Part shown: piece by piece, positions 1 to 64,000 of the stretch
Layout: every line of letters starts with the position of its first letter
Numbering within the stretch: position 1 is the first letter of the stretch
Source: Terrabacter sp. Root181
Lineage (GTDB): Bacteria; Actinomycetota; Actinomycetes; Actinomycetales; Dermatophilaceae
Direction of reading: 5' to 3'
DNA length: 64,000 nt
Assembly (NCBI RefSeq): GCF_001428505.1
Contig: NZ_LMHU01000007.1
Coordinates: forward strand, 133-64,132
Made by a program: the position numbers and the translations under genes
The notes under the pieces: generated by a model
Databases searched by the model: none
What the model saw: only the letters and a program-made list of their open reading frames with translations
What the model was told of the DNA's origin: nothing

Positions 1-696
1 ACCTTCACGGCCACCCTCACCGTGACCAACAGCTCAGGGCGAACCGCCACCGCCCAGCAAACCGTCACCACCAGCGCACAGCCCGCCTATGTCGCGACAC
101 TGGGGACCAGCTCAGCCACCACGACAAAGAGCTCGGGAACCGTCACCGTCAGCCCCATCGCAGGAGTGCGTCAAGGCGACCTGGTCGTGATCACGCTGCA
201 GATCGCTGCCAAGTCGACCAGCGGAGCCGTTGCGGCCACCGACTCGGCGGGCAATGTCTACGCGGTCGCCCGTGACGTCCCAGTGAGCGGCGGTCGCCTC
301 CTGGTCCTCACAGGGCTGGCTACCAAACCGCTCGCCTCCGGGGCGAAGATCACGGCAACCTTCCCCGGATCGAGCACCTATCAGATGGTGGCCGATGAAC
401 TCGGCGGCGTGACCCGCGTGGACCGTGCCGCGGCCGCCGTCGGCACGAGCACCAACTACTCCTCCGGCCTCACCGCCACGACCACCGCACCCCGCGAAGT
501 CGTCTTCGGAGCCGTTGCTACGTTCACGACCACCAACCCCACATGGACCACCTCCTGGACCGCCCTCACCGCCCTGTCGGTCCCCAAGGCGAGCCTCGGA
601 AGGGCCTATCAGCTCCCCACCTCATTGGGCACCTACAAAGCAGACGGCACTATTGCCGGCACCTGGGCTGCCCTCGTCATCACGTTCAAACCCTAG
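1..696 (+). CDS. Secreted PKD-domain protein, C-terminal part
   Basis: The frame is open from the first base, so the gene starts outside the window and only about 231 residues are seen. The first residues (TFTATLTVTNSSG) match the last strands of a PKD domain. A Ser/Thr/Ala-rich beta domain of about 200 residues follows, of the kind found at the C-terminus of secreted actinobacterial adhesins and glycan-binding proteins. No membrane anchor or sortase signal is seen at the C-terminus (ends ITFKP). The role is probably extracellular and binding-related; no enzyme motif is visible. The next gene converges on it from the other strand about 500 bases away. Family assignment is firm for PKD, weak for the rest. 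Confidence 0.7.
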   Translation, partial: TFTATLTVTNSSGRTATAQQTVTTSAQPAYVATLGTSSATTTKSSGTVTVSPIAGVRQGDLVVITLQIAAKSTSGAVAATDSAGNVYAVARDVPVSGGRLLVLTGLATKPLASGAKITATFPGSSTYQMVADELGGVTRVDRAAAAVGTSTNYSSGLTATTTAPREVVFGAVATFTTTNPTWTTSWTALTALSVPKASLGRAYQLPTSLGTYKADGTIAGTWAALVITFKP

Positions 697-1214
697 AGGC
701 ACCACTGGCGCGTCGGTCCGCTCGCGGGACGACAGCGGGAACGCTCAGGGCATCGACGGGATGTCCCTGCGTGGTCCACTCACGGCACGTGCCGAGGTGG
801 CAGCCAAGCGGGAACGCATGGAGATGACCGAACAAGCGACACCCGCCTGCGCTGCGTTCGGTGGCCCAGCGGCACCGTCACCTCGGCGAGGAGATCGCCG
901 TCTCCGAGCACCGGAGGCTCTGGCCGACGTGCGGATCTGCCGCAGGGCCAGATGTGGTCGGGGGCAAGCCGGATCGTGGTCTAGCCGGTGAGTCCGGCCC
1001 CGGACGCGCCGGCGAGGCAACGAACCGTGTCAGGACCGCGCCGAGCCAGCGGTCGAGTCCAGATGCGCGGGTCGGTGCCATGTTGCCCGGAGACCATCCT
1101 GATCGTAGGCGCGCAGCGCGCCTACTGCTAGCGCTGGCCAGCCGCCAGCCGGGGGCCAGCAGGTCCATGGTCATCCACCTGCCGATCTCGACCAGAGCAC
1201 GCCAGTCCCTCGCC
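697..1214. other. Gene-free stretch between convergent genes
   Basis: About 500 bases lie between the PKD-protein stop and the pucR stop. No frame in it looks like a real protein: those present are Arg/Pro-rich shadows without a ribosome site. It holds one clear hairpin, listed separately. Otherwise I see nothing. Confidence 0.5.
1105..1125. terminator. Hairpin, possible bidirectional terminator
   Basis: GTAGGCGCG and CGCGCCTAC form a perfect 9-bp stem with a 3-base loop. It lies between two convergent genes, where a terminator is expected. There is no T-tract, so an intrinsic terminator is only suggested. Confidence 0.4.
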
Positions 1215-2867
1215 TCAGCGAGGCGCGAGGATCCGCAGCTGGACCATTGCCGCGAACCGCTGCTCCGGATCGGCGATGTCGAGTCCGCTGACCTCCTCGA
1301 GCCGGCGCAAGCGGTAGCGCAGCGTGTTGGGGTGGATGAACAGTGCGGCGGCGGCGGCGCGGACGTCGCCGAGCGCGTCCAGCCACGCCTCGAGGGTCTG
1401 GGTCAGGTCCGAGTCGTTGTGCTCGTCGTACGCCAAGAGGCGCGCGACGGGACCAACCGGCCGCTCACCGCGCGCGGCGGCGAGGTCACGCAGTTCGAGC
1501 AGCAAGGACTGGGCGTGGACGTCGGGAAGGCGAGCGACCCGCTGTCCTGCGTGCCCCTCGCGGAGGACCCGCAGCACCCGGGTCGCAGTCTCGCGCGACT
1601 CGGTCACCCCGCGGACGTCATCGCCGACACCGCCGATGCCGACCACGATGGGCAGGCGACTCCCGACCCGCTCGCAGAACTCTTCTGCCAGGCGGGCGGC
1701 GCGTTCCTCGGGCTCGCTGCCGGCCACGACGGCGAGCAGGCCGTACGCGATGCCGCCGACCACGGCGACGGCCGAGCTGGGCGCTGATGCCGACAGGTGC
1801 ATGCTGAGCGCGTCGGCAACCCGCTCGAGGTCGCCGGAGCCGCCGCCGGTCCCAGCGGCGGGCTGGGCGGGGCTGTGCGTGAGGCCGTCCGGGTGCTCGG
1901 CACGCAGAGTCGCAGCGAGCACGACGACAGGCGTGCCTGCCAGGCCGAGCCGGCTCAGCGCGTCGCGCGCGCCGACACCACCCTCCAGAGCGGTGCTCAC
2001 GAGGTCGGTGCGCAGCCGGCGTTGCACGTCGGCACCGGCGCGCACGCGCAGCATGTGCAGTGCCACCAGCTTGGCGGAGTCCTGCAGCACTGCGCTCCGC
2101 TCGGGCGTGACCTCGCCGTCCATCGCCGCCCAGATGGAGCCCAGCACCTCGTCGCCCGCACGGACCGCGATCGCGACCCGCTGCTTGTTGACCGCGTCGG
2201 CCCCGAGGTCGGCCGGGTTGACCACGACGGGGCGGTGCTCACGGTAGAGCTCCCTGAAGACGCCGAGCTCCGTGAGCGTCTTCGCGTACCTCTCCGGCAC
2301 CTGGCGACCGATGATCGTCTCGACCCGGGACGAGTCGGCCTCGTCCTGCCGACCGGAGAAGGCGAGCACGCGCGAGCTGCGGTCCTCGATCGTGACCGGC
2401 GCGTCGAGGAGTGCACCCACGGCGTTGGCCACGGCGAACAGGTCGCCCGACGGCAGCCCGCCGATCGACTCTGCCTCGGCGGGCCCGATGTCGTCCTCCG
2501 CGAGGAGGGAGCGGAGCAGCGCGGTGAGCTGACTCCACGTCGCGCCACGACGCAGGCCGAGCAGGGCGAGCCCGGCTTCCCGCACCGCCGCGTCGAGCGT
2601 GGGGCTCATCGCGACCGGCGCACGGATGATCAGCCCCACGGCGCCCTGGCGTCCGGCGTCGCGGACCAGGTCCGGCAGCGCCGCGGACGGTACGCCGACA
2701 CCGAGCACGAGCGCCGCCGGTGGCTGGACCGGCTCGTCGTCGGGGTCGTGGATGACGATGCCGCCGATCTCGCCCTCGTGCGCCGGGTCGCCCGCTACGA
2801 GCTCGAGCAAGGAGTCTCCGAGGTCGGCGAGCACCCGTCCGAGGTTCGCACGGGGGCGTTGGTTCAC
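1215..2867 (-). CDS. PucR-family transcriptional regulator
   Basis: A 550-residue cytoplasmic regulator. The N-terminal third is a PucR-type ligand-sensing region, the middle is GAF-like, and the C-terminus carries the PucR helix-turn-helix (around AAAALFIHPNTLRYRLRRLE). PucR proteins usually control catabolism of nitrogen compounds such as purines and amino acids. The GTG at 2867 is chosen over an upstream ATG at 2945 because it gives the normal N-terminus, avoids overlap with the racemase gene, and sits 6 bases after a TATCCT -10 box. It is the last gene of the leftward peptide/D-amino-acid operon but appears to have its own promoter. The likely target is the operon and the divergent deacylase; the inducer is unknown. 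Confidence 0.85.
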   Translation of the reverse strand: MNQRPRANLGRVLADLGDSLLELVAGDPAHEGEIGGIVIHDPDDEPVQPPAALVLGVGVPSAALPDLVRDAGRQGAVGLIIRAPVAMSPTLDAAVREAGLALLGLRRGATWSQLTALLRSLLAEDDIGPAEAESIGGLPSGDLFAVANAVGALLDAPVTIEDRSSRVLAFSGRQDEADSSRVETIIGRQVPERYAKTLTELGVFRELYREHRPVVVNPADLGADAVNKQRVAIAVRAGDEVLGSIWAAMDGEVTPERSAVLQDSAKLVALHMLRVRAGADVQRRLRTDLVSTALEGGVGARDALSRLGLAGTPVVVLAATLRAEHPDGLTHSPAQPAAGTGGGSGDLERVADALSMHLSASAPSSAVAVVGGIAYGLLAVVAGSEPEERAARLAEEFCERVGSRLPIVVGIGGVGDDVRGVTESRETATRVLRVLREGHAGQRVARLPDVHAQSLLLELRDLAAARGERPVGPVARLLAYDEHNDSDLTQTLEAWLDALGDVRAAAAALFIHPNTLRYRLRRLEEVSGLDIADPEQRFAAMVQLRILAPR

Positions 2868-2873
2868 CGACCT

Positions 2874-2879
2874 AGGATA
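2874..2879 (-). promoter_or_regulatory. -10 element of a leaderless promoter for pucR
   Basis: On the minus strand TATCCT is followed by 6 bases and then GTG. The spacing equals that of many other genes in the window and supports the start at 2867. Confidence 0.55.
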
Positions 2880-2929
2880 GGGCTCGTCGACCGGAGAGAC
2901 GGCCCAGTCTGCCTCGTCTCTGGCTCTGG

Positions 2930-4054
2930 TCAGAGCGCGATCCACTCCGTGGAGGTGGTGACGGCGTCGAGGAACTCGGGGATCGGGGTCACGCCGAGAC
3001 CGGGCCCGGCGGGAACGTCCATGTACCCGTCGGAAATGGTCAGTGGCGCGGTGATGTCGTTCTGGTAGAAGCGATCCGAGGCTGAGATGTCACCGGGGAG
3101 GGTGAAGCCGGGCAGTGCGGCGAGTGCCGCGTTGGCCGCCCGCCCGAGCCCGGTCTCGACCATGCCGCCGCACCACACGGCCAGCCCGTGGGCGGCCGCC
3201 ACGTCGTGGATGCGCACGGCCTCGAGGTATCCCCCGACGCGACCCGGCTTGATGTTGATGATCGAGCACGCACCGAGCGCGATGGCGGCCGCCGCGGACT
3301 GCGCGGAGACGATCGACTCGTCGAGGCAGACCGGCGTCTTGATGAGCCGGGCCAGCTCCGCGTGGCCGAGCATGTCCTCCTCCTCGAGCGGCTGCTCGAT
3401 GAGAAGCAGGTCGAAGTCGTCGAGCTTGCCCAGATGACGGGCGTCGCGCAGGGTGTATGCCGTGTTGGCGTCGACCTGCAGGGGCACGTCGTCCCCGAAG
3501 CGCTCCCGTACGGCGCGTACCGGCTCGACGTCCCAGCCCGGCTCGATCTTGAGCTTGATCCGGACGTAGCCGGCGTCGAGGTAGCTGCCGACCACGTCGA
3601 GCAGCTGCGGGATGCTGTCGAAGATGCCGACCGAGACGCCTGACGGCACGCGTTCGTGGACCGCCCCGAGCTCGCGCGCCCAGGATCGTCCGTCGGCCCG
3701 CAGCTCGGCGTCGAGCACGGCCATCTCCAGTGCCGCCTTTGCCATCCGGTGGCCCTTGTACTTGTGGAGCACCGCGTTGACCGCGGTCGCGCCGTGGCGC
3801 AGCAGCTCCTCGGACGAGGCCGCCAGCGTCGGTAGGAAGAAGCGACTCAGCACGTCGGCCGTCGCGTCGACGTACTCCGATGAGTAGAGGGGGTCCGACA
3901 TCGCGACGCACTCGCCCCAGCCCTCGCCGTCGGAGGTGACGGCGCGAAGCAGCAGGATGTCGCGCGCGGTCTGGGTGCCGAACGACGTCCGGAACGGCGA
4001 CACCAGCGGCATCGCGATACGGCGTAGCTCGACGCCTTCGAGCTTCACGCTCAC
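2930..4054 (-). CDS. Enolase-superfamily racemase, N-succinyl/N-acyl amino acid racemase type (MenC/OSBS family)
   Basis: A 374-residue (beta/alpha)8 enzyme of the OSBS/NSAR subgroup. Visible active-site residues are the K-x-K pair at K167/K169, metal ligands D195, E220 and D245, and K269 in INIKPGR. These residues abstract and return the alpha proton of N-acyl amino acids. No menaquinone genes lie nearby, while a GNAT and an M20 hydrolase overlap the gene, so N-acylamino-acid racemisation is far likelier than o-succinylbenzoate synthesis. The start is GTG at 4054, which overlaps the GNAT stop as GTGA and is preceded by GAAGGAGA. Dipeptide epimerase is the main alternative; those enzymes usually end in a different DxD specificity loop, which is not seen here. 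Exact acyl group is inferred. Confidence 0.8.
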   Translation of the reverse strand: MSVKLEGVELRRIAMPLVSPFRTSFGTQTARDILLLRAVTSDGEGWGECVAMSDPLYSSEYVDATADVLSRFFLPTLAASSEELLRHGATAVNAVLHKYKGHRMAKAALEMAVLDAELRADGRSWARELGAVHERVPSGVSVGIFDSIPQLLDVVGSYLDAGYVRIKLKIEPGWDVEPVRAVRERFGDDVPLQVDANTAYTLRDARHLGKLDDFDLLLIEQPLEEEDMLGHAELARLIKTPVCLDESIVSAQSAAAAIALGACSIINIKPGRVGGYLEAVRIHDVAAAHGLAVWCGGMVETGLGRAANAALAALPGFTLPGDISASDRFYQNDITAPLTISDGYMDVPAGPGLGVTPIPEFLDAVTTSTEWIAL

Positions 4055-4848
4055 GGCAGATCTCCTTCGTGCGGCAGGACGAGATAGCCCTGCTCCTTGT
4101 CGAAGCCGGCGACGTGCCCGCCGACGTCCAGGGCGGTCGTCAGCTGGTCGCGCACCTTGGCGCGCCATCCCCTCGCCTGCTCGGGGTCGGTGAGCCGAAG
4201 GGCTCCAATGTCGCGCGGGACCTGCACCCACGAGGCGGCGGCGCCGGAGGGCACGGTCGCCCGGACCGGTGACCCGGCGCACGCCTCCGCCACCTCGGCC
4301 GAGGCGAGCGACCAGTGCACGAGGATCCGGTCGCTGTCGTTCCCACGGTTGATCGCATCGGCCATGGAGCCGTAGAAGTCGGGGAGGTACTCCGCGACGC
4401 GGGCCGCGAGCTTCGCGAGGTTGAAGTAGGCGTTGCGGGAGACCAGCGGGTCGAAGGTCCACTCGACGACGTCGATGCCGCGGTCCAGGCACCACGCCCG
4501 CTGGTGCAGCTTGAGCGCAAACCCGGCGTGGCGGCCGGCGACAGCACCCGTCACACCGGCGATGTGGCTGTGCAGCGCGCGGGCGGCGGGCGTCGAGTGG
4601 AAGCCCACGCAGACGCCGACGATGCCGGCCTCGGGGTGCTCGGCGTCGAACGCACCGGCGACGTAGCTCTCCGCCTTGCCCATGGCGCGCAGCAGCTCGG
4701 CGCTCATCGGCGGATTGTCGGGAGTACCCCAGATTCGGCCGAGGACGGCTGCAGCATCCTGCAGCTCCTCGAGAGTGAGGAGCTCGCGCACGACGACGCG
4801 GGACGCGGCGGCGGCGGCGTCGTAGGACGCCCACGGCTCAGTCGTCAT
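4051..4848 (-). CDS. GNAT-superfamily N-acyltransferase (COG3375-like), candidate D-amino acid N-acyltransferase
   Basis: A 265-residue protein with a central GNAT-like core (GIVGVCVGFH and AGRHAGFALKLHQRAW, the latter the acyl-CoA pyrophosphate-binding turn), followed by IDVVEWTFDPLVSRNAYFNL, which is diagnostic of the COG3375 group. It sits between the racemase and the M20 hydrolase with overlaps on both sides (GTGA with the racemase, 11 bases with the peptidase). In Geobacillus kaustophilus a GNAT, an N-succinylamino acid racemase and an M20 desuccinylase form a route that turns D-amino acids irreversibly into L-amino acids; the same trio is seen here. Succinyl-CoA as donor is inferred from that precedent. 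Confidence 0.7.
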   Translation of the reverse strand: MTTEPWASYDAAAAASRVVVRELLTLEELQDAAAVLGRIWGTPDNPPMSAELLRAMGKAESYVAGAFDAEHPEAGIVGVCVGFHSTPAARALHSHIAGVTGAVAGRHAGFALKLHQRAWCLDRGIDVVEWTFDPLVSRNAYFNLAKLAARVAEYLPDFYGSMADAINRGNDSDRILVHWSLASAEVAEACAGSPVRATVPSGAAASWVQVPRDIGALRLTDPEQARGWRAKVRDQLTTALDVGGHVAGFDKEQGYLVLPHEGDLP

Positions 4849-6004
4849 GGTGTTGCTCCAGGGTCGGTGGCCAGGAGGCCAGTAGGTCCTCGATCAGCGC
4901 TCGGAGCAGCAGGGTCCGGTCGACCAGCCGATCGACGAGCACGTGCTCGTCCTCGGCGTGTGCCCCTCCCCCGACTGCTCCGAGGCCGTCGAGGGTCGGC
5001 ACACCGACACCGGCCGTGAAGTTGCCGTCCGAGGCGCCGCCGACGGCCGCCCGGGTCAGCTCGGTCAACCCGAGCCGTGCGGCGACCGCCTGTGCCCGCT
5101 CGAAGAGCGGCAGCGACGCCTCCTCCTCGAGCGGAGGCCGGTTGATGCCTCCGTCGACATACACCTCGGCACCGGCGAGCACCGGCCCGAGCCCGTGCAA
5201 AGCGGCGTCGACGCGCTCCTGCTCCGACGCCGTCCACGCCCGGACGTCGACCGCGAGCCGGGCGAAGGCCGGCACCGTGTTGACGGTGGTGCCGGACGTC
5301 GCCACCGTGGGCGTCACCGTGGTGCCGGCACCGGGGTCGGCCAGCGCCGCGACCCCGTGCACCAGATGGGCCAGCTCGAGGGTCGCGTTGACCCCCTTGT
5401 GCGGCTCCAGCCCGGCGTGGGCGGCCCGGCCGGCGATGCAGATCTCGTAGAGCGACGTCCCCTTCCGGGCGGTCTTGAGCGCACCCCCGTCGGCCGAGGC
5501 CTCGAGCACGAGCACGGCTTCGGCACGGCGGGCCTCGTCCTCGATCAGCTCGCGTGAGCTCGCAGAGCCGAGCTCCTCGTCACCAGTCACCAGCAGGGTC
5601 ACGCCGTCGCGCTCGCCCAGGTCCGCGATGGCGTGCAGAGCCATCACCAGACCCGCGATCATGTCGAAGCAGCCCGGCCCGCGCAGCACCCCGTCAGCGA
5701 TCGTGAACGGTGACTGCGCGAGCGTGCCGAGCGGCCACACGGTGTCGTGGTGCGCCAGCACCAGGACACGTCCCGGTGCCGTCGGCGAACCGAACCGCCA
5801 GCGCAGGTGGTGTACGCCGTCGACCACGATGCGCTCCGGCGCGAGGCCGAGACGTTCCGTGGCGAGCCGTGCGACCAGGTCCGCCGAGCGTTCGACGGCG
5901 GCGAGGTCGTCGGACGGCGACTCGCACTCGACCAGCTCGCGCAGGTCCGCGAGCAGCTCGTCGAGCGCGGGCTCGGCCCGACGAGTGTCGCCGAGCGTCG
6001 TCAT
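4838..6004 (-). CDS. M20-family metallopeptidase / N-acyl-L-amino acid hydrolase
   Basis: A 388-residue zinc peptidase of the CPG2/ArgE type. The metal-binding pattern is complete: H85 and D87 in AHHDTVWPLG, D114 in GCFDMIAG, E143/E144 in TGDEELGS, E168 in VLEAS, and a C-terminal His in GGGAHAEDEH. No signal peptide is present, so it acts in the cytoplasm on imported or internally made substrates. The ATG overlaps the upstream serine hydrolase stop (ATGA). In context it would remove the acyl group from N-acyl-L-amino acids made by the racemase. A carboxypeptidase or dipeptidase role on imported peptides is also possible. Confidence 0.85.
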   Translation of the reverse strand: MTTLGDTRRAEPALDELLADLRELVECESPSDDLAAVERSADLVARLATERLGLAPERIVVDGVHHLRWRFGSPTAPGRVLVLAHHDTVWPLGTLAQSPFTIADGVLRGPGCFDMIAGLVMALHAIADLGERDGVTLLVTGDEELGSASSRELIEDEARRAEAVLVLEASADGGALKTARKGTSLYEICIAGRAAHAGLEPHKGVNATLELAHLVHGVAALADPGAGTTVTPTVATSGTTVNTVPAFARLAVDVRAWTASEQERVDAALHGLGPVLAGAEVYVDGGINRPPLEEEASLPLFERAQAVAARLGLTELTRAAVGGASDGNFTAGVGVPTLDGLGAVGGGAHAEDEHVLVDRLVDRTLLLRALIEDLLASWPPTLEQHHDD

Positions 6005-7404
6005 GCAGGCCTCTTCGGAGTGGCGCGGGCGCCGAAGTGGATGTACTCCTCGCCGGTGGGCAGAGAGTAGAACCGGACCGGGTAGTACGCCTCGCTCTTG
6101 TCTGGCTTGACCGCGAAGAGGGCGTCGCCGACCGGGACCAGCTCGTGCACCTCGGGCTCCGCGGCGCCGGACGCCTCGGCGATCGGCCCGGACACCGTGG
6201 TCCGCATCCAGGTCTTGCCGTCCTCGAGGTACACCTCCTCGACGACGGACTCGCGGGCATACGTGCCCAGGTACGGCGTCGGGTCGACCGCGACCGGCTC
6301 GGCGGGCAGCTCGAACGGCGCGGGCAGGTGCACGTCGGCCAGCGCCGAGAAGATCTCCTCGTAGAGCTCCTGGTAGAGCGTGATCGCACTTGCGAGGTTG
6401 GTGTTCAGCGAGACGGCGATGCCCGCCTCGGGCAGCAGCCTCAGGAACGCGGCTTGGCCGATCGTGTTGCCGTCGTGGCCGATCGCGCGGTGACCGTGCC
6501 AGTCGCAGCGGAACCAACCCAGGCCCCAGGAGTCGCCGAGCAGGAGCTTCTCGGGACAATCGGTCTGGTAGTCGGCCATGGCGGCGACGCTCTCCTCCGA
6601 GAGGACCCGGGTGCCGTCCGCAGCCAGGCCACCGGTCAGGTGCATCCGCGCGAAAGCGAGCACGTCGTCAGGACTCGACGTGATGAGGCCGGCCGGTCCG
6701 ATCGAGCGGGGCAGGCCCCAGATCGGGGCGGTCTCCGGCTCGTCGCCGCCCTTGAGGTGGCCCATCGCATGGCCGAAGACCATCGCCTCCTCGGGCAGCG
6801 TCGTCGTGTGGGTCAGGCCGAGGGGGGCGAAGAGACGCTCCCTCATCGCCTCGTCCCAGGTCTTTCCGGTGACGACCTCGATGATCCGGCCGAGCACGGA
6901 GAAGCCGGAGTTGCAGTAGGACCAGGTGGCACCGATGGGATGGTTCTGCGCCGCGTCACCGAGCTGGGCGACGTACTTCTCGAGCGCGTCGTCACCGCGG
7001 CCGGTGTCGGTGAAGACGTCACCGTCGACACCGCTGGTGTGGGTCAGCAGGTGCCAGACCGTGACCTTCTTGGTGACCTCCGTGTCGCGGAGAGCGAGCT
7101 CCGGGATGATCTCGACCACCGGGGTGTCCAGCGCGAACCTGCCCTCGTCGACCAGCTGCATGACCACGGTCGCGGTCCACACCTTGGAGACCGAGCCGAT
7201 CTGGAAGACCGAGTCGGACGCGGCGACCTGGCCGGTCCCGGCGTGCAGGACGCCGGTCGCGGTCGTGAAGACCTCGTCGTCGGCGCCGTCGGCACCGAGA
7301 CGCAGGATGCCGAGCTGGGCCCCGGGAACCCCGTGCTTCTGAACGAGCTCGGCGAACCGGGCTTCCCAGTGGGCGGTGTCGAGGTCGGGTCGGTTCGTGG
7401 TCAT
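6001..7404 (-). CDS. Beta-lactamase-fold serine hydrolase (D-peptidase/esterase type), copy 1
   Basis: A 467-residue class C beta-lactamase/PBP-like enzyme. The catalytic motifs are S71-V-S-K74 (IGSVSKVWTA), Y163-C-N165, and GHDGNTIG as the third motif. A separate beta domain of about 110 residues follows (lipocalin-like, from about residue 350). There is no signal peptide, so it is cytoplasmic. Family members include D-aminopeptidases, DD-peptidases and esterases. It is translationally coupled on both sides: ATGA with the importer ATPase upstream and ATGA with the M20 gene downstream. It shares long blocks with the second copy at 12776-14197. D-peptide hydrolysis fits the operon but is inferred. 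Confidence 0.85.
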   Translation of the reverse strand: MTTNRPDLDTAHWEARFAELVQKHGVPGAQLGILRLGADGADDEVFTTATGVLHAGTGQVAASDSVFQIGSVSKVWTATVVMQLVDEGRFALDTPVVEIIPELALRDTEVTKKVTVWHLLTHTSGVDGDVFTDTGRGDDALEKYVAQLGDAAQNHPIGATWSYCNSGFSVLGRIIEVVTGKTWDEAMRERLFAPLGLTHTTTLPEEAMVFGHAMGHLKGGDEPETAPIWGLPRSIGPAGLITSSPDDVLAFARMHLTGGLAADGTRVLSEESVAAMADYQTDCPEKLLLGDSWGLGWFRCDWHGHRAIGHDGNTIGQAAFLRLLPEAGIAVSLNTNLASAITLYQELYEEIFSALADVHLPAPFELPAEPVAVDPTPYLGTYARESVVEEVYLEDGKTWMRTTVSGPIAEASGAAEPEVHELVPVGDALFAVKPDKSEAYYPVRFYSLPTGEEYIHFGARATPKRPA

Positions 7405-8168
7405 GCGTTGGTCTCCTTCGTGAGGGTGTCGTGGCCACCGGGGATGGCAGCCAGGAGCTGGCGGGTGTAGTCGTGCTGGGGGCGTCCGAGCACCTCTGCC
7501 GTGGGGCCGTGCTCGACGATCCGGCCGCCCTCGAGGACGGCCACTTGGCTGGCGACGTAGCGGACGACCGCGAGGTTGTGGGAGATGAAGAGCATGGAGA
7601 GGCCCAGCTCACGCTGCATCTCCCGGACGAGGTTGAGCACCGCGCCCTGCACGGAGACGTCCAGCGCCGAGGTGATCTCGTCGGCGATGACGAGCCGGGG
7701 GCGGCCGGCGAGAGCCCTGGCGAGCGCGACGCGCTGCCGCTGGCCGCCGGAGAGCTCCCCGGGACGATGCCCGGCCCGGCCCGCGTCGAGGTGGACCAGC
7801 TCGAGGAGCCGGGCGATCTCGACACGACGGCCGGCGCGCGAGAGGCGTCCCGACTCGGGCCGGTAGAGCGCCTCGGCGATGCTCTCCCCGATGGTCATCC
7901 TCGGGTCGAGGGAGGAGAACGGGTCCTGGAAGACCATCTGGACCGGCCGGTGCCGGCCCCGGAGGCGGATCGGTTCACCGTCGAGCAGGATCTGCCCACC
8001 GTGCACGGGAGCCAGACCGACGGCCGCCTTCGCGAGCGTGGACTTGCCCGACCCCGACTCCCCGACCAGACCGACGATCTCACCGTCGGGAACGATCAGG
8101 CTCACCTCGTCGAGAACGGTGCTCGCACCGTAGCGGACGGTCACGTGGTCGAACTCGAGCGTGCTCAT
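7401..8168 (-). CDS. Oligopeptide ABC transporter ATP-binding protein (OppF/DppF type)
   Basis: A 255-residue ATPase with Walker A GESGSGKST, Q-loop VFQDPFSSLDP, signature LSGGQRQR, Walker B LVIADEITSALD and switch His in FISHN. It lacks the C-terminal Fe-S/zinc Cys motif that its partner carries. The ATG overlaps the stop of the permease-ATPase fusion (ATGA). It pairs with the ATPase half of that fusion to energise the importer. Confidence 0.9.
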   Translation of the reverse strand: MSTLEFDHVTVRYGASTVLDEVSLIVPDGEIVGLVGESGSGKSTLAKAAVGLAPVHGGQILLDGEPIRLRGRHRPVQMVFQDPFSSLDPRMTIGESIAEALYRPESGRLSRAGRRVEIARLLELVHLDAGRAGHRPGELSGGQRQRVALARALAGRPRLVIADEITSALDVSVQGAVLNLVREMQRELGLSMLFISHNLAVVRYVASQVAVLEGGRIVEHGPTAEVLGRPQHDYTRQLLAAIPGGHDTLTKETNA

Positions 8169-10075
8169 GCGATCGCCTCCTGCGCCGTCAGGACCTCGGC
8201 CGGCTCCGTCGCGTGCCAGCACGCCACGCGGCTCCCGCCCGGGCCCGCCGTCAGGGTCGGGTCCTGCTCGAGGCAGCGCTGGGTGGCGAGCGGGCAACGG
8301 GCGGCGTACGCGCAGCCGACGGGGACCTGTGCCGGCTCGACCGGGTGGCCGGGGATGGTGGCGAGCGGGGCGTCGACGTCGGTGGTCATGGCCGGCACGG
8401 CGGCGACGAGCGCGCGGGTGTACGGGTGTCGGGCCCTCGTGCGCAGGTCGGCCGTCGGCAGGTCCTCGACGATCCGGCCGGCATACATGACGAGCACCCG
8501 GTCGCAGACGTCGGCGACGACCGAGACGTCGTGGCTGATGAGGAGGAGAGCGGCGCCCTCCTCGCGGCGTACGTCCTGGAGCAGCGCCAGCACCTGGCTC
8601 TGCACCGTGACGTCGAGCGCGGTCGTCGGCTCGTCGGCGATGATGAGGCGGGGGCTGCCCATCAGTCCCATCCCGATCATGGCGCGCTGACGCATGCCGC
8701 CGGAGAACTCGAAGGGGTACTGGCGGGCGCGGCGCTCCGGGTCCCGGACGCGGACGGCCCGCAGACGGTCGACGGCGCGTTCCGACGCCTCCTTGCGATC
8801 GAGTCCCTGGTGGTGACGGCCGACCTCGGCCAGCTGCGCGCCGATACGCATCGTGGGGTTGAACGAGGTCATCGGGTCCTGGAACACGACGGCGAGCGAG
8901 GTGCCCAGCAGCTTGTCGTGGGTCTGACCGTTCGCCGGCTCCTCGAGCAGGTCGGTCCCGCAGAAGGTGAGGTGCCGGGCGTCGACGCTCGCCGGCTCCT
9001 CGACGAGGCCGGCGATCGCCAGCGCCGTCAGCGACTTGCCGGAGCCTGACTCGCCCACGACGCCCACGGCCTCGCCGACGGCGATGGCGAACGAGACGCC
9101 GCGGACCGGCCGGACCGGGCCGTTCACCCCGGGGAAGGTGACCGAGAGGTCGCGGACGTCGAGCACCAGGTCGCCGTCGGCCTCGTGGTCGTGGCGGAGC
9201 TCGGTCACGGGCGTCTCGCCGCTCGGCACCTGCATCGTGCCGGTGCCCGTCGTCGTGGAGATCCCGAACACCCCGGCGATCGCCTCACCGGTGAGGTTGA
9301 AGGCCAGACCGGCGAGGACCACCATGATGCCGGGCGCGAGCGCCGCGAGCGGGTGCACGAAGATGCCGCTCAGGCCGTCCTGCATCAGCCGGCCCCAGTC
9401 GTACTCCGGCGCCTGGACGCCGAGCCCGAGGAACGACAGCCCGGCGAAGCTCAGCAGGATGGCCCCGGCGGTGATGGTCACGTTGACGATGAGTGGCTCC
9501 GCCACGTTGGGCAGCACGTGCCGAGCCATGATCCGGAAGCGGTTGACGCCCGCGATCCGCGCCGCGGCGACGTACTCGAGCCCGGCAACTCCGGCGACGA
9601 GCGTCTGGCACAGGCGGGCGAGGCCCGGGGCGACCGCGAGTCCGATCGCGAGGACCGCGCCCCTCGCTCCGACGCCGAAGATGACCGCGAAGACGAGGAC
9701 GAGGAGGAGCCCGGGGAACGCCACGAAGACGTTGACGAGCGCGGTGACGAGCCGTCCGAGCCGGCCGCCGAGCAGCTGCGGCGCGGTGCCGAGCACGAGC
9801 CCGATCACCGTTCCGAGCGCGGTCGCCACGAGCGTCAGCGTCAGGGAGAGCCGCGTGGCCACCAGGACCCGGAAGAAGAGGTCGCGGCCCAGGTTGTCGG
9901 TGCCGAACCAGTGCTGCGCCGACGGGCCGGCGAGGATGTTCTCGGTGTCGACCGTACTGGCCTTGTCGCCCCAGAGGATCGGGGCGAAGACCGCCAGCAG
10001 CACGATGAGCGCGAGCAGGCCCAGTCCGACGATGCCGACGGGCGTCTTGACGATGCGGAACCAACGCTGGGACAT
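8165..10075 (-). CDS. Fused oligopeptide ABC permease-ATPase (DppC-DppD type)
   Basis: A 636-residue fusion. Residues 1 to about 275 are a DppC-like permease with an N-terminal membrane helix, about six helices in all and the cytoplasmic coupling loop (EYVAAARIAGVNRF). After a short linker rich in Thr/Gly, the second half is a DppD-like ATPase: Walker A GESGSGKSLT, VFQDPMTSFNP, FSGGMRQR, LIIADEPTTALD, and a C-terminal cluster of Cys residues (CAYAARCPLATQRC) typical of OppD/DppD. There is no frameshift or internal stop; this fused arrangement recurs in actinobacteria. It would form a complete importer with the permease at 10078 and the ATPase at 7401. Confidence 0.9.
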   Translation of the reverse strand: MSQRWFRIVKTPVGIVGLGLLALIVLLAVFAPILWGDKASTVDTENILAGPSAQHWFGTDNLGRDLFFRVLVATRLSLTLTLVATALGTVIGLVLGTAPQLLGGRLGRLVTALVNVFVAFPGLLLVLVFAVIFGVGARGAVLAIGLAVAPGLARLCQTLVAGVAGLEYVAAARIAGVNRFRIMARHVLPNVAEPLIVNVTITAGAILLSFAGLSFLGLGVQAPEYDWGRLMQDGLSGIFVHPLAALAPGIMVVLAGLAFNLTGEAIAGVFGISTTTGTGTMQVPSGETPVTELRHDHEADGDLVLDVRDLSVTFPGVNGPVRPVRGVSFAIAVGEAVGVVGESGSGKSLTALAIAGLVEEPASVDARHLTFCGTDLLEEPANGQTHDKLLGTSLAVVFQDPMTSFNPTMRIGAQLAEVGRHHQGLDRKEASERAVDRLRAVRVRDPERRARQYPFEFSGGMRQRAMIGMGLMGSPRLIIADEPTTALDVTVQSQVLALLQDVRREEGAALLLISHDVSVVADVCDRVLVMYAGRIVEDLPTADLRTRARHPYTRALVAAVPAMTTDVDAPLATIPGHPVEPAQVPVGCAYAARCPLATQRCLEQDPTLTAGPGGSRVACWHATEPAEVLTAQEAIA

Positions 10076-10077
10076 GA

Positions 10078-11088
10078 CTAGAGCTCACCGATCGTGGAAC
10101 GGGGGTCGAGCACGGCGAGCGCGACGTCGACCAGGGTGTTGATGACGAGCACACCGAGCCCGTACACGAGGACCGTGCCCTGCACGACCGGGTAGTCCTT
10201 GGTCACGATCGACTGGACGATCGTGCTGCCGAGGCCGGGCCACGCGAAGACGTTCTCGACGAGGACCGTGCCGGCGATCATCGAGGCCAACAGCATGCCG
10301 CCGAGGGTGAGCGTCGCCGTGACGGCATTGGGAAGCGCGTGCCTGAGGTGGATGCGTCGGGCGGGCAGCCTCTTCGCCCGAGCCGTGCGGACGTAGTCCG
10401 TCTCCAGCACCGAGAGCATCTCGACGCGGACGATGCGCGCCAGGACGGCTGCCGGACCGATGGCGAGGGCCAGCACGGGCAGGACGTACGACGAGGCGTC
10501 GGTCCGGCCCGCGACGGGGAACCACCCGAGGCCGACCGCGAACACGGCGACGAGTGCGACGCCCACCAGGAAGTCCGGGATCGCGCCGAGCACGACGCTG
10601 CTACCGGCGAATGCCAGCTCCGTGCGGCGGCGCCGGCCGCGCCTCGTTGCGACCGCGACGGCCACGCCGAGCGGGATGGCGACCGCGATGGCGACGAGGA
10701 ACGCCAGGACCGCCAAGGAGGCCGTCGCAGGAAGGCGCTGGCTGATCGTCTCCGAGACGGGGAGCTGGGTGGTGATCGACTCGCCCAGGTCGCCGTGGAG
10801 CAGGTTGCCCAGGTAGTGCACGTACTGCGTGAGCAGCGGGTCGTCGAGGCCGAGCGCTTGCCGTTTGGCCTCGACCAGCTCGGTCGGGGCCGTCATCCCG
10901 AGGGCCGCCCGGACCGGGTCCCCCGGGACCAGGTGGATCATCAGGAACGACACGGTGACGAGCACCCACAGCGACACCAGCAGCCGCCCCGTACGACGCA
11001 GCGCGAAGCGTGTCCACCTCCCGCCCAGCCGGCCCTGAGGCTTCGGGACGGACCGGGGCGGGGCGGCTGCCGGTATCAGTGTTGCCAT
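10078..11088 (-). CDS. Oligopeptide ABC transporter permease (DppB/OppB type)
   Basis: A 336-residue permease with six predicted helices. It has the OppB-specific N-terminal pattern (SFLMIHLVPGDPVRAALG) and the coupling loop DYVRTARAKRLPARRIHLRHALPN. The first 25 residues are a Pro/Arg-rich cytoplasmic tail. The stop codon lies two bases before the start of the permease-ATPase fusion, so the two are co-translated. It forms the membrane channel for the peptide substrate. Confidence 0.9.
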   Translation of the reverse strand: MATLIPAAAPPRSVPKPQGRLGGRWTRFALRRTGRLLVSLWVLVTVSFLMIHLVPGDPVRAALGMTAPTELVEAKRQALGLDDPLLTQYVHYLGNLLHGDLGESITTQLPVSETISQRLPATASLAVLAFLVAIAVAIPLGVAVAVATRRGRRRRTELAFAGSSVVLGAIPDFLVGVALVAVFAVGLGWFPVAGRTDASSYVLPVLALAIGPAAVLARIVRVEMLSVLETDYVRTARAKRLPARRIHLRHALPNAVTATLTLGGMLLASMIAGTVLVENVFAWPGLGSTIVQSIVTKDYPVVQGTVLVYGLGVLVINTLVDVALAVLDPRSTIGEL

Positions 11089-11106
11089 CTCGCGGTCACT
11101 CCCCGA

Positions 11107-12696
11107 TCAGCCGAGCATCCGGATGCTGGTGGGCACGACGCTGCCGAGGACGTCCATCTCGGCGCCCTTGCTGAAGAACGGCAACAGGCTGTTGGCGAAC
11201 AGGACGACGTCGTTGGTCTTGAACAACGCAGCCTCGGCGGCCAGCCAGTCGGGGCAGCTGTCGACGCCGACCTTGCCCATCGCCTTCTGCACGTCCGCGT
11301 CGTAGTCGGCGTTGGTGATGCCGGACATGTTGTTGCCGCCGTCCGTCACGCCGGGCCCCGAGAAGAAGGGGACACCCTGCTCGGGCGTGTTGATGTTCAG
11401 CGGCTCCCAGGAGATGTCCCAGTCGCCGGTGCCGAACATCGCGTTGACCATGCCGGTCTCGTCGAGCTGCTTGGCCTTGACGGCCACGCCGAGCTTCTTC
11501 CACGCGTCCACGGCGAGCTCGGACGCGGCGCTGCCGCCGGAGCCGAGCGAGGAGTCGTAGAGGAAGGACAGCGATAGCGGCTTCCCGGCCTTGGCGCGTA
11601 TGCCGTCGGGGCCCTTGACCCAGCCGGCGGCGTCGAGCGCTGCCTCGGCGGCGGCCGCGTTCGACCCGATGACGTTGCCCTCGACCGACGAACCGGTGCA
11701 GGCGGCTGGCGCGACGACGGCGAGCTGGGTCGCCGGACCGCCACGGTCGGAGGTGATCACCTTCTGCAGCTGGGCCAGGTCCAGCGCCTGCGTCAGGGCC
11801 TGCCGGACCGCCGGGTCGGAGGTGGCGTGGGCCTTGTTGTGGTTGTACCACTGCTCGCCGACGATCGCCTGGGCGTCGTCGTGGTCGAGCTTGGCCGCCT
11901 CGAGACGGGCGGCGTCCGGCCCGTGGATCGCGGCCGCATTGAGCGCGCCGGAGAGGAGCTGGTTGGCGGCGGTCGTCTCGTTGGGCACGACCTTGACCTG
12001 GATGGTCGCAGGCATGCCCGTCGTGGCGGTCGTGGCGCCGGCCGGGCCCCAGGTGTAGCCGGTGCGGATCGCGTAGGTGTAGTGGTCCCCGGGCACGGCC
12101 TCCTTGAGGGTGTAGGGACCGGTGCCGGCCGTGCCGGCCTTGAGCGAGGCGCGGTCCTTCATGCCGGAGTCGCAGACCATCGGCAGGTTCGCGAACGAGT
12201 CCAGCACGAAGGGCGACGGGGAGGCGAGGGTGACCGTGAGGGTGCTGCCAGTGGCCTTGGCCGTCGCACCTGCCGGCACGAACACACCGAGGAACGGGCT
12301 CTTGTTCTTCGGGTCCTCGACGTAGCTGATGTTGTCGGCCGCGGTCTGCGCGGTGAACGCCGCACCGTCCGCGCACGTGACGCCGGATGCGATGTCGAAC
12401 GTCACCGTCTTGCCGTTCACCGACCACTTCGACGCGAGGCCGGAGATGACCTGCCCCTTGGCGTTGACGGAGACCAGGCTGTCGTAGGCGAACTTGCTGA
12501 CCTGGAAGAGCGGGCTCGACGCGCTGCCCTGGGGGTCGAGCGCCCCGGGGTCGGCGGAGAGCGCCAGCGTGAACGTCTTGCCGACGGCGTACGTGCTGCC
12601 GCTCGAGCCGCCGTCGGACCCACCGCACGCGGTGAGGCCGACAGTGGCCACAGAGAGGGAGAGCGCCAGGATGGCGCTCGAGCGGACCGGCCTCAT
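11107..12696 (-). CDS. Oligopeptide-binding lipoprotein (SBP family 5)
   Basis: A 529-residue extracytoplasmic solute-binding protein. The signal peptide ends in a lipobox (VGLTACGGS), so the mature protein is anchored through Cys24. Family-5 features follow: DPQGSASSPLFQVSKFAYDSLV near the N-terminus, and WDISWEPLNI with FSGPGVTDGGNN later. A GAGGAA-like ribosome site lies about 5 bases before the ATG. It delivers substrate to the permease pair and is encoded directly upstream of them. Family-5 proteins bind peptides, and some bind N-acylated or D-amino-acid peptides; the ligand here is not determined. Confidence 0.9.
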   Translation of the reverse strand: MRPVRSSAILALSLSVATVGLTACGGSDGGSSGSTYAVGKTFTLALSADPGALDPQGSASSPLFQVSKFAYDSLVSVNAKGQVISGLASKWSVNGKTVTFDIASGVTCADGAAFTAQTAADNISYVEDPKNKSPFLGVFVPAGATAKATGSTLTVTLASPSPFVLDSFANLPMVCDSGMKDRASLKAGTAGTGPYTLKEAVPGDHYTYAIRTGYTWGPAGATTATTGMPATIQVKVVPNETTAANQLLSGALNAAAIHGPDAARLEAAKLDHDDAQAIVGEQWYNHNKAHATSDPAVRQALTQALDLAQLQKVITSDRGGPATQLAVVAPAACTGSSVEGNVIGSNAAAAEAALDAAGWVKGPDGIRAKAGKPLSLSFLYDSSLGSGGSAASELAVDAWKKLGVAVKAKQLDETGMVNAMFGTGDWDISWEPLNINTPEQGVPFFSGPGVTDGGNNMSGITNADYDADVQKAMGKVGVDSCPDWLAAEAALFKTNDVVLFANSLLPFFSKGAEMDVLGSVVPTSIRMLG

Positions 12697-12775
12697 GGGC
12701 GTTCCTCTTTCTTCGGGCTTGTTCGGGTTGGGCTGTGACGTGCGGATGGGTTGGGCTGGTTCGAACGGTGCGGCG

Positions 12776-14197
12776 TCACTCGACGCGTGCGACCACACGG
12801 CCGTAGTGGACGTACTTCGCCTGGTCGGCGCCCGAGGCGCTCGACACCGAGCCGATGAAGGCGAAGACGACGTGGATGCCGCGATAGTCCTCGACGGTGA
12901 TGAGGCTGTCGTCGACGAGGTGCACGAGCTCGAAGCGGATCGGCTTCTCACCGATCTCGGCGTGGATGTCCTTGGGCTGGCGGTCGAGCCAGACCCGGCC
13001 GTCCGGGTCCTGGCTGACGGTGATGTCGTAGATGGTGTCGGCGTAGCGACCCAGGTAGCGGCTGACGTCCACCTGCCGCGGGTCCGCCGGGGGGGTCGGT
13101 CGGGCCGGCAGCTCGATGCCGGTGAGCCGGATGAGCAGCGTGGCGACCACGTCGTTGAAGAGACCGAAGACGTCGCCGCCGTTGGTGAGCATCGCGATGG
13201 CGACGCCCGCCTCGGGGACCACCCGCAGGAAGGCTGCCTGGCCGATGGTGCCGCCGTCGTGGGCGACAACGGTGCCCTGCGGTGCGTCGAACAGCTCCCA
13301 GCCGAGACCCCAGGCGTCGCCCATCCCCGCGAGGCGAGGCAGGTCGATCTCGCGGGTCTGCATCGCCTGCACCGACTCGGCACTGAGCACGCGGGTGCCG
13401 TCGGGCGCGACGCCGCGATCCAGGTGCATCCGCACGAAGCCAAGAAGGTCGGTGGGGGTCATCGCCAGCATCGACCCCGCGGGAGCGTTCGAGCGCGCCA
13501 GCGCCCAGGTGCTCGCCGGCTCCAGCTCCCCGTCCTCACCGGCGACGTGGCCGATGGCGGCGCGGTGCCGGATCGCCTCGTACGGGCTGGGGCTGACGCG
13601 CTGGAGACCGAGGGGCGCCGCGATCCGCTCGAGGAGCACGTCGTCGTACGACTTGCCCCGGAGGACCTCGATGAGGCGGCCGAGCACGACGAACCCGGTG
13701 TTGTTGTAAGAGAAGGTCTCTCCCGGCGCGAAGAGCTGGGGGAGGTCGGTGAGGGTGGCGACGTACTTCTCGATGGCATCCTCGCCGCGGCCGGTGTCGG
13801 TGAAGATGTCGCCCTCGAAGCCGGCGGTGTGCGTCAGCAGGTGGCGCGTGGTGAGTGCCTTGGCCGCCTCCACGTCGCCGATGACCAGCTCGGGCAGGTA
13901 GTCGAGCAGCGGCTGGTCGAGGTCGAGCAGCCCGTCGTCGACGAGCTGCAGGACGAGGGTGGCGGTCCAGATCTTCGTGATGGAGCCGATCTGGAAGACG
14001 GTCTCGGAGTCGACCGGCACCTGTGTGGCGAGGCTCGTGACGCCGCCGGCGGCGGTGGCGACCTCGCCCCCCGCCAGCACGGCGACCGTCGCTCCGGGTA
14101 CCCCGTGCTCCTCGACGAGGCGCGCGAAGTTCTCCACGAGCCAGGTGGCGGCGGCCTGCGGTACGGCGTTGCCCAGCGGGCTGTCCAGTGTTGACAT
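12776..14197 (-). CDS. Beta-lactamase-fold serine hydrolase (D-peptidase/esterase type), copy 2
   Basis: A 473-residue paralogue of the enzyme at 6001-7404. It has S72-I-T-K75, Y164-N-N166 and AHDGGTIG, plus a C-terminal beta domain. Both copies share the unusual block FTDTGRG(D/E)DA(L/I)EKYVA. ATG at 14197 is preferred over GTG at 14206 because TACGGT lies 7 bases upstream of it. It is the first gene of the leftward operon, ahead of the binding lipoprotein. No signal peptide is seen. Two copies flanking one transporter suggest different substrate preferences, for example different D-residues or chain lengths. Confidence 0.85.
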   Translation of the reverse strand: MSTLDSPLGNAVPQAAATWLVENFARLVEEHGVPGATVAVLAGGEVATAAGGVTSLATQVPVDSETVFQIGSITKIWTATLVLQLVDDGLLDLDQPLLDYLPELVIGDVEAAKALTTRHLLTHTAGFEGDIFTDTGRGEDAIEKYVATLTDLPQLFAPGETFSYNNTGFVVLGRLIEVLRGKSYDDVLLERIAAPLGLQRVSPSPYEAIRHRAAIGHVAGEDGELEPASTWALARSNAPAGSMLAMTPTDLLGFVRMHLDRGVAPDGTRVLSAESVQAMQTREIDLPRLAGMGDAWGLGWELFDAPQGTVVAHDGGTIGQAAFLRVVPEAGVAIAMLTNGGDVFGLFNDVVATLLIRLTGIELPARPTPPADPRQVDVSRYLGRYADTIYDITVSQDPDGRVWLDRQPKDIHAEIGEKPIRFELVHLVDDSLITVEDYRGIHVVFAFIGSVSSASGADQAKYVHYGRVVARVE

Positions 14198-14204
14198 AGC
14201 GGCC

Positions 14205-14210
14205 ACCGTA
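14205..14210 (-). promoter_or_regulatory. -10 element for the leftward peptide operon
   Basis: TACGGT on the minus strand is followed by 7 bases and the ATG of the first operon gene. Spacing matches the leaderless pattern used elsewhere in the window. Confidence 0.45.
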
Positions 14211-14215
14211 AGCGG

Positions 14216-14283
14216 TTCGCCAACGAGAGTGTTCAGCCAATCGGACAGCAGCGGCTAGGCGAGTTTGTGCGATTCGCCAATGA
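14216..14283. promoter_or_regulatory. Repeated TTCGCCAA motifs in the divergent control region
   Basis: TTCGCCAACGA at 14216, a degenerate TTCAGCCAAT at 14232 and TTCGCCAATGA at 14273 run in the same direction between the operon and the divergent deacylase gene. The first lies next to the operon's -10 box. They are good candidates for binding sites of the PucR regulator encoded at the far end of the operon; no binding evidence exists here. Confidence 0.45.
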
Positions 14284-14314
14284 TGGCGCGCCGACGTGGG
14301 TGTTTGCTGAAGGT

Positions 14315-15784
14315 GTGCTGATTCTCCGCGGCGGGCGCGTGATCGACCCGCGCTCCGGGACCGAACAAGTAGCCGACGTGGCGGTGGACGGCGGCTCGGT
14401 GGTTGCTGTCGCTCCGTCCCTCGCGACCGAGGGGGCAACCGTCGTCGACGTGACCGGCCTCGTGGTCGGACCAGGCTTCGTGGACCTGCACAGTCACGTC
14501 CACTCCATCGCGGGGCAGCGGCTGCAGGCGCTCGACGGCGTCACGGCGACGCTCGACCTCGAGGCGGGGCTGATGCCGGTCGAGAAGGCCTACGCACGTG
14601 CGGCCGCCGACGGACGGCTCCTGCACTACGGCTTCTCGGCCTCCTGGGGCGACGCACGCGCCGCGGTGCACCTGGGGGCGACGCCGGCGGCGGACCTCCA
14701 CACGTCGCTCATGATGCTGGGCGACCCGGCGTGGCAGCGCTCGTCCTCGCCGTCCGAACGCGCCACCTGGCTGCGCCTGCTCGAGTCCGAGCTCGAGGCC
14801 GGAGCGCTCGGCATCGGGGTCCTGATGGGCTATGCCCCGCGGACCGACCCCGACGAGTTCCTGGACGTCGCCCGCCTCGCGGCGCGGACCGGCACCGCGA
14901 CCTTCACCCACGTACGCGAGATCATCGAGGCTGACCCGACCACGCCGATCGACGGTTCGCACGAGATCGTCCGGGCTGCCGCGGAGACCGGTGCGTCGAT
15001 GCATCACTGCCACGTCAACAGCACCTCCCGCCGTCACGTCGACCGGGTGCTGGACCTGCTCGGCTCTGCGCGGAGCAATGGATCTCAGGTGACCGTCGAG
15101 GCCTACCCGTACGGCGCCGGCAGCACCGCGATCGGCGCCTACTTCCTCGCCCCGGAACGTCTCGACGCGTGGGGTCTGCAGCCGTCGTCGCTCAGGCTCG
15201 TCGCGACCGGCGAGCGGATCGCCTCGGTCGCCCGGCTGGCCGAGGTGCGCGCGACCGATCCCGGCGCCGTCTGCGTCGTCTCCTTCCTCGACGAGGAGCG
15301 GCCCGAGGACGCGGCGCTCCTCCAGCGGGCGCTCGCTTTCCCGGACTCGATCGTCGCCAGCGATGCCATGCACGTGGAGTGGCCGGACGGTTCGACCGAC
15401 AGCCGCGAGTGGCCGCTCCCCGAGGGAGGGCAGACGCACCCGCGTACCGCCGGGACGTTCTCCCGCTCGCTTCGGCGGATGGTCGTCGAGACCGGCGCAT
15501 GGTCGTGGGCGGAGGCCTTCCGGCGCTGCTCCTACCTGCCCGCGCAGGTGGTCGCCGGCTTCGCTCCCGCCGCACGGACCAAGGGCTGGCTCGGTGTCGG
15601 CGCGGATGCCGACCTGGTGGTCATCGATCCTGCCACCATCAGCGACAGCGCGACCTACGTCGACCCGACGCGGCCTTCCGTGGGCGTGCGCCACCTGCTG
15701 GTCGACGGGACCTTCGTGGTTCGCGACGGCACCTTGGACGTCGACGCCTTTCCCGGTCGTCCGATCCGCGCCACTCTCGGTTGA
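14315..15784 (+). CDS. N-acyl-D-amino-acid deacylase family amidohydrolase (COG3653)
   Basis: About 489 residues. It is an amidohydrolase with the HxH motif in GFVDLHSHVHS, THVRE with a metal/substrate His, HHCHVNS with two His ligands, and SDAMHVEW with the catalytic Asp. GTFSRSLRRMV near residue 390 is typical of D-aminoacylases. These enzymes remove the acyl group from N-acyl-D-amino acids in the cytoplasm. GTG at 14315 gives the usual N-terminus (LILRGGRVIDP); an alternative GTG at 14267 adds 16 residues but overlaps the TTCGCCAA repeats. It is divergent from the peptide operon and shares its control region, which ties it to D-amino-acid use. The 3' end abuts an integrase remnant. Confidence 0.85.
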   Translation: MLILRGGRVIDPRSGTEQVADVAVDGGSVVAVAPSLATEGATVVDVTGLVVGPGFVDLHSHVHSIAGQRLQALDGVTATLDLEAGLMPVEKAYARAAADGRLLHYGFSASWGDARAAVHLGATPAADLHTSLMMLGDPAWQRSSSPSERATWLRLLESELEAGALGIGVLMGYAPRTDPDEFLDVARLAARTGTATFTHVREIIEADPTTPIDGSHEIVRAAAETGASMHHCHVNSTSRRHVDRVLDLLGSARSNGSQVTVEAYPYGAGSTAIGAYFLAPERLDAWGLQPSSLRLVATGERIASVARLAEVRATDPGAVCVVSFLDEERPEDAALLQRALAFPDSIVASDAMHVEWPDGSTDSREWPLPEGGQTHPRTAGTFSRSLRRMVVETGAWSWAEAFRRCSYLPAQVVAGFAPAARTKGWLGVGADADLVVIDPATISDSATYVDPTRPSVGVRHLLVDGTFVVRDGTLDVDAFPGRPIRATLG

Positions 15785-15840
15785 ACGCGATCGACTGGAG
15801 TGGAGCGTCCGGCTCGCGGACCTCGCCGCACGGTGGTGGT

Positions 15841-15924
15841 CACGAAGGGGTCTATCGCAAGCAGCTCCGGCCGGTCATCACGGAAGGCGCCGAAGCGATG
15901 GGCCGCATCTTCGGCCAGAAGCCG
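15841..15924 (+). pseudogene. 3'-end remnant of a tyrosine integrase
   Basis: The translation VYRKQLRPVITEGAEAMGRI FGQKP resembles the extreme C-terminus of actinobacterial tyrosine integrases. A near copy (GAMERIFGQEP, then stop) lies at 30117-30164, also just before a tRNA-Val attachment sequence. Here the stop has become TTA, so the frame runs on without meaning. Nothing of the catalytic domain remains. Confidence 0.55.
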
Positions 15925-16024
15925 TTACCGACCACCTGGGAGCGCCACGTCTGCGGTTTGGAGCGACAGTCACTCACGCAGTCACCGCGCCCGAGACCTG
16001 CGCGACCGGACCCGCACGACACAA

Positions 16025-16060
16025 CAGCCCCTGACCGGCGTCTCCGCTGGTCAGGGGCTG
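16025..16060. terminator. Terminator-like hairpin next to the first tRNA-Val att remnant
   Basis: CAGCCCCTGACC pairs with GGTCAGGGGCTG (12 bp, 12-base loop). It is nearly identical to the hairpin downstream of the intact tRNA-Val at 30261-30298, so it was duplicated together with the att sequence. Confidence 0.6.
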
Positions 16061-16068
16061 TCTCGTCC

Positions 16069-16093
16069 TGGTGGGCGATACTGGGTTTGAACC
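16069..16093 (-). repeat. att remnant 1: copy of the tRNA-Val(GAC) 3' end
   Basis: Twenty-five bases are identical to 30306-30330. They include the encoded CCA, the discriminator, the acceptor strand and half the T-arm of tRNA-Val(GAC). The match stops after the T-loop, so this is not a functional tRNA. It is an attachment-site duplicate left by tRNA integration. Confidence 0.75.
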
Positions 16094-16434
16094 TCGGGTG
16101 TCAGGTGTGTCCTCGACGTCGCACCCCTCCCCCAGGTTATTGACCTTCCTGATCTGGATCGTTGAGGACGGGCGTCAGACCATGCCGCCGGGCGGTCGTG
16201 CCGATGAGCGCTTTGTCAAACGCAGGGAGGGCCCCCTTCTTCTGCTGCCCCAAGGGGCGCAGATCGTTTCTTCTCGGTGCTCATGCGCCCACCAACGAGA
16301 GCCGAACCGGCCAGCCGGAACGGGGCCGTGACCCGTCCGGGCCTTGATGCCGAACGGGGCGGCGGTGGGTATGGCTGAGGGAGATCGTCGGCGCCCGGCC
16401 TAGGGCGACCGAACCCGACACACGGAGGCACCCC
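16094..16434. other. Gene-free stretch with a second repeat module
   Basis: Positions 16098-16139 match 19047-19085 (both begin GTGTCAGGTGTGTC and contain CCCCTCCCCCAG). The same module thus follows att remnants 1 and 2. The rest, up to the YtxH-like gene, shows no convincing coding frame or promoter beyond the ribosome site CACGGAGG before 16435. Confidence 0.5.
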
Positions 16435-16782
16435 ATGAAGAGACTGCTCATCGTCACCGCCGGCGCGGTTGGATTCCTGCTCGGCTCGCGGGCCGGTCGG
16501 GAGCCCTACGAGCAGTTCATGCGCGCCATCGGCCAGTTGAAGGACGACCCCCGCGTGCAGGCGAAGGCGCACCAGGGTGCCCAGCTCGTGCGCGAGCAGG
16601 CGCCGGTCGTGGCGGACAAGGTGGCCGATGCCGCCCGGACGGCGACCGACAAGGTCACCTCGGCGGTTTCGGGGTCTACCGAAGCCGGCGCCGCCGACTC
16701 GCGCCAAGAGAACGCGGAGGACCCTGTCGAGCGGGCCGTGCAGTTCCAGAAGGACCACGGGCCCAAGGGTCCGCTGCCCTGA
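16435..16782 (+). CDS. YtxH-like small membrane-associated protein
   Basis: A 115-residue protein. Residues 4-18 form one hydrophobic segment (LLIVTAGAVGFLLGS) followed by RAGREPYEQ, a conserved start in small actinobacterial YtxH-like proteins. The rest is an Ala/Val-rich amphipathic helix of the LEA-like type and an acidic, disordered tail. A GGAGG ribosome site precedes the ATG. Function is unknown; a stress or envelope role is typical of the family. It stands alone on the plus strand. Confidence 0.75.
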   Translation: MKRLLIVTAGAVGFLLGSRAGREPYEQFMRAIGQLKDDPRVQAKAHQGAQLVREQAPVVADKVADAARTATDKVTSAVSGSTEAGAADSRQENAEDPVERAVQFQKDHGPKGPLP

Positions 16783-16979
16783 GAGCCTGCCACCTGATCA
16801 GGGCGTCGGACTCCGGGTCCGACTCTGCCAGCGACGTGACGCCCATGACGCCGGGTTCCCGGACATCGGCCAGACCCAGCCTCCCGCGACCAGAGGGATG
16901 CGCACTCATGCCCTGACCGGCATCTCTTCGAATGGGGCGGCCTGCTCTCGGTCGTCCCGAGCGGTTCCTGAGCCTCCTT

Positions 16980-18680
16980 CTAGCCGACGGTGAATCGCGC
17001 CCCGAGCGCGATGACCGGTGGCACGGTCGCCGAGGTGAGGAAGCGGGAGACTCGGGAGACGATCCCGCTCTCCGGGTTCCAAGCCATGATCCACGTGCCG
17101 CTTGTCGCGACGGAGAGGTAGAGCACCTCACCGCGGACCGACCATCCCAGCACCGTGCAGCAGCCGGGGTCGCGGGGCTGCTCCTCGCCGAACACAAGCA
17201 TCCGCTCGTAGCCCATCCGGTTGGTGGCGACGATGACGGTGCGGGGCGCGGCCGCCTGCAGGTGGCGGTCCTGTCCCGGGCCGAGCGCGAAGGCGGACGC
17301 GTACTGTGCCGCGTTGGACACGGTCCCACCCAAAGGGCGCGTATGCGGCCAGTCAACGGGGACGGGCCGTGCGGACGGGTTGGGCAAGTGCTGGTCCAGG
17401 ACGGTCTGGCCGTTCTCGACCCGGAACTCTCGCGTGCCGGGGCTGCGGGGTGGGTCCGATGCGGGCCACCGTGGGGACAGTCCTGGCGACCATGTGCCGG
17501 TTGCCGAACCGGCCCGGACGTAGCCGCCCAGCCACCCGGCCCACTGCAGGTCGGGCGACGGGATCGCGACGTCGTGCGCCGTACGGGTGCCGACGTCGAC
17601 CACGACGACCCTCCCCGGCTGGGGGAACGCGAGGCTCGTCTTGTCACCGGAGAACGCCCACACGTCCAGCGGCGGGCCGCCGATGCCGGGTCCGGTCCGC
17701 AGGCCGACGAGGGCAACGGTGTCGAGGGTGAAGAGCCCGCCGTCACCCCATACGACCACGGGAACCCACTGACCCGGGGAGCGCTCCTCGAGGTAGACCG
17801 CGTCACCGAGCGCCTTCAGCCCGCTGGGTCGGTGGCTGCTCGCGAGCTCGTGGGGACGGTTGGGGTCGATGATGGGCGTCAGGCCGGTCGCGAGCAGCGG
17901 CTGGCTCGCCTCCGTGCCGGCTTCGGGCGCGACGACGTACTTCGGGCCGTCCGCGGTCGTGTGCCAGACCGCCCCGGCCGCCTGCGGCACCGGCGTCAGG
18001 TCGGCCGTCGTGGGGAGTGCGAGCCGGGTCACCCCGGGGAACCCGGTCGCCCCGGCGGTGCGGATGATCGCTTGTCCTCGACCCCCGGCCCACACGCCTG
18101 CCGCCCAGACGGCCGCGACGACGAGCGCCGAAAGCACGCGGCGCCGCGTCGCCGACCGCTGAAGCAGCGCCTGCCGCCAAGCGCGATCCGCGAGGTCGAC
18201 CTCCAGAACGCCCGCGCTGGCCTCCTCCAGCAGCGCTCGGATCTCCCGCCCGGTCGGCGGCGCCCCGCCCGACCGAGCTAGGGCGTGCCGGCCGCCCAGC
18301 TCCGCCTCCCGGGCCCGGTGCCGGGCAATCCCCAACGCCTCTGCAGTCTCGTCCACCGACCGGTTCTCCCCGAAGCGCAGCACGAGCACGGCGCGCTCCC
18401 GTGGCGGGAGCAGGGCGAGGGGAGGAACGCCGAGCGAGTGCCGGTCGGCCGGGGCGATACCCGCGGCCGCGGCCACGGCGTCCCGGTGGACGCGGGCGCG
18501 TACGAACGCCTCAGGCGACGCGTCGGGGAGGTGCCGCCAGCGGCCGGCGAGACTCGTGAGCACGCCCAGCACGAGCTGCTCGGCGCAACGAACGTCACCG
18601 GTCACGAGCCAGGCGCCGCGGAGCAGCCCCAGCTGCCGTGCCCGCACGTAGCCGGCGAAGTCCGCGTCGATCACGCGCAT
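16980..18680 (-). CDS. One-piece ECF sigma-like / membrane / extracytoplasmic protein
   Basis: A 566-residue protein. Residues 1 to about 150 resemble an actinobacterial SigE-type ECF sigma factor: a region 2-like start (DADFAGYVRARQLGLLRGAW) and a region 4-like helix-turn-helix (LPPRERAVLVLRFGENRSVDETAEALGI). One membrane helix follows near residues 192-212 (VLSALVVAAVWAAGVWA). The remaining 350 residues should lie outside the cell and show repeated beta-strand patterns resembling a propeller. AAGAGGAGGG lies just before the ATG. Some ECF groups carry such a tethered C-terminal domain in place of a separate anti-sigma factor. Region 4 looks somewhat degenerate, so sigma activity is uncertain. 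No separate anti-sigma gene is adjacent. Confidence 0.65.
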   Translation of the reverse strand: MRVIDADFAGYVRARQLGLLRGAWLVTGDVRCAEQLVLGVLTSLAGRWRHLPDASPEAFVRARVHRDAVAAAAGIAPADRHSLGVPPLALLPPRERAVLVLRFGENRSVDETAEALGIARHRAREAELGGRHALARSGGAPPTGREIRALLEEASAGVLEVDLADRAWRQALLQRSATRRRVLSALVVAAVWAAGVWAGGRGQAIIRTAGATGFPGVTRLALPTTADLTPVPQAAGAVWHTTADGPKYVVAPEAGTEASQPLLATGLTPIIDPNRPHELASSHRPSGLKALGDAVYLEERSPGQWVPVVVWGDGGLFTLDTVALVGLRTGPGIGGPPLDVWAFSGDKTSLAFPQPGRVVVVDVGTRTAHDVAIPSPDLQWAGWLGGYVRAGSATGTWSPGLSPRWPASDPPRSPGTREFRVENGQTVLDQHLPNPSARPVPVDWPHTRPLGGTVSNAAQYASAFALGPGQDRHLQAAAPRTVIVATNRMGYERMLVFGEEQPRDPGCCTVLGWSVRGEVLYLSVATSGTWIMAWNPESGIVSRVSRFLTSATVPPVIALGARFTVG

Positions 18681-18823
18681 ACGCCCTCCTCTTCCAAGGA
18701 TGGACGCAGTAGCGGCCCGAGCACATCCCCCGGGGCAGCAAGGGGTCCGCTAGGTCACGGCCGGCTCGCCGTCACGGATGCGCAGCCAGCGGGCGCCGAC
18801 GTTGTGCTGTAGGACGGGCACAG

Positions 18824-18865
18824 AAACGGCAGGCCATCCCGGAAACCGGGTCTGACCTGCCGTTT
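18824..18865. terminator. Two-step hairpin terminator beside att remnant 2
   Basis: AAACGGCAGG pairs with CCTGCCGTTT (10 bp), and inside it CCCGG-AAA-CCGGG forms a second stem. T-runs flank it on both strands, so it can act in both directions. It may be the original terminator of the tRNA-Val gene, separated from it by insertion. Confidence 0.65.
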
Positions 18866-18873
18866 TGGATGTC

Positions 18874-18912
18874 GGCGATACTGGGTTTGAACCAGTGACC
18901 TATTCGGTGTCA
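18874..18912 (-). repeat. att remnant 2: copy of the tRNA-Val(GAC) 3' half
   Basis: Positions 18874-18901 are identical to 30311-30338 of the intact tRNA-Val gene, and the similarity continues with a few changes into the anticodon loop (TGTCAA). The CCA end is not preserved. With the intact gene it brackets an 11.4-kb segment (18.9-30.3 kb) that carries mobile-DNA features. Confidence 0.75.
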
Positions 18913-19046
18913 ACGCGAAAGCCCGGGCGGACGAGCAGGTCGCTTGTGCTCGTGTGAGTCCACGTGAGTCCCTGTCTGTGGCGCTATCTCCACCGCGGTT
19001 GTCACTCACTTAGTCACTCAACCGAGTCCCTCGGCTGCAACCCTCA

Positions 19047-19085
19047 GTGTCAGGTGTGTCGAGGTCGCGCCCCTCCCCCAGATTA
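19047..19085. repeat. Second copy of the att-flanking module
   Basis: It shares GTGTCAGGTGTGTC and CCCCTCCCCCAG with 16098-16139. A nearby stretch at 19002 (CACTCACTTAGTCACTCA) also occurs at 30207 and, in decayed form, at 15969. Such arm-like repeats are expected at attP regions. Confidence 0.5.
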
Positions 19086-19157
19086 GTGATCGTCCGGATC
19101 TCCCGATGAGCGGGCTCGGGACCCCTGCTGGTCAGCACGTCTATTCCGGCGGTCACT

Positions 19158-20141
19158 TCAGCTGCTGGTGTCGATGCTCAGAGCTGTCAGAGCGGTCAGG
19201 GCGTCGAGTTGGGCATTCTCGAGGACAACGTCCGCGGCCGAGGCATTGGCCGTGATCTCATCGACTGTCTCGGCACCGACGATGGCGGAGGCGACCGCCG
19301 GGCGGGACAGAAGCCAGGCGAGCGAAATCTGGTGGGGCCGCAGACCCCACTCCTCGCTGCACCTCTCGATGGCCCGTCCCACGTCCAGCTCTGCTTCGCT
19401 GAACCCAGGACCCGAGAACCGCATGTCCCCTTGGACTTCGCGCTCCAGCACGCCCATCCCTGCGAGCAGGCCGCCGTGGAGGGGAGCGTATGGGACGAGG
19501 GAAAGGCCGAACTCGACGCATGCCGGAGCCAACTCACGCTCGGCAGCGCGGTCGATGAGGTTGTACTTCACCTGGACACAGACTGGGGCGTGCAAGCGGC
19601 GGTCATCGGCGATCCACAACGCTTGAGTGACCTGCCAAGCCGGGTAGTTGGAGAGCGCCACGTACCGCAGTTTGCCCTGGCGTACCAGGTCGTCATACGT
19701 CGACAGCGTCTGCTCCAGAGCCGTATCGGCATCCGGGGCATGCGCGTAGTACAGGTCGATGTAGTCCGTTCCCAGCCGGGCCAGGCTGTTCTCGACTTGC
19801 TGGATGATGTGCCGGCGCGACAGCCCATGGTCGTTCACGCCCGGCCCCACCACTTCGCGCGACTTCGTCGCCACCACCACCTCGTCGCGGCGACCGGCGA
19901 GTGCTCGCCCGAGGATGACCTCGGCCGGTTGGCGTTCGGACGCGGGTGGCGCGCCCGCCCGGTCGAAGGTGGGCATGTGGCCATAGACGTTCGCGGTGTC
20001 GAAGAAGTTGATGCCCAGGTCCAGCGCGGCATGGACCACTCGCTCGGCGTCGCGCTCATTCGGCGCCACCCCGAAGGTCGCGGTACCTAAGCAGATCCTG
20101 GAGACGTTGACGCCTGTCCGGCCTAGCGGCATGTACTCCAT
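19158..20141 (-). CDS. Aldo/keto reductase
   Basis: A 327-residue NADPH-dependent oxidoreductase with the AKR tetrad: Asp and Tyr in NFFDTANVYG, Lys in VVVATKS, His in DLYYAHAPD. GAETVDEITAN near the C-terminus is the cofactor-binding loop. Start chosen at 20141 (MEYMPLGRTG), the usual AKR N-terminus; an ATG four codons upstream is possible. It is the first gene inside the tRNA-flanked segment. Substrate unknown. Confidence 0.85.
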   Translation of the reverse strand: MEYMPLGRTGVNVSRICLGTATFGVAPNERDAERVVHAALDLGINFFDTANVYGHMPTFDRAGAPPASERQPAEVILGRALAGRRDEVVVATKSREVVGPGVNDHGLSRRHIIQQVENSLARLGTDYIDLYYAHAPDADTALEQTLSTYDDLVRQGKLRYVALSNYPAWQVTQALWIADDRRLHAPVCVQVKYNLIDRAAERELAPACVEFGLSLVPYAPLHGGLLAGMGVLEREVQGDMRFSGPGFSEAELDVGRAIERCSEEWGLRPHQISLAWLLSRPAVASAIVGAETVDEITANASAADVVLENAQLDALTALTALSIDTSS

Positions 20142-20296
20142 GAGCCACCTCATCGTCAGCTATCCAGCCCGAGGCACGCACGGGCACCTCGGCGGTCAAG
20201 GCGCTAACAAACCTACTCAGACATTCCAGAGTCCAGCGGGCGCTGAGCGCTGCACAAGACCCACGCACTGGTCCGTCCGGGCGTCCTGTCATGCCG

Positions 20297-20522
20297 CTAC
20301 TGGCGCAACACGTAGCGGTCCCGGGGTTCCCCATTAAGCGCAGGGTCCGCGGGTCCGGCCAGTTCCATTCCGCATCGTTCGTACAAACGCCTGGCAGCCA
20401 CTCCGCCCGGATATCCGGCGGTGAAGGTAACCACGTCGATGTCGCCGTCAGGCCACCGCTCCATTGCCGTGTGCACGAGTGCGCGGCCCAGCCCGCGGCC
20501 CCAGCGGCGACCCTCCGGCCAT
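20297..20522 (-). pseudogene. GNAT acetyltransferase, C-terminal fragment
   Basis: The minus-strand frame reads GRRWGRGLGRALVHTAMERWP (the acyl-CoA loop of a GNAT), then a beta strand, AARRLYERCGMELAG, a short tail and a stop at 20297. The N-terminal half is absent: upstream the frame meets unrelated sequence. It is therefore a truncated relic. Confidence 0.6.
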
Positions 20523-20591
20523 GAGGCATGCCCACCCGTGCCCCCTGAGGACCAGACGCTCGGTCATGCCGCGGATCGGCAGCGTTCAGCT

Positions 20592-20804
20592 ATGACGCCG
20601 GTGGAGGTCGACGGGGAGCGCTTCGAAGTAACTGAACGGATCAGCGAGCCCGGGGTCTACGAGATCCGATGGGTTTCCGGTCCCCACGACGGGTACGGCT
20701 TCGCGACGTCGTCCTACTACGGAGAACGCAAGACCGAGGCCGAGCTCGAGGACGCGATCCGCAACTTCCTGCGCCAAGTTGGCCCCTCCGGGTACATCGA
20801 GTAG
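20592..20804 (+). CDS. Small conserved-looking protein of unknown function
   Basis: A 70-residue acidic protein, all in one frame with a balanced composition (VEVDGERFEVTERISEPGVYEIRW). It looks like a small beta sheet (a strand-rich YEIRW...GYGFAT pattern) followed by a helix (TEAELEDAIRNFLRQV). I do not recognise the family. No strong ribosome site precedes the ATG. Confidence 0.5.
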   Translation: MTPVEVDGERFEVTERISEPGVYEIRWVSGPHDGYGFATSSYYGERKTEAELEDAIRNFLRQVGPSGYIE

Positions 20805-21149
20805 CTCAACCGTGTCTGCCGCATGTTGCGCATGGACTGGACCTCATCGGCCCTCAGGACTGTCCAGGTCCCTGTGCAAGCATGTCTCGCCCGCCGACCG
20901 AAGAACTCTGCGACGGGACTGCCCAACAGGCGGGACTCCTCAGGGACACCGGAAAGTGTCCTTGTGCCGTCGTCCGTCGTCCGGACGACTCCAGAGGCGA
21001 CGTTCGTACCGTCCACATTCGCGACTCCAGACCGCGCCGCTAAGGGGCGCGGGGAACTCGCGACGTGAACCAACGGCACCCGGCCGGCTCACCGGGCAGG
21101 ATCAGGGGTGGATGACCTCCGTCCCCACCACACCAAACAGGAGCCGACG
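20805..21149. other. Gene-free stretch
   Basis: About 345 bases with no convincing gene. The only feature is the ribosome site ACAGGAG just before the gene at 21150. Confidence 0.5.
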
Positions 21150-21632
21150 ATGACCGACACCCCCTCCACGCAGCCCTTCGAGCCACCCGCGGCCGCTGCG
21201 AGCAGCACACCAACCCCACCGGCCGAAACCCAGGACGCCACCGGGTTCACCGACGCCGAGCACCGCACCCTGCGCTCGGCCGCGATGCTGGCAAGCGCGT
21301 GGGTGTCACGCGCGGAGAAGGGGATGTTCGACAGCATCAAGGAGTCCTTCGCCGCGTCGAAGGCGATCGCGGGCTCACCCCCAGAGGTCGCCGCCCTGGT
21401 CGGCAAGGGCGGGTTCCCCGAGATGCCGAAGGGTACGCCCGCGGACGTCGAAGCCCGTACCTTGGCGCTACTGGGCGAAGCGGTCTCGCTGTTGCAGGCA
21501 AAGGCTCCCCAGCTCGTCGACGGCTACCGCGCCATGGTCCTACAAAGCTGTCGTGACGCCGCGGCTGCAGCCGACGACACCTCACCCAACGAGACGGCTG
21601 TCATCGCCAAGGTAGAAGCCGCGCTGGCTTGA
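21150..21632 (+). CDS. Hypothetical protein with a Pro/Thr-rich N-terminus
   Basis: A 160-residue soluble protein. The first 40 residues are Pro/Thr/Ala-rich and probably disordered; the rest is helical (AEHRTLRSAAMLASAWVSRA, then VEARTLALLGEAVSLLQAKA). No signal peptide, membrane segment or known motif is seen. The start is set by ACAGGAG 7 bases before the ATG, not by an upstream in-frame ATG. Function unknown. Confidence 0.65.
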   Translation: MTDTPSTQPFEPPAAAASSTPTPPAETQDATGFTDAEHRTLRSAAMLASAWVSRAEKGMFDSIKESFAASKAIAGSPPEVAALVGKGGFPEMPKGTPADVEARTLALLGEAVSLLQAKAPQLVDGYRAMVLQSCRDAAAAADDTSPNETAVIAKVEAALA

Positions 21633-21773
21633 CCACGGCCGCCGGTCACTGGATGCAAAGGTCCGCTACGCCTAACGGTGGACGCCGCAGCGCCTACCGA
21701 GACGCCATCTCGCGGTTCATAGATGCGGTGTGCGAACGTCCGCAACTGCCGCGGATGGTGTGTGGCCACCGGT

Positions 21774-22259
21774 TCAGCGCCTCCTGGCCTTCAACTCACC
21801 GATCGGGATCATGGAAAGGCGCCCGAGCGAGGCTCGCACTGCGGCCGCCTCAGCATCGGTCACATTGAAGGAGAGGGAGGAGCCCGTGTCCGAGAAGTAC
21901 GCCACCCACCGCATCGACGCGTCGTAAAGCTCGACGCCGATGGACCACAACGCGAACGCGCGGAGCAGACTCACATGCTTGGGTTGGCGAACATCAAGTT
22001 CGATTCCAAAGCCTGAGTCTCCACACCCCTGCGGCAGGCCCACCTGCACGAGCGCAGCCTGCGTCGCGCGAGCCGCGGCAGGCAGATCTCTCTGATCTGA
22101 AATGGCGTCGATCCACACTGTCTCCACCCGAGGAAGGACGACATCAAGGACGGCCTGACACGCACCATCAGCCTCGACTCGATCAACCAGATCCCGATCA
22201 ACGGTGTATTCGGCAACCAGCTCAGCCACGAGGACAGTCTGCCGCCCAGTCACCGTCAC
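21774..22259 (-). CDS. Hypothetical protein
   Basis: A 161-residue protein read from GTG at 22259. It starts with a strand-like VTVTGRQTVLVAELVAEYTV and ends basic (GELKARRR). It contains a helix-turn region (DRVEADGACQAVLDVVLPRV) and an aromatic stretch (MRWVAYFSDTG). No family is recognised. It lies 67 bases downstream of the DUF1349 gene on the same strand and may be co-transcribed with it. Confidence 0.45.
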   Translation of the reverse strand: MTVTGRQTVLVAELVAEYTVDRDLVDRVEADGACQAVLDVVLPRVETVWIDAISDQRDLPAAARATQAALVQVGLPQGCGDSGFGIELDVRQPKHVSLLRAFALWSIGVELYDASMRWVAYFSDTGSSLSFNVTDAEAAAVRASLGRLSMIPIGELKARRR

Positions 22260-22326
22260 ACGTTCGCCTCTGCCACCAGTCGGTCGTGCCGATGTGCGGG
22301 CTCTCGTCGCCGACTCTTCAGTCTGC

Positions 22327-22929
22327 TCAGGGGTGGAGAGACCGGTCCGCCTCGACGAGCCGCATGTCGGTGAACCGCACGACAAGGCCCGAGCGCGTGG
22401 GCGCGCAGCACAGAAGTCCCACGCGTAGAGGCCCGGGCGGTAAGGGTGCTACGCGCACGAGCCGCCAGGTTTCGTCGCCGCTTCGGGCCCGGACCGTGAG
22501 TGCGTCGCCGTTGCGACTTGCCCGTACGACGACGGCGTGGCCCGACCACTCCGGCACGGGGGCGACCGACCAGTCCGAGACACCCCGCGTGACGACTGCT
22601 CCTAACTGCAGGACGCCGTCGGCCAACTCGACACCGGCCTTGATCCACTGCTCGGCGTCGGCACGGATCAGCAGGCCCGCCTGATCGAACTGGGCCGAGA
22701 AGTCAGCGATGAACCTGACCTCAGCGGCCGTCCCGTCGGGGAAGTCCGTGAGGAGGGCGTGGCCTGTGTCGTGGATGAACCCGTAGGAGGTGGTTCGCCA
22801 CAGGTCGCTGCCCTCCGCCGCCGTGACCAGCAGGTCGTCCTGGTCGCGGGAGACCTGCGGGGGTGGGTTCAGCCAATCAAGGTGCCGCCAACCCGTACGC
22901 CACCCGTCAGCCGGTCCTCGGTCGGTCAC
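22327..22929 (-). CDS. DUF1349 domain-containing protein
   Basis: A 200-residue concanavalin A-like protein of the DUF1349 family. Characteristic blocks are LDWLNPPPQ at the start, DLWRTTSYGFIHDTGH, FDQAGLLIRADAEQWIKAGVE, and TRGVSDWSVAPVPEW. The protein is cytoplasmic, with no signal peptide. DUF1349 proteins are probably carbohydrate-binding, but their role is unsettled. GTG at 22929 is taken as start; AAGAAT lies 6 bases before it. Confidence 0.85.
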   Translation of the reverse strand: MTDRGPADGWRTGWRHLDWLNPPPQVSRDQDDLLVTAAEGSDLWRTTSYGFIHDTGHALLTDFPDGTAAEVRFIADFSAQFDQAGLLIRADAEQWIKAGVELADGVLQLGAVVTRGVSDWSVAPVPEWSGHAVVVRASRNGDALTVRARSGDETWRLVRVAPLPPGPLRVGLLCCAPTRSGLVVRFTDMRLVEADRSLHP

Positions 22930-23251
22930 GGAATCATTCTTTCACGACTGCGGGTTCGCGCGATTGCAGTGGACGTCCAACCGCGCGGTGTGTGTTTGGC
23001 ATTCTGACGGCAGGCAGCGCTGTGCGGTCGCCCTCAGCCTGGTCGCATCCATCGTCGTGGCCCTGCTCCACCAGGAGAACCTCGGGGGCGCCTGCACCCG
23101 TCCCCCTGGGCGTTGAGGAATTCGCGTCCGCTCACGTCGACTGATTCTCGTCGGGCGCACGACCACGGCCTCGCAGCATCCCCGTCGATAGCCGCGCGGC
23201 GCACCGGCCAGGACGAGAGGACCGAACATCCGCACATGGCTCCCTTCTGTG
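22930..23251. other. Gene-free stretch beside the IS110 remnant
   Basis: About 320 bases separate DUF1349 and the transposase 3' end. Several short frames exist, but none has a ribosome site or a protein-like composition. It probably holds debris of earlier insertions. Confidence 0.4.
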
Positions 23252-24352
23252 TCAAGACGCCGTGGACATGAGCGTTCTAGGCTGGGTGTTGACGGGTCCG
23301 GGAAGTGGCTTGTCCGAAGAGCTGGTGTGGGGTTGTGAGCCGGTCGCGCTGGAGTCAGAGTCGTTGCCCCGGTGCCCTCCCGGGCCCGTCACCCGCCCAG
23401 CCACATAGTCGCCGAGCACGGTCCGGAAGACGAGGTCGGACAGCCGGCGTTTGAGGCAGCGCATCGCCTCCATCGACGTCTTGCCGGCGGCTTTCTTCCG
23501 GTCGAAGTAGGCCCGCCCTTCGGTCGGGGTGCGCAGCTGCACGGTGGCCATCATGTGCAGCACCCGGTTGATCTGCCGGTTACCGCCACGAGAGAGCCGA
23601 TTCCGGACGTGGTCCCCGGAGGACGCGTCGATCGGGGCCGTGCCGGTCCAGGACGCGAAGTGGTTACGGTCCGGGAACCGGGCCAGGTCCCCGACCTCGA
23701 CGAGCAGCCGTGCCGCACCCGACGGGCCGACACCGTGCAGGCCCAGCAGTGAGGTGCCAGTCGCGGCGACGAGCTCCCTGAGCTCCTTGTCGGCGGCCTT
23801 CTTCCGCGAGTACATCCGCTCCAGGTCCGCGACCAGCTCCGCGGCGACGCGCTTGCGGGTCTTGCCGACGGCATCCCGCGGTCGCACCGCAGCCAGGATG
23901 GGCTTGGCCTGAGCGGCGGAGAGGTGCTTCTTCGCGCCACCAGGCAGCATTTCCAACAGGATCCGGTGCAGCTGGCTGATCTTGCGGGTGTGCTCGTCCC
24001 CGATCGAGCGGCGCCGATCCACCAGCAGCTGCAGCACCTCGAGCTGCGCATCGGACACGATCGGGCGCTGCCCGTCCATCCGGGTCCCGACCAGCGCGAC
24101 CGAGTGCGCGTCGGTCCCGTCGGTCTTGCGCCCCTGCCCGGTCGCGAACACCCGCGCTCGAGCTGAAGGCTTCGCCGGCACGTCCACCACGACCTCACCG
24201 CCGCCCAAGAGCCGGTGGGAGATGTGCCGGCCGATCCCCTCGCAGCCCTCGATGGCCCACACCCGCTCCGGCCAGGCCGCTACGTGCTCGAGCATCGCGG
24301 CGTACCCCTCGACGCTCGTGTCGAAGCGGCCGCCGCCGACGACGGACTCGTC
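23252..24352 (-). mobile_element. IS110-family transposase, 5'-truncated
   Basis: The frame encodes most of an IS110 transposase. It has the second part of the DEDD nuclease domain (VWAIEGCEGIGRHIS, RVFATGQGRKTDGTDAHSVA), the central coiled region, and the C-terminal transposase_20 domain (LLGLHGVGPSGAARLLVEVG, then SWTGTAPIDASSGDHVRNRL with the catalytic Ser region). Homology ends at about 24352 with DESVVGGGRF; the normal first 25 or so residues, including the first catalytic Asp, are missing. The copy cannot be active. An unrelated frame on the other strand begins right at the breakpoint, so the element was cut by a later rearrangement. Confidence 0.8.
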
Positions 24353-24353
24353 G

Positions 24354-24663
24354 CGACTCCGAAACCCTCGGCTACACCACCGAGCTCGACACGTACCCGC
24401 CGATCGTCACGTTCCACACCTGGCTCGTCGACGCCGCCGGATGGTCCGGCCAGCATGACGTCGACGAAGCAGCGGTCGGTGCCGCCACCATGCCCAGCGA
24501 CGACACCGACCTGCCGGCAGTGTCATCCCGGAACACTTGGGGGACATCCGAGGACAAAGTCACCGCTCAGGTAGGAGGGTCGTCCCACTCGAGCGGTGAC
24601 GCCGGCTGCGCCAACCTATCCAGCACAGACCGCGCAGGTGGCCGATTGCAGGAGAGCGCGTGA
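24354..24663 (+). pseudogene. 5'-truncated gene interrupted by the IS110 junction
   Basis: An open frame starts directly at the IS110 breakpoint (SETLGYTTELDTYPPIVTFH) and runs 103 codons to TGA at 24661. It has no start codon near the junction. The stop overlaps the GTG of the next small gene, so this is the 3' end of an operon gene whose front is lost. Family not recognised. Confidence 0.5.
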
Positions 24664-24914
24664 AGCTCGACCGACCCTGCCCCCGCTGCGACAAGCCGAT
24701 CGCCGACACCGGCGCGGTCTGCCGTGCCTGCCGGCGCGACCTCGCGGCCCTGCTACGCACCGCGGCCGCGTACATCGACACCGGGCGCTTCGACGATGTG
24801 GTCGGCCGGCGTACCCGCACGAACGTCGGCGTCATCAAGCCGAAGCCGAGCGCCCGCGGCGTCTACCAGGGCCCGTGGTGCGGCGGCGGCTGGGACTGCG
24901 GGCACCCGTCGTGA
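24660..24914 (+). CDS. Small zinc-ribbon protein of mobile-element type
   Basis: An 84-residue protein with two CxxC-like knuckles (CPRCDKPIADTGAVCRACRRDL) followed by a helical region. Such proteins are common in actinobacterial phages and ICEs. The GTG start overlaps the preceding stop. The gene ends at TGA after CGHPS, and the next frame (WVVWYSIHVRSFEAG) continues in phase after a single stop, so the two may be halves of one longer ancestral protein. Confidence 0.5.
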   Translation: MKLDRPCPRCDKPIADTGAVCRACRRDLAALLRTAAAYIDTGRFDDVVGRRTRTNVGVIKPKPSARGVYQGPWCGGGWDCGHPS

Positions 24915-24920
24915 TGGGTC

Positions 24921-25246
24921 GTGTGGTACTCGATCCACGTCCGGTCCTTCGAAGCCGGCGGCCGCATCGAGGACCATATCTCGAACGAGCCCGCCGGCGT
25001 GATGAACGAGGGCGCGGCCGAGGCCCGCTGGGTCGTCGAAGCGACCGCGCGTGCCTGGGCCGACCTCATCCACCGCGAACGGGGCACCCTCATCCCCGTG
25101 TCGAGGCCCCCGATCGAAGGCGCGAGCACCTCGGGGCGATCGGCGACACCCACAAGCCGAAGGACGGCCGCACCCCGCGGTGCATCTTCGGCGATCTGCC
25201 GTTCGACCAGTGCGGCTGCGGCCGCCCACACCAGGAGGAAGCATGA
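24921..25246 (+). pseudogene. Phage/ICE-like gene broken by a frameshift
   Basis: From 24921 the frame reads WYSIHVRSFEAGGRIEDHIS and AEARWVVEATARAWADLIHR, which looks like a real protein. Near 25115 the sense jumps to another frame that reads HLGAIGDTHKPKDGRTPRCI followed by FGDLPFDQCGCGRPHQEEA and a stop at 25246. A one- or two-base indel explains this. The end fits neatly before the ribosome site of the next small gene. Confidence 0.55.
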
Positions 25247-25416
25247 AGCCCGACGCTGCCACCGCAAAAACCGTCGACAGAGCACTTGTGAGACCGGAGT
25301 TCCTGAGAGATCATCGTGCGCGCCACCGCCTGCCCTCTCTGCTTGAGCCAGGCGGTGGCGCTATGGACGAGATACCCTTCGTGCCCGAACCTGCACCCGG
25401 TAAGCCCGTCAAGTGA
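25243..25416 (+). CDS. Short hypothetical protein
   Basis: A 57-residue frame starting with ATG at 25243, 4 bases after a strong AGGAGGAA ribosome site. It ends in EIPFVPEPAPGKPVK, and its TGA overlaps the GTG of the next gene. A perfect 13-bp inverted repeat lies inside it (25320-25361), which is odd for coding DNA and makes the middle of the frame doubtful; an internal ATG at 25363 could be the true start of a 17-residue peptide. Confidence 0.4.
   Translation: MKPDAATAKTVDRALVRPEFLRDHRARHRLPSLLEPGGGAMDEIPFVPEPAPGKPVK
25320..25361. terminator. Perfect inverted repeat inside the small-gene cluster
   Basis: GCGCCACCGCCTG pairs with CAGGCGGTGGCGC (13 bp, 16-base loop). It has the strength of a terminator stem but no T-tract, and lies within an open frame. 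It could be a terminator of the upstream genes or a regulatory hairpin. Confidence 0.4.
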
Positions 25417-25915
25417 CCGACGAGAGGGCGTCTACGCCCGACCTGCTGCGCTACCTCGCCGACCCACCGACTGGCTCGCTCACCGACCAGGCGACGAGGC
25501 CCTCGACGCCTCCGACGAGCTCCAACTCATCGCCGCCATGGTCGTTGCCACCAGCGACACCCACGAGCCCGGGGTGTACGCCGGCCCCTGCGACATCTGC
25601 GGCGACGAGCTCTACGCGAAGCCCGGCGCGAGAGTCGTCCACTGCCGCCTCTGCAACGTCGACTACGACGTCGAGCCTCGCCGGCAGAAGCTCCTCAAGA
25701 AGGCCGAGAGCAAGCTCCTCGGTGCCGCCGACATCGCCCGCGTCCTGACCGGCGTAGGCCTCAAGGTCACCCCCGAACGAGTCCGCACATGGATCGCTCG
25801 CGAGCAGCTCAAGCCCGCCGGGATTGACCGTGCGCGCCGCCCGCTCTACCGCCTACGCGACGCCCAGAGGCTCGCCGAGCAGGGCCCGTTCAAGGCGACA
25901 CGGCAGGCTGCTTGA
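25413..25915 (+). pseudogene. Zinc-ribbon plus helix-turn-helix protein, frameshifted
   Basis: The front (TDERASTPDLLRYLADPP, from GTG 25413) is in one frame; the rest (DWLAHRPGDEALDASDELQL, then CDICGDELYAKPGARVVHCRLC, a four-Cys ribbon, then LLGAADIARVLTGVGLKVTP with a MerR/excisionase-like helix-turn-helix) is in another. The shift lies near 25468. The organisation is typical of small regulators of integrated actinobacterial elements. With the front lost to a frameshift it is probably inactive, unless an internal start is used. Confidence 0.6.
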
Positions 25916-25978
25916 CCACATCAGCCCTTCTGTCACGCATTCGAGCAGTGGGACGACCCATACCCACTCCACGACCGA

Positions 25979-26012
25979 AGGCCCACCTCACCCCTCGTTG
26001 AGGTGGGCCTTT
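25979..26012. terminator. Intrinsic terminator
   Basis: AGGCCCACCTCA pairs with TGAGGTGGGCCT (12 bp, 8-base loop), followed by TT. It ends the small-gene cluster. Confidence 0.7.
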
Positions 26013-26442
26013 CACATGCCCCCCGCCGCCGCCGACCACACGCAGCCAGCCACGAGCGGCACCGTGCGAGCGAGCAGCGGGCCCACCGTCTCGGCCATGT
26101 GAGGGGACACGCCGAGACCGCCGGCGGCCGCAGACCTCCAACCCGACACATGGGTGTGCGTCGAGAACAGGCCCGAGGTGCGGCCGCCGGCACCCGGCGT
26201 ATGGCTGAAACGTGCTGACCTGCGTGACGCGGAGAGCCCGGCGAGTGTGCGCCACTGGGGCTGGGTCGAGCCCAGTGCGCGGATGGAACGCGGAAGCACT
26301 CCTCCTGTGTCATGCCGATGTGCGGACGCGGCAGTGAGGCTCCCACGTTCTTGGCTGGAGCAGTGTGGCCCAAGCTGCGTACACGCAGGTCTGTCGCACC
26401 ACGGTTGGAACTATCTGGAACCCGCGCTCCGCCGCCTGCTCT
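26013..26442. other. Gene-free stretch
   Basis: About 430 bases before the second aldo-keto reductase gene. Only Arg/Pro-rich shadow frames are seen. No repeat or RNA structure was recognised. Confidence 0.4.
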
Positions 26443-26448
26443 TAGGCT
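26443..26448 (+). promoter_or_regulatory. -10 element of a leaderless promoter
   Basis: TAGGCT, then 6 bases, then the ATG of the aldo-keto reductase at 26455. Confidence 0.5.
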
Positions 26449-26454
26449 GGAGCG

Positions 26455-27426
26455 ATGGAGCAGAGAAGACTGGGCAACACCGGACTACGAGTGAGTCGCC
26501 TCGCGCTCGGCTGCATGAGCTACGGCGACCCCACCACCGCCGCCGCGCACCTCTGGGCCCTCGACGACGACGCGGCCGAACCCTTCTTCCGCCAAGCCGT
26601 CGACCTCGGCATCACCTTCTGGGACACCGCCAACGTCTACCAGCACGGGACCTCCGAGGAGCTCGTCGGCCGCGCCATCAAGCGGTACGCGCGCCGCGAG
26701 GACATCGTGCTGGCCACCAAGGTCCACGGGAAGATGCACGACGGCCCGGGCGGCCAGGGCCTGTCCCGCAAGGCCATCCTCGAACAGGTCGACGCCTCCC
26801 TGACGCGGCTCGGGACCGACTACATCGATCTCTACCAGATCCACCGTTTCGACCCGGAGACTCCGGTCGAGGAGACGATGGAAGCCCTGCACGACGTCGT
26901 CCAGGCCGGCAAGGCCCGCTATCTCGGGGCCTCCTCCATGTACGGATGGCAGTTCGCGAAGCTCCAGCAGGCAGCGCACCTGGGCGGGTGGACCCCGTTC
27001 GTGTCCATGCAGAACCAGTACAACCTGCTGAGGCGGCACGACGAGCCCGAGCTGATGGCCATGTGCGCCGACATGGGCGTAGGTCTGATCCCGTACTCGC
27101 CGCAGGGCAAGGGACGTCTCGCGCGACCGTGGGGCGAGCAGTCCCACCGCTCCACCGTGGACCACGTCGTTCAGGCCTTCGACTCACCACTTGACGAGCC
27201 CGTCGTCACCGCAGTCCAGAAGGTGGCGGATGCTCGCGGCATCAGCATGGCGCAGGTTGCTCTCGCTTGGGTGCTCAACAACTCCGCCGTCTCAGCTGCG
27301 ATCGTCGGCGCGACCAAACCTCACCACCTATCCGAAGCGGTAGCGGCCCTTGACGTCCACCTCACCGACGACGAAAACTCTGCGCTGGAAGCGCCCTACA
27401 CGCACCACGGGCCGTCGTGGTTCTAG
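26455..27426 (+). CDS. Aldo/keto reductase
   Basis: A 323-residue oxidoreductase of the YajO/AKR12-13 type. The tetrad is Asp/Tyr in TFWDTANVYQ, Lys in VLATKVHG, His in LYQIHRFDPET. The cofactor loop is AAIVGATKPHHLSEA. It differs clearly from the reductase at 19158 (insertions around residues 30 and 105), so the two are not a recent duplication. It is intact although genes on both sides are broken, suggesting it is retained or recently acquired. Confidence 0.85.
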   Translation: MEQRRLGNTGLRVSRLALGCMSYGDPTTAAAHLWALDDDAAEPFFRQAVDLGITFWDTANVYQHGTSEELVGRAIKRYARREDIVLATKVHGKMHDGPGGQGLSRKAILEQVDASLTRLGTDYIDLYQIHRFDPETPVEETMEALHDVVQAGKARYLGASSMYGWQFAKLQQAAHLGGWTPFVSMQNQYNLLRRHDEPELMAMCADMGVGLIPYSPQGKGRLARPWGEQSHRSTVDHVVQAFDSPLDEPVVTAVQKVADARGISMAQVALAWVLNNSAVSAAIVGATKPHHLSEAVAALDVHLTDDENSALEAPYTHHGPSWF

Positions 27427-27581
27427 CCAGTCGGCCCCTCGGCAGATCCCCTGACTCCGCCGAGCACGGACCCGGGAAGCAATAACCGGATTTGCCGCGA
27501 GCCGAGCGTTCCCCGATGAATAGAGGGGTGCGCCAGCAGGCACTTGCATCCCGTGCTGAGGTACGGGTTTACCGTCATTGT

Positions 27582-27917
27582 ATGAACCTCAACCTGATCG
27601 ACGACAACCCTTGGGTCCCCTCGGCCTGCACCCTGCCGATCGAGGACCAGCCGCTCCGTGTCGCCGAGTTCGACGACTTCTTCGCCCACGACGCGGTGGG
27701 CCTGAACCGGCTGTCGCCGAACCAGCTGCGGTTCGAAGTCCGCGCTGATGCGGCTGCCGCCAGCCGCGCGGCCAGCCTCGCTGTCAAGTAGACCGGCTGC
27801 TCCTCGTTCTTCACGTTCGAGCTGACGATCTCCGCGGGCGCTGTCGACCTGGTCGTGACCACGGCGGAGACCCATGCGGCCGTCCTCGCGGCGTCGGCGA
27901 CCGCGCCGAGCGCCTGA
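27582..27917 (+). pseudogene. Metal-module hypothetical protein interrupted by an amber codon
   Basis: The frame starts MNLNLIDDNPWVPSACTLPI, continues through RVAEFDDFF and LSPNQLRFEV, meets TAG at 27789, and goes on in the same frame as TGCSSFFTFELTISAG to TGA at 27915. The conserved CSSFFTF block lies after the stop, where intact relatives have a Glu/Gln-like residue and two Cys. It is therefore one gene with a nonsense mutation. It lies directly upstream of a MerR regulator, as relatives do. Confidence 0.65.
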
Positions 27918-27933
27918 TCCCTGGAGCCACGGC

Positions 27934-28629
27934 ATGACGGGCCTGAGGTCCGGACAGGTGGCGGACCTGGTGGGCATCAACGTCGAGACCCTCCGCTATT
28001 ACGTGCGACGCGGCATCATCGCCGAACCGGACCGATCCCTCGGCGGGCACCGGATGTACAGCGAGGAGACCGTCACCACACTGCGCGTCATCAAGGCAGC
28101 GCAGCACCTCGGCTTCACCCTCTTCGAGGTCGCAGAGCTGCTCGAGGCCGGTCGGCACCGGCATGGCAGCGGACTGCAGGCCAAGACCGAGGCGAAGCTC
28201 GCAGAGGTGGAGCGCAAGATCGCCGACCTCGAGGTCATCCGGGACAGCTTGGTCGCGGCGCGTGAGGCCGGGTGCGACGACCTCGTCGCCTGCGCTGGAT
28301 CGGAATGCTGCCCGATCCCGTTCGTCCAGATCACCACCCGACCCGAGACGAGCAGTCGGTCAAGCCTGCCATCAAGGACCGCCACCTGTACGGCGTGGGC
28401 GCAGCAGCCTGCGCCGTCTGCTGCGCCGCACCGATCATCGGTGTGCTCGGCTTGGCAGGAGCTGCCGCCGCCGCCGTCTCCTTCGCTTTCGCCGGGCTCG
28501 CCTTCCCATTGGTTGTCGCAGGCATCGGCCTGGTGCTCACGCTTGCACGCCGCCGCACCGAACGCGCGCAGCACTGCTCTCCCGCCGCAGGACGTCCCGG
28601 TGGACGTGACCATCGGCCCGCCGCGGTAG
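27934..28629 (+). CDS. MerR-family metal-responsive regulator, 3' end uncertain
   Basis: The N-terminus is a MerR helix-turn-helix (GLRSGQVADLVGINVETLRY YVRRGII), then a dimerisation helix, then a metal-loop with CDDLVACAGSECCPIPF, whose Cys cluster suggests a thiophilic metal. Clear homology ends near 28330. The frame runs on to 28629 through sequence that in another frame encodes a membrane protein, so the original stop seems lost. It lies 16 bases after the amber-interrupted gene and probably regulated it. Confidence 0.65.
   Translation: MTGLRSGQVADLVGINVETLRYYVRRGIIAEPDRSLGGHRMYSEETVTTLRVIKAAQHLGFTLFEVAELLEAGRHRHGSGLQAKTEAKLAEVERKIADLEVIRDSLVAAREAGCDDLVACAGSECCPIPFVQITTRPETSSRSSLPSRTATCTAWAQQPAPSAAPHRSSVCSAWQELPPPPSPSLSPGSPSHWLSQASAWCSRLHAAAPNARSTALPPQDVPVDVTIGPPR
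28305..28629 (+). pseudogene. Small Cys-rich membrane protein (MerT-like CCAAP type), frameshifted
   Basis: One frame gives KDRHLYGVGAAACAVCCAAP and then a long hydrophobic stretch (IIGVLGLAGAAAAAVSFAFA, GLAFPLVVAGIGLVLTLA) and RRRTERAQHCSP: two membrane helices with a Cys pair, as in small metal-uptake proteins. Near 28590 the natural tail (PVDVTIGPPR then TAG) is found in a different frame, so an indel has broken the 3' end. The start is also unclear. It overlaps the MerR frame. Confidence 0.6.
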
Positions 28630-28649
28630 CCGACTACCCTTCCACGTCC

Positions 28650-28985
28650 ATGGACACCCTGCGCAGCATCGTGCTCTTCGTCGCCGCAGCGATCGCCGAG
28701 ATCGGCGGTGCCTGACTGATCTGGCAGGGAGTCCGTGAGCGTCGGGGATGGGCCTGGATAGGTGCCGGCATCATCGCCCTCGGGGTCTACGGCTTCGTCG
28801 CCACGCTGCAGCCCGACGCCAACTTCGGCCGCATCCTCGCCGCCTACGGAGGGGTCTTCGTCGCGGGATCACTCGCCTGGGGCATGGTGGCCGACGGCTT
28901 CAAACCTGACCGTTACGACATCATCGGTGCGCTCATCTGCCTGGTCGGGGTCTCGATCATCATGTGCAGCCCGCGCCCGGACTGA
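28650..28985 (+). pseudogene. YnfA/UPF0060 small membrane protein with in-frame TGA
   Basis: MDTLRSIVLFVAAAIAEIGG A is followed by TGA at 28713 and then [40 protein letters not shown] and a third and fourth helix, ending CSPRPD. YnfA proteins have Trp at the stop position (GAWLIW), so TGG has become TGA. The rest of the 111-codon frame is perfect, so the mutation is recent. The family is small multidrug-resistance-like and often sits in metal-response loci. Confidence 0.8.
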
Positions 28986-29165
28986 ACGTCCAGATTTGCC
29001 GCACTGAGGGCGGCTTCGATCGTCACACTTTGCCGCCGGGGCGTCGTGCCGATTTCAGGACGTCCCAAAAGGGATGGCGCCTGCATTCAGCGGACGCGAG
29101 AAACTGCTGATGGTCGGGGCAGAGTCAGTTCGGTCCCGCGCCATCCTGTTTCCGATACCCCTTCG

Positions 29166-29522
29166 CTACGGCGACGGGGGCATGAAGGACGCGATGTCGC
29201 CATAGGCGCGCATCGCGTCGATCCGATCGGCCGCCAGGTCATAGGCAACGCAGAAGAGGATGCGATCTTCGTCGCCGGCGCCGGCGCATGTTCCTTCGAG
29301 GTAGGCCCCGCCCTGGGCGGACATCAGTTGACGGGTGCTCAGATCGGGCATGCGAGCGTGCAAGCCGTTGATGGCCCCTTCCACGGCCTCAGCACCGTGG
29401 ACTACCGCGCCACTCTGAATCGTGGTCCATGTGACGTCCTCGGTGAAGAACTGCTGGAAGCTGCCCGTACCAAGAGCTGTGAAGTAGGCGGACATCGTCT
29501 GGCTGGTGTCGTCGGTCGACAT
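29166..29522 (-). CDS. NTF2-like / SnoaL-like protein
   Basis: A 118-residue cone-fold protein. The pattern MSAYFTALGTGSFQQFFTEDVTW and DRIDAMRAYGDIASFM is typical of nuclear-transport-factor-2-like small enzymes and binding proteins. ATG at 29522 gives the normal N-terminus; a longer start at 29543 is possible. Substrate unknown. It lies in the mobile zone and looks intact. Confidence 0.7.
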   Translation of the reverse strand: MSTDDTSQTMSAYFTALGTGSFQQFFTEDVTWTTIQSGAVVHGAEAVEGAINGLHARMPDLSTRQLMSAQGGAYLEGTCAGAGDEDRILFCVAYDLAADRIDAMRAYGDIASFMPPSP

Positions 29523-29727
29523 CCGGGCTCCCTGCTTCGGCAATCACGAAAGGGTCCACTCAGTGTGCGCCGCTTCCTGCGGATCCACCAGCGGCCTCTG
29601 CGCCCGAAGCCCCTGGGCTGCTATCCGCACATGTCGCTTGCCGCATGTTCGTTCTCAACACAGGAGATCGCTACGCGGACCACACCCCGTGACGGCCGAC
29701 GACTCGCGAACTCGACCCGTCTGTCCG

Positions 29728-29895
29728 TCATTCTTTCCAAGAGCGAGGGCCTAGCGGAGCGCCTCCTTGTCGCATCTGCCTGGTCGCCATCAGCTCCTGA
29801 TGGCCGCAGCGCTGGCAGACGAGCATGTCCTTGTCCCCGGGCTTGTGGAGGTACATGTGGCCCATGACCCAGCACGGGAAGTTCTTCAAGCGCAT
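29728..29895 (-). CDS. Small putative zinc-binding protein
   Basis: A 55-residue protein beginning MRLKNFPCWVMGHMYLHKPG and containing VCQRCGH. One Cys-x4-His knuckle and one CxxC make a plausible zinc site, as in DUF1660-like proteins of prophages. The start is set by conservation-like composition rather than a clear ribosome site; the frame is open far upstream. Function unknown. Confidence 0.5.
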   Translation of the reverse strand: MRLKNFPCWVMGHMYLHKPGDKDMLVCQRCGHQELMATRQMRQGGAPLGPRSWKE

Positions 29896-30116
29896 ACTCG
29901 ATCGTCCACCCGCCCGCGCCCGAGCGGTATGGGTTTCGGCATTCCGAGGAATTCGTCGAGCAGGCTGAAGACCGCGGTGAACCGATCGACTGGCAGCAGG
30001 GCGTAGCGGACCGAATGCTTGCTTGGCGAGTCGAAGCCGGCGGCTGAACGAAGACAGGGTGGAACGGCCAGTCATGCCGCTGGTCGCGGTCCTCGAATCG
30101 GCTAGCGCCTTCTCAC

Positions 30117-30164
30117 CAAAGCGGCGCCGGGGCCATGGAGCGCATCTTCGGCCAGGAGCCGTGA
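30117..30164 (+). pseudogene. 3'-end remnant of a second tyrosine integrase
   Basis: GAGAMERIFGQEP then TGA matches the integrase C-terminus at 15841-15924, and the DNA stays similar from here through the hairpin into the tRNA. Nothing of the catalytic domain remains. It marks the integrase-proximal end of the element next to tRNA-Val. Confidence 0.5.
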
Positions 30165-30260
30165 CCGACGTGCTCGCAGCGCCGGGGCCACGATCTGGAT
30201 CGATAGTCACTCACTTAGTCACTCAGTCCGAGATCTGCGCGCCCGAGCCCACACGACATG

Positions 30261-30298
30261 ACAGCCCCTGACTGGCGTTTCCGCTGGTCAGGGGCTGT
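30261..30298 (-). terminator. Terminator hairpin downstream of tRNA-Val
   Basis: ACAGCCCCTGAC pairs with GTCAGGGGCTGT (12 bp, 14-base loop). It lies 8 bases beyond the CCA end of tRNA-Val in the direction of transcription. There is no long T-tract. A near copy sits at 16025-16060. Confidence 0.6.
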
Positions 30299-30305
30299 CT
30301 CGTGC

Positions 30306-30380
30306 TGGTGGGCGATACTGGGTTTGAACCAGTGACCTCTTCCGTGTCAAGGAAGCGCGCTACCGCTGCGCCAATCGCCC
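30306..30380 (-). tRNA. tRNA-Val (GAC)
   Basis: A full cloverleaf of 75 bases can be drawn on the minus strand: acceptor GGGCGAT/ATCGCCC, D-stem GCGC, anticodon stem CTTCC/GGAAG with loop TTGACAC (anticodon GAC), T-arm ACTGG-TTCAAAC-CCAGT, discriminator A and an encoded CCA. It is the third gene of a Gly-Cys-Val cluster. Its 3' end is the attachment site copied at 16069 and 18874. Confidence 0.93.
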
Positions 30381-30413
30381 GTGGTGTTGCTGGTACTGCG
30401 TGGTGTCTCACCG

Positions 30414-30484
30414 AGGTGGAGACGGGATTTGAACCCGTGTACGCGGCTTTGCAGGCCGCTGCCTCGCCTCTCGGCCACTCCACC
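30414..30484 (-). tRNA. tRNA-Cys (GCA)
   Basis: Minus-strand cloverleaf: acceptor GGTGGAG/CTCCACC, anticodon stem GCGGC/GCCGC with loop CTGCAAA (anticodon GCA), T-loop GTTCAAATC type, discriminator T. CCA is not encoded. Confidence 0.93.
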
Positions 30485-30512
30485 GTGGAAGGCAAGTGGA
30501 TCTTTGCCTCCG

Positions 30513-30585
30513 AGCGGACGACCGGGCTCGAACCGGCGACCTCAACCTTGGCAAGGTTGCGCTCTACCAACTGAGCTACGTCCGC
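30513..30585 (-). tRNA. tRNA-Gly (GCC)
   Basis: Minus-strand cloverleaf: acceptor GCGGACG/CGTCCGC, anticodon stem CAACC/GGTTG with loop TTGCCAA (anticodon GCC), T-loop TTCGAGC, discriminator T. CCA is not encoded. First gene of the leftward cluster. Confidence 0.93.
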
Positions 30586-30675
30586 GGGAACACCAGCGGT
30601 GTAACTTCCCCGCTCGTGCTTGGTAGACATTAGCCGATCGATCCACGAGATACAAAACCGGCTCTGGTCGCCCCG

Positions 30676-31857
30676 TCAGCCCCGCCCCGCGGCCCGGTCG
30701 GGAGGCTTGGCCGAGGCGCCGTCGACAGCTCTGGACCCCTCGCCGACGCCCCGTTGGATCGCCGCCTTGATGGGTCCGTGGTCGCTGCTCTCGTACTGCT
30801 GGTCCCTCCCCCGGCGGGCATCGCCGGCCGGCACGTCGACGCCGTCCAACGTCGCGGGCGGGTCGGCGTCGGACGCCGTGGCACCTTCGCTCGCGTCGGT
30901 GTCGCTGCGGGCGATCAGGCCGCCGGCGCCCTCCATGGCCCAGTTGACCAGCCGGACGTCCGCGCCGTCGTGCAGGTCGACCGGCCAGAGGGTGCGCACG
31001 GCCGCGTTGAGGCCCGCGCCGATGAGGATGGCCACGGCCAACGCGTACAACCAGATGAGCAGGACGATGGGAGTGCTCAGGGGGCCGTAGATGGACGAGC
31101 CGCCCATCGACGCCTCGACCGAGATCCGGACGACGTAGGAGGCGCCGATCCAGATCGCCATGGCGAGAAGGGCGCCCGGCACGTTGCGCCTCCACGGGCT
31201 CCGCCGCGGGGTCGACACGTGGTACATCGACGCGAGCAGCAGCACGCTGAAGACGATGAGCGTCGGCCAGTAGAGCGCCTTGGTCACGGTCGCGGCGCCG
31301 TCGGGGAGCCATGAGGCCAGCAGCCCCGGCCCGAGGAGCATGAGTGGCAGCACGAGGATCGCCGCGAGGATGCCGAGCGTGTAGAGCAGCAGGCTGAAGG
31401 CGCGCATGTGCACGATGCCGCGGGCGTCCTTCTGCCCGTACATGATCGACACGGTGTCGACGAAGACGTTGAGGGCTCGGGAGCCAGACCACAGCGACAG
31501 GATGAAACCGACGGAGATGATGTCGACGCGTCCGCCCTTGAGCACGTCGTTGATGGTCGGCAGGAGCAGCTCGTTGATGCTCGACTCGGACAGGAAGCGC
31601 GAGGCGTAGACCTCGATGGCCGACACGATGGAGCTGATCGTGTCGGAGCCGATCCATCCGCCGACGAAGCCGAGCCCGCCGAAGAGCCCGAGGACCAGCG
31701 GCGGCAGGCTGAGGAGCATGAAGAACGCCCCCTCCGCCGCGAGCCCGGTGACGCGGTAGCGCAGGCACACCCGGATCGTCTCGAGGGTGAGCCGCGCCAG
31801 CGGGATGCCCCACGGCACTCGCTCCAGCACTGCCCGCATTCTCGTCCGCACGCTCAT
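30676..31857 (-). CDS. YihY/BrkB-family inner-membrane protein
   Basis: A 393-residue protein with about six membrane helices in residues 35-290 and the YihY family block (TGLAAEGAFFMLLSLPPLVL). The last 90 residues are hydrophilic and acidic/basic mixed, probably a disordered cytoplasmic tail. The family was once called ribonuclease BN, which is not supported. Role unknown; possibly envelope homeostasis. ATG at 31857 has both a GGAGG ribosome site and an upstream TAGCCT 8 bases away. Divergent from the acyl-CoA dehydrogenase gene. Confidence 0.85.
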   Translation of the reverse strand: MSVRTRMRAVLERVPWGIPLARLTLETIRVCLRYRVTGLAAEGAFFMLLSLPPLVLGLFGGLGFVGGWIGSDTISSIVSAIEVYASRFLSESSINELLLPTINDVLKGGRVDIISVGFILSLWSGSRALNVFVDTVSIMYGQKDARGIVHMRAFSLLLYTLGILAAILVLPLMLLGPGLLASWLPDGAATVTKALYWPTLIVFSVLLLASMYHVSTPRRSPWRRNVPGALLAMAIWIGASYVVRISVEASMGGSSIYGPLSTPIVLLIWLYALAVAILIGAGLNAAVRTLWPVDLHDGADVRLVNWAMEGAGGLIARSDTDASEGATASDADPPATLDGVDVPAGDARRGRDQQYESSDHGPIKAAIQRGVGEGSRAVDGASAKPPDRAAGRG

Positions 31858-31947
31858 CGCCTCCGAGGCTAACGGGGCCGCGACGGCACGCGGGACGCGT
31901 GACGGGCGCGACACTCGCCCGACGGGCCGGCCGGACCGGCCGCCGCC

Positions 31948-31953
31948 TAGTCT
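31948..31953 (+). promoter_or_regulatory. -10 element of a leaderless promoter
   Basis: TAGTCT, then 7 bases, then GTG at 31961 of the acyl-CoA dehydrogenase gene. Confidence 0.55.
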
Positions 31954-31960
31954 CGACGTG

Positions 31961-33601
31961 GTGAGCACACACGAGGTGACCAACCAGGTGCCGCCGTTCG
32001 TCGGCGGCGACTTCCTCGCCGACGACGTCGCGCTGCGGGAGTCGGTCGAGCGCTGGGCCGGCCCGGCGGCCGCGGCGGAGCTCGCCCCACTCGGCGCCCT
32101 CGCCGGCACCCCGGAGGCACAGGAGCACGCGCGCCTCGCCGACACCAACGTGCCGGTCCTGCGCACGCACGACTCCCGCGGCAACCGCGTCGACGAGGTG
32201 GAGTTCCACCCGTCGTGGCACTGGCTCATGACCCAGGCCGTCGGGGCCGGCCTCACGGCCGAGCCATGGACGACGCCCCCCGGTTCGGGCGCCCACGTGC
32301 GGCGTGCCGCCGGCTTCGTCCTGTGGTCGCGCGTCGAGGCCGGGCACGGCTGTCCCGTCTCGATGACGTATGCCGCCGGGTCGGCCCTGCGGCACGAGCC
32401 CACCCTGGGTGCCCGGTGGCTCCCGGCCCTCGCGAGCCGGACCTACGACCCCGGGATCCGACCCGTGTCGCTGAAGGCCGGCGCGATCTCGGGGATGGGC
32501 ATGACCGAGAAGCAGGGCGGCTCGGACGTGCGCACCAACACGACCCGCGCGGTGCCGACGCCGGGAGGCCTGCTTCCCGGCGACACGTACCGGCTGACGG
32601 GCCACAAGTGGTTCTGCTCCGCACCGATGAGCGACGTCTTCCTCGTCCTGGCCCAGGCGCCCGGCGGACTCACCTGCTTCGTCGTGCCGCGCTCCCTCGA
32701 CGACGGCGCACGCAACCCCTTCGCCCTCCAGCGGCTCAAGGACAAGCTCGGCAACCACTCGAACGCCTCCAGCGAGGTCGAGCTCGACGGGACCTGGGGC
32801 AGCCGACTCGGCGACGAGGGGCGCGGCGTGCGCACCATCATCGACATGGTCGGCGCCACCCGACTCGACTGCGTCCTCGGCTCGACGGCGACGATGCGCG
32901 ACGCCGTGTCCCGGGCGCTGCACCACGCGCGGCACCGGTCCGCGTTCGGCGCCCGCCTCGTCGACCAGCCGCTCATGCGCAACGTCCTGGCCGACCTCGC
33001 GCTCGAAGCGGAGGCGGCGACCGTCCTCGGTCTCCGGCTGGCGCATGCGGTCGACTCCGGCGAGACCGAGCTCGCCCGTCTGGGCGTGGCGCTCGGCAAG
33101 TTCTGGGTGTGCAAGCGAACGGCCCCGATGGTGGCCGAGGCGCTCGAGTGCCTGGGAGGCAACGGCTACGTCGAGGAGAACGGCCTCGCGCGGCTCTACC
33201 GCGAGGCCCCGCTCAACTCGATCTGGGAGGGCTCGGGCAACGTCAACGCCCTGGACGTCGTGCGTGCCGTGACGCGTGAGCCGAGCACCCTCGAGGCTCT
33301 GACGAAGGAGCTGCACCAGGTCCGCGGCCGCAGCGCCGACCTCGATGCCCACGTGGACTCCGCTCTGGCACAGGCGCGCTCACTCGACCCGATGTCGACG
33401 GACGCGTCGTTCGGCGCGCGCGCCGTCGTCGAGCGGCTCGCACTCGCGCTCCAGGCGAGCCTGCTCGTCCAGCACTCCCCCGGCCCCGTCGCCGACGCCT
33501 TCGTCGCCAGCCGCATCGCCGGGCGTCGCGGCCACACCTTCGGCTCGCTCGACGTCGACCTGGCCGGTGCCGCGGCGGCCGTCATCGACCGAGCCGGCTG
33601 A
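31961..33601 (+). CDS. Acyl-CoA dehydrogenase family protein (AidB-like)
   Basis: A 546-residue flavoprotein. FAD/substrate blocks are GMTEKQGGSDVRTNTT, the C-terminal dehydrogenase core with HHARHRSAFGARLVDQPLMR, ALECLGGNGYVEENGLARLY and NSIWEGSGNVNALDVVRA. The long N-terminus and this last block place it with the AidB/isovaleryl-CoA-dehydrogenase-related group. It could oxidise acyl-CoA or, as for AidB, act in protection from alkylation. It stands alone between YihY and PPK2. The leaderless start at 31961 is preferred over GTG 31958. Confidence 0.88.
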   Translation: MSTHEVTNQVPPFVGGDFLADDVALRESVERWAGPAAAAELAPLGALAGTPEAQEHARLADTNVPVLRTHDSRGNRVDEVEFHPSWHWLMTQAVGAGLTAEPWTTPPGSGAHVRRAAGFVLWSRVEAGHGCPVSMTYAAGSALRHEPTLGARWLPALASRTYDPGIRPVSLKAGAISGMGMTEKQGGSDVRTNTTRAVPTPGGLLPGDTYRLTGHKWFCSAPMSDVFLVLAQAPGGLTCFVVPRSLDDGARNPFALQRLKDKLGNHSNASSEVELDGTWGSRLGDEGRGVRTIIDMVGATRLDCVLGSTATMRDAVSRALHHARHRSAFGARLVDQPLMRNVLADLALEAEAATVLGLRLAHAVDSGETELARLGVALGKFWVCKRTAPMVAEALECLGGNGYVEENGLARLYREAPLNSIWEGSGNVNALDVVRAVTREPSTLEALTKELHQVRGRSADLDAHVDSALAQARSLDPMSTDASFGARAVVERLALALQASLLVQHSPGPVADAFVASRIAGRRGHTFGSLDVDLAGAAAAVIDRAG

Positions 33602-33677
33602 CGAAGGACGCGATCACGCGGAACCCGTTGGGCGGCATACGCCCTCGGGGTCGTCGGAGGACGCCGACAGCGCGCCG

Positions 33678-34661
33678 TCAGCTCGCCGACAGGCGCTTCT
33701 TCTCCACCTCGACGTCGAAGTCGGCCTGTGGCCACTGGAGGTTCATGCCGCGCAGCGCCTCGAGGAGCAGCTGCTGGACCGCGAGGCGGGCGTACCACTT
33801 GCGGTCGGCAGGGACGACGTGCCACGGCGCCCCGACGGTCGAGGTCTTGTCGAGGACCGCCTGGTACGCCTCCATGTACTCGCCCCAGTGGCTGCGCTCG
33901 TCGACGTCACCCGGGTTGTACTTGTAGTACTTGTCCGGACGGTCGAGACGCTCCATGAGACGCGCCTTCTGCTCGTCCTTGGAGATGTGGGTCATGACCT
34001 TGATGACCGTCGTCCCGGCAGCGATCGCCTTGCGCTCGAAAGCGTTGATCTGGGCATATCGCCTGGACCAGATGGCCTCGGGCACGACGTCGTGGACCCG
34101 CACGATGAGGACGTCCTCGTAGTGCGACCGGTCGAAGACCCCGAGCTGACCGGCGCCGGGAAGGGCCTTCTCGATGCGCCAGAGGAAGTCGTGCGCGAGC
34201 TCCTCCTTCGTCGGCGCCTTGAAGCCGGTCGCCTTGACGCCCTGCGGGTTGACGGAGATGACGTGGCGCATGATGCCGCCCTTGCCCGAGGTGTCCATGC
34301 CCTGCACGACGAGCAGGAGGGACCGCTTCGAGCCCGTCGTGGACTCCGCGAAGAGCCGCTCCAGCAGGTCGGACAGCTCTGCCTCGCAGGCCTTGAGCGC
34401 CGCCTTGCCCTCGAGCTTCTTTCCGGAGAAGCCGGGAGTCCCCGACGTGTCGACGTCGGTGAGCACGAAGCCCTTGCCGACGCGCAGCGCGTTGGCGACG
34501 TCCTGGATCTCCTCGACGGCCGCCTCCTCGTGCGCGGCGATCACCTCGTCCTCGGCGGCCTGTGTCTCGAGCTCCTTCGCCTTCTTGCTCGAGACCTTGC
34601 CCGCCTGCTTGCCGGACTTCTTGCCGGACTTCTTGCCCTTGCCCTTCGCGCCCTTGCCCAT
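33678..34661 (-). CDS. ppk2: Polyphosphate kinase 2 family protein
   Basis: A 327-residue PPK2-family kinase. Walker A is GMDTSGKGG at 121-129, the lid region follows, and Walker B is FDRSHYEDV around 176-184. It transfers phosphate between polyphosphate and nucleotides; the one-domain layout fits class I/III enzymes that use ADP or AMP/GDP. Residues 1-27 are a Lys/Gly-rich tail that could bind polyphosphate or nucleic acid. CAGGAT lies 6 bases before the ATG, supporting this start against a frame open much further upstream. Confidence 0.9.
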   Translation of the reverse strand: MGKGAKGKGKKSGKKSGKQAGKVSSKKAKELETQAAEDEVIAAHEEAAVEEIQDVANALRVGKGFVLTDVDTSGTPGFSGKKLEGKAALKACEAELSDLLERLFAESTTGSKRSLLLVVQGMDTSGKGGIMRHVISVNPQGVKATGFKAPTKEELAHDFLWRIEKALPGAGQLGVFDRSHYEDVLIVRVHDVVPEAIWSRRYAQINAFERKAIAAGTTVIKVMTHISKDEQKARLMERLDRPDKYYKYNPGDVDERSHWGEYMEAYQAVLDKTSTVGAPWHVVPADRKWYARLAVQQLLLEALRGMNLQWPQADFDVEVEKKRLSAS

Positions 34662-34739
34662 GGCGCCATCCTGCCCGACCCACGAGCCACGCGACGGGAT
34701 GTGACACCACCGATCCGCGCGGCGTCGTTGTCGTTCGCC

Positions 34740-34745
34740 GATACT
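34740..34745 (+). promoter_or_regulatory. -10 element of a leaderless promoter
   Basis: GATACT, then 6 bases, then ATG at 34752. Confidence 0.5.
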
Positions 34746-34751
34746 GTCCCC

Positions 34752-35495
34752 ATGCGCCTGCTCGTGCCCGGTCGCTCCGGCCTGCCCGCCCTGTCCGACC
34801 TCGACACCGCAGCGCTGTTCGAGGCGTATGCCGCTCCGCAGGAGCGCTGGGTGCGCTGCAACATGGTGACGAGCCTCGACGGGGCCGCCACCGGTGCCGA
34901 TGGGCGTTCGGGCTCGATCAACAACGACGCCGACCACGTCGTCTTCCAGGTGATCCGGGCCCTGAGCCACGTGGTGGTGGTCGGTGCGGGCACGATCCGT
35001 GCCGAGGGCTATCCGCCTCTGTCCGTGTCGGATCCGCTCGTCGCCCTGCGCCACGAGCACGGCCTGCCCACCGCCCTGCCCCTCGTCGCCGTGAGCAACC
35101 GCGGGCACGTCCCGCCGACGTTGAGCGGCTGCCGGGACGGCCGTGCACTCATGGCCGTCCCGGCAGCCGCGACCGGGCTCGACGCCGCCCGTCAGGACCT
35201 GGGCGCGGAGAACGTCCTCGTCTGTGGCGACGACGAGGTCGACGTGACGGCTCTCGTCGACGCGCTGCACGACCGGGGATGGGACCACGTGCTCACCGAG
35301 GGCGGCCCCAGCCTCCTCGGCTCGTTCCTCGCGGCCGGCCGGCTCGACGAGCTCTGCTTCACCGTCGCCCCCCAGGTCGTCGCCGGCGAGCACCCCCGCC
35401 CGGTCGGCGCCACGGGCACGCCCGCAGACCTCGACCTCGAGGTGCTCGTCGAGCAGGACTCCACGCTCATGGGCCGCTGGTTCGTCCGGCGCTGA
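34752..35495 (+). CDS. RibD C-terminal-domain reductase (pyrimidine reductase family)
   Basis: A 247-residue dihydrofolate-reductase-fold protein. The blocks RCNMVTSLDGAATG, VVVVGAGTIRAEGYPPL and VLTEGGPSLLGSFLAAGRLDE are the RibD-C NADPH/substrate signatures. In riboflavin synthesis such domains reduce the deaminated pyrimidine, but there is no deaminase domain and no other rib gene nearby, so the substrate is open. The leaderless start is well placed. Confidence 0.85.
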   Translation: MRLLVPGRSGLPALSDLDTAALFEAYAAPQERWVRCNMVTSLDGAATGADGRSGSINNDADHVVFQVIRALSHVVVVGAGTIRAEGYPPLSVSDPLVALRHEHGLPTALPLVAVSNRGHVPPTLSGCRDGRALMAVPAAATGLDAARQDLGAENVLVCGDDEVDVTALVDALHDRGWDHVLTEGGPSLLGSFLAAGRLDELCFTVAPQVVAGEHPRPVGATGTPADLDLEVLVEQDSTLMGRWFVRR

Positions 35496-35499
35496 CCGG

Positions 35500-36669
35500 T
35501 CAGCGGGACACGACGAACTCGCGGAGGACGCGCTCCCAGCGCTCCGGGTCGTAGTTCCACTCGCGACAGTGCCGCGCGGTGTCCCACCGCTCGAGGCGCA
35601 CGAGGTCGGGCCGGCGTCCCGCGAGCGCCACGGCCGGGCCGATCGGCACGAAGTCGTCGCCGTCCGAGGCGATGACCAGCATCGGGTGCCGTAGCTCACC
35701 CGCGCGGGCGACCCAGTCGGTGCGGGCCACGTCGATCGGCTCGTGCACCCCGACCAGCCGCCGCGTGCGACGCGACCCCATGAGGTCGGTCGCGACCCGC
35801 ACGAGTGGGCCCGGCACCCGGTGCAGCCGTCCGTGGTGGCGCAGCACGACCCCCCAGTCGATGACCGGCGAGTCGAGAGCCACGCCGACGACGTAGTCGG
35901 ACAACGGTGACCGGTCGAGCGCCTGCAGCACGATGGCGCCCCCCATCGACCACCCGAGGAGGAGGATGCGCCGCGCACCGTGCGACACGGCATACCCCAT
36001 GGCTGCCTCGACGTCGCGCCACTCGGACAGGCCGAGGTTGTAGCGCCCGTCCGGTCCACGCGGGGCGTCTCGGTCGTTGCGGTAGGCGGCGACGAGGCTC
36101 GTCCACCCGGCCCGGCGCAGCACCGGCACCGCGCGGAGGGTCTCCTCCTTGCGGGCTCCGCGTCCGTGGACGAGCACCGCCCAGTCGGACCCGGTCGCAC
36201 CGCCCTCGGGACGCACCACCCAGGCCGGCAGGGGTCCGACGTCCGAGAGGATGCTGGCGTCCTCGTCGGGCAGCCCCAGGCTCACCGAGGGGCGGTCCCA
36301 GTAGTAGTACTGGTTCCACCGGGCGGGTCCGTCCTCGAGGAGCCCGCGGTCGACGGCGACGAGCCGTCGTGTCACCGACGCGGCGTCCGCGTGCACGATC
36401 TCGCCGACGCGTGCGTGACCGGCTCCCCCGTCGAGCCAGACGCCGTAGCGACCCGGGACGACGGTTTCGGGAGTGACGGAGAAGGTGACCGTGGCGGCGT
36501 CGTGGCGCAGGATCTCGACGTCGTCCGGCTGCAGCTCGTCGGGCGTGATGACCCGTCGAGCGAAGTAGGCGGCGGCCGCCACCGACCCGCCGGCCGCGCC
36601 GAGGACGGACCCCGTGCCGGCGGCCGCGGCCACGAGCACCGGACGCGAGACGAGACGGCGCACCTGCAC
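35500..36669 (-). CDS. Alpha/beta hydrolase with N-terminal membrane anchor
   Basis: A 389-residue protein. Residues 10-35 form a hydrophobic segment (LVAAAAGTGSVLGAAGGSVA), probably an uncleaved anchor. The hydrolase core has the oxyanion region AVLVHGRGARKEETL, nucleophile elbow GWSMGG, acid in VIASDGDDFVPIG, and His in ARHCREW. It resembles cell-envelope serine hydrolases of the DUF1100/COG1073 group. The GTG at 36669 follows GACGAT by 6 bases. Its stop lies 4 bases from the stop of the convergent reductase gene. Confidence 0.8.
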   Translation of the reverse strand: MQVRRLVSRPVLVAAAAGTGSVLGAAGGSVAAAAYFARRVITPDELQPDDVEILRHDAATVTFSVTPETVVPGRYGVWLDGGAGHARVGEIVHADAASVTRRLVAVDRGLLEDGPARWNQYYYWDRPSVSLGLPDEDASILSDVGPLPAWVVRPEGGATGSDWAVLVHGRGARKEETLRAVPVLRRAGWTSLVAAYRNDRDAPRGPDGRYNLGLSEWRDVEAAMGYAVSHGARRILLLGWSMGGAIVLQALDRSPLSDYVVGVALDSPVIDWGVVLRHHGRLHRVPGPLVRVATDLMGSRRTRRLVGVHEPIDVARTDWVARAGELRHPMLVIASDGDDFVPIGPAVALAGRRPDLVRLERWDTARHCREWNYDPERWERVLREFVVSR

Positions 36670-36962
36670 GGGCCCATCGTCGCAAACGGGCACCTCACGT
36701 CGTGGGAGGGCATGCCGCCGGGCGGTCCCGGATCGCGCCGGGCGTATCAAACCGGACCTTCGGGACACCGTCCTTCGGGAGCCTCGGGGACCCACGGGCG
36801 GCAAGCCGCGCACCTCGATCGTTCCCCGGCCCGCCTGCGGGCCGGTCACGGCCCACCGCGGTGCCCGTTCGGGGTCACGGTCACCACCGGGTCGTCTCGG
36901 GGTGCGAGGACACCTGCTCCGCGCGCCGCATCACACCGTCTGGTTTCACGAAGGAGACATCC

Positions 36963-38288
36963 GTGTTCACCACCATGCGCCGCGGCGCACTCAGCATCGC
37001 AGCGGCCGGGGCGCTCGTCGCCACACCGGCCCTCGCCATGGGGGCGGGCGTCAGCCCGGCCACCTATGACGCGTCCGTCAACCCGGGCGACACCGTCCAC
37101 GTCACCAAGACCGTCAGCACTCCGGAGATCCCGCCCAAGCCCGACATCGTCCTCGTCGTGGACGAGACGGGCAGCATGGGGCCGGCCATCGACAACGTCA
37201 AGGCCGAGATGGGCTCGATCGTCACCACGGTCCAGGGGTCCCAGCCGCAGGCCCAGTTCGCCATCGCCTCCTACAAGGACGAGGGCGACGGGGCCGACTT
37301 CTTCCAGGTCGAGACCGACCTGACCGGGAGCCAGGCCACGGCCCAGACGGCCATCGACAGCCTGTCCGCATCCGGGGGCGGTGACACCCCCGAGGGCCAG
37401 CTCAACGCACTGTGGCAGGTCGGCACCGGAGGAAACGCCATCTCCTTCCGTCCGGACTCGTCACGCATCGTCGTGTGGTTCGGCGACGCGAGCGGTCACG
37501 ACCCGAGCGGCGGGCACAGCGAGACCGACGCGACCGCATCCCTCACGGGTGCGGGCGCACAGGTCATCGCCATCAACGTCGCGTCCGGCGGGGCCGACGG
37601 CCTCAACGCCACCGGACAGGCGCAACGCATCGCCGACGCCACCTCGGGCACGTTCTTCGCGAGCGTGACCCCTGGTGACGTCGCCAGCACGATCCTCGCG
37701 GGGCTGGGCAACCTGCCGGCCGAGGTCACGGCGAACGTCTCGTGCGACCCGGGCCTGTCGATCGCGTTCTCGCCGTCGCTGCCCCAGACCGTCACGAGCG
37801 GTAGCGACGTCGTCCTCGACGAGGCGATCACCGTCGCCGCAGGTGCACCCCAGGGCTCGACGCTGACGTGCACGACGACCTTCCTCGTCAACGGTGCCGA
37901 GGCCGGGCCGGAGTTCGTCCAGACCGTGAGGATCAAGGTCAACGACGTCACGCCGCCGACCGTGGCCTGCGGTCCCGGCGTCAACCCGGACGGCGTCACC
38001 CCGCCCGGCTACAAGAAGGCGGGCTTCTACCAGCTCGTCGCCGCCGACAACCTGCCGGGCACGACGGTGACGGTCTCCGACACCGCCACGGGAGCCAGCT
38101 TCGGCCCCTACGCACCCGGCACGTACATCAAGATGACGCAGGCGCTCGGTGCGACGCCGTCGTCCGTCCCCTTCGAGGGCATGGTCGACTGGCACGTCAC
38201 CGTCCGGGGTGACCTGCTCGTGACGGCGACGGACGCCGCGGGCAACACCGCGACGGCCACGTGCACGGTGCCGCCGAACCAGAAGTGA
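36963..38288 (+). CDS. Secreted von Willebrand factor A domain protein
   Basis: A 441-residue exported protein. A signal peptide (LSIAAAGALVATPALAMGA) is followed by a short beta region and a VWA domain with a MIDAS motif DETGS (in VLVVDETGSMG), then T and D ligands downstream (GGGDTPEG, VWFGDASGHDP). Two beta-sandwich regions end the protein. No LPXTG or C-terminal helix is seen, so it is released or bound non-covalently. GTG at 36963 lies 5 bases after GAAGGAG. It probably mediates adhesion or protein binding. Confidence 0.8.
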   Translation: MFTTMRRGALSIAAAGALVATPALAMGAGVSPATYDASVNPGDTVHVTKTVSTPEIPPKPDIVLVVDETGSMGPAIDNVKAEMGSIVTTVQGSQPQAQFAIASYKDEGDGADFFQVETDLTGSQATAQTAIDSLSASGGGDTPEGQLNALWQVGTGGNAISFRPDSSRIVVWFGDASGHDPSGGHSETDATASLTGAGAQVIAINVASGGADGLNATGQAQRIADATSGTFFASVTPGDVASTILAGLGNLPAEVTANVSCDPGLSIAFSPSLPQTVTSGSDVVLDEAITVAAGAPQGSTLTCTTTFLVNGAEAGPEFVQTVRIKVNDVTPPTVACGPGVNPDGVTPPGYKKAGFYQLVAADNLPGTTVTVSDTATGASFGPYAPGTYIKMTQALGATPSSVPFEGMVDWHVTVRGDLLVTATDAAGNTATATCTVPPNQK

Positions 38289-38342
38289 CGCCAGCGCGTC
38301 GATGAAGGTCCTGCCCGGCCCGGCCCACCCTGGGCCGAGCAG

Positions 38343-38376
38343 CACGAGGGCCCCGGTCACGACCGGGGCCCTCGTG
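38343..38376. terminator. Strong hairpin terminator
   Basis: CACGAGGGCCCCGGT pairs perfectly with ACCGGGGCCCTCGTG (15 bp, 4-base loop) 55 bases after the VWA-protein stop. No T-tract follows. Confidence 0.65.
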
Positions 38377-38471
38377 GCACGCACCGTACGCCGGGTCGCC
38401 GTAAGACCTGCGTAAGCACGGACTCCGTCTTGAGCGGGCACAAACCCGGCCGACGTGGCGTTGGTCAGGAC

Positions 38472-38915
38472 ATGAGCCACCACAACACCTCCGACAAGCC
38501 GTATGCCGTCCAGCGCACCGACGAGGAGTGGCGCGCGGCCCTGACGCCGGCCGAGTACAAGGTCCTGCGCCAGGCCGGCACGGAGCCCGCCTTCCGCGGC
38601 GAGTACACCGACACCAAGACGCAGGGCGTCTACTCATGCCGGGCCTGCGGCAGCGAGCTCTTCCGCAGCGACACGAAGTTCGAGTCGCACTGCGGCTGGC
38701 CGTCGTTCTACTCACCACTCGCCGGCGACACGGTCGAGTACATCGAGGACCGCGCCTTCGGGATGAAGCGGGTCGAGGTCCGGTGCGCCGGCTGCGGCTC
38801 GCACCTCGGTCACGTCTTCGAGGGCGAGGGCTACGACACCCCGACCGACCAGCGCTACTGCATCAACTCCATCTCGCTGCGCCTGCAGCCCGACGAGGGA
38901 CCGTCGGGGGCCTGA
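38472..38915 (+). CDS. msrB: Peptide-methionine (R)-S-oxide reductase MsrB
   Basis: A 147-residue enzyme. It has the zinc Cys pairs CRAC and CAGC, the block FESHCGWPSFYSP, and the catalytic Cys in QRYCINSISL near the C-terminus. It reduces methionine-R-sulfoxide in proteins using thioredoxin. Full length for the family. Monocistronic, with the terminator hairpin upstream. Confidence 0.95.
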   Translation: MSHHNTSDKPYAVQRTDEEWRAALTPAEYKVLRQAGTEPAFRGEYTDTKTQGVYSCRACGSELFRSDTKFESHCGWPSFYSPLAGDTVEYIEDRAFGMKRVEVRCAGCGSHLGHVFEGEGYDTPTDQRYCINSISLRLQPDEGPSGA

Positions 38916-38974
38916 CCGCCGGCCTTCCGGCCCTCCCACCTCCCGGTCTGCTGCGGTGGCCGGGAGACCTCGCC

Positions 38975-38980
38975 TAGATT
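38975..38980 (+). promoter_or_regulatory. -10 element of a leaderless promoter
   Basis: TAGATT, then 6 bases, then ATG at 38987. Confidence 0.6.
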
Positions 38981-38986
38981 CGACCC

Positions 38987-39382
38987 ATGGTCGACGACGG
39001 CGACATCCGCATCGGCAGTGCCGAACGCGAGCGGGCCCTGGCCGCGCTCGCCGAGCACCACGCTGCGGGGCGCCTCGACGCCGACGAGTACGAGGACCGG
39101 CGGGGTCGCGCCACGGACGCCGTCGTGCGGCGGGACCTGACCGAGCTCTTCGTCGACCTGCCGGAGCCGCATCCGTCGCTCGAGCCGGCCCGTGGCACCG
39201 CAGCGTCACGGCGACCCGCATCCCGCGCGGTGTCCCAGCCCGGCTGGCGCAGCAGGGTTGCGCGGATCCTGGTGAGCCTCGCCCCCTTCATCGCGCTCGC
39301 AGCGTTCTTCCGCACCGACTCGTGGCTGGTGTTCCTGCTCATCCCGATGATCGTCGTCCTCGCCAGGGCGATCGACGACTGA
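38987..39382 (+). CDS. DUF1707 domain membrane protein
   Basis: A 131-residue protein. Residues 5-58 are a DUF1707 domain (IRIGSAERERALAALAEHHA, then GRLDADEYEDRR and LTELFVDLP). A linker and one or two membrane segments follow (ILVSLAPFIALAAFF and VFLLIPMIVVLA). DUF1707 is a short helical domain found at the N-terminus of actinobacterial membrane proteins; its role is unknown. Confidence 0.85.
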   Translation: MVDDGDIRIGSAERERALAALAEHHAAGRLDADEYEDRRGRATDAVVRRDLTELFVDLPEPHPSLEPARGTAASRRPASRAVSQPGWRSRVARILVSLAPFIALAAFFRTDSWLVFLLIPMIVVLARAIDD

Positions 39383-39388
39383 GCGCCG

Positions 39389-40090
39389 TCAGCGGAGGTC
39401 GGCGACGAGCTGGGCCGCCTCGACCTTCGGGCCGGTGAAGAACGGGATCTCCTCGCGCACGTGCATCCGGGCACGGGAGGCGCGCAGCTCGCGCATGAGG
39501 TCGACGATGCGGTGCAGCTCGTCCGCCTCGAAGGCGAGCAGCCACTCGTAGTCGCCGAGGGCGAACGACGCGATGGTGTTGGCCCGGACGTCCGGGAAGT
39601 CACGGGCCATCTGGCCGTGCTCGCGCAGCAGGTCGCGGCGCTCACCGTCCTCGAGGAGGTACCACTCGTAGGACCGGACGAACGGGTAGACGCAGACGTA
39701 CTTCCGCGCGACCTCGTCGGCCATGAAGGCCGGGACGTGGCTCTTGTTGAACTCGGCCGGGCGGTGCAGGGCCGCGTTGCTCCAGACCGGCTCGAGGTGC
39801 GACCCGAGCTCGGTGCGCAGGAGCCGGTGGTAGGCCGACTGGAGCTGCTCGATCGTCTCGGCGTGCCACCAGACCATGAAGTCGGCGTCACCGCGCAGAC
39901 CGGCGACGTCGTAGAGGCCGCGCACGACGACGCCCTCGGCCGCGATCTCCTCGAGGAAGGCCTCGAGGTCCGCGGTGACCGCCTCGCGGTCGTCACCGAC
40001 CGGCGTGACGGTGCTGAACACCGACCACATGCAGTAGCGGATGGTGTCGTTGATCTCCCGCATCTCGGCCGGGGTCAGGCGCTCGCTCAT
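39389..40090 (-). CDS. hemQ: Coproheme decarboxylase HemQ/ChdC
   Basis: A 233-residue chlorite-dismutase-family protein. Characteristic blocks are YCMWSVF near the start, [13 protein letters not shown] in the heme-binding half, and [20 protein letters not shown]. It decarboxylates coproheme to protoheme, the last step of the coproporphyrin-dependent heme route of Gram-positive bacteria. It follows hemG by 34 bases on the same strand. GATGAT lies 6 bases before the ATG, so it may also have its own promoter. Confidence 0.93.
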
Positions 40091-40124
40091 GGGCCCATCA
40101 TCCCAAGCGGCCCGGGCGCCGCCG

Positions 40125-41504
40125 TCAGCGGGTCAGCACGCTCCGCGCAGCGGCCCTCCCGGACGCGATGCACGCGGGGATGCCCACGCCGTCGTATGCC
40201 GCCCCGCACAGCGCGAGCCCTGGTGGCACCTCCCGGGTGGGCGCGAGGCGCGAACGGTGCCCGACGGCATACTGCGGCAGTCCCCCGCCCCAGCGCTGCA
40301 CGTGCGCGGCGGCGGGGTCGGGCACCTCGGCCCCGAGCACCGTCCGGAGGTCGGTGAGGGCCACGTCGACGAGCTCGTCGTCGGACCTCTGGAGGGAGGC
40401 CTCCTCCCGGTGCCGGCCGACGGAGGCGCGCAGGAACGTCTGCTCGGGATGGGCGGCAGCGAGCCAGGGCCACTTGACCGAGCTGAAGGTCGACGCCTTG
40501 ATCGTCAGCGGCTCGGTGGGCGGGACGAGGAAGCCGCTCCCGTCGAGCACGGTCGGCACCGCACCCTCGAGGGCGAACGTCACGATCGCCATGGACGCGT
40601 ACTCGACGGTCGCGAGCGCCGCCGCGGCCGTCGGGGCGACCTCACGCAGCAGGCGGGAGGCCGGAGCCGCGGGGACGGCGACGACGACGGCGTCGAAGCG
40701 TTCCTCGACGACGTCGGTCGTGGGCCCCGTCGACACGATCCAGCCGTCGCCGTCGCGACGAAGGCCGCGCGCCACCGCGCCCCGGCGCACGTCGACACCG
40801 GCGGCCACCAGCTCGCGCTCGAGCAGCTCGGCCAGCGTCCCGAGACCGCCGACGAGCGAGGCGAAGACGGGTCGACCCGCCAGGGGTCCGTGCGCTGCGA
40901 ACTCGGCCGCGGCGCGGGCCACGTCGAGCAGCGACCGACCCTCGTGCGCGGCGGCCGCGAGCGCCGGGACGGCCTGCTCGGCGGAGATCGCCCGGGCGTG
41001 GCCGGCGTAGACGCCGGCGAGGAGCGGCTCGACGAGGCGGTCGGTCACGGCACGACCGAGCCGGGCGTCCACGAGGTCGCCCACCGAGACGTCGCCGACG
41101 ACCGGGCCCTCGACGGTCTCGTGCGCGAGGCGCTCCACCTCGTCGTCGGTGAGCAGCCCGCGCACCGACTCCGGGTCGGCGGGCACACCCATCACGGTGC
41201 CGCGGGGCATCGGCCACCGCCTCCCCCGCGAGACGATCGATGCGCCGGCGGGACCGGGGTGCGTGGTCAGGGGTGCGACGCCGAGCTCCTCGACGAGAGT
41301 GAGTGCCTCGGGGCGACGGGCCATCACCGACTCCGCACCGACGTCGATGCGCACCCCGCCGACCGTCTCGAGCCGCAGCTTCCCACCCAGTCGCTCGGAG
41401 CCCTCGAGGACCGTGACGGAGACGTCGGTTCCCGGGCGACTGAGCTCCCAGGCGGCCGCCAGTCCGCTGATGCCACCGCCGATGACCGCCACCGTCCTGC
41501 CCAT
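40125..41504 (-). CDS. hemG: Coproporphyrinogen III / protoporphyrinogen oxidase (HemY/CgoX type)
   Basis: A 459-residue FAD enzyme. The dinucleotide fold is [17 protein letters not shown], then [12 protein letters not shown]; the C-terminal FAD block is [20 protein letters not shown]. In actinobacteria this family oxidises coproporphyrinogen III. ATG at 41504 is taken as it directly precedes the FAD motif. It lies upstream of hemQ; ferrochelatase is not in the window. The usual partner hemE is 3 kb away on the same strand beyond murJ. Confidence 0.9.
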
Positions 41505-41744
41505 GGCGACACTCTCCCATCCCGTCGCCGGCGGTTTGGCCCGGGCCCGGCCGACGAGGGAGTGTCGAGCGCATGGGTGCCCCCGCGCTTCTCGTCGCCC
41601 CGCCGCAGGCGGGCACACCCCGCGGCGCAACGATCAGGTCCTGCCGTGTGTCTCTGGTGACAAGGGACGTCGCCACGCACACCGTGCGCACCACAGCACC
41701 ACCACCCGGTACGCCACGGGAGGCGACCCGTCGAAAGGCTCGCC

Positions 41745-42932
41745 ATGACCGCCACGCCACACCTGCCGCGTCTCGCCCAGCTCCCTCCCGGCCGGCGGCG
41801 TCTGCTCGCGGTGGTCGCCGTGGTCGTCGCGGTGCTCGCCCTCTCGGTCCCGTTGGGCATCAAGGCCCTCCACGGCGCGGCGTCCTCGGGCGCCTCCTCG
41901 TCAGGGGCGTCAGCCGGTGAGGCGAGCCGCGGCGCGGTGACCGGCAGCGGGGTGGTCGGCCCGGACGTCGCTCCTGCGCCCGACGCCACCGCGGGGGCCA
42001 AGTCCCCGGCCTCCGACACGGGCTCCCTCGGGTCCGGCGTGGCGGGCTCGGTCGCGGTCGTCGAGCCGAAGATCGCGCGCTCCGCGTGGCTCGGCATCAA
42101 GGTCACCGATCTCACGGGGTCAGCAGCGCGGGTCCGCGTGATCGCCACCGACGCCGGCGGTCAGGTGACGTCGGAGAACGTCGTCACCTCGGTCGACCCC
42201 ACGGGCGGCCCGACGGGACCGGGCGGCGTCGACCCGCGGCTCGAGTCGGGCTCGTCCGTGCCGAGCGTCGGCGTGGACGAGGCGCGGATGGTGCTCAGCG
42301 TCCCGGCCAAGGCCCTCGACACCGTGCTGACCCAGCTGTCCAGGATCGGGACGGTGTCCTACCGCTCGTCGCAGTCCCAGGACGTCACCGACACCTACGT
42401 CGACACCAAGGCGCGCATCGAGCCGATGCAGGACGGGATCAACCGCGTGCGCGCCCTGCTCACCAAGACGACGGACCTCCAGCAGGTCATCTTGCTCGAG
42501 AGCGAGCTGACCCGCCGTCAGGCCGAGCTCGACTCGCTGACGCAGCGTCTGGCGCAGCTCGACGCGATGACCACGATGAGCGACGTCACCGTGACGCTGT
42601 GGACCGATGCGACGACGCCTGTGCAGACCGAGAGCGGTCTCGGCAGTGGACTGCGCACCGCGTGGGAGAGCTTCCTCGGCTCCCTCACCGTCATCCTCAC
42701 CGGGCTCGCGGCGCTCCTGCCGTGGCTCGTGCTGCTCGTGCCGCTCACGCTGCTCGGCCTGCGCCTGTGGCGTCGCCACACCGCGGGTATGCCGTCCGCG
42801 ACCTCCCACGGGGCCGGTGCCGCCGGTGCCGCCCCAGCAGCGCAGCCCGCCGGGGGCCCCGCCGCCGCGTCCGCCGGACCGACCCCCGGACCGACCCCCG
42901 GGACGACCCCGGGGCCGACGTCGAGCGACTGA
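41745..42932 (+). CDS. DUF4349 domain lipoprotein-like membrane protein
   Basis: A 395-residue protein. An N-terminal membrane helix (LLAVVAVVVAVLALSVPLGI) is followed by a Ser/Gly/Ala-rich linker, then the DUF4349 domain (DEARMVLSVPAKALDTVLTQ, SQDVTDTYVDTKARI, a long coiled coil ELTRRQAELDSLTQRLAQLD), a second membrane helix (LPWLVLLVPLTLLGLRLW), and a C-terminal Pro-Thr-Gly repeat tail. It lacks a lipobox Cys. GAAAGG precedes the ATG. It is the only plus-strand gene between hemG and murJ. Function unknown. Confidence 0.82.
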   Translation: MTATPHLPRLAQLPPGRRRLLAVVAVVVAVLALSVPLGIKALHGAASSGASSSGASAGEASRGAVTGSGVVGPDVAPAPDATAGAKSPASDTGSLGSGVAGSVAVVEPKIARSAWLGIKVTDLTGSAARVRVIATDAGGQVTSENVVTSVDPTGGPTGPGGVDPRLESGSSVPSVGVDEARMVLSVPAKALDTVLTQLSRIGTVSYRSSQSQDVTDTYVDTKARIEPMQDGINRVRALLTKTTDLQQVILLESELTRRQAELDSLTQRLAQLDAMTTMSDVTVTLWTDATTPVQTESGLGSGLRTAWESFLGSLTVILTGLAALLPWLVLLVPLTLLGLRLWRRHTAGMPSATSHGAGAAGAAPAAQPAGGPAAASAGPTPGPTPGTTPGPTSSD

Positions 42933-42983
42933 GGTCGGGCGCCGTGGGCGGCGCGGGCAGCCCGATGGCCGTCGGTGGCTCGG

Positions 42984-44669
42984 TCAGCGGCCGAGTCGCC
43001 GACGGACCATGTCCCCCACCTGGCGCACCTCGCGCACGTGCATGGCGTGCGCGAGCCCGAGGTAGATGACGGTGAAGACGAGCCCGACGAGGCCGATCTC
43101 GAGTGCGCTGGCGAACATCCGTTTGAGGGCGGACGTCGTGCGGTCGACGGTGGCGCCGGTGATCGGGTCGAGGACGAGGGTGACGCCCCAGGCGACGACT
43201 CCCGCGACCGCTGCGGCGACCCCGACGCGTGACGCGGTGACGAGGCCTGCGGAGAGACCGAGCGGCCCCGTGCGTCGACGGAGCAGGAGGAGACCGACGG
43301 CCGAGCTGACGACGTTGCCAACCGTCTGCCCCATCGCCATGATCCCGATCGCCCAGACCGGGTTGATGAAGAACGTGACGGCGCCGGCGAGGGCGCTGAT
43401 CCCGGTGAGCAGCACCTGCATGACGACCGTCGGCCTGCCGTCCTCGAGGGCGAAGAACGCCCGGTAGCAGAGCAGGTCGAGCCCGAACGGGACGAGCCCG
43501 AGGATCATGATGATGAGGACGCTGGCCGAGACCTCGATGGAGCGCGCGTCGATCCCGGGGTTGAGCAGGGCGACGATGGGGTTGGCCAGGACGATGACCG
43601 CGACCATGATCGGCACGTTGGCCACGAGCGGCAGCGTCAGTCCGGTGCGGAAGTCCCGGCGCAGGCTCTCCGTGTCGCCCGAGGCGGCCGCGGCCGAGAA
43701 GCGGGGGAAGAGCGCCGTGATGATCGAGACGGTGATGAAGGCGTGCGGCAGCATGAAGAGGGTGAAGGCGATGGCGTACGCCGCCGGGCCGCGCGCTGCG
43801 TCCTCGAGGCCCAGCTGCTTGGCGGAGGCCGTGGCGTTGTTGAGGACGCCCTGGCTGATGAAGAAGCCGACCTGTGAGACGGCGAGCCCGCCGAACGCCC
43901 AGAGCGCCAGCCGGCTCACCCCGCCCAGCCCGACACCCCGCACACCCCACCGCGGCCGGTAGTGGAACCCGGTGCGTCGCAGAGCCGGCACGAGCGACAG
44001 CGCCTGGACCACGACCGACAGCGTCGCGGAGCCTGCGAAGAGCCAGATCATCGGGCCGGTCCACTCGGACGGGTCTCGCGGGCGGTCGCGCCCGCTCGCA
44101 CCCAGGGGGCCGGGCTTGGGGAAGACGACGAGGAAGAGGACGAGGCCGGTGACGGCGACGACGTTGGCGATGAACGGCGCCCACGCGAACGCCCCGAAGC
44201 GACCACGGGCGTTGAGGATCTGGCCGAGCAGGGCGAAGAGGCCGTAGAAGAAGATCTGCGGCAGGCAGATGAGCGAGAAGGCGAGCGCGAGGTCCTTGAA
44301 CTCGGGTGAGGAGCTGCGCGCCAGGAGCCAGACGAAGCCCCCCGCACCCGCCATGACGAGGACCGTGAGGAGCGCCATCCCGGCGAGGGCCACCGTGATG
44401 ACACGGTCGGTGAACTCCTGGCCGCCGTCCTCGAGCTTCATCGCCCGCGCCAGCGACGGGATGAGCACCGCGTTGAGGATGCCGCCCGCCGCGAGGACGT
44501 AGAGCACGTTGGGGAGCGTGTTGGCCAGGGAGAAGGCGTCACCCGCCAGCTGGGCACCGATGATCGCGGTGATGAGACCGTTGCGCACGACCCCGAGCAC
44601 GCGCGATGCGACAGACCCACCGAGCATGGTGAGGCTGGAACGAGCGACTGACGGTGCCGCCGTCGTCAT
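42984..44669 (-). CDS. murJ: Lipid II flippase MurJ
   Basis: A 561-residue MATE/MOP-superfamily protein with about 14 membrane helices. The N-terminus has SVASRVLGVVRNGLI and GDAFSLANTLPNVLY, the conserved MurJ substrate-cavity region with Arg. It moves lipid-linked peptidoglycan precursor across the membrane. The ATG overlaps the hemE stop as ATGA, an unusual coupling of heme and wall synthesis. The large C-terminal cytoplasmic domain seen in MviN of mycobacteria is absent. It may be a second MurJ-like copy; the window cannot tell. Confidence 0.88.
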   Translation of the reverse strand: MTTAAPSVARSSLTMLGGSVASRVLGVVRNGLITAIIGAQLAGDAFSLANTLPNVLYVLAAGGILNAVLIPSLARAMKLEDGGQEFTDRVITVALAGMALLTVLVMAGAGGFVWLLARSSSPEFKDLALAFSLICLPQIFFYGLFALLGQILNARGRFGAFAWAPFIANVVAVTGLVLFLVVFPKPGPLGASGRDRPRDPSEWTGPMIWLFAGSATLSVVVQALSLVPALRRTGFHYRPRWGVRGVGLGGVSRLALWAFGGLAVSQVGFFISQGVLNNATASAKQLGLEDAARGPAAYAIAFTLFMLPHAFITVSIITALFPRFSAAAASGDTESLRRDFRTGLTLPLVANVPIMVAVIVLANPIVALLNPGIDARSIEVSASVLIIMILGLVPFGLDLLCYRAFFALEDGRPTVVMQVLLTGISALAGAVTFFINPVWAIGIMAMGQTVGNVVSSAVGLLLLRRRTGPLGLSAGLVTASRVGVAAAVAGVVAWGVTLVLDPITGATVDRTTSALKRMFASALEIGLVGLVFTVIYLGLAHAMHVREVRQVGDMVRRRLGR

Positions 44670-45718
44670 CGGCGGCTCGAGCACTCGTGGACGAGCGCGG
44701 TGACCCGGGTCAGCACGTCGGGGTCCACGTTGGGCAGCACGCCGTGACCGAGGTTGAAGATGTGGCCGGGCGCGTGCCGTCCCTCCTCGACGATCTCGCG
44801 GACCCGTCGTTCGAGAGCGTCCCACGGTGCGAAGAGCAGGGCCGGGTCGAGGTTGCCCTGGACGGCATACGTCGGCCCGAGCCGCTCCACGGCGTCGGTG
44901 AGCGAGACGCGGTAGTCGACGCCCACGACCTCGGCGCCCGCCTCACCCATGAGGGCGAGCAGCTCGCCGGTGCCGACCCCGAAGTGGATACGGGGCACGT
45001 CGAGGTCCTCGACGGCCGCGAGCGCGACCGCGGAGTGCGGCATGGCGCGGGCGGCGTAGTCGGCCTTGGACAGGGCGCCGGCCCAGGAGTCGAAGAGCTG
45101 GACCGCGCTGGCCCCGGCCTGCGCCTGCACGCGAAGGAACTCCCCCGAGATCTGGGCGAGCCGGGCGCAGAGGGCGTCCCACAGTCCGGGGTCGCCCTGC
45201 ATGAGCGCCTTGGTCTTCTCGTGGTTCTTCGAGGGGCCACCCTCGACGAGGTAGGAGGCGAGGGTGAACGGCGCACCGGCGAACCCGATGAGCGGGGTGT
45301 CGCCGAGCTCGCGCACGAGCTGGCCCACGGCCTCGGTGACGAAGGGGACGTGCTCCGGCGTCAGCGGGACGAGCTGGTCGAGGTCGGCCGCGGTGCGGAT
45401 CGGGTGGGCCACGACGGGCCCGACCCCGGGGACGATGTCGAGGTCGACGCCGATGGCCTTGAGCGGCACGACGATGTCGCTGAAGAAGATGGCCGCGTCG
45501 ACACCGTGGCGCCGCACGGGCTGCAGCGTGATCTCGGTGACGAGCTCGGGGCGCATGCACGACTCGAGCATCGGGATGCCCTCACGGACGGCGCGGTACT
45601 CCGGCAACGAACGCCCGGCCTGGCGCATGAACCACACCGGCGTCCGGGTCACCGACTCGCGGCGCGCAGCGCGGACGAGGTCGCTCTGGCGGGTGTCTGG
45701 CGGGGCAGTGGTCGGCAC
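44666..45718 (-). CDS. hemE: Uroporphyrinogen decarboxylase HemE
   Basis: A 350-residue enzyme of full length. Signature blocks are RTPVWFMRQAGRSLPEYRA at the N-terminus, AAIFFSDIVVP, and GFAGAPFTLASYLVEG. It decarboxylates uroporphyrinogen III to coproporphyrinogen III in the cytoplasm. GTG at 45718 follows CAGGAT by 6 bases, in line with the leaderless pattern. It is translationally coupled to murJ. Confidence 0.95.
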   Translation of the reverse strand: MPTTAPPDTRQSDLVRAARRESVTRTPVWFMRQAGRSLPEYRAVREGIPMLESCMRPELVTEITLQPVRRHGVDAAIFFSDIVVPLKAIGVDLDIVPGVGPVVAHPIRTAADLDQLVPLTPEHVPFVTEAVGQLVRELGDTPLIGFAGAPFTLASYLVEGGPSKNHEKTKALMQGDPGLWDALCARLAQISGEFLRVQAQAGASAVQLFDSWAGALSKADYAARAMPHSAVALAAVEDLDVPRIHFGVGTGELLALMGEAGAEVVGVDYRVSLTDAVERLGPTYAVQGNLDPALLFAPWDALERRVREIVEEGRHAPGHIFNLGHGVLPNVDPDVLTRVTALVHECSSRR

Positions 45719-45801
45719 CGGTCAATCCTGCCACGGCGGGCGCGTGCCCCCGCGCCACGCGCATCCGGCGCGCCCTGAGGACAGATCGCCCGACTCCGGC
45801 A

Positions 45802-45807
45802 TACCCT
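45802..45807 (+). promoter_or_regulatory. -10 element of a leaderless promoter
   Basis: TACCCT, then 6 bases, then GTG at 45814. It overlaps a GGCATAC heptamer. Confidence 0.5.
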
Positions 45808-45813
45808 CATCTG

Positions 45814-46398
45814 GTGCACACGCGAACGTTGCCGGGCAACCACGGCGCGGTCTTCGCCAGGACGCTCAGCGCCCTGCGGGACGTCCGTCTGCGCTCCGAG
45901 GTGCGGCTGACCGAGGTGCCCGCGCCGACGCGCATCGCGCCGTATGCCGCAGCCCTGACCGCCGACGTCATCGACGTCGCCGACCCCGACGACGACCTCG
46001 CCACCGGTCGCTTCGTGCTGCTGCACGACCCGGCGGCCCCCGACACGTGGGACGGCCAGTGGCGCATCGTCACGTTCGCGCGGGCCGAGCTCGAGCCCGA
46101 GCTGGCCGGCGACCCGATGCTCGGGGCCGTCGGCTGGTCGTGGCTCACCGACTCCCTGGCCAACCGCAACCTCGGCTGGACGGCCGAGGCGGGCACGGTG
46201 ACGCGTGTCGTGAGCGAGAGCTTCGCGGGACTCGCGGACCGCGAGGCCAGCGTCGAGATGGAGATCCGCGCCTCGTGGACACCGGTCGGCGGAGATGCCG
46301 TCGACCACCTGCGCGCCTGGGCCGACATGCTCTGCACCATTGCCGGCATCCCGCCCCTGCCCGACGGCGTCGTCCCCCTCCCGGGGCAGCGACGGTGA
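45814..46398 (+). CDS. DUF3000 family protein
   Basis: A 194-residue actinobacterial protein with the DUF3000 blocks FARTLSALRDVRLRSEVRLT, PDTWDGQWRIVTFARAELE and AVGWSWLTDSL. Its function is unknown. It is almost always beside hemE and the RNase D-like gene in actinobacteria, and here it is divergent from hemE and overlaps the RNase D-like gene (GTGA). Confidence 0.9.
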   Translation: MHTRTLPGNHGAVFARTLSALRDVRLRSEVRLTEVPAPTRIAPYAAALTADVIDVADPDDDLATGRFVLLHDPAAPDTWDGQWRIVTFARAELEPELAGDPMLGAVGWSWLTDSLANRNLGWTAEAGTVTRVVSESFAGLADREASVEMEIRASWTPVGGDAVDHLRAWADMLCTIAGIPPLPDGVVPLPGQRR

Positions 46399-47672
46399 CG
46401 GCAGAGCCGAACGAGCCCGCCGACGACCTCGACGCCGACCAGCCCGCCGACCTCGCACCAGACCTCGTCCCGCTGACCCACCCCCGTGACGGGGTGCCCG
46501 ACGTCGTCGTCGACGAGCGCACCCTGATGCGCGCGGCCGAGGCCATCGGCTCCGGCACGGGTCCGGTCGGCATCGACGCCGAGCGGGCGTCCGGCTACCG
46601 CTACGGCCAGCGCGCCTACCTCGTCCAGATCAGGCGCGAGGGCTCCGGGTCCTGGCTCATCGACCCCATCGCCTGTCCCGACCTCTCCCCCGTCGGCGAG
46701 GCCATCGGCGACGCCGAGTGGATCCTGCACGCGGCCACCCAGGACCTCCCGTGCCTCGCCGAGGTCGGCCTCCACCCGCAGTCGCTCTTCGACACCGAGC
46801 TCGGCGGCCGGCTCGCCGGACTGCCTCGGGTCGGGCTGGGCGCCATGGTCGAGCACTACCTCGGCCTCCAGCTCGCCAAGGAGCACTCGGCGGTCGACTG
46901 GTCCGTGCGTCCGCTGCCCGAGCCGTGGCTGAGGTATGCCGCCCTCGACGTCGAGGTGCTCGTCGACCTCCGTGACGCGGTGGCCGCCGAGCTCGCCTCG
47001 CAGGGCAAGGCGGCCTGGGCCGCGGAGGAGTTCGAGCACCTGCTCGACTTCACCGGTCCCGAGCCACGCGTCGACCCGTGGCGGCGGACGTCGGGCATGC
47101 ACAAGGTGCGTGGCCGCCGCGGCCTCGCCATCGTGCGCGAGCTGTGGCTCTGGCGCGACGCGGCGGCCCAGCAGCGCGACACCTCACCCGGACGGGTCCT
47201 GCCGGACGCCGCGATCAGCGAGATCGCCATCGCCAACCAGCGTGCGACCAAGCCGCCGCGCACCGTGGGCTCCGCCGAGCCCCGGCTCGCGCGCTCGGTG
47301 CGCCGCCACCAGGAGGCGATCCTCGAGGTCGTCGCGCGGGCGCTCGCGCTGCCCGAGGCTGACCTGCCCGTCCTGGCGCTCCCGCCGAGCGGGCCACCGC
47401 CGCCCAAGGCGTGGGCCGACCGCGACCCCGTCGCCGCGGCCCGCCTGGCGCGTGCCCGGGAGCTGCTCGGCGCGATCTCCGAGGAGCTGGCCGTGCCGGT
47501 CGAGAACCTCCTGACCCCCGACCTGCTGCGCCGCTTCCTGTGGGAGGGGCCGGCCGCCCCGTCGACCTCCGAGGTGGCCGAGGCCCTGTCTGGCATGGGC
47601 GCCCGGCGCTGGCAGACGACGATCACCGCGCCGCTCATCGCCGTCGCCTGCAGCGAGAACCCACCCGCCTGA
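46395..47672 (+). CDS. RNase D-like 3'-5' exonuclease with HRDC domain
   Basis: A 425-residue protein. DEDD catalytic residues are D61 and E63 (GIDAERASG), an Asp in ILHAATQDLPCLAEVG, and the last Asp in LRYAALDVEVL. An HRDC domain follows (MHKVRGRRGLAIVRELWLWR). It probably trims RNA 3' ends. GTG 46395 overlaps the DUF3000 stop. Related actinobacterial proteins are the standard RNase D of the group. Confidence 0.9.
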   Translation: MTAEPNEPADDLDADQPADLAPDLVPLTHPRDGVPDVVVDERTLMRAAEAIGSGTGPVGIDAERASGYRYGQRAYLVQIRREGSGSWLIDPIACPDLSPVGEAIGDAEWILHAATQDLPCLAEVGLHPQSLFDTELGGRLAGLPRVGLGAMVEHYLGLQLAKEHSAVDWSVRPLPEPWLRYAALDVEVLVDLRDAVAAELASQGKAAWAAEEFEHLLDFTGPEPRVDPWRRTSGMHKVRGRRGLAIVRELWLWRDAAAQQRDTSPGRVLPDAAISEIAIANQRATKPPRTVGSAEPRLARSVRRHQEAILEVVARALALPEADLPVLALPPSGPPPPKAWADRDPVAAARLARARELLGAISEELAVPVENLLTPDLLRRFLWEGPAAPSTSEVAEALSGMGARRWQTTITAPLIAVACSENPPA

Positions 47673-47847
47673 GGGCCGCCCTCGTGGTCGAGGGTGTGGT
47701 GAGGATGGTCACCCGGAGGCCCGTTGGCCCGGAAGTTACCGAGAAGTAGTATCGAGGAGGCCGCGTCCGTCGCGGCCCGACGCCGGCGTCCGAGCCGGCC
47801 ACCGACCCTGATCCGCAGCGATCACCCTCGATCCACTGGGAGGCACC

Positions 47848-49092
47848 GTGCCCCGCGCACTCAATGAGGTCGTCTTCGTCGACGGCGTCCGGACGCCGTT
47901 CGGCAAGGCCGGCGACAAGGGCATGTACGCCCAGACCCGCGCCGACGACCTCGTCATCCGGTGCATCCGCGAGCTGCTGCACCGCAACCCGAACCTGCCC
48001 AAGGACAAGGTCGAGGAGGTCGCCGTCGCCGCGACCACCCAGATCGGCGACCAGGGCCTCACCCTCGGCCGCACCGCGGCGCTGCTCTCGGGCCTGCCGA
48101 ACACGACCCCCGGCTACTCCGTCGACCGCATGTGTGCCGGGGCCATGACCGCCGTCACCAACACGGCGAGCTCGATCGCCTTCGGTGCCTACGACATCGC
48201 CATCGCCGGCGGCGTCGAGCACATGGGTCGCCACCCCATGGGCGAGGGCGTCGACCCCAACCCGCGCATCGTCGCCGAGAAGATCGTCAACCCCGACGCA
48301 CTCGTCATGGGCAAGACCGCCGAGAACCTCCACGACCGCTTCCCGCAGCTGACCAAGCAGCGGTCCGACGCCTTCGCGGTCGGCAGCCAGGACAAGCTCG
48401 CCCAGGCGTACGCCGACGGCAAGATCCAGCGCGACCTCGTCACCGTCGCGACGCGGCACGCCGAGCAGGGCTGGGGCATCGCGACCGCCGACGAGCCACC
48501 TCGCCCCGGCACGACGATCGACGAGCTCGGCCTGCTCAAGACGCCGTTCCGTGCGCACGGCAACGTCACCGCGGGCAACGCGGCCGGCCTCAACGACGGC
48601 GCGACCGCGTGCCTGCTCGCCTCCGAGCAGGCTGCCACCGATCTCGGGCTGCCGGTGCGGATGCGCCTCGTGTCGTTCTCGTTCGTCGGTGTCGAGCCGG
48701 AGGTCATGGGCGTCGGTCCGGTGCCGGCGACGGAGAAGGCCCTCGCCAAGGCGGGCCTCACCGTCGACGACATCGGCCTCTTCGAGCTCAACGAGGCCTT
48801 CGCCGTCCAGGTGCTCGCCTTCCTCGACCACTTCGGCATCGCCGACGACGACCCGCGCGTCAACGAGTACGGCGGCGCCATCGCCACCGGGCACCCGCTC
48901 GCCAGCTCGGGCGTGCGCCTCATGACCCAGCTCTCGCGCCAGTTCGAGGAGCACCCCGAGGTGCGCTACGGCCTGACCGCCATGTGCATCGGCATCGGCA
49001 TGGGCGGCGCCGTCATCTGGGAGAACCCGCACCACGAGGACTACGAGTCCTCCACGACGACGAGTACGACCCACGAGGAGATCGCCCAGTGA
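47848..49092 (+). CDS. fadA: Acetyl-CoA acyltransferase (thiolase) FadA
   Basis: A 414-residue thiolase. The nucleophile is C96 in SVDRMCAGAM; the C-terminal His and Cys lie in GHPLASSG and TAMCIGIGMGG. It cleaves 3-ketoacyl-CoA in beta-oxidation. A GGGAGG ribosome site precedes the GTG. It overlaps fadB (GTGA), so the two subunits of the trifunctional complex are made together. TAGTAT at 47745 is a candidate -10 box for the operon. Confidence 0.95.
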   Translation: MPRALNEVVFVDGVRTPFGKAGDKGMYAQTRADDLVIRCIRELLHRNPNLPKDKVEEVAVAATTQIGDQGLTLGRTAALLSGLPNTTPGYSVDRMCAGAMTAVTNTASSIAFGAYDIAIAGGVEHMGRHPMGEGVDPNPRIVAEKIVNPDALVMGKTAENLHDRFPQLTKQRSDAFAVGSQDKLAQAYADGKIQRDLVTVATRHAEQGWGIATADEPPRPGTTIDELGLLKTPFRAHGNVTAGNAAGLNDGATACLLASEQAATDLGLPVRMRLVSFSFVGVEPEVMGVGPVPATEKALAKAGLTVDDIGLFELNEAFAVQVLAFLDHFGIADDDPRVNEYGGAIATGHPLASSGVRLMTQLSRQFEEHPEVRYGLTAMCIGIGMGGAVIWENPHHEDYESSTTTSTTHEEIAQ

Positions 49093-51218
49093 GCGCCACC
49101 ACGACCGAGAAGGCCACCACCGCCGACTTCGCGACCGAGGTCGTGACGCGCACCCCGGTGCGCGACGTCGCCCTGCCGGGCGGTGCCGGCACCCTCGCCC
49201 TCGTCACGCTCGACAACGGCTTCGACCACACCAGGCCCAACACCTTCGGGCCGCAGTCGATCGCCGGCCTCACGGCGACGATCGCAGGGCTGCGCGCGCG
49301 GGCCGAGGCCGGCGAGGTCGTCGCCGTCGCCGTCACCGGCAAGCCGTTCATCTTCGCCGTCGGCGCTGACCTCACCGGCGTGCCGTTCATCCGGTCGCGC
49401 GCCCAGGCGCTCGAGATCGCCCGGGCCGGCCACGCGGCATACGCCGCCTTCGCCGACCTGCCGGTGCCGACGTTCGCCTTCGTCAACGGGGCCGCCTTGG
49501 GCGGCGGTGTCGAGCTGGCGCTGTCGGCGACCTACCGCACCATGAGCGCCGGCGTGCCCGCCGTGGCCCTGCCCGAGGTCTTCCTCGGCCTCGTCCCCGG
49601 CTGGGGCGGCTGCTGGATGCTGCCCAACCTCGTCGGCGTCGAGAAGGCGATCACGGTCGTCATCGACAACCCGCTGAGCCAGAACCGCATGCTGCGGGGC
49701 GTGGACGCCTACCGCCTCGGGATGGCCGACGCGCTCTTCGAGCCGGCCGACTTCCTCGAGGAGTCCGTCGCCTGGGCCGCGCGCGTCCTCTCGGGCGAGG
49801 TCACCGTCGAGCGCCCAGAGGTCGACCGCGACGATACGACGTGGAACGCCGCGATCGCCAAGGCCAAGGGGCTCGCCGACGTCAAGACGGGCCGTCAGGC
49901 GAAGAGCCCGTATGCCGCGCTCGACCTGCTCGCCGCCGCCCGCACCGCGACCCGCGAGGAGGGCTTCGCCGCCGAGGACGAGGTGCTCGCCGACCTGCTC
50001 ATGAGCGACGAGCTGCGCGCCGGTCTCTACGCCTTCGACCTCGTGCAGAAGCGGGCCAAGCGTCCCGCCGGAGCCCCCGACAAGGCCCTCGCGCGTCCCG
50101 TCACGAAGGTCGGCATCGTCGGCGCCGGACTCATGGCCAGCCAGCTCGCGCTGCTCTTCATCCAGCGCCTCCAGGTGCCGGTCGTGCTGACCGACATCGA
50201 CGAGGAGCGCGTCGCCAAGGGCGTCGGCTACGTCCACGCCGAGCTCGACAAGCTCGCCGGCAAGGGCCGCCTGAGTCCCGACAAGCTGAACCGGTACAAG
50301 GCTCTCGTGAGCGGGTCGACGAGCAAGGAGGGCTTCGCCGACGCCGACTTCGTCATCGAGGCGGTCTTCGAGGAGATGTCGGTCAAGCAGCAGGTCTTCG
50401 CCGAGGTCGAGGCCGTCGTCTCCCCCGAGTGCGCGCTGGCGACCAACACCTCGAGCCTGTCGGTCGCCGAGATGGCCTCAGGGCTCGAGCACCCGGAGCG
50501 CGTCGTCGGCTTCCACTTCTTCAACCCGGTCGCCGTCATGCCGTTGCTCGAGATCATCCCCGGCGAGCGCACCGACGACCCCACGCTCGCCACGGCGTTC
50601 GCCGTCGGCAAGGCGCTGAGGAAGACCTGCATCCGTGCGGCCGACCGGCCCTCGTTCATCGTCAACCGCCTCCTCGGCCGCTTCATGGGCGAGGCCGCGA
50701 AGATCCTCGACGAGGGCACGCCGATCGAGGTCGTCGATCGGGCCTTCGCGGGCCTCGCGCCGATGCCGCCCTTCGTCCTCATCGGGCTCGTCGGCCCGGC
50801 CATCGCGCTGCACAACGGCGAGACGCTGGTGCGCGCCTTCCCCGACCGGTTCTACGCCTCGCCGACGCTCCAGCGGATCGTCGCGGCCGGCAAGCGCGGC
50901 TTCTACGACCTGAGCTCGGGTCGCCCGGTGCTCGACCCCGAGGTGGCCGAGCTCATCGAGAAGCCGACCGAGCCGGCCGTGCTCGACCTCGCCCAGGTGC
51001 GCCAGCGCGTCCTCACGGTCCTGGCCGACGAGGCCCGCCGGATGCTCGACGAGGGCGTCGCGCAGGCTCCCATGGACATCGACCTGGCGATGATCACCGG
51101 CGCGGGCTTCCAGTTCTGGAACGGCGGCATCACGCCGCTCCTCGACCGCACCGGCGTCGCCGAGGCCGTGACCGGCTCGCGCTTCCTGCCAGAGGGCGTC
51201 GCCAACGCGCGCGGCTGA
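49089..51218 (+). CDS. fadB: Enoyl-CoA hydratase / 3-hydroxyacyl-CoA dehydrogenase FadB
   Basis: A 709-residue bifunctional enzyme. The N-terminal hydratase has GGGVELALS and ALPEVFLGLVPGWGG with the two catalytic Glu. The dehydrogenase has VGIVGAGLMASQLALLF (NAD site) and VVGFHFFNPVAVMPLLEI with the catalytic His. The domain order is the same as in the FadB/MFP family. Start GTG at 49089 overlaps the fadA stop. A strong terminator follows. Confidence 0.95.
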   Translation: MSATTTEKATTADFATEVVTRTPVRDVALPGGAGTLALVTLDNGFDHTRPNTFGPQSIAGLTATIAGLRARAEAGEVVAVAVTGKPFIFAVGADLTGVPFIRSRAQALEIARAGHAAYAAFADLPVPTFAFVNGAALGGGVELALSATYRTMSAGVPAVALPEVFLGLVPGWGGCWMLPNLVGVEKAITVVIDNPLSQNRMLRGVDAYRLGMADALFEPADFLEESVAWAARVLSGEVTVERPEVDRDDTTWNAAIAKAKGLADVKTGRQAKSPYAALDLLAAARTATREEGFAAEDEVLADLLMSDELRAGLYAFDLVQKRAKRPAGAPDKALARPVTKVGIVGAGLMASQLALLFIQRLQVPVVLTDIDEERVAKGVGYVHAELDKLAGKGRLSPDKLNRYKALVSGSTSKEGFADADFVIEAVFEEMSVKQQVFAEVEAVVSPECALATNTSSLSVAEMASGLEHPERVVGFHFFNPVAVMPLLEIIPGERTDDPTLATAFAVGKALRKTCIRAADRPSFIVNRLLGRFMGEAAKILDEGTPIEVVDRAFAGLAPMPPFVLIGLVGPAIALHNGETLVRAFPDRFYASPTLQRIVAAGKRGFYDLSSGRPVLDPEVAELIEKPTEPAVLDLAQVRQRVLTVLADEARRMLDEGVAQAPMDIDLAMITGAGFQFWNGGITPLLDRTGVAEAVTGSRFLPEGVANARG

Positions 51219-51249
51219 CCCAGCCACACGGCATACGCCATCGCTGTTC

Positions 51250-51290
51250 GGAGGCCACGGACCCCGGGGACGTCCCGGTCCGTGGCCTCC
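51250..51290. terminator. Terminator hairpin after fadAB
   Basis: GGAGGCCACGGACC pairs with GGTCCGTGGCCTCC (14 bp, 13-base loop), 32 bases after the fadB stop. Confidence 0.7.
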
Positions 51291-51311
51291 GGCCGTGCGG
51301 CGGATTTGCCG

Positions 51312-51329
51312 TAACTCATATATGAGTTA
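51312..51329. promoter_or_regulatory. 18-bp perfect palindrome, candidate autoregulatory operator
   Basis: TAACTCATATATGAGTTA reads the same on both strands. It fills the space between a TTTGCC-like -35 and the TAGCCT -10 box of the HTH-MurA gene. AT-rich in a very GC-rich window, it is an ideal target for the XRE helix-turn-helix that the gene itself encodes. Confidence 0.75.
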
Positions 51330-51333
51330 GCCT
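51328..51333 (+). promoter_or_regulatory. -10 element of the HTH-MurA promoter
   Basis: TAGCCT, then 7 bases, then GTG at 51341. Its first two bases overlap the palindrome. Confidence 0.55.
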
Positions 51334-51340
51334 CGACGTC

Positions 51341-52870
51341 GTGCCTCAGACCTATCTGACCCGGATCGGCGGACTCATCCGCGACGCGCGACGCCACAAG
51401 GGGATGACCCAGTCGGACCTCGCGGACCTCCTCGGTACCTCGCAGGGCGCCGTCACCCGCATCGAGCAGGGCAAGCAGAACCTCAGCCTCGACATGCTGG
51501 CCAAGATCGGCGACGCCCTCGACTCCGAGTTCGTCTCGCTCGGCCACTCCGGCCCGCAGCACCTGCGCATCGTCGGTGGCCAGAAGCTCACCGGCTCGAT
51601 CGACGTCAAGACCTCCAAGAACGCCGCCGTCGCGCTCCTGTGCGCGGCCCTGCTCAACCGCGGCCGCACCACCCTGCGCAGCCTCGCCCGCATCGAGGAG
51701 GTCAACCGCATCCTCGAGGTGCTCGCCTCCATCGGCGTCAAGACGCGCTGGCTGCCCGACAGCAACGACCTGGAGATCATCCCGCCGGCCGAGCTCAACC
51801 TCGACGACATCGACGTCGCGGCCGCCCGCCGCACCCGCACCGTCATCATGTTCCTCGGGCCGCTGCTCCACGAGCACGACGCCTTCCAGCTGCCGTACGC
51901 CGGCGGCTGCGACCTCGGTACCCGCACCGTCGAGCCCCACCTGGCCGCGCTGCGCGCGTTCGGGCTCGAGGTCACCGCGACGCACGGCTTCTACGAGGCG
52001 CGCTCGGACCGCTCGGTCAGCCCTGACCGTGCCATCGTGCTCACCGAGCGCGGCGACACGGTCACCGAGAACGTCCTCATGGCGGCCGCGCGCCACCCCG
52101 GTACCACGGTCATCCGCAACGCGAGCCCCAACTACATGGTCCAGGACCTGTGCTTCTTCCTCGAGAAGCTCGGCGTGCGCATCGACGGCATCGGCACGAC
52201 GACCCTGACGGTCCACGGCGTCGCCGAGATCGACGTCGACGTGGAGTACTCCCCCAGCGAGGACCCCATCGAGGCGATGAGCCTCATCGCCGCCGCCGTC
52301 GTCACCGACAGCTCGATCACGATCCGTCGGGTGCCGATCGAGTTCATCGAGATCGAGCTCGCGACCCTCGACGGCATGGGGATGAAGTACGACCTGACGC
52401 CGGAGTACACCTCGGCCAACGGCAAGACGCGTCTCGTCGACCTCACGACGATCCCCGGGCCGCTCCACGCGCCGACCGACAAGATCCACCCGATGCCGTT
52501 CCCGGGCCTCAACATCGACAACCTGCCGTTCTTCGCGCTCATCGGGGCCGTCGCCGAGGGCAGCACGATGATCCACGACTGGGTCTACGAGAACCGGGCC
52601 ATCTACCTCACCGAGCTGACGAAGGTCGGCGCCAAGGTGCAGCTGCTCGACCCGCACCGCGTCATCGTCGAGGGCCCGACCCGCTGGCGCGCGGCCGAGG
52701 TCGTGTGCCCGCCGGCGCTGCGTCCCGGCGTCGTCGTGCTGCTCGCGATGCTCGCCGCGCCGGGCACGTCGGTGCTGCGCAACGTCTACGTCATCAACCG
52801 CGGCTACGAGGACCTCGCCGAGCGCCTCAACGCGCTCGGCGCGACGATCGAGGTCTTCCGCGACATCTGA
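51341..52870 (+). CDS. XRE helix-turn-helix fused to UDP-GlcNAc 1-carboxyvinyltransferase-like (MurA) domain
   Basis: A 509-residue fusion. Residues 5-65 are an XRE-type helix-turn-helix (KGMTQSDLADLLGTSQGAVT RIEQGK). From about residue 75 it is a two-lobed EPSP-synthase-family domain like MurA. Key residues are kept: K93-N94 in TSKNAA, the PEP-binding Cys C190 in YAGGCDLGTR, and an Asp in GLNIDNLPFF. It may therefore be catalytic, or sense the sugar nucleotide. HTH-MurA fusions are known in actinobacteria beside a normal MurA, but their role is not established to my knowledge. The palindrome in its promoter suggests self-regulation. Its last 67 bases overlap the convergent next gene. Confidence 0.85.
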   Translation: MPQTYLTRIGGLIRDARRHKGMTQSDLADLLGTSQGAVTRIEQGKQNLSLDMLAKIGDALDSEFVSLGHSGPQHLRIVGGQKLTGSIDVKTSKNAAVALLCAALLNRGRTTLRSLARIEEVNRILEVLASIGVKTRWLPDSNDLEIIPPAELNLDDIDVAAARRTRTVIMFLGPLLHEHDAFQLPYAGGCDLGTRTVEPHLAALRAFGLEVTATHGFYEARSDRSVSPDRAIVLTERGDTVTENVLMAAARHPGTTVIRNASPNYMVQDLCFFLEKLGVRIDGIGTTTLTVHGVAEIDVDVEYSPSEDPIEAMSLIAAAVVTDSSITIRRVPIEFIEIELATLDGMGMKYDLTPEYTSANGKTRLVDLTTIPGPLHAPTDKIHPMPFPGLNIDNLPFFALIGAVAEGSTMIHDWVYENRAIYLTELTKVGAKVQLLDPHRVIVEGPTRWRAAEVVCPPALRPGVVVLLAMLAAPGTSVLRNVYVINRGYEDLAERLNALGATIEVFRDI

Positions 52871-53676
52871 CCCCGGTCGTCCGGCGGCGCTGCATTCTCG
52901 TCGAGGGCGGCCGCCGTCTCCACCAGGCCACGTAACGTCTCGACGAACCGGGCCGCCGGCGCGCCGTCGACCACGGCATGGTCGAAGCTCAGCGTGAGCG
53001 GCAGCATCGGTCTGGCCACCACGACGCCGTCGACGACCACGGGCCGGTCGACGACGGCACCGACCGTGGCGATGACCGTGAGCGGCGCCAGCGGGATCGC
53101 CCATCCCCACCCGTGGGTGAACATCCCGATCGACGTCACTCCGACCGCCGGGCCGAAGGTCGCCGACACGGACGGCCGCCTCGCGGCCAGCCGGATCGCC
53201 GTGCGCCGGAGTGGACCGGGCAGGCGCAGCACCTGCGCGACGAGGCCCCGCTGTGGATGCGGCGCGGCCGGGCCCACCTTCGCCTCGTGCAGCTGCCGGG
53301 TGATCTCGACGCAGCCCAAGCGGTCAGCGCCACGCACGACCACGATGTCGAGCACGGGACGCCCCTGCCCCGGCCGCTCGACCGTGGCGCCGATGTCGAC
53401 GCGGTCGAAGGTGATGACGCTGCTGCCCGACATCCGGGCGTTGACGTCCGGGTGCAGCGCCACAGCCCGCGCCACGCTGGCGATGACGAAGGCGGTCCAG
53501 GTCAGGGGTTCCCGCGCTCTGTGGATCCGCGCACGGGCCTCGCTCACGTCGAGCTCGACGAGCGCGTGCACCTGGAACCGTCGGCTCGCTCCCGCCAACC
53601 GGTCGAGCACCGGCCGGCGGTCACGAGGGACCCGCTGGACCACGTAGCCCGGGTCTCGGCCTCGGCCCGCGGTCAC
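52804..53676 (-). CDS. Stand-alone 2-oxoacid dehydrogenase E2 catalytic-like acyltransferase
   Basis: A 290-residue protein that matches the catalytic domain of dihydrolipoyl acyltransferases, with the active-site pair H233 and D237 in SFDHAVVDGAP. There is no lipoyl domain or E1-binding domain, so it is not a normal E2. Relatives of this size act as free CoA-dependent acyltransferases. GTG 53676 overlaps the stop of the carboxylesterase gene, giving coupled expression. The 3' end runs 67 bases into the convergent HTH-MurA gene. Confidence 0.75.
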   Translation of the reverse strand: MTAGRGRDPGYVVQRVPRDRRPVLDRLAGASRRFQVHALVELDVSEARARIHRAREPLTWTAFVIASVARAVALHPDVNARMSGSSVITFDRVDIGATVERPGQGRPVLDIVVVRGADRLGCVEITRQLHEAKVGPAAPHPQRGLVAQVLRLPGPLRRTAIRLAARRPSVSATFGPAVGVTSIGMFTHGWGWAIPLAPLTVIATVGAVVDRPVVVDGVVVARPMLPLTLSFDHAVVDGAPAARFVETLRGLVETAAALDENAAPPDDRGQMSRKTSIVAPSALRRSARSS

Positions 53677-55211
53677 CGGAGGTCCTTCCAGAAGGCACGC
53701 TCCCAGGCCCGGGGGTCGTGCACGACCGACGAGGTGGTGTCGAGGTGCATCGTGGCGCGTCCGACGCGCTCGTAGGCGGGCCAGCCCGGGTCACCGGTCG
53801 TCGCGAACGAGATCCACGCGGAGTGCATCGTCCGCGCCAGCTCCTGCGGCGGGTCGGGCCCGAGCAGAGGCCCGAAGAGCGGGGCGTCCGGCCGGGCCGT
53901 GTCGAAGACGAAGGGGACCTCGAGAGCATGGACCGCTCCGAGTCCGGGCGACGGCCACGCGAACTCGTACATGAACGTCCGTGCGGGCGCCGCCCAGTGG
54001 GCCTCGGCGAGGCGGAGGGCCGGGATGCGCATCCACCAGTCCGTCTGCACCGCGGCCAGCAGGTCACCGGGACCCGCACCGGGACAGCGCTCCCGGTACG
54101 CCGGCAGGGCGCTCTGAGCCGCGAGGCCGTAGGCCGCGAGGCACTGGTGCCCATAGGTTCCGACCGGGCCGGCGAGGACCTCCTCGGTGATCCTGGACAT
54201 CGCTCCACTGACGATCAGCCACAGCTTCCAGTCGTCGGTGTTCGTCCCGATGAGGACGTCGACGCCGTCGGCCGACCCTGCGGCGATGCACTCGACCGGC
54301 GGAGCGGGCAGGACCGTGCCGTCCACGGTGGGCTGCCACGGCATGGTGCTCGTCACGACGTCGAGGCCCCAGCGCCCGGGGTCCGGGTGCGCAAGGAGGT
54401 CCTGCTTCAGCGCGGCCTGCGCGGCGAGCAGCCGCGGGACACCGGCGCCGGCGATCGCGGCGCGGGTCGGGGCCACGCCGAGCCGGGTGGCCAGGTCGCG
54501 GGCGATCGCGAGCGCGTCGGGCGGTGCGATCACGTGGTGCCCCGCACCGCTCTGCAGGATCGCTCGCCGGAAGAGGCCCGTGGCCCGGGGCATGGCCAAC
54601 AGGCAGCCGATGCTCATCGCCCCGGCCGACTCCCCGAACACGGTGACGTTGCCCGGGTCGCCACCGAAGCCGGCGATGTTGTCGCGGACCCACTCGAGAG
54701 CCGCCACCTGGTCGAGGAGGCCGAGGTCGGCGATCCCGTCGTCGAGGTAGAGGAAGCCCTCGGCTCCCGGACGCCAGTTGATGACGACGCACACGACGCC
54801 GTCCCGGGCGAAGGAGGTCCCGTCGTACACCGCGGTCGAGCTCAGCTCGAACATCCCGCCCTGGATCCACACCATCACCGGCAGGCCGGCAGCGCCGAGA
54901 TCCGGCGTCCAGATGTTGAGGTTGAGGCAGTCCGTCGAGGGGTCCCCCCGCTCCACCGCCCCGAACGCGTCGCCGACGTCGTCCCAGTCCTCCGCGGCAC
55001 CGGCACCGGGGCCGCCGGTGCGCGGGGGTGCGACCTGCGGGGGCTCCGCCCCGGGGCGGGTCGCGTCGCGCACGCCCTCCCACGGTGGATGGGGCCTCGG
55101 CGGCTGGAGCCGGTCGGCACCGACGGGCGGGGCGGCATACGGAACCCCGAGGAACGTGTGGACGCCCTCGGTGACGGCGCCCCGGACCGACCCCCCGTTC
55201 GTCCTGGCCAC
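53673..55211 (-). CDS. Type B carboxylesterase/lipase
   Basis: A 512-residue alpha/beta hydrolase. The nucleophile is S195 in VFGESAGAMS; DCLNLNIWTP and the oxyanion loop QGGMF precede it; HALEVPFVFD carries the catalytic His. GTG at 55211 is taken because GGAGAGG lies 8 bases upstream; an earlier GTG at 55220 is too close to that site. No signal peptide is seen. It is coupled to the E2-like acyltransferase, so the pair may hydrolyse and re-form the same ester. Confidence 0.88.
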   Translation of the reverse strand: MARTNGGSVRGAVTEGVHTFLGVPYAAPPVGADRLQPPRPHPPWEGVRDATRPGAEPPQVAPPRTGGPGAGAAEDWDDVGDAFGAVERGDPSTDCLNLNIWTPDLGAAGLPVMVWIQGGMFELSSTAVYDGTSFARDGVVCVVINWRPGAEGFLYLDDGIADLGLLDQVAALEWVRDNIAGFGGDPGNVTVFGESAGAMSIGCLLAMPRATGLFRRAILQSGAGHHVIAPPDALAIARDLATRLGVAPTRAAIAGAGVPRLLAAQAALKQDLLAHPDPGRWGLDVVTSTMPWQPTVDGTVLPAPPVECIAAGSADGVDVLIGTNTDDWKLWLIVSGAMSRITEEVLAGPVGTYGHQCLAAYGLAAQSALPAYRERCPGAGPGDLLAAVQTDWWMRIPALRLAEAHWAAPARTFMYEFAWPSPGLGAVHALEVPFVFDTARPDAPLFGPLLGPDPPQELARTMHSAWISFATTGDPGWPAYERVGRATMHLDTTSSVVHDPRAWERAFWKDLR

Positions 55212-55367
55212 GGTCTGCACCTCTCCAGCGTCCGGGCCGCGGCGTCGGCGCCGCCAGAGGCAAAGGTCCCGGCACCGTCCCGGCGTGGTCCGGGACGTGA
55301 TGTCGGTCCACATGGGATCGGGGGTTTTGTGTTCGTCCGCCACACAGGTGGCCCGGACCCCCGTACC

Positions 55368-55373
55368 TAGTCT
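55368..55373 (+). promoter_or_regulatory. -10 element of a leaderless promoter
   Basis: TAGTCT, then 6 bases, then ATG at 55380. Confidence 0.6.
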
Positions 55374-55379
55374 TCCCGC

Positions 55380-56201
55380 ATGGCCGACGCCCCCGACGAC
55401 GCACGCGACGACGCCCCGGACCGCTTCCGACGCGGCTCCCTGGCGGTCAACGACCCCATCGACCTGACCGGGCGCACGGCCCTCGTCACCGGCGCCGCGA
55501 GCGGCATCGGCGCGAGCGTGGCCGTCGCCCTCGCGGCCGCCGGAGCCAAGGTGCACGCCGTCGACCGCGACGAGGAGGGCCTCGCCTCGCTCGCCGAGGG
55601 CTCGGGCATCGCCACGATCGCGGCGGACCTCGCCGACCTCGAGGCGCTGACCGACCTGCCGACCGAGGTCGACATCCTCGTCAACAACGCCGGCATCCAG
55701 CACGTGAGCCCGATCGAGGACTTCCCGCTCGACCGCTTCGACTTCATCCTCGACCTCATGCTCGTCTCGCCGTTCCGGCTGATCCGACAGAGCCTGCCCC
55801 ACATGTACGACCGTGGCTGGGGTCGCGTCGTCAACATCTCCAGCGTCCACGGCCTGCGCGCCAGCGCCTTCAAGTCGGCCTACGTCACCGCCAAGCACGG
55901 GCTCGAGGGACTCTCGAAGGTCGTCGCGCTCGAGGGAGCCCTGCACGGCGTCACGTCGACGTGCATCAACCCCGCCTACGTGCGGACGCCGTTGGTGGAG
56001 AAGCAGATCGCCGACCAGGCCCGCACCCACGGCATCCCCGAGTCCGAGGTCGTCGAGAAGGTCATGCTGGCGCCCGTCGCGGTCAAGCGCCTCGTGGAGC
56101 CAGACGAGGTCGCGGCGCTGACGCTCTTCCTGTGCGGTCCGGCATCCGGCTCGATCACCGGCACGTCCTTCTCGATGGACGGCGGCTGGACCGCGCACTG
56201 A
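55380..56201 (+). CDS. Short-chain dehydrogenase, 3-hydroxybutyrate dehydrogenase type
   Basis: A 273-residue SDR. The cofactor motif is TGAASGIG (38-44), NNAG follows at 102-105, and the catalytic residues are S154/S155, Y168 and K172 in SAYVTAKHG. NPAYVRTPLVEKQI is typical of D-3-hydroxybutyrate dehydrogenases, which convert 3-hydroxybutyrate to acetoacetate with NAD. The first 25 residues are an extra hydrophilic tail. The gene directly upstream of a GAF-PucR regulator suggests local control. Confidence 0.85.
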   Translation: MADAPDDARDDAPDRFRRGSLAVNDPIDLTGRTALVTGAASGIGASVAVALAAAGAKVHAVDRDEEGLASLAEGSGIATIAADLADLEALTDLPTEVDILVNNAGIQHVSPIEDFPLDRFDFILDLMLVSPFRLIRQSLPHMYDRGWGRVVNISSVHGLRASAFKSAYVTAKHGLEGLSKVVALEGALHGVTSTCINPAYVRTPLVEKQIADQARTHGIPESEVVEKVMLAPVAVKRLVEPDEVAALTLFLCGPASGSITGTSFSMDGGWTAH

Positions 56202-56281
56202 GCGCGCCTCGACGCCGACGACCCCGCCCGCGACCCCGCGTCGCCGCCCCGACCACCCGCCCATCGAGTCCCGACCCCGCC

Positions 56282-56287
56282 TAGGAT
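56282..56287 (+). promoter_or_regulatory. -10 element of a leaderless promoter
   Basis: TAGGAT, then 6 bases, then GTG at 56294. Confidence 0.6.
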
Positions 56288-56293
56288 CTGCCC

Positions 56294-58180
56294 GTGGCCA
56301 CCCGCAGCGAGACGCAGCCCGCCGACCAGGCGGGTGCTGAGCAGGCCGACCAGGTCGTCGGCCTGCTCGAGCTGCTGGCCGCCGACGCACCGGTCGCCGA
56401 GATCGCCGCCGCCGACGCCCCGAGCGAGGCGCGGGACCTCGCGCTGCGGATCGCGAGCGCCCGCGAGGTCCACCAGCACCGCGAGGCCGGCCTGGCCGCC
56501 CTGCTCGACACGGCCCGCGAGCTCGCGACCGAGAGCGACCCGGGCTCGGTGCTCGACGCGATCGTGCGCCGGGCACGCCGCCTCGTCGGCACCGACCTCG
56601 CCTACCTGACGCTCTACGACCCCGACGCCGGCGACACCTTCATGCGAGCCACCGACGGTTCCGTCTCGGCGGTGTTCCAGTCGGTGCGGCTCGCGCTGGG
56701 CGCCGGCCTCGGCGGCCTCGTCGCCTCGACGCGCAAGCCCTACTGGACGGCCGACTACTGGGCCGACGAGCGCTTCCGCCACACCAACGCGATCGACGGC
56801 GCCGTCGGCGAGGAGGGCATCATCGCGATCTGCGGGACGCCGCTCATCGTCGAGAAGCACTTCGTCGGCGTGCTCTTCGCCGCCAACCGGTCCTCGCGCC
56901 CGTTCACCCGCGAGGAGGTCGGCCTCCTCGGCAACCTCGCCACCCTGGCCGCGGTCACCCTGGTGCAGACCCGCGCCCTCGCCGACGCCGAGAACGCCCT
57001 GGCCGCCCTGTCGGACGCCCACGAGACGGTCCGGCAGTACGCCGAGGGCGTGGAGAAGGCGGCCGCCGCGCACGACCGCTTCGCCTCCCTCGTGCTCGGT
57101 GGCGGCGGCGTCGACGACATCACCCACGCCCTCGCCGAGCTGCTGGGCGGCTGGGCCGTGCTCGTCGACGAGCACGGCCACCGGCACAGTGCGTCCGGTC
57201 CCGCCCCGGCGCACGACGACACCGGGAGCGACCCCTTCTCCGCCCTCGACGCCATCCCCGACCTCGGTGCCGGTCGCCTCGTCGAGCGCGACGGCGTCTA
57301 TGCCGTGGCCGTCACCGCTGCGCGCGAACGGCTCGGCACGATCTATGTCGGCGGCCTGACCCTCAGCGACTCCGACCAGCGCACCGTCGAGCGCGCCGGT
57401 GTCGTCACGGCCCTCGTCCTGCTCTTCGAGCGGCAGGCCGCAGACGCCCGGCAGTCCGCGCGCAACCGCCTCGTCAGCGACCTCGTGAGCGCACGGGGCT
57501 CCCGGGAGGAACGCCTGACGCTCGCCCGCGCCGTCGGCTTCGACCCGCAGAAGCCCTTCTGCCTGCTCGTGCTCCGGGGCGACGAACCGACCGGCCACCG
57601 GGCCCTGCTCATCTCCGCGAGCGCAGCCACGGGCGAGGCCTCGCTCGTCGGCTCCCACGACGGCGACGTCATCGCGCTCGTGCCCGGGACCGACGCCGAC
57701 GGCCTGGCCCGCGCCGTCGCCGCACGCATCGGCAAGCGCACGTGCGTCACCGTGGCCGGTGTCGGTCCGGTCAGCGACGTCGACGACGTGAGCGAGGCGC
57801 ACGAGGAGGGGCACCGCACCGTCGGCGCGCTCATCGCGCTCGGCCACCGGGGCAAGGGCGCTGCCGCGACCCAGCTCGGCTTCGCCGGTCTCATCGTCGG
57901 ATCCGCTCCCGACGTCGACGAGTACGTCCGCAAGCTCCTGGGCCCCGTCCTCGACTACGACGAGCGGCGCGGCACCGACCTCGTGGGCACCCTGGCGGCC
58001 TACTACGCGGCCGGTGGCAGCCCCCGGCACGCCGCCGGCACGCTGCACGTCCACGTCAACACGGTCTCGCAGCGCCTCGAGCGCATCGCAGCGTTGCTCG
58101 GGGAGACCTGGCAGCATCCCGACCACTCGCTCGAGCTGCAGATCGCGCTGCGCCTGCGCGCCCTCCAGGCCCCGGCCTGA
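56294..58180 (+). CDS. GAF domain PucR-type transcriptional regulator
   Basis: A 628-residue regulator. A GAF domain covers about residues 85-225 (LVGTDLAYLTLYDPDAGDTF, then CGTPLIVEKHFVGVLFAANR). A coiled linker and a GGDEF-like/CdaR middle follow, and the C-terminal PucR helix-turn-helix is AAGTLHVHVNTVSQRLERIA. Such regulators often sit beside and control the SDR or catabolic gene next to them. It has its own leaderless promoter 92 bases after the SDR stop. Confidence 0.88.
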   Translation: MATRSETQPADQAGAEQADQVVGLLELLAADAPVAEIAAADAPSEARDLALRIASAREVHQHREAGLAALLDTARELATESDPGSVLDAIVRRARRLVGTDLAYLTLYDPDAGDTFMRATDGSVSAVFQSVRLALGAGLGGLVASTRKPYWTADYWADERFRHTNAIDGAVGEEGIIAICGTPLIVEKHFVGVLFAANRSSRPFTREEVGLLGNLATLAAVTLVQTRALADAENALAALSDAHETVRQYAEGVEKAAAAHDRFASLVLGGGGVDDITHALAELLGGWAVLVDEHGHRHSASGPAPAHDDTGSDPFSALDAIPDLGAGRLVERDGVYAVAVTAARERLGTIYVGGLTLSDSDQRTVERAGVVTALVLLFERQAADARQSARNRLVSDLVSARGSREERLTLARAVGFDPQKPFCLLVLRGDEPTGHRALLISASAATGEASLVGSHDGDVIALVPGTDADGLARAVAARIGKRTCVTVAGVGPVSDVDDVSEAHEEGHRTVGALIALGHRGKGAAATQLGFAGLIVGSAPDVDEYVRKLLGPVLDYDERRGTDLVGTLAAYYAAGGSPRHAAGTLHVHVNTVSQRLERIAALLGETWQHPDHSLELQIALRLRALQAPA

Positions 58181-58195
58181 CCCCTGGCCCGCCCG

Positions 58196-59140
58196 TCACC
58201 GCGAGACCGTGATCTCGGGAAAGGTCCACGACCCGTCGAGCACCTCGGACCGTGGCCGGTAGAGGCGCACGAGGTAGTTCCAGCCGTCCTTGATGCCGAG
58301 GCAGTTGGGCCGGCCGTCACCACACCCACCGAAGTGGACCGTCACCGAGCCGTCGGGATCACGCTCGGCGGTGAGGTCGTTGACGCTCACCGCGCTCCCG
58401 TCGTCGTCGAAGTAGCCGTCCGCGTTGTAGAGCGAGATCGACCAGAAGCCGTCGACCGGCACCTCCCGCACCGTGAGCTGGTACTCCCCCGGCGGCAGGC
58501 CCGGATCGACGTTGACGTACGTCGCCTCACCCGATGGCAGCCCACCCCACCCGGCAGCCGTCCCGACGAGGTGACGGACGGGATCGACGTCCTGGCGCGC
58601 CCCGAACGCGCCGTCGAAGCCGGCATACCCCTTGCCGAGCTCGAGCAGGGCAGACCGCGTGCGGTCCAGCGACGCAGCATCCCAGGCCGGGGCCGTGAAC
58701 GGGCGGGCCGAGGCAGCCGTGAGGGCGATCCGGTCCTGCAGTGCGTTGACCGCCCCGACGTCGTCGGGATCAGTGGGGTCGACGAGGGTCCGGATCGCGA
58801 CGAGGACGTAGTCGGTGTCGTAGCGCTCCGTCGTCAGCTCGTGCCGACCCGGCTCGTGGAGCACGGCGTTGACGTAGTGGTCGCGGTTCACGACCATCGC
58901 CGAGAGGTAGCGCCCTCCGGTGTCGGGCAGTGTGAGCACCGCGCCCTCGCTGAGGTCGACGACGGCGGCGCTGTAGAGCGTGTCGCGGTTCATCCGGATC
59001 ACCGGCTGGTGCGTCAGGGGCGTCGGCGTACGCGAGTGGTTGAGGCGGTTGACTCCGCCGGCGTCCGCGGCGAGCGCGGTGAACATCCGGTCCGTCTCGG
59101 CGCGCGCGAAGGTGTCTGCATCGACGTTCATCCCGTTCAT
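58196..59140 (-). CDS. DUF1254/DUF1214 domain protein
   Basis: A 314-residue protein. The N-terminus (LNHSRTPTPLTHQPVIRMNR DTLYSAAVVD) is DUF1254 and the C-terminus (PVDGFWSISLYNADGYF, then FGGCGDGRPNCLGIKDGWNY LVRLYRP) is DUF1214. The two usually occur together in uncharacterised proteins. No signal peptide is seen here, unlike many relatives. ATG 59140 follows GATCCT by 6 bases. It converges with the GAF-PucR gene. Confidence 0.85.
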   Translation of the reverse strand: MNGMNVDADTFARAETDRMFTALAADAGGVNRLNHSRTPTPLTHQPVIRMNRDTLYSAAVVDLSEGAVLTLPDTGGRYLSAMVVNRDHYVNAVLHEPGRHELTTERYDTDYVLVAIRTLVDPTDPDDVGAVNALQDRIALTAASARPFTAPAWDAASLDRTRSALLELGKGYAGFDGAFGARQDVDPVRHLVGTAAGWGGLPSGEATYVNVDPGLPPGEYQLTVREVPVDGFWSISLYNADGYFDDDGSAVSVNDLTAERDPDGSVTVHFGGCGDGRPNCLGIKDGWNYLVRLYRPRSEVLDGSWTFPEITVSR

Positions 59141-59203
59141 GCGAGCAGGATCCGACGCCGTCGTCCCCGCCGACATCACCCGCAGACGGTGATCCGCTCG
59201 TCG

Positions 59204-60133
59204 TCAGCCGGCGAGCAGCCGGTCCACGGCGTCGGCGACGGCCGTGACCCCACGGTCGCCGAGGATGACGTCGTAGTGGTTGGCGTCGACACGTGTGGTC
59301 CGCACACCGTCCGGGACGTGCAGCGCCGCCAGCCGGGACTCGTCGTAGAGCCCCTGAGGCTCGTCGAGCAGGCCGCGCTCGGCCCACACGAGCTCGGTCC
59401 GGACGCCGTGCTCGACCGCGGTCCGCAGGCCGGCATGGGTCTCCGGGTCTGCCATGACGTCGGCCCCGTCGGCCCGCACGGCGTCCAGGACGCACGTGCT
59501 GTGCCACTGCCCGTCCGCGGGGTCGTGCACGAGGTCGTGCTCGATGTAGGCCCGTGCGGCATCGCCGCCGGGTCCGTCGAGCACCGGACCGAGGGCGGGG
59601 TGCCCGGACCAGAAGGCGAGGTATGCCGCGGGGCCGGCGAAGCGCATCGACAGCCGGTCCATGGCCGGACCGATCACCGACTGGAGGGCGGCGTCGACGT
59701 CGAGGTCGTCGGGCACGGGGAAGGCGAGACCTCCGTCGACGAGCGCGGCCGCGGGGAACCGGTCGGGGTGGCGGGCCGCGGCCAGGGCCGCGATGAAGGC
59801 ACCCATGGAGTGTCCGACGAGGACCGGGGCCGAGCCGAACACGGTCGCGATGGAGGTCAGGTCGTCGACGTGGGCGCCCAGACCGTACGGACCGGGAGCC
59901 GACCGGCTGTCACCGCGCCCGCGCAGGTCGGGGGCGAGGAACCGGACGCCACCGGGACCGTGGCGGCGGCCGATCTCGTCGGCCACCCGTCGCCACGAGA
60001 GGCCGTTGGCCGTGATGCCGTGGACGGCGAGCACCACGGGCGCGTCGGCTGCCGGAGTCCCGAGGCTGAGGTCGTGGATGGCGAGGCTCCCCTCGGGCAG
60101 CTCGATGACGAAGGCGGACGGCGTGGTGCTCAT
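59204..60133 (-). CDS. Alpha/beta hydrolase coupled to a Liv-type transporter
   Basis: A 309-residue hydrolase. It has VLAVHGITANGLSW (oxyanion), the DLRGRGDS block, nucleophile GHSMGAF, and the catalytic His in VDANHYDVI. The ATG overlaps the livM stop as ATGA, making it the last gene of the transporter operon. It probably hydrolyses the ester or amide that the transporter brings in. Confidence 0.85.
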   Translation of the reverse strand: MSTTPSAFVIELPEGSLAIHDLSLGTPAADAPVVLAVHGITANGLSWRRVADEIGRRHGPGGVRFLAPDLRGRGDSRSAPGPYGLGAHVDDLTSIATVFGSAPVLVGHSMGAFIAALAAARHPDRFPAAALVDGGLAFPVPDDLDVDAALQSVIGPAMDRLSMRFAGPAAYLAFWSGHPALGPVLDGPGGDAARAYIEHDLVHDPADGQWHSTCVLDAVRADGADVMADPETHAGLRTAVEHGVRTELVWAERGLLDEPQGLYDESRLAALHVPDGVRTTRVDANHYDVILGDRGVTAVADAVDRLLAG

Positions 60134-61278
60134 CGTGACCCTGACCTCCTGATCAGTCTCCCACCGAGCCCGGTCAGGCCCGATGGTGCGAAGTAGACCA
60201 CGACGACGAAGAAGACGCCGAGGATGAAGAGCGGCTGTGACAGCACCTGGCGCACGACGACGGGCAGGTCCTGCAGGACGGCGGCGTTGCTCACCTCGAC
60301 GAGCCGCGCGTCCGCGTAGGTGTAGAGCACCCCTCCGATGACGGCGCCCCAGCGGCTTCCCGCTCCACCGAGGACGACCATGACCAGCAGCGAGAGCGTG
60401 AACTCCGACGTGGTCAGGTGGGGGTTGGAACCACCGAGCACGAGGGCGTGGACGACGCCACCGAGGGCGCCGAGGAACGACCCGACGACGATGGCGAGGA
60501 GCTTGACCCGGTACGTCCCGAAGCCGAGGACCGCGGCGCGCTGCTCGTTCTCGCGTACCGCCGCCATCGCGTGGCCGGCTCGTGACCGCACGAGCAGCGT
60601 GACGACGGCCCAGGCGACGACGACGAAGGCCAGGGCGAGCCAGAAGCGGTACGGCGCGTTGGCGACGCCGACGAGCACGTCGGGCACGGCCGCGCGGTCG
60701 AGGGGGCGCCCCTCCTCGCCCCCGGTCACGCCTCCCGGGTTGCGCATGACGATGATCGACGCGGCCTGGGCGAAGGCGAGGGTGACCATCGCGAAGGCGA
60801 TGCCGCCGACGCGCAGGGCGATGCCGCCCACGACGACGGCGAGCAGCGTGGACAGGCCCAGCGCGACGGGCACCGCGAGCGCAAGGGGCAGTGCCCAGGT
60901 GGAGAGCGAGATCGTCAGCAGGTAGCTGCCGGCAGCGACGAACAGGGCGTGCCCGAAGCTGAGCAGGCCCGTGCGACCGAAGAGGACGTCGTAGCTCAGC
61001 GCGATCCCGCCGATGACGAGGCACGTCGCGAGCAGCTGCATCGAGCCGGGACCGTTGACCCGTCCCGGCAGGACGCCCGGCAGCTCGATGGGGACGTAGG
61101 GCAGGTAGGCGAGCACCGCCAGGCCGACGACGGCGGGCAGCGCCCGGACGACGCGTCGCGCGGCGTGGCTCCCCTCCCCCGACGCCGTGGGCGTCGTCGA
61201 GGCCGTGGCCTCACCCTCTCCGTCCGGGGTCACCGAGGGCGTATGCGTGTCCGTGAGGTGGTCGGTGGGCGACGTCAT
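60130..61278 (-). CDS. livM: Branched-chain amino acid/amide-type ABC permease (LivM)
   Basis: A 382-residue permease with about ten helices after a 40-residue Thr/Ser-rich cytoplasmic tail. LivM blocks are LSYDVLFGRTGLLSFGHALF and AVRENEQRAAVLGFGTYRVK. Overlaps livH (ATGA) upstream and the hydrolase (ATGA) downstream. HAAL-type transporters carry branched-chain amino acids, amides, urea or aromatic acids; the substrate is not known here. Confidence 0.9.
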   Translation of the reverse strand: MTSPTDHLTDTHTPSVTPDGEGEATASTTPTASGEGSHAARRVVRALPAVVGLAVLAYLPYVPIELPGVLPGRVNGPGSMQLLATCLVIGGIALSYDVLFGRTGLLSFGHALFVAAGSYLLTISLSTWALPLALAVPVALGLSTLLAVVVGGIALRVGGIAFAMVTLAFAQAASIIVMRNPGGVTGGEEGRPLDRAAVPDVLVGVANAPYRFWLALAFVVVAWAVVTLLVRSRAGHAMAAVRENEQRAAVLGFGTYRVKLLAIVVGSFLGALGGVVHALVLGGSNPHLTTSEFTLSLLVMVVLGGAGSRWGAVIGGVLYTYADARLVEVSNAAVLQDLPVVVRQVLSQPLFILGVFFVVVVYFAPSGLTGLGGRLIRRSGSR

Positions 61279-62159
61279 GCCGTCGCTCCCTTCAGGGAGG
61301 TCGGTCGGAGCAGGAGGACCAGTGCGAGGAGCAGCACGACCGACAGGTCGCCGACCCCGCTCGCGGCGTAGTAGTTGGCGAGCTGCTGGACGAGCCCGAC
61401 GACCACGGCTGCGACGGCGGTCCCCGTCAGGGAGCCCATGCCGCCGATGACGACGACGATGAAGGCGAAGATGAGCAGCGAGCCGCCCTGCGCGGGTGAC
61501 ACGGCACCGGCGTACTGCGAGTAGAGCACCCCCGCGAGGCCGGCCGCGGCTCCACCGAGCGCGAAGACGATGGTGAACGTGCGGTGGACGTTGATGCCCA
61601 GCGCCTCGACCATCGTCCGGTTCTCGACGCCGGCCCGGATCACGAGGCCGAGGCGAGTCAGGTGGAGCAGGGCGAGCAGCCCGCCGAAGAGGGCGAGCGC
61701 GACGAGGAGGTAGACGAACCGGTCGTTCGGCAGGCGTGCGCCGAGGACCTCGGTCGTGCCGCTCATCCAGACCGGCTTGTCGACGGGGCGTGGGTCGGCG
61801 CCCCAGATGCCTTGGGCCGCAGCAACGCCCGCGAGCGAGAGGCCCACGGTGACGAGGACCTGCTGGATGTGGTGGCGGTAGAGCGGCCGGATGAGGACGA
61901 CCTCGACGACGAGGCCGACGACGGCCCCGAGCGCGATGGCAGCGACGACCCCGACCCCGAGTCGGCCCGCCACCGGCCACGCGGCAGGCAGGGCCCCCAT
62001 CGTCAGCCAGGCGGCATACGACCCCGCGGTCATGAAGACGCCGTGGGCGAAGTTGAGCACTCCCATGAGGCCGTAGATGAGGCTGAGGCCGCTCGCGGCG
62101 ATGAAGTAGAGGGCGCCCAGCCCGAGACCCGTGACGAGGAGCAGGACGAGGTCGCTCAC
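61275..62159 (-). CDS. livH: Branched-chain amino acid/amide-type ABC permease (LivH)
   Basis: A 294-residue permease with about eight helices. LivH blocks are SGLSLIYGLMGVLNFAHGVF and GVENRTMVEALGINVHRTFT. GTG start overlaps livF (GTGA), ATGA overlap with livM. Partner of LivM in the membrane. Confidence 0.92.
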   Translation of the reverse strand: MSDLVLLLVTGLGLGALYFIAASGLSLIYGLMGVLNFAHGVFMTAGSYAAWLTMGALPAAWPVAGRLGVGVVAAIALGAVVGLVVEVVLIRPLYRHHIQQVLVTVGLSLAGVAAAQGIWGADPRPVDKPVWMSGTTEVLGARLPNDRFVYLLVALALFGGLLALLHLTRLGLVIRAGVENRTMVEALGINVHRTFTIVFALGGAAAGLAGVLYSQYAGAVSPAQGGSLLIFAFIVVVIGGMGSLTGTAVAAVVVGLVQQLANYYAASGVGDLSVVLLLALVLLLRPTSLKGATA

Positions 62160-62908
62160 GCTGCTCCCTCCCGTCGCATCGAGACCCCGAGGAGCTCACG
62201 CGTCAGGTCGGCGTCGGCCACGAGGTCGGCCGCGGCCCCGCGGTGCACGACGGTGCCGGCGTCGAGGACGACGACGCGGTCCGCGATGCGACGCACGAGC
62301 GGGAGGTTCTGCTCGACGAGGAGGACCGGGGTCGTGCGTGCCACCTCGGCGAGCACGTCGGCGACCTCGGTGACGAGCTTGGGGGCCAGGCCCTTCGTGG
62401 GCTCGTCGACGAGCAGGAGGGCGTTCTCGCGCAGCAGGACCCGGGCGAGCGCGACCATCTGCTGCTGGCCGCCCGAGAGCGTGCCGGCCCGCTGTGCCCG
62501 GCGCGGGACGAGGTCGGGGAAGAGCCGCGCCACCACGTCGGCGTCGACACCGCGGACGGGGTCGACGAGCCGGAGGTTCTCGTCGACGGTCAGGCCGCCG
62601 AAGACCTCCCGGTCCTCCGGCACGTAGCCGATCCCGCCACGCACGATCCGCGCCGTCGTCAGGCCCTGGATCTCTCTGCCCTGCAGCAGGATGCGTCCCG
62701 TGCGTGGTGCCAGACCGATGATCGACCTGAGGGTCGTCGTCTTGCCGACGCCGTTGCGGCCCAGCAGCGCCGTCACGCCGGTCGCCGGCACGTCGAAGGA
62801 CACACCCTGGAGGATGTGCGACCCGCCGTAGCGGACATGGACGTCGTCGAGGCTGAGGACGGGCAGCACGGCGCCGTCGCCTCCGACCGACGGGTTCTGA
62901 TCGCTCAC
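62156..62908 (-). CDS. livF: ABC transporter ATP-binding protein (LivF)
   Basis: A 250-residue ATPase: Walker A GRNGVGKTT, GYVPEDREVF, signature LSGGQQQM, Walker B LLLVDEPTKGLAP, His in LLVEQN region. LivF-specific spacing. Overlaps livG and livH by GTGA on both sides. Confidence 0.92.
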   Translation of the reverse strand: MSDQNPSVGGDGAVLPVLSLDDVHVRYGGSHILQGVSFDVPATGVTALLGRNGVGKTTTLRSIIGLAPRTGRILLQGREIQGLTTARIVRGGIGYVPEDREVFGGLTVDENLRLVDPVRGVDADVVARLFPDLVPRRAQRAGTLSGGQQQMVALARVLLRENALLLVDEPTKGLAPKLVTEVADVLAEVARTTPVLLVEQNLPLVRRIADRVVVLDAGTVVHRGAAADLVADADLTRELLGVSMRREGAA

Positions 62909-63639
62909 AGTGCTTCTCCCAGGTAGGCCTGCTGGACCCGCTCGTCGCCCGTCACCTCGGTCGGCGCGCCGACCGCGAGCAGCTGCCCGTGGTGTAGGAC
63001 GGCCACGCGGTCGGCCAGGCCGAGGACGACGTGCATGTGGTGCTCGACCATCGCCACGGCCACCCCCGAGTCACGGACCTCGCCGATGATCTCGGTCAGC
63101 CCGTCCACGTCCTCGGCCGAGACGCCGGCCATCGGCTCGTCGAGGAGCAGCACCGCAGGGTCGGAGGCGAGGGCCATCGCGAGCTCGAGCTTGCGACGGT
63201 CGCCGTGCGAGAGGTCACCCGCGAGCGTGTCCGCGCGACCCGGCATACGCACCCGGGCGAGGAGCGACTCGATGACGCCCGACGACGCCGACCCTGCGGC
63301 CCGGAAGGGCGAGAAGGAGGCGCCGCCGACCGCCTGGACGGCGAGCCGGACGTTCTCCCCCGCCGACAGGCCGTCGAAGAGGGCGGACGTCTGGAAGGAG
63401 CGCGCCAGTCCCATCCGGGCGCGCCTGGTGGCGCTGGCTCCCGTGACGTCCTTCTCCTGCAAGGTGATCCGACCGGTCGACGGCCTGGTCACCCCACTGA
63501 GGATGTTGACGAACGATGACTTGCCCGCCCCGTTGGGGCCGATGATGCCGAGCAGCTCACCAGCCCCCACGGTCAGGGAGACGTCGTCGAGGATCTGGGC
63601 GCCGCCGACCTTCCAGCCGACCGCCTCTGCGCTGATCAC
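62905..63639 (-). CDS. livG: ABC transporter ATP-binding protein (LivG)
   Basis: A 244-residue ATPase: Walker A GPNGAGKSS, GLARSFQTSALFDGLSAGEN, signature LSHGDRRKLELA, Walker B LLLDEPMAGVS, VEHHMHVVLGLADRVAV. The last block is the LivG C-terminal specificity element. Overlaps livF (GTGA). Confidence 0.92.
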   Translation of the reverse strand: MISAEAVGWKVGGAQILDDVSLTVGAGELLGIIGPNGAGKSSFVNILSGVTRPSTGRITLQEKDVTGASATRRARMGLARSFQTSALFDGLSAGENVRLAVQAVGGASFSPFRAAGSASSGVIESLLARVRMPGRADTLAGDLSHGDRRKLELAMALASDPAVLLLDEPMAGVSAEDVDGLTEIIGEVRDSGVAVAMVEHHMHVVLGLADRVAVLHHGQLLAVGAPTEVTGDERVQQAYLGEAL

Positions 63640-63655
63640 GTCGGAAGGTGTCCGA

Positions 63656-64000
63656 TCACTTGAAGGGTGTGACGGGCGGCGCGACGGTTGCTGCGTCGAG
63701 CGTGTCGACGAGCTGCGGCACGACGTTGCTGCCGTCCTTCTTCAGGTTCGCCGTGAACATCGGCTGCAGGAGGGCGTGGTCCTCGGCCCGGATCTCGAGG
63801 GAGCCCTTGGGTCCGTCGAACGTCCACCCCTCCAGGGCGGTGACCATCTTGTCGACGTCACCGCCGCCCGCCTCGAGCGCGTGGACGATCATCTGGCCCG
63901 CGACGAAGCCGTCGTTGGTGAAGAGGTCAACAGTGGCGCCCTGCTTCTTCAGCCCGGCATCGAGGGCCTGGTAGGCGGCGTTGTCCGCCGCGCCATCGAA
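63656..64000 (-). CDS. livK: Liv-type substrate-binding protein, C-terminal part
   Basis: Only the last 114 residues are in the window; the gene continues past the right edge. Residues LKKQGATVDLFTNDGFVAGQ MIVHALEAGG and MVTALEGWTFDGPKGSLEIR AEDHALLQPMF are the typical C-terminal lobe of LivJ/K-type periplasmic-binding proteins. It is 16 bases upstream of livG in the same operon and brings the substrate to LivHM. Confidence 0.88.
   Translation of the reverse strand, partial: FDGAADNAAYQALDAGLKKQGATVDLFTNDGFVAGQMIVHALEAGGGDVDKMVTALEGWTFDGPKGSLEIRAEDHALLQPMFTANLKKDGSNVVPQLVDTLDAATVAPPVTPFK

Follow-up and report, generated by a model that had tools for sequence, protein, structure and literature searches.

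A MurA fused to an XRE domain and predicted to repress its own promoter in Terrabacter sp. Root181 and its relatives

A gene of Terrabacter sp. Root181 encodes an XRE helix-turn-helix (HTH) domain joined to a MurA domain (HTH-MurA; Table 1). MurA is UDP-N-acetylglucosamine 1-carboxyvinyltransferase, the enzyme of the first committed step of wall synthesis and the target of fosfomycin. With good confidence, the fusion can be considered a working MurA whose XRE domain sits on its own operator and represses its own, probably leaderless promoter. In many soil actinobacteria, the conserved site lies over the promoter of the fusion gene and is rare elsewhere in the genome, so that the gene is very probably switched off by its own product. 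Many actinobacteria have the fusion as their one MurA and lack the ordinary enzyme. An HTH dimer would occupy the 18-bp operator, which fills the promoter spacer and reaches into the -10 box; because the site covers both, the bound dimer should block RNA polymerase at its own promoter, and the level of MurA would thus limit itself. Self-repression, proposed in an earlier note on this DNA, is strongly supported by the comparison of orthologues: the predicted operator is kept in place, overlaps the -10 box, is lost together with the recognition helix and is usually present as one site per genome. Direct binding, dimerisation, repression rather than activation, and enzyme activity are presumed here from sequence comparison.

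Table 1. Features of the HTH-MurA gene and of its promoter
Feature	Positions (a)	Strand	Remarks
-35-like hexamer TTTGCC	51305..51310	+	17 nt before -10
Operator (predicted), perfect 18-bp palindrome TAACTCATATATGAGTTA	51312..51329	.	family consensus nATCTCATATnTGAGATA
-10 box TAGCCT (family TAnnnT)	51328..51333	+	TA common to operator end
HTH-MurA gene	51341..52870	+	GTG start; 509 aa, single frame
XRE/HipB-like helix-turn-helix domain	51377..51529	+	residues 13-63; PF01381, 49.8 bits (cut-off 23)
Recognition helix region TSQGAVTRIEQ	51437..51469	+	residues 33-43
MurA (EPSP-synthase fold) domain	51575..52828	+	residues 79-496; PF00275, 155 bits (above cut-off)
K93-N94 (E. coli K22-N23)	51617..51622	+	80/80 orthologues
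C190 (E. coli C115)	51908..51910	+	80/80 orthologues
a Positions are those of the window, i.e. the whole stretch of 64,000 nucleotides that was analysed.

The fusion protein and its active site

The architecture given in the earlier note, an XRE domain followed by a MurA domain that keeps K93-N94 and C190, was found again: both Pfam domains score above their cut-offs, and the residues align with K22, N23 and C115 of E. coli MurA (numbering checked by alignment). The HTH belongs to the XRE (Cro/C1-type) domains according to PF01381. Its S34 and Q35 are invariant (39-row alignment A2). The top NCBIfam match of the HTH is TIGR03070 (HipB-like), below its cut-off (56.8 vs 71.65 bits); the second-best is NF006015, a model of an anaerobic-benzoate regulator. 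The nearest folds of the isolated HTH, in a structure comparison, are those of C.BclI, HipB, C.AhdI and ClgR. The AlphaFold model of the whole fusion (pLDDT 86.1) reaches a TM score (by target length) of about 0.90 against MurA structures; the score against NikO is 0.84. In this model, residues 62-69 form a low-confidence linker that joins the HTH and MurA domains. The MurA subfamily profile NF006873 gives 329.8 bits (cut-off 297); the MurA equivalog profile TIGR01072 gives 312.7 bits, under its cut-off of 392.7.

K22, N23, R91, C115, R120, D305, R331, R371 and R397 (E. coli numbering) are catalytic and PEP-site residues; C115 is the target of fosfomycin in other MurAs. All of them, as well as H125 and D231, are unchanged in 80/80 orthologues. 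Changes found in 80/80 orthologues are K160 to E, S162 to G, V163 to D, G164 to T, E188 to N, R232 to P, T304 to I and D369 to a residue other than Asp. Several of these changed residues sit at UDP-sugar-pocket positions. Canonical actinobacterial MurA-like proteins retain S162, E188, R232 and D369 in 20, 19, 19 and 20 of 20 sequences, respectively (set drawn from 24 loci with a second MurA-like gene; L151, L164, L165 and L167 left out). The nearest non-fused group (six rows) has Asp at position 115 and His or Tyr at position 232; S162, V163, E188 and D369 are unchanged in this group. With none of the 80 fusions keeping S162, V163, E188, R232 or D369, the reaction or its kinetics could differ from those of other MurAs.

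The ligand state of the MurA domain might, speculatively, gate DNA binding. In the earlier note, the protein was proposed to sense UDP-GlcNAc or PEP. The wider form, in which the UDP-GlcNAc, PEP or UDP-MurNAc state sets DNA binding and hence murA transcription, is a serious possibility, if short of a probable one. UDP-MurNAc is an end-product inhibitor of MurA. If binding is gated, a closed UDP-MurNAc complex acting as co-repressor would be favoured, about as likely as substrate-driven release. Gating is consistent with the PEP-pocket residues and the catalytic Cys, invariant in 80/80 orthologues, with the low-confidence linker between the domains, and with the analogues BzdR (PMC3602430) and BirA and PutA (PMC6978683), as far as the available parts of these sources describe them. 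It is opposed by the altered UDP-sugar-pocket positions and by the fact that plain concentration-dependent autorepression accounts for all the data. The full claim is put forward tentatively: in a wide range of actinobacteria, a sole essential MurA would be the transcription factor of its own gene, and its binding to DNA would depend on whether wall precursors or fosfomycin fill the active site.

Operator and promoter

The 18-bp palindrome described in the earlier note is real: TAACTCATATATGAGTTA is present at 51312-51329 and is the sole match at ≤3 mismatches in the own genome (4.94 Mb), where its core CTCANATNTGAG also occurs once. Rarity by palindrome length was ruled out as evidence (the window contains five perfect palindromes of at least 18 bp). 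18-mers as AT-rich as TAACTCATATATGAGTTA represent 1.6e-5 of the 18-mers of the window, and this one stands at a start codon; the weight rests on the AT-richness and the conservation of the site, not on the length of the palindrome. A perfect GC-rich palindrome of 26 bp was also seen at 57154-57179, within a long reading frame (56294-58180).

The palindrome had been placed exactly between the two promoter boxes. It does fill the spacer, but its last TA is also the first TA of the -10 box, so that it does not lie exactly between -35 and -10. The hexamer TTTGCC is the same in several Terrabacter relatives (e.g. L004, L005, L006, L007, L008); the -35 stretch is poorly conserved family-wide. A distance of 6-7 nt from the -10 box to the start codon is the spacing of leaderless mRNAs. 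From the -10 box to the GTG start at 51341 there are 7 nt, and the HTH-MurA mRNA is for this reason probably leaderless.

The upstream regions of 125 orthologues (L002-L031, L033-L047, L065-L144) were examined; they correspond to 123 distinct strings, and a few genomes are present twice (e.g. L016 and L068). A site was counted when at least 13 of its 18 letters agree with the consensus TATCTCATATATGAGATA. Conservation of the palindrome upstream of orthologues, the check proposed in the earlier note, was borne out: the operator was found at the matching promoter place in 119 of the 123 distinct upstreams (Terrabacter relatives, Streptomyces, Nonomuraea), vs 0.4% of shuffled controls at ≥12/18 and none at ≥14, these 119 upstreams not being independent because the set is dominated by Streptomyces and kin (57 loci). 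Ten further orthologue upstreams all carry the site (10/10). Information reaches 1.2-2.4 bits at 15 of the 18 site positions and 0.03-0.38 bits in the preceding 20 bases. The TAnnnT at the end of the site is also kept (T in 119, A in 116 and the sixth-place T in 115 of the 119 aligned sites), and the first in-frame start codon follows the -10 box after 6-7 nt in 105/119 cases (8-9 nt in 6, 0-5 nt in 8). The third position and its mirror form a T-A pair in 82/119 sites and an A-T pair in 12/119, and are non-complementary in 25/119; the swap from T-A to A-T in these 12 aligned sites keeps the symmetry. Complementary letters are found at position 1 and its mirror in just 49/119 sites, and at position 8 and its mirror in 36/119. 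A natural spacing variant, with half-sites 2 bp further apart (TATCTCA-TATATG-TGATCTA), was observed in L082, L104 and L114 (Ornithinimicrobium, Serinicoccus).

Self-activation is known from XRE controller proteins such as C.BclI and C.AhdI, two of the near folds of the HTH. Activation of its own promoter by the fusion, alone or combined with repression, is nevertheless unlikely: activators usually take positions at the -35 or further upstream, whereas a dimer on the operator, over the spacer and the -10 box, would exclude the polymerase.

Fusion and operator across genomes

The fusion was found in 42 of 58 related genomes (one copy cut by a contig end), including all 36 own-family genomes of this sample; later exceptions within the own family are G140 (no fusion) and G194 (split fusion). 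In a phylum-wide draw, 16 of 396 genomes have it at E ≤1e-60, one of them split (G194); 11 of these 16 belong to one genus, whose genomes measure 6.1-9.9 Mb. A contig scan led to Terrabacter and related genera, Streptomyces, Kitasatospora, Nonomuraea and others (best 80 of 578 relatives). A second kind of fusion suspected in G036 (match from query residue 10) was rejected: no HTH domain was found in it with Pfam.

Thirty genomes were searched with PF00275, a domain family that includes both MurA and AroA. Exactly two members were found in 24 of them, one AroA-like protein and the fusion (first batch: G011, G012, G014, G016, G017, G020, G022, G025, G028, G030, G031, G269; second batch: G009, G010, G018, G019, G021, G026, G027, G032, G033, G035, G045, G049); these 24 were preselected as genomes in which a first search showed no second MurA, and PF00275 agreed in 24/24. 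The six others comprise four genomes with the fusion and another MurA (G000, G005, G013, G015), G140 and G194. Completeness is at least 90% and contamination at most 5% in 23 of the 24 sole-MurA genomes (G045: 91% complete, 6% contamination). NCBIfam assigned 8 of the 10 proteins submitted to AroA (own genome and 7 of the 24); in the other 17 sole-MurA genomes, AroA was deduced from the PF00275 score and from the lack of a second MurA-length match. Among 36 own-family genomes, 21 have the fusion as sole MurA and the other 15 also match canonical MurA. The own genome encodes both the fusion and a canonical MurA (TIGR01072, 481 bits). The latter (L223, about 8400-9660) has Asp at the fosfomycin-target position Cys115, where the fusion has Cys, and is near a gene that reads by eye as ATP synthase beta. 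Five Streptomyces-type genomes carry at least one canonical MurA-like gene beside the fusion.

MurB is present in all 24 sole-MurA genomes. With the fusion as only MurA and MurB in every one of them, the domain must presumably still be an enzyme there: a MurA-type enzyme, not only a sensor. Because the fusion is the only MurA of these genomes, a point missed in the first reading, it would be better described as an enzyme with a repressor domain than as a sensor made from an enzyme. A MurA domain devoid of activity and serving purely as effector domain, like that of BzdR, could explain the substitution of E188, R232, D369 and S162-V163 in all 80 orthologues, as well as the long stem branch (2.55) of the fusions, which form one clade in the tree (support 100/100; their placement beside the nearest non-fused group could, as the program warns, result from long branches). 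This explanation is very unlikely in view of the 24 genomes that have MurB and no other MurA, and of the invariance of K22, N23, R91, C115, R120, D305, R331, R371 and R397.

Sites with ≤3 mismatches were searched in 28 genomes (the own genome and 27 others; 24 with the gene and 4 without). The HTH-MurA promoter site was recovered in all genomes with the gene but one (23 of 24); the one missed, in G030, is more divergent. Seventeen of the 23 have no other match. Nine extra sites (2-3 mismatches), spread over the other six, could be second targets or chance matches; they lie away from the fusion (G012:C4:16864, G017:C15:64759, three in G022, two in G248, one in G010, one in G011). Where the gene is absent (four genomes), the scan yielded a single match, in G036 with 3 mismatches, and nothing in the other three. 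The reversed-pattern control gives one match in all 28 genomes together. The operator is largely private to the HTH-MurA gene. The suggestion of the earlier note that the palindrome might also be found at other wall genes finds no support (one site in the own genome; further, weaker matches in only 6 of 24 genomes). A wall-gene regulon is not supported by the scans of the own and 27 other genomes, with the promoter site as sole match in 17/23.

Of the 24 sole-MurA genomes, 23 carry the operator, G028 (L018) being the exception. Four distinct upstreams lack the site: L018, L024, L047 and L076. The SQ of the recognition helix is absent in 2 of the 123 sequences, L018 (TQPS) and L047 (MTEQ), and both are without operator; SQ is retained in 121, of which 119 retain the operator. 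Elsewhere the helix reads TSQS, TSQG or a close variant (TSQN in L009, SSQG in L005). In L024 and L076 the helix is intact, yet little remains of the site beyond its right half. Loss of SQ and loss of the operator, as aligned here, coincide in two separate genera, with just two cases. In the near-complete genome G194, the sole MurA is an HTH-MurA split by a frameshift (L227:6832-8500), with a divergent HTH and no operator; for this split, a sequencing error and a real change are indistinguishable. Alternatively, an unrelated regulator might use the palindrome as its operator while the HTH acts elsewhere. This is most improbable, since the site tracks the gene (23 of 24 genomes with it vs one weak match in four without) and is absent from the two orthologues whose recognition helix is altered.

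In Streptomyces, the fusion is very probably murA2 (SCO5998/sven5810), given its divergent aconitase gene and a BldM-WhiI motif; the assignment is made by synteny and motif. In 16 loci of the best 80 of 578 relatives (15 Streptomyces, 1 Streptomycetaceae) and in L062, the fusion is preceded by a divergently oriented aconitase gene; in most of these 80 loci, none was found within 4 kb. In L069 (Janibacter), the aconitase gene is on the other side of the fusion. SCO5998 (MurA2) adjoins the aconitase gene SCO5999, according to the part of PMC12161575 that was available. The BldM-WhiI motif and a footprint on murA2 (sven5810) are described in the available text of PMC4125116. At least 10 of the 12 letters of this motif are found in 28 of 57 loci, vs 2.3% of shuffles; fewer than 10 are found in the 29 others. 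The motif-like sequences lie mostly at one fixed distance upstream of the operator (L091, L097, L103, L105 and other Streptomyces-type loci). This arrangement suggests developmental activation layered on autorepression: murA2 would very probably be activated in sporulation by BldM-WhiI, and presumably repressed by its own product. The opposite proposal, that the Streptomyces fusion is not MurA2, had been drawn from S. violaceoruber (L132/L222), in which no aconitase gene was found beside the fusion; it was overturned by the aconitase gene elsewhere and by the BldM-WhiI motif. A SigB promoter printed for SCO5998 (PMC8346170, available part) has a sequence unlike the operator promoter, and two fragments taken from it had no match in the fusion loci examined. 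Overexpression of murA2 was without the phenotype of whiI overexpression (PMC11005364, available part). No HTH and no autoregulation is mentioned in the available parts of these four papers on murA2 (PMC12161575, PMC8346170, PMC4125116, PMC11005364), and the top matches of a literature search contained nothing on any HTH-MurA or its autoregulation.

Comparison with known systems

Control of MurA is described as post-translational in the available parts of the sources on CwlM in mycobacteria (PMC4946905), on PrkA and ReoM (PMC7286690) and on PASTA-kinase signalling in Enterococcus (PMC12077105). If the present reading is true, a self-repressing MurA would be a one-protein homeostat for wall synthesis; if gating is also true, the first committed step would read its own metabolite pool and set its expression with one protein and one operator. 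HTH-MurA would also be a natural scaffold for biosensors of precursors or fosfomycin, and a case of an autoregulated paralogue replacing an essential enzyme.

With MurA itself, the fusion shares the fold (TM about 0.90 by target length) and the catalytic and PEP residues; it differs by an added N-terminal XRE domain, its own operator and changed UDP-sugar-pocket positions.

BzdR, in the part of PMC3602430 that was available, consists of an XRE domain, a linker and a shikimate-kinase-like effector domain that has lost its enzyme activity. It is the nearest architecture among the systems compared: a DNA-binding domain linked to an enzyme-derived domain. It differs in this loss of activity, whereas the fusion is the only MurA of 24 genomes; a C-terminus of the BzdR type is absent from the fusion, whose C-terminal domain is PF00275.

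The HipB site is TATCC-N8-GGATA (PMC3376134, available part), an 18-bp autoregulation operator with a 5-8-5 layout. The site of the fusion, TATCT-N8-AGATA, has the same layout, and the XRE fold is common to HipB and the HTH of the fusion. HipB is a stand-alone antitoxin paired with HipA, whereas the HTH of the fusion is part of an enzyme-like protein and scores under the TIGR03070 cut-off.

BirA and PutA, in the available part of PMC6978683, are enzymes doubling as direct transcriptional repressors. They are the nearest in logic: the fusion would likewise be an enzyme with a site at its own promoter, as predicted from conservation and co-loss. Their DNA-binding folds differ from XRE and their pathways differ from that of MurA; they repress the bio and put operons, whereas the only conserved target of the fusion is its own gene.
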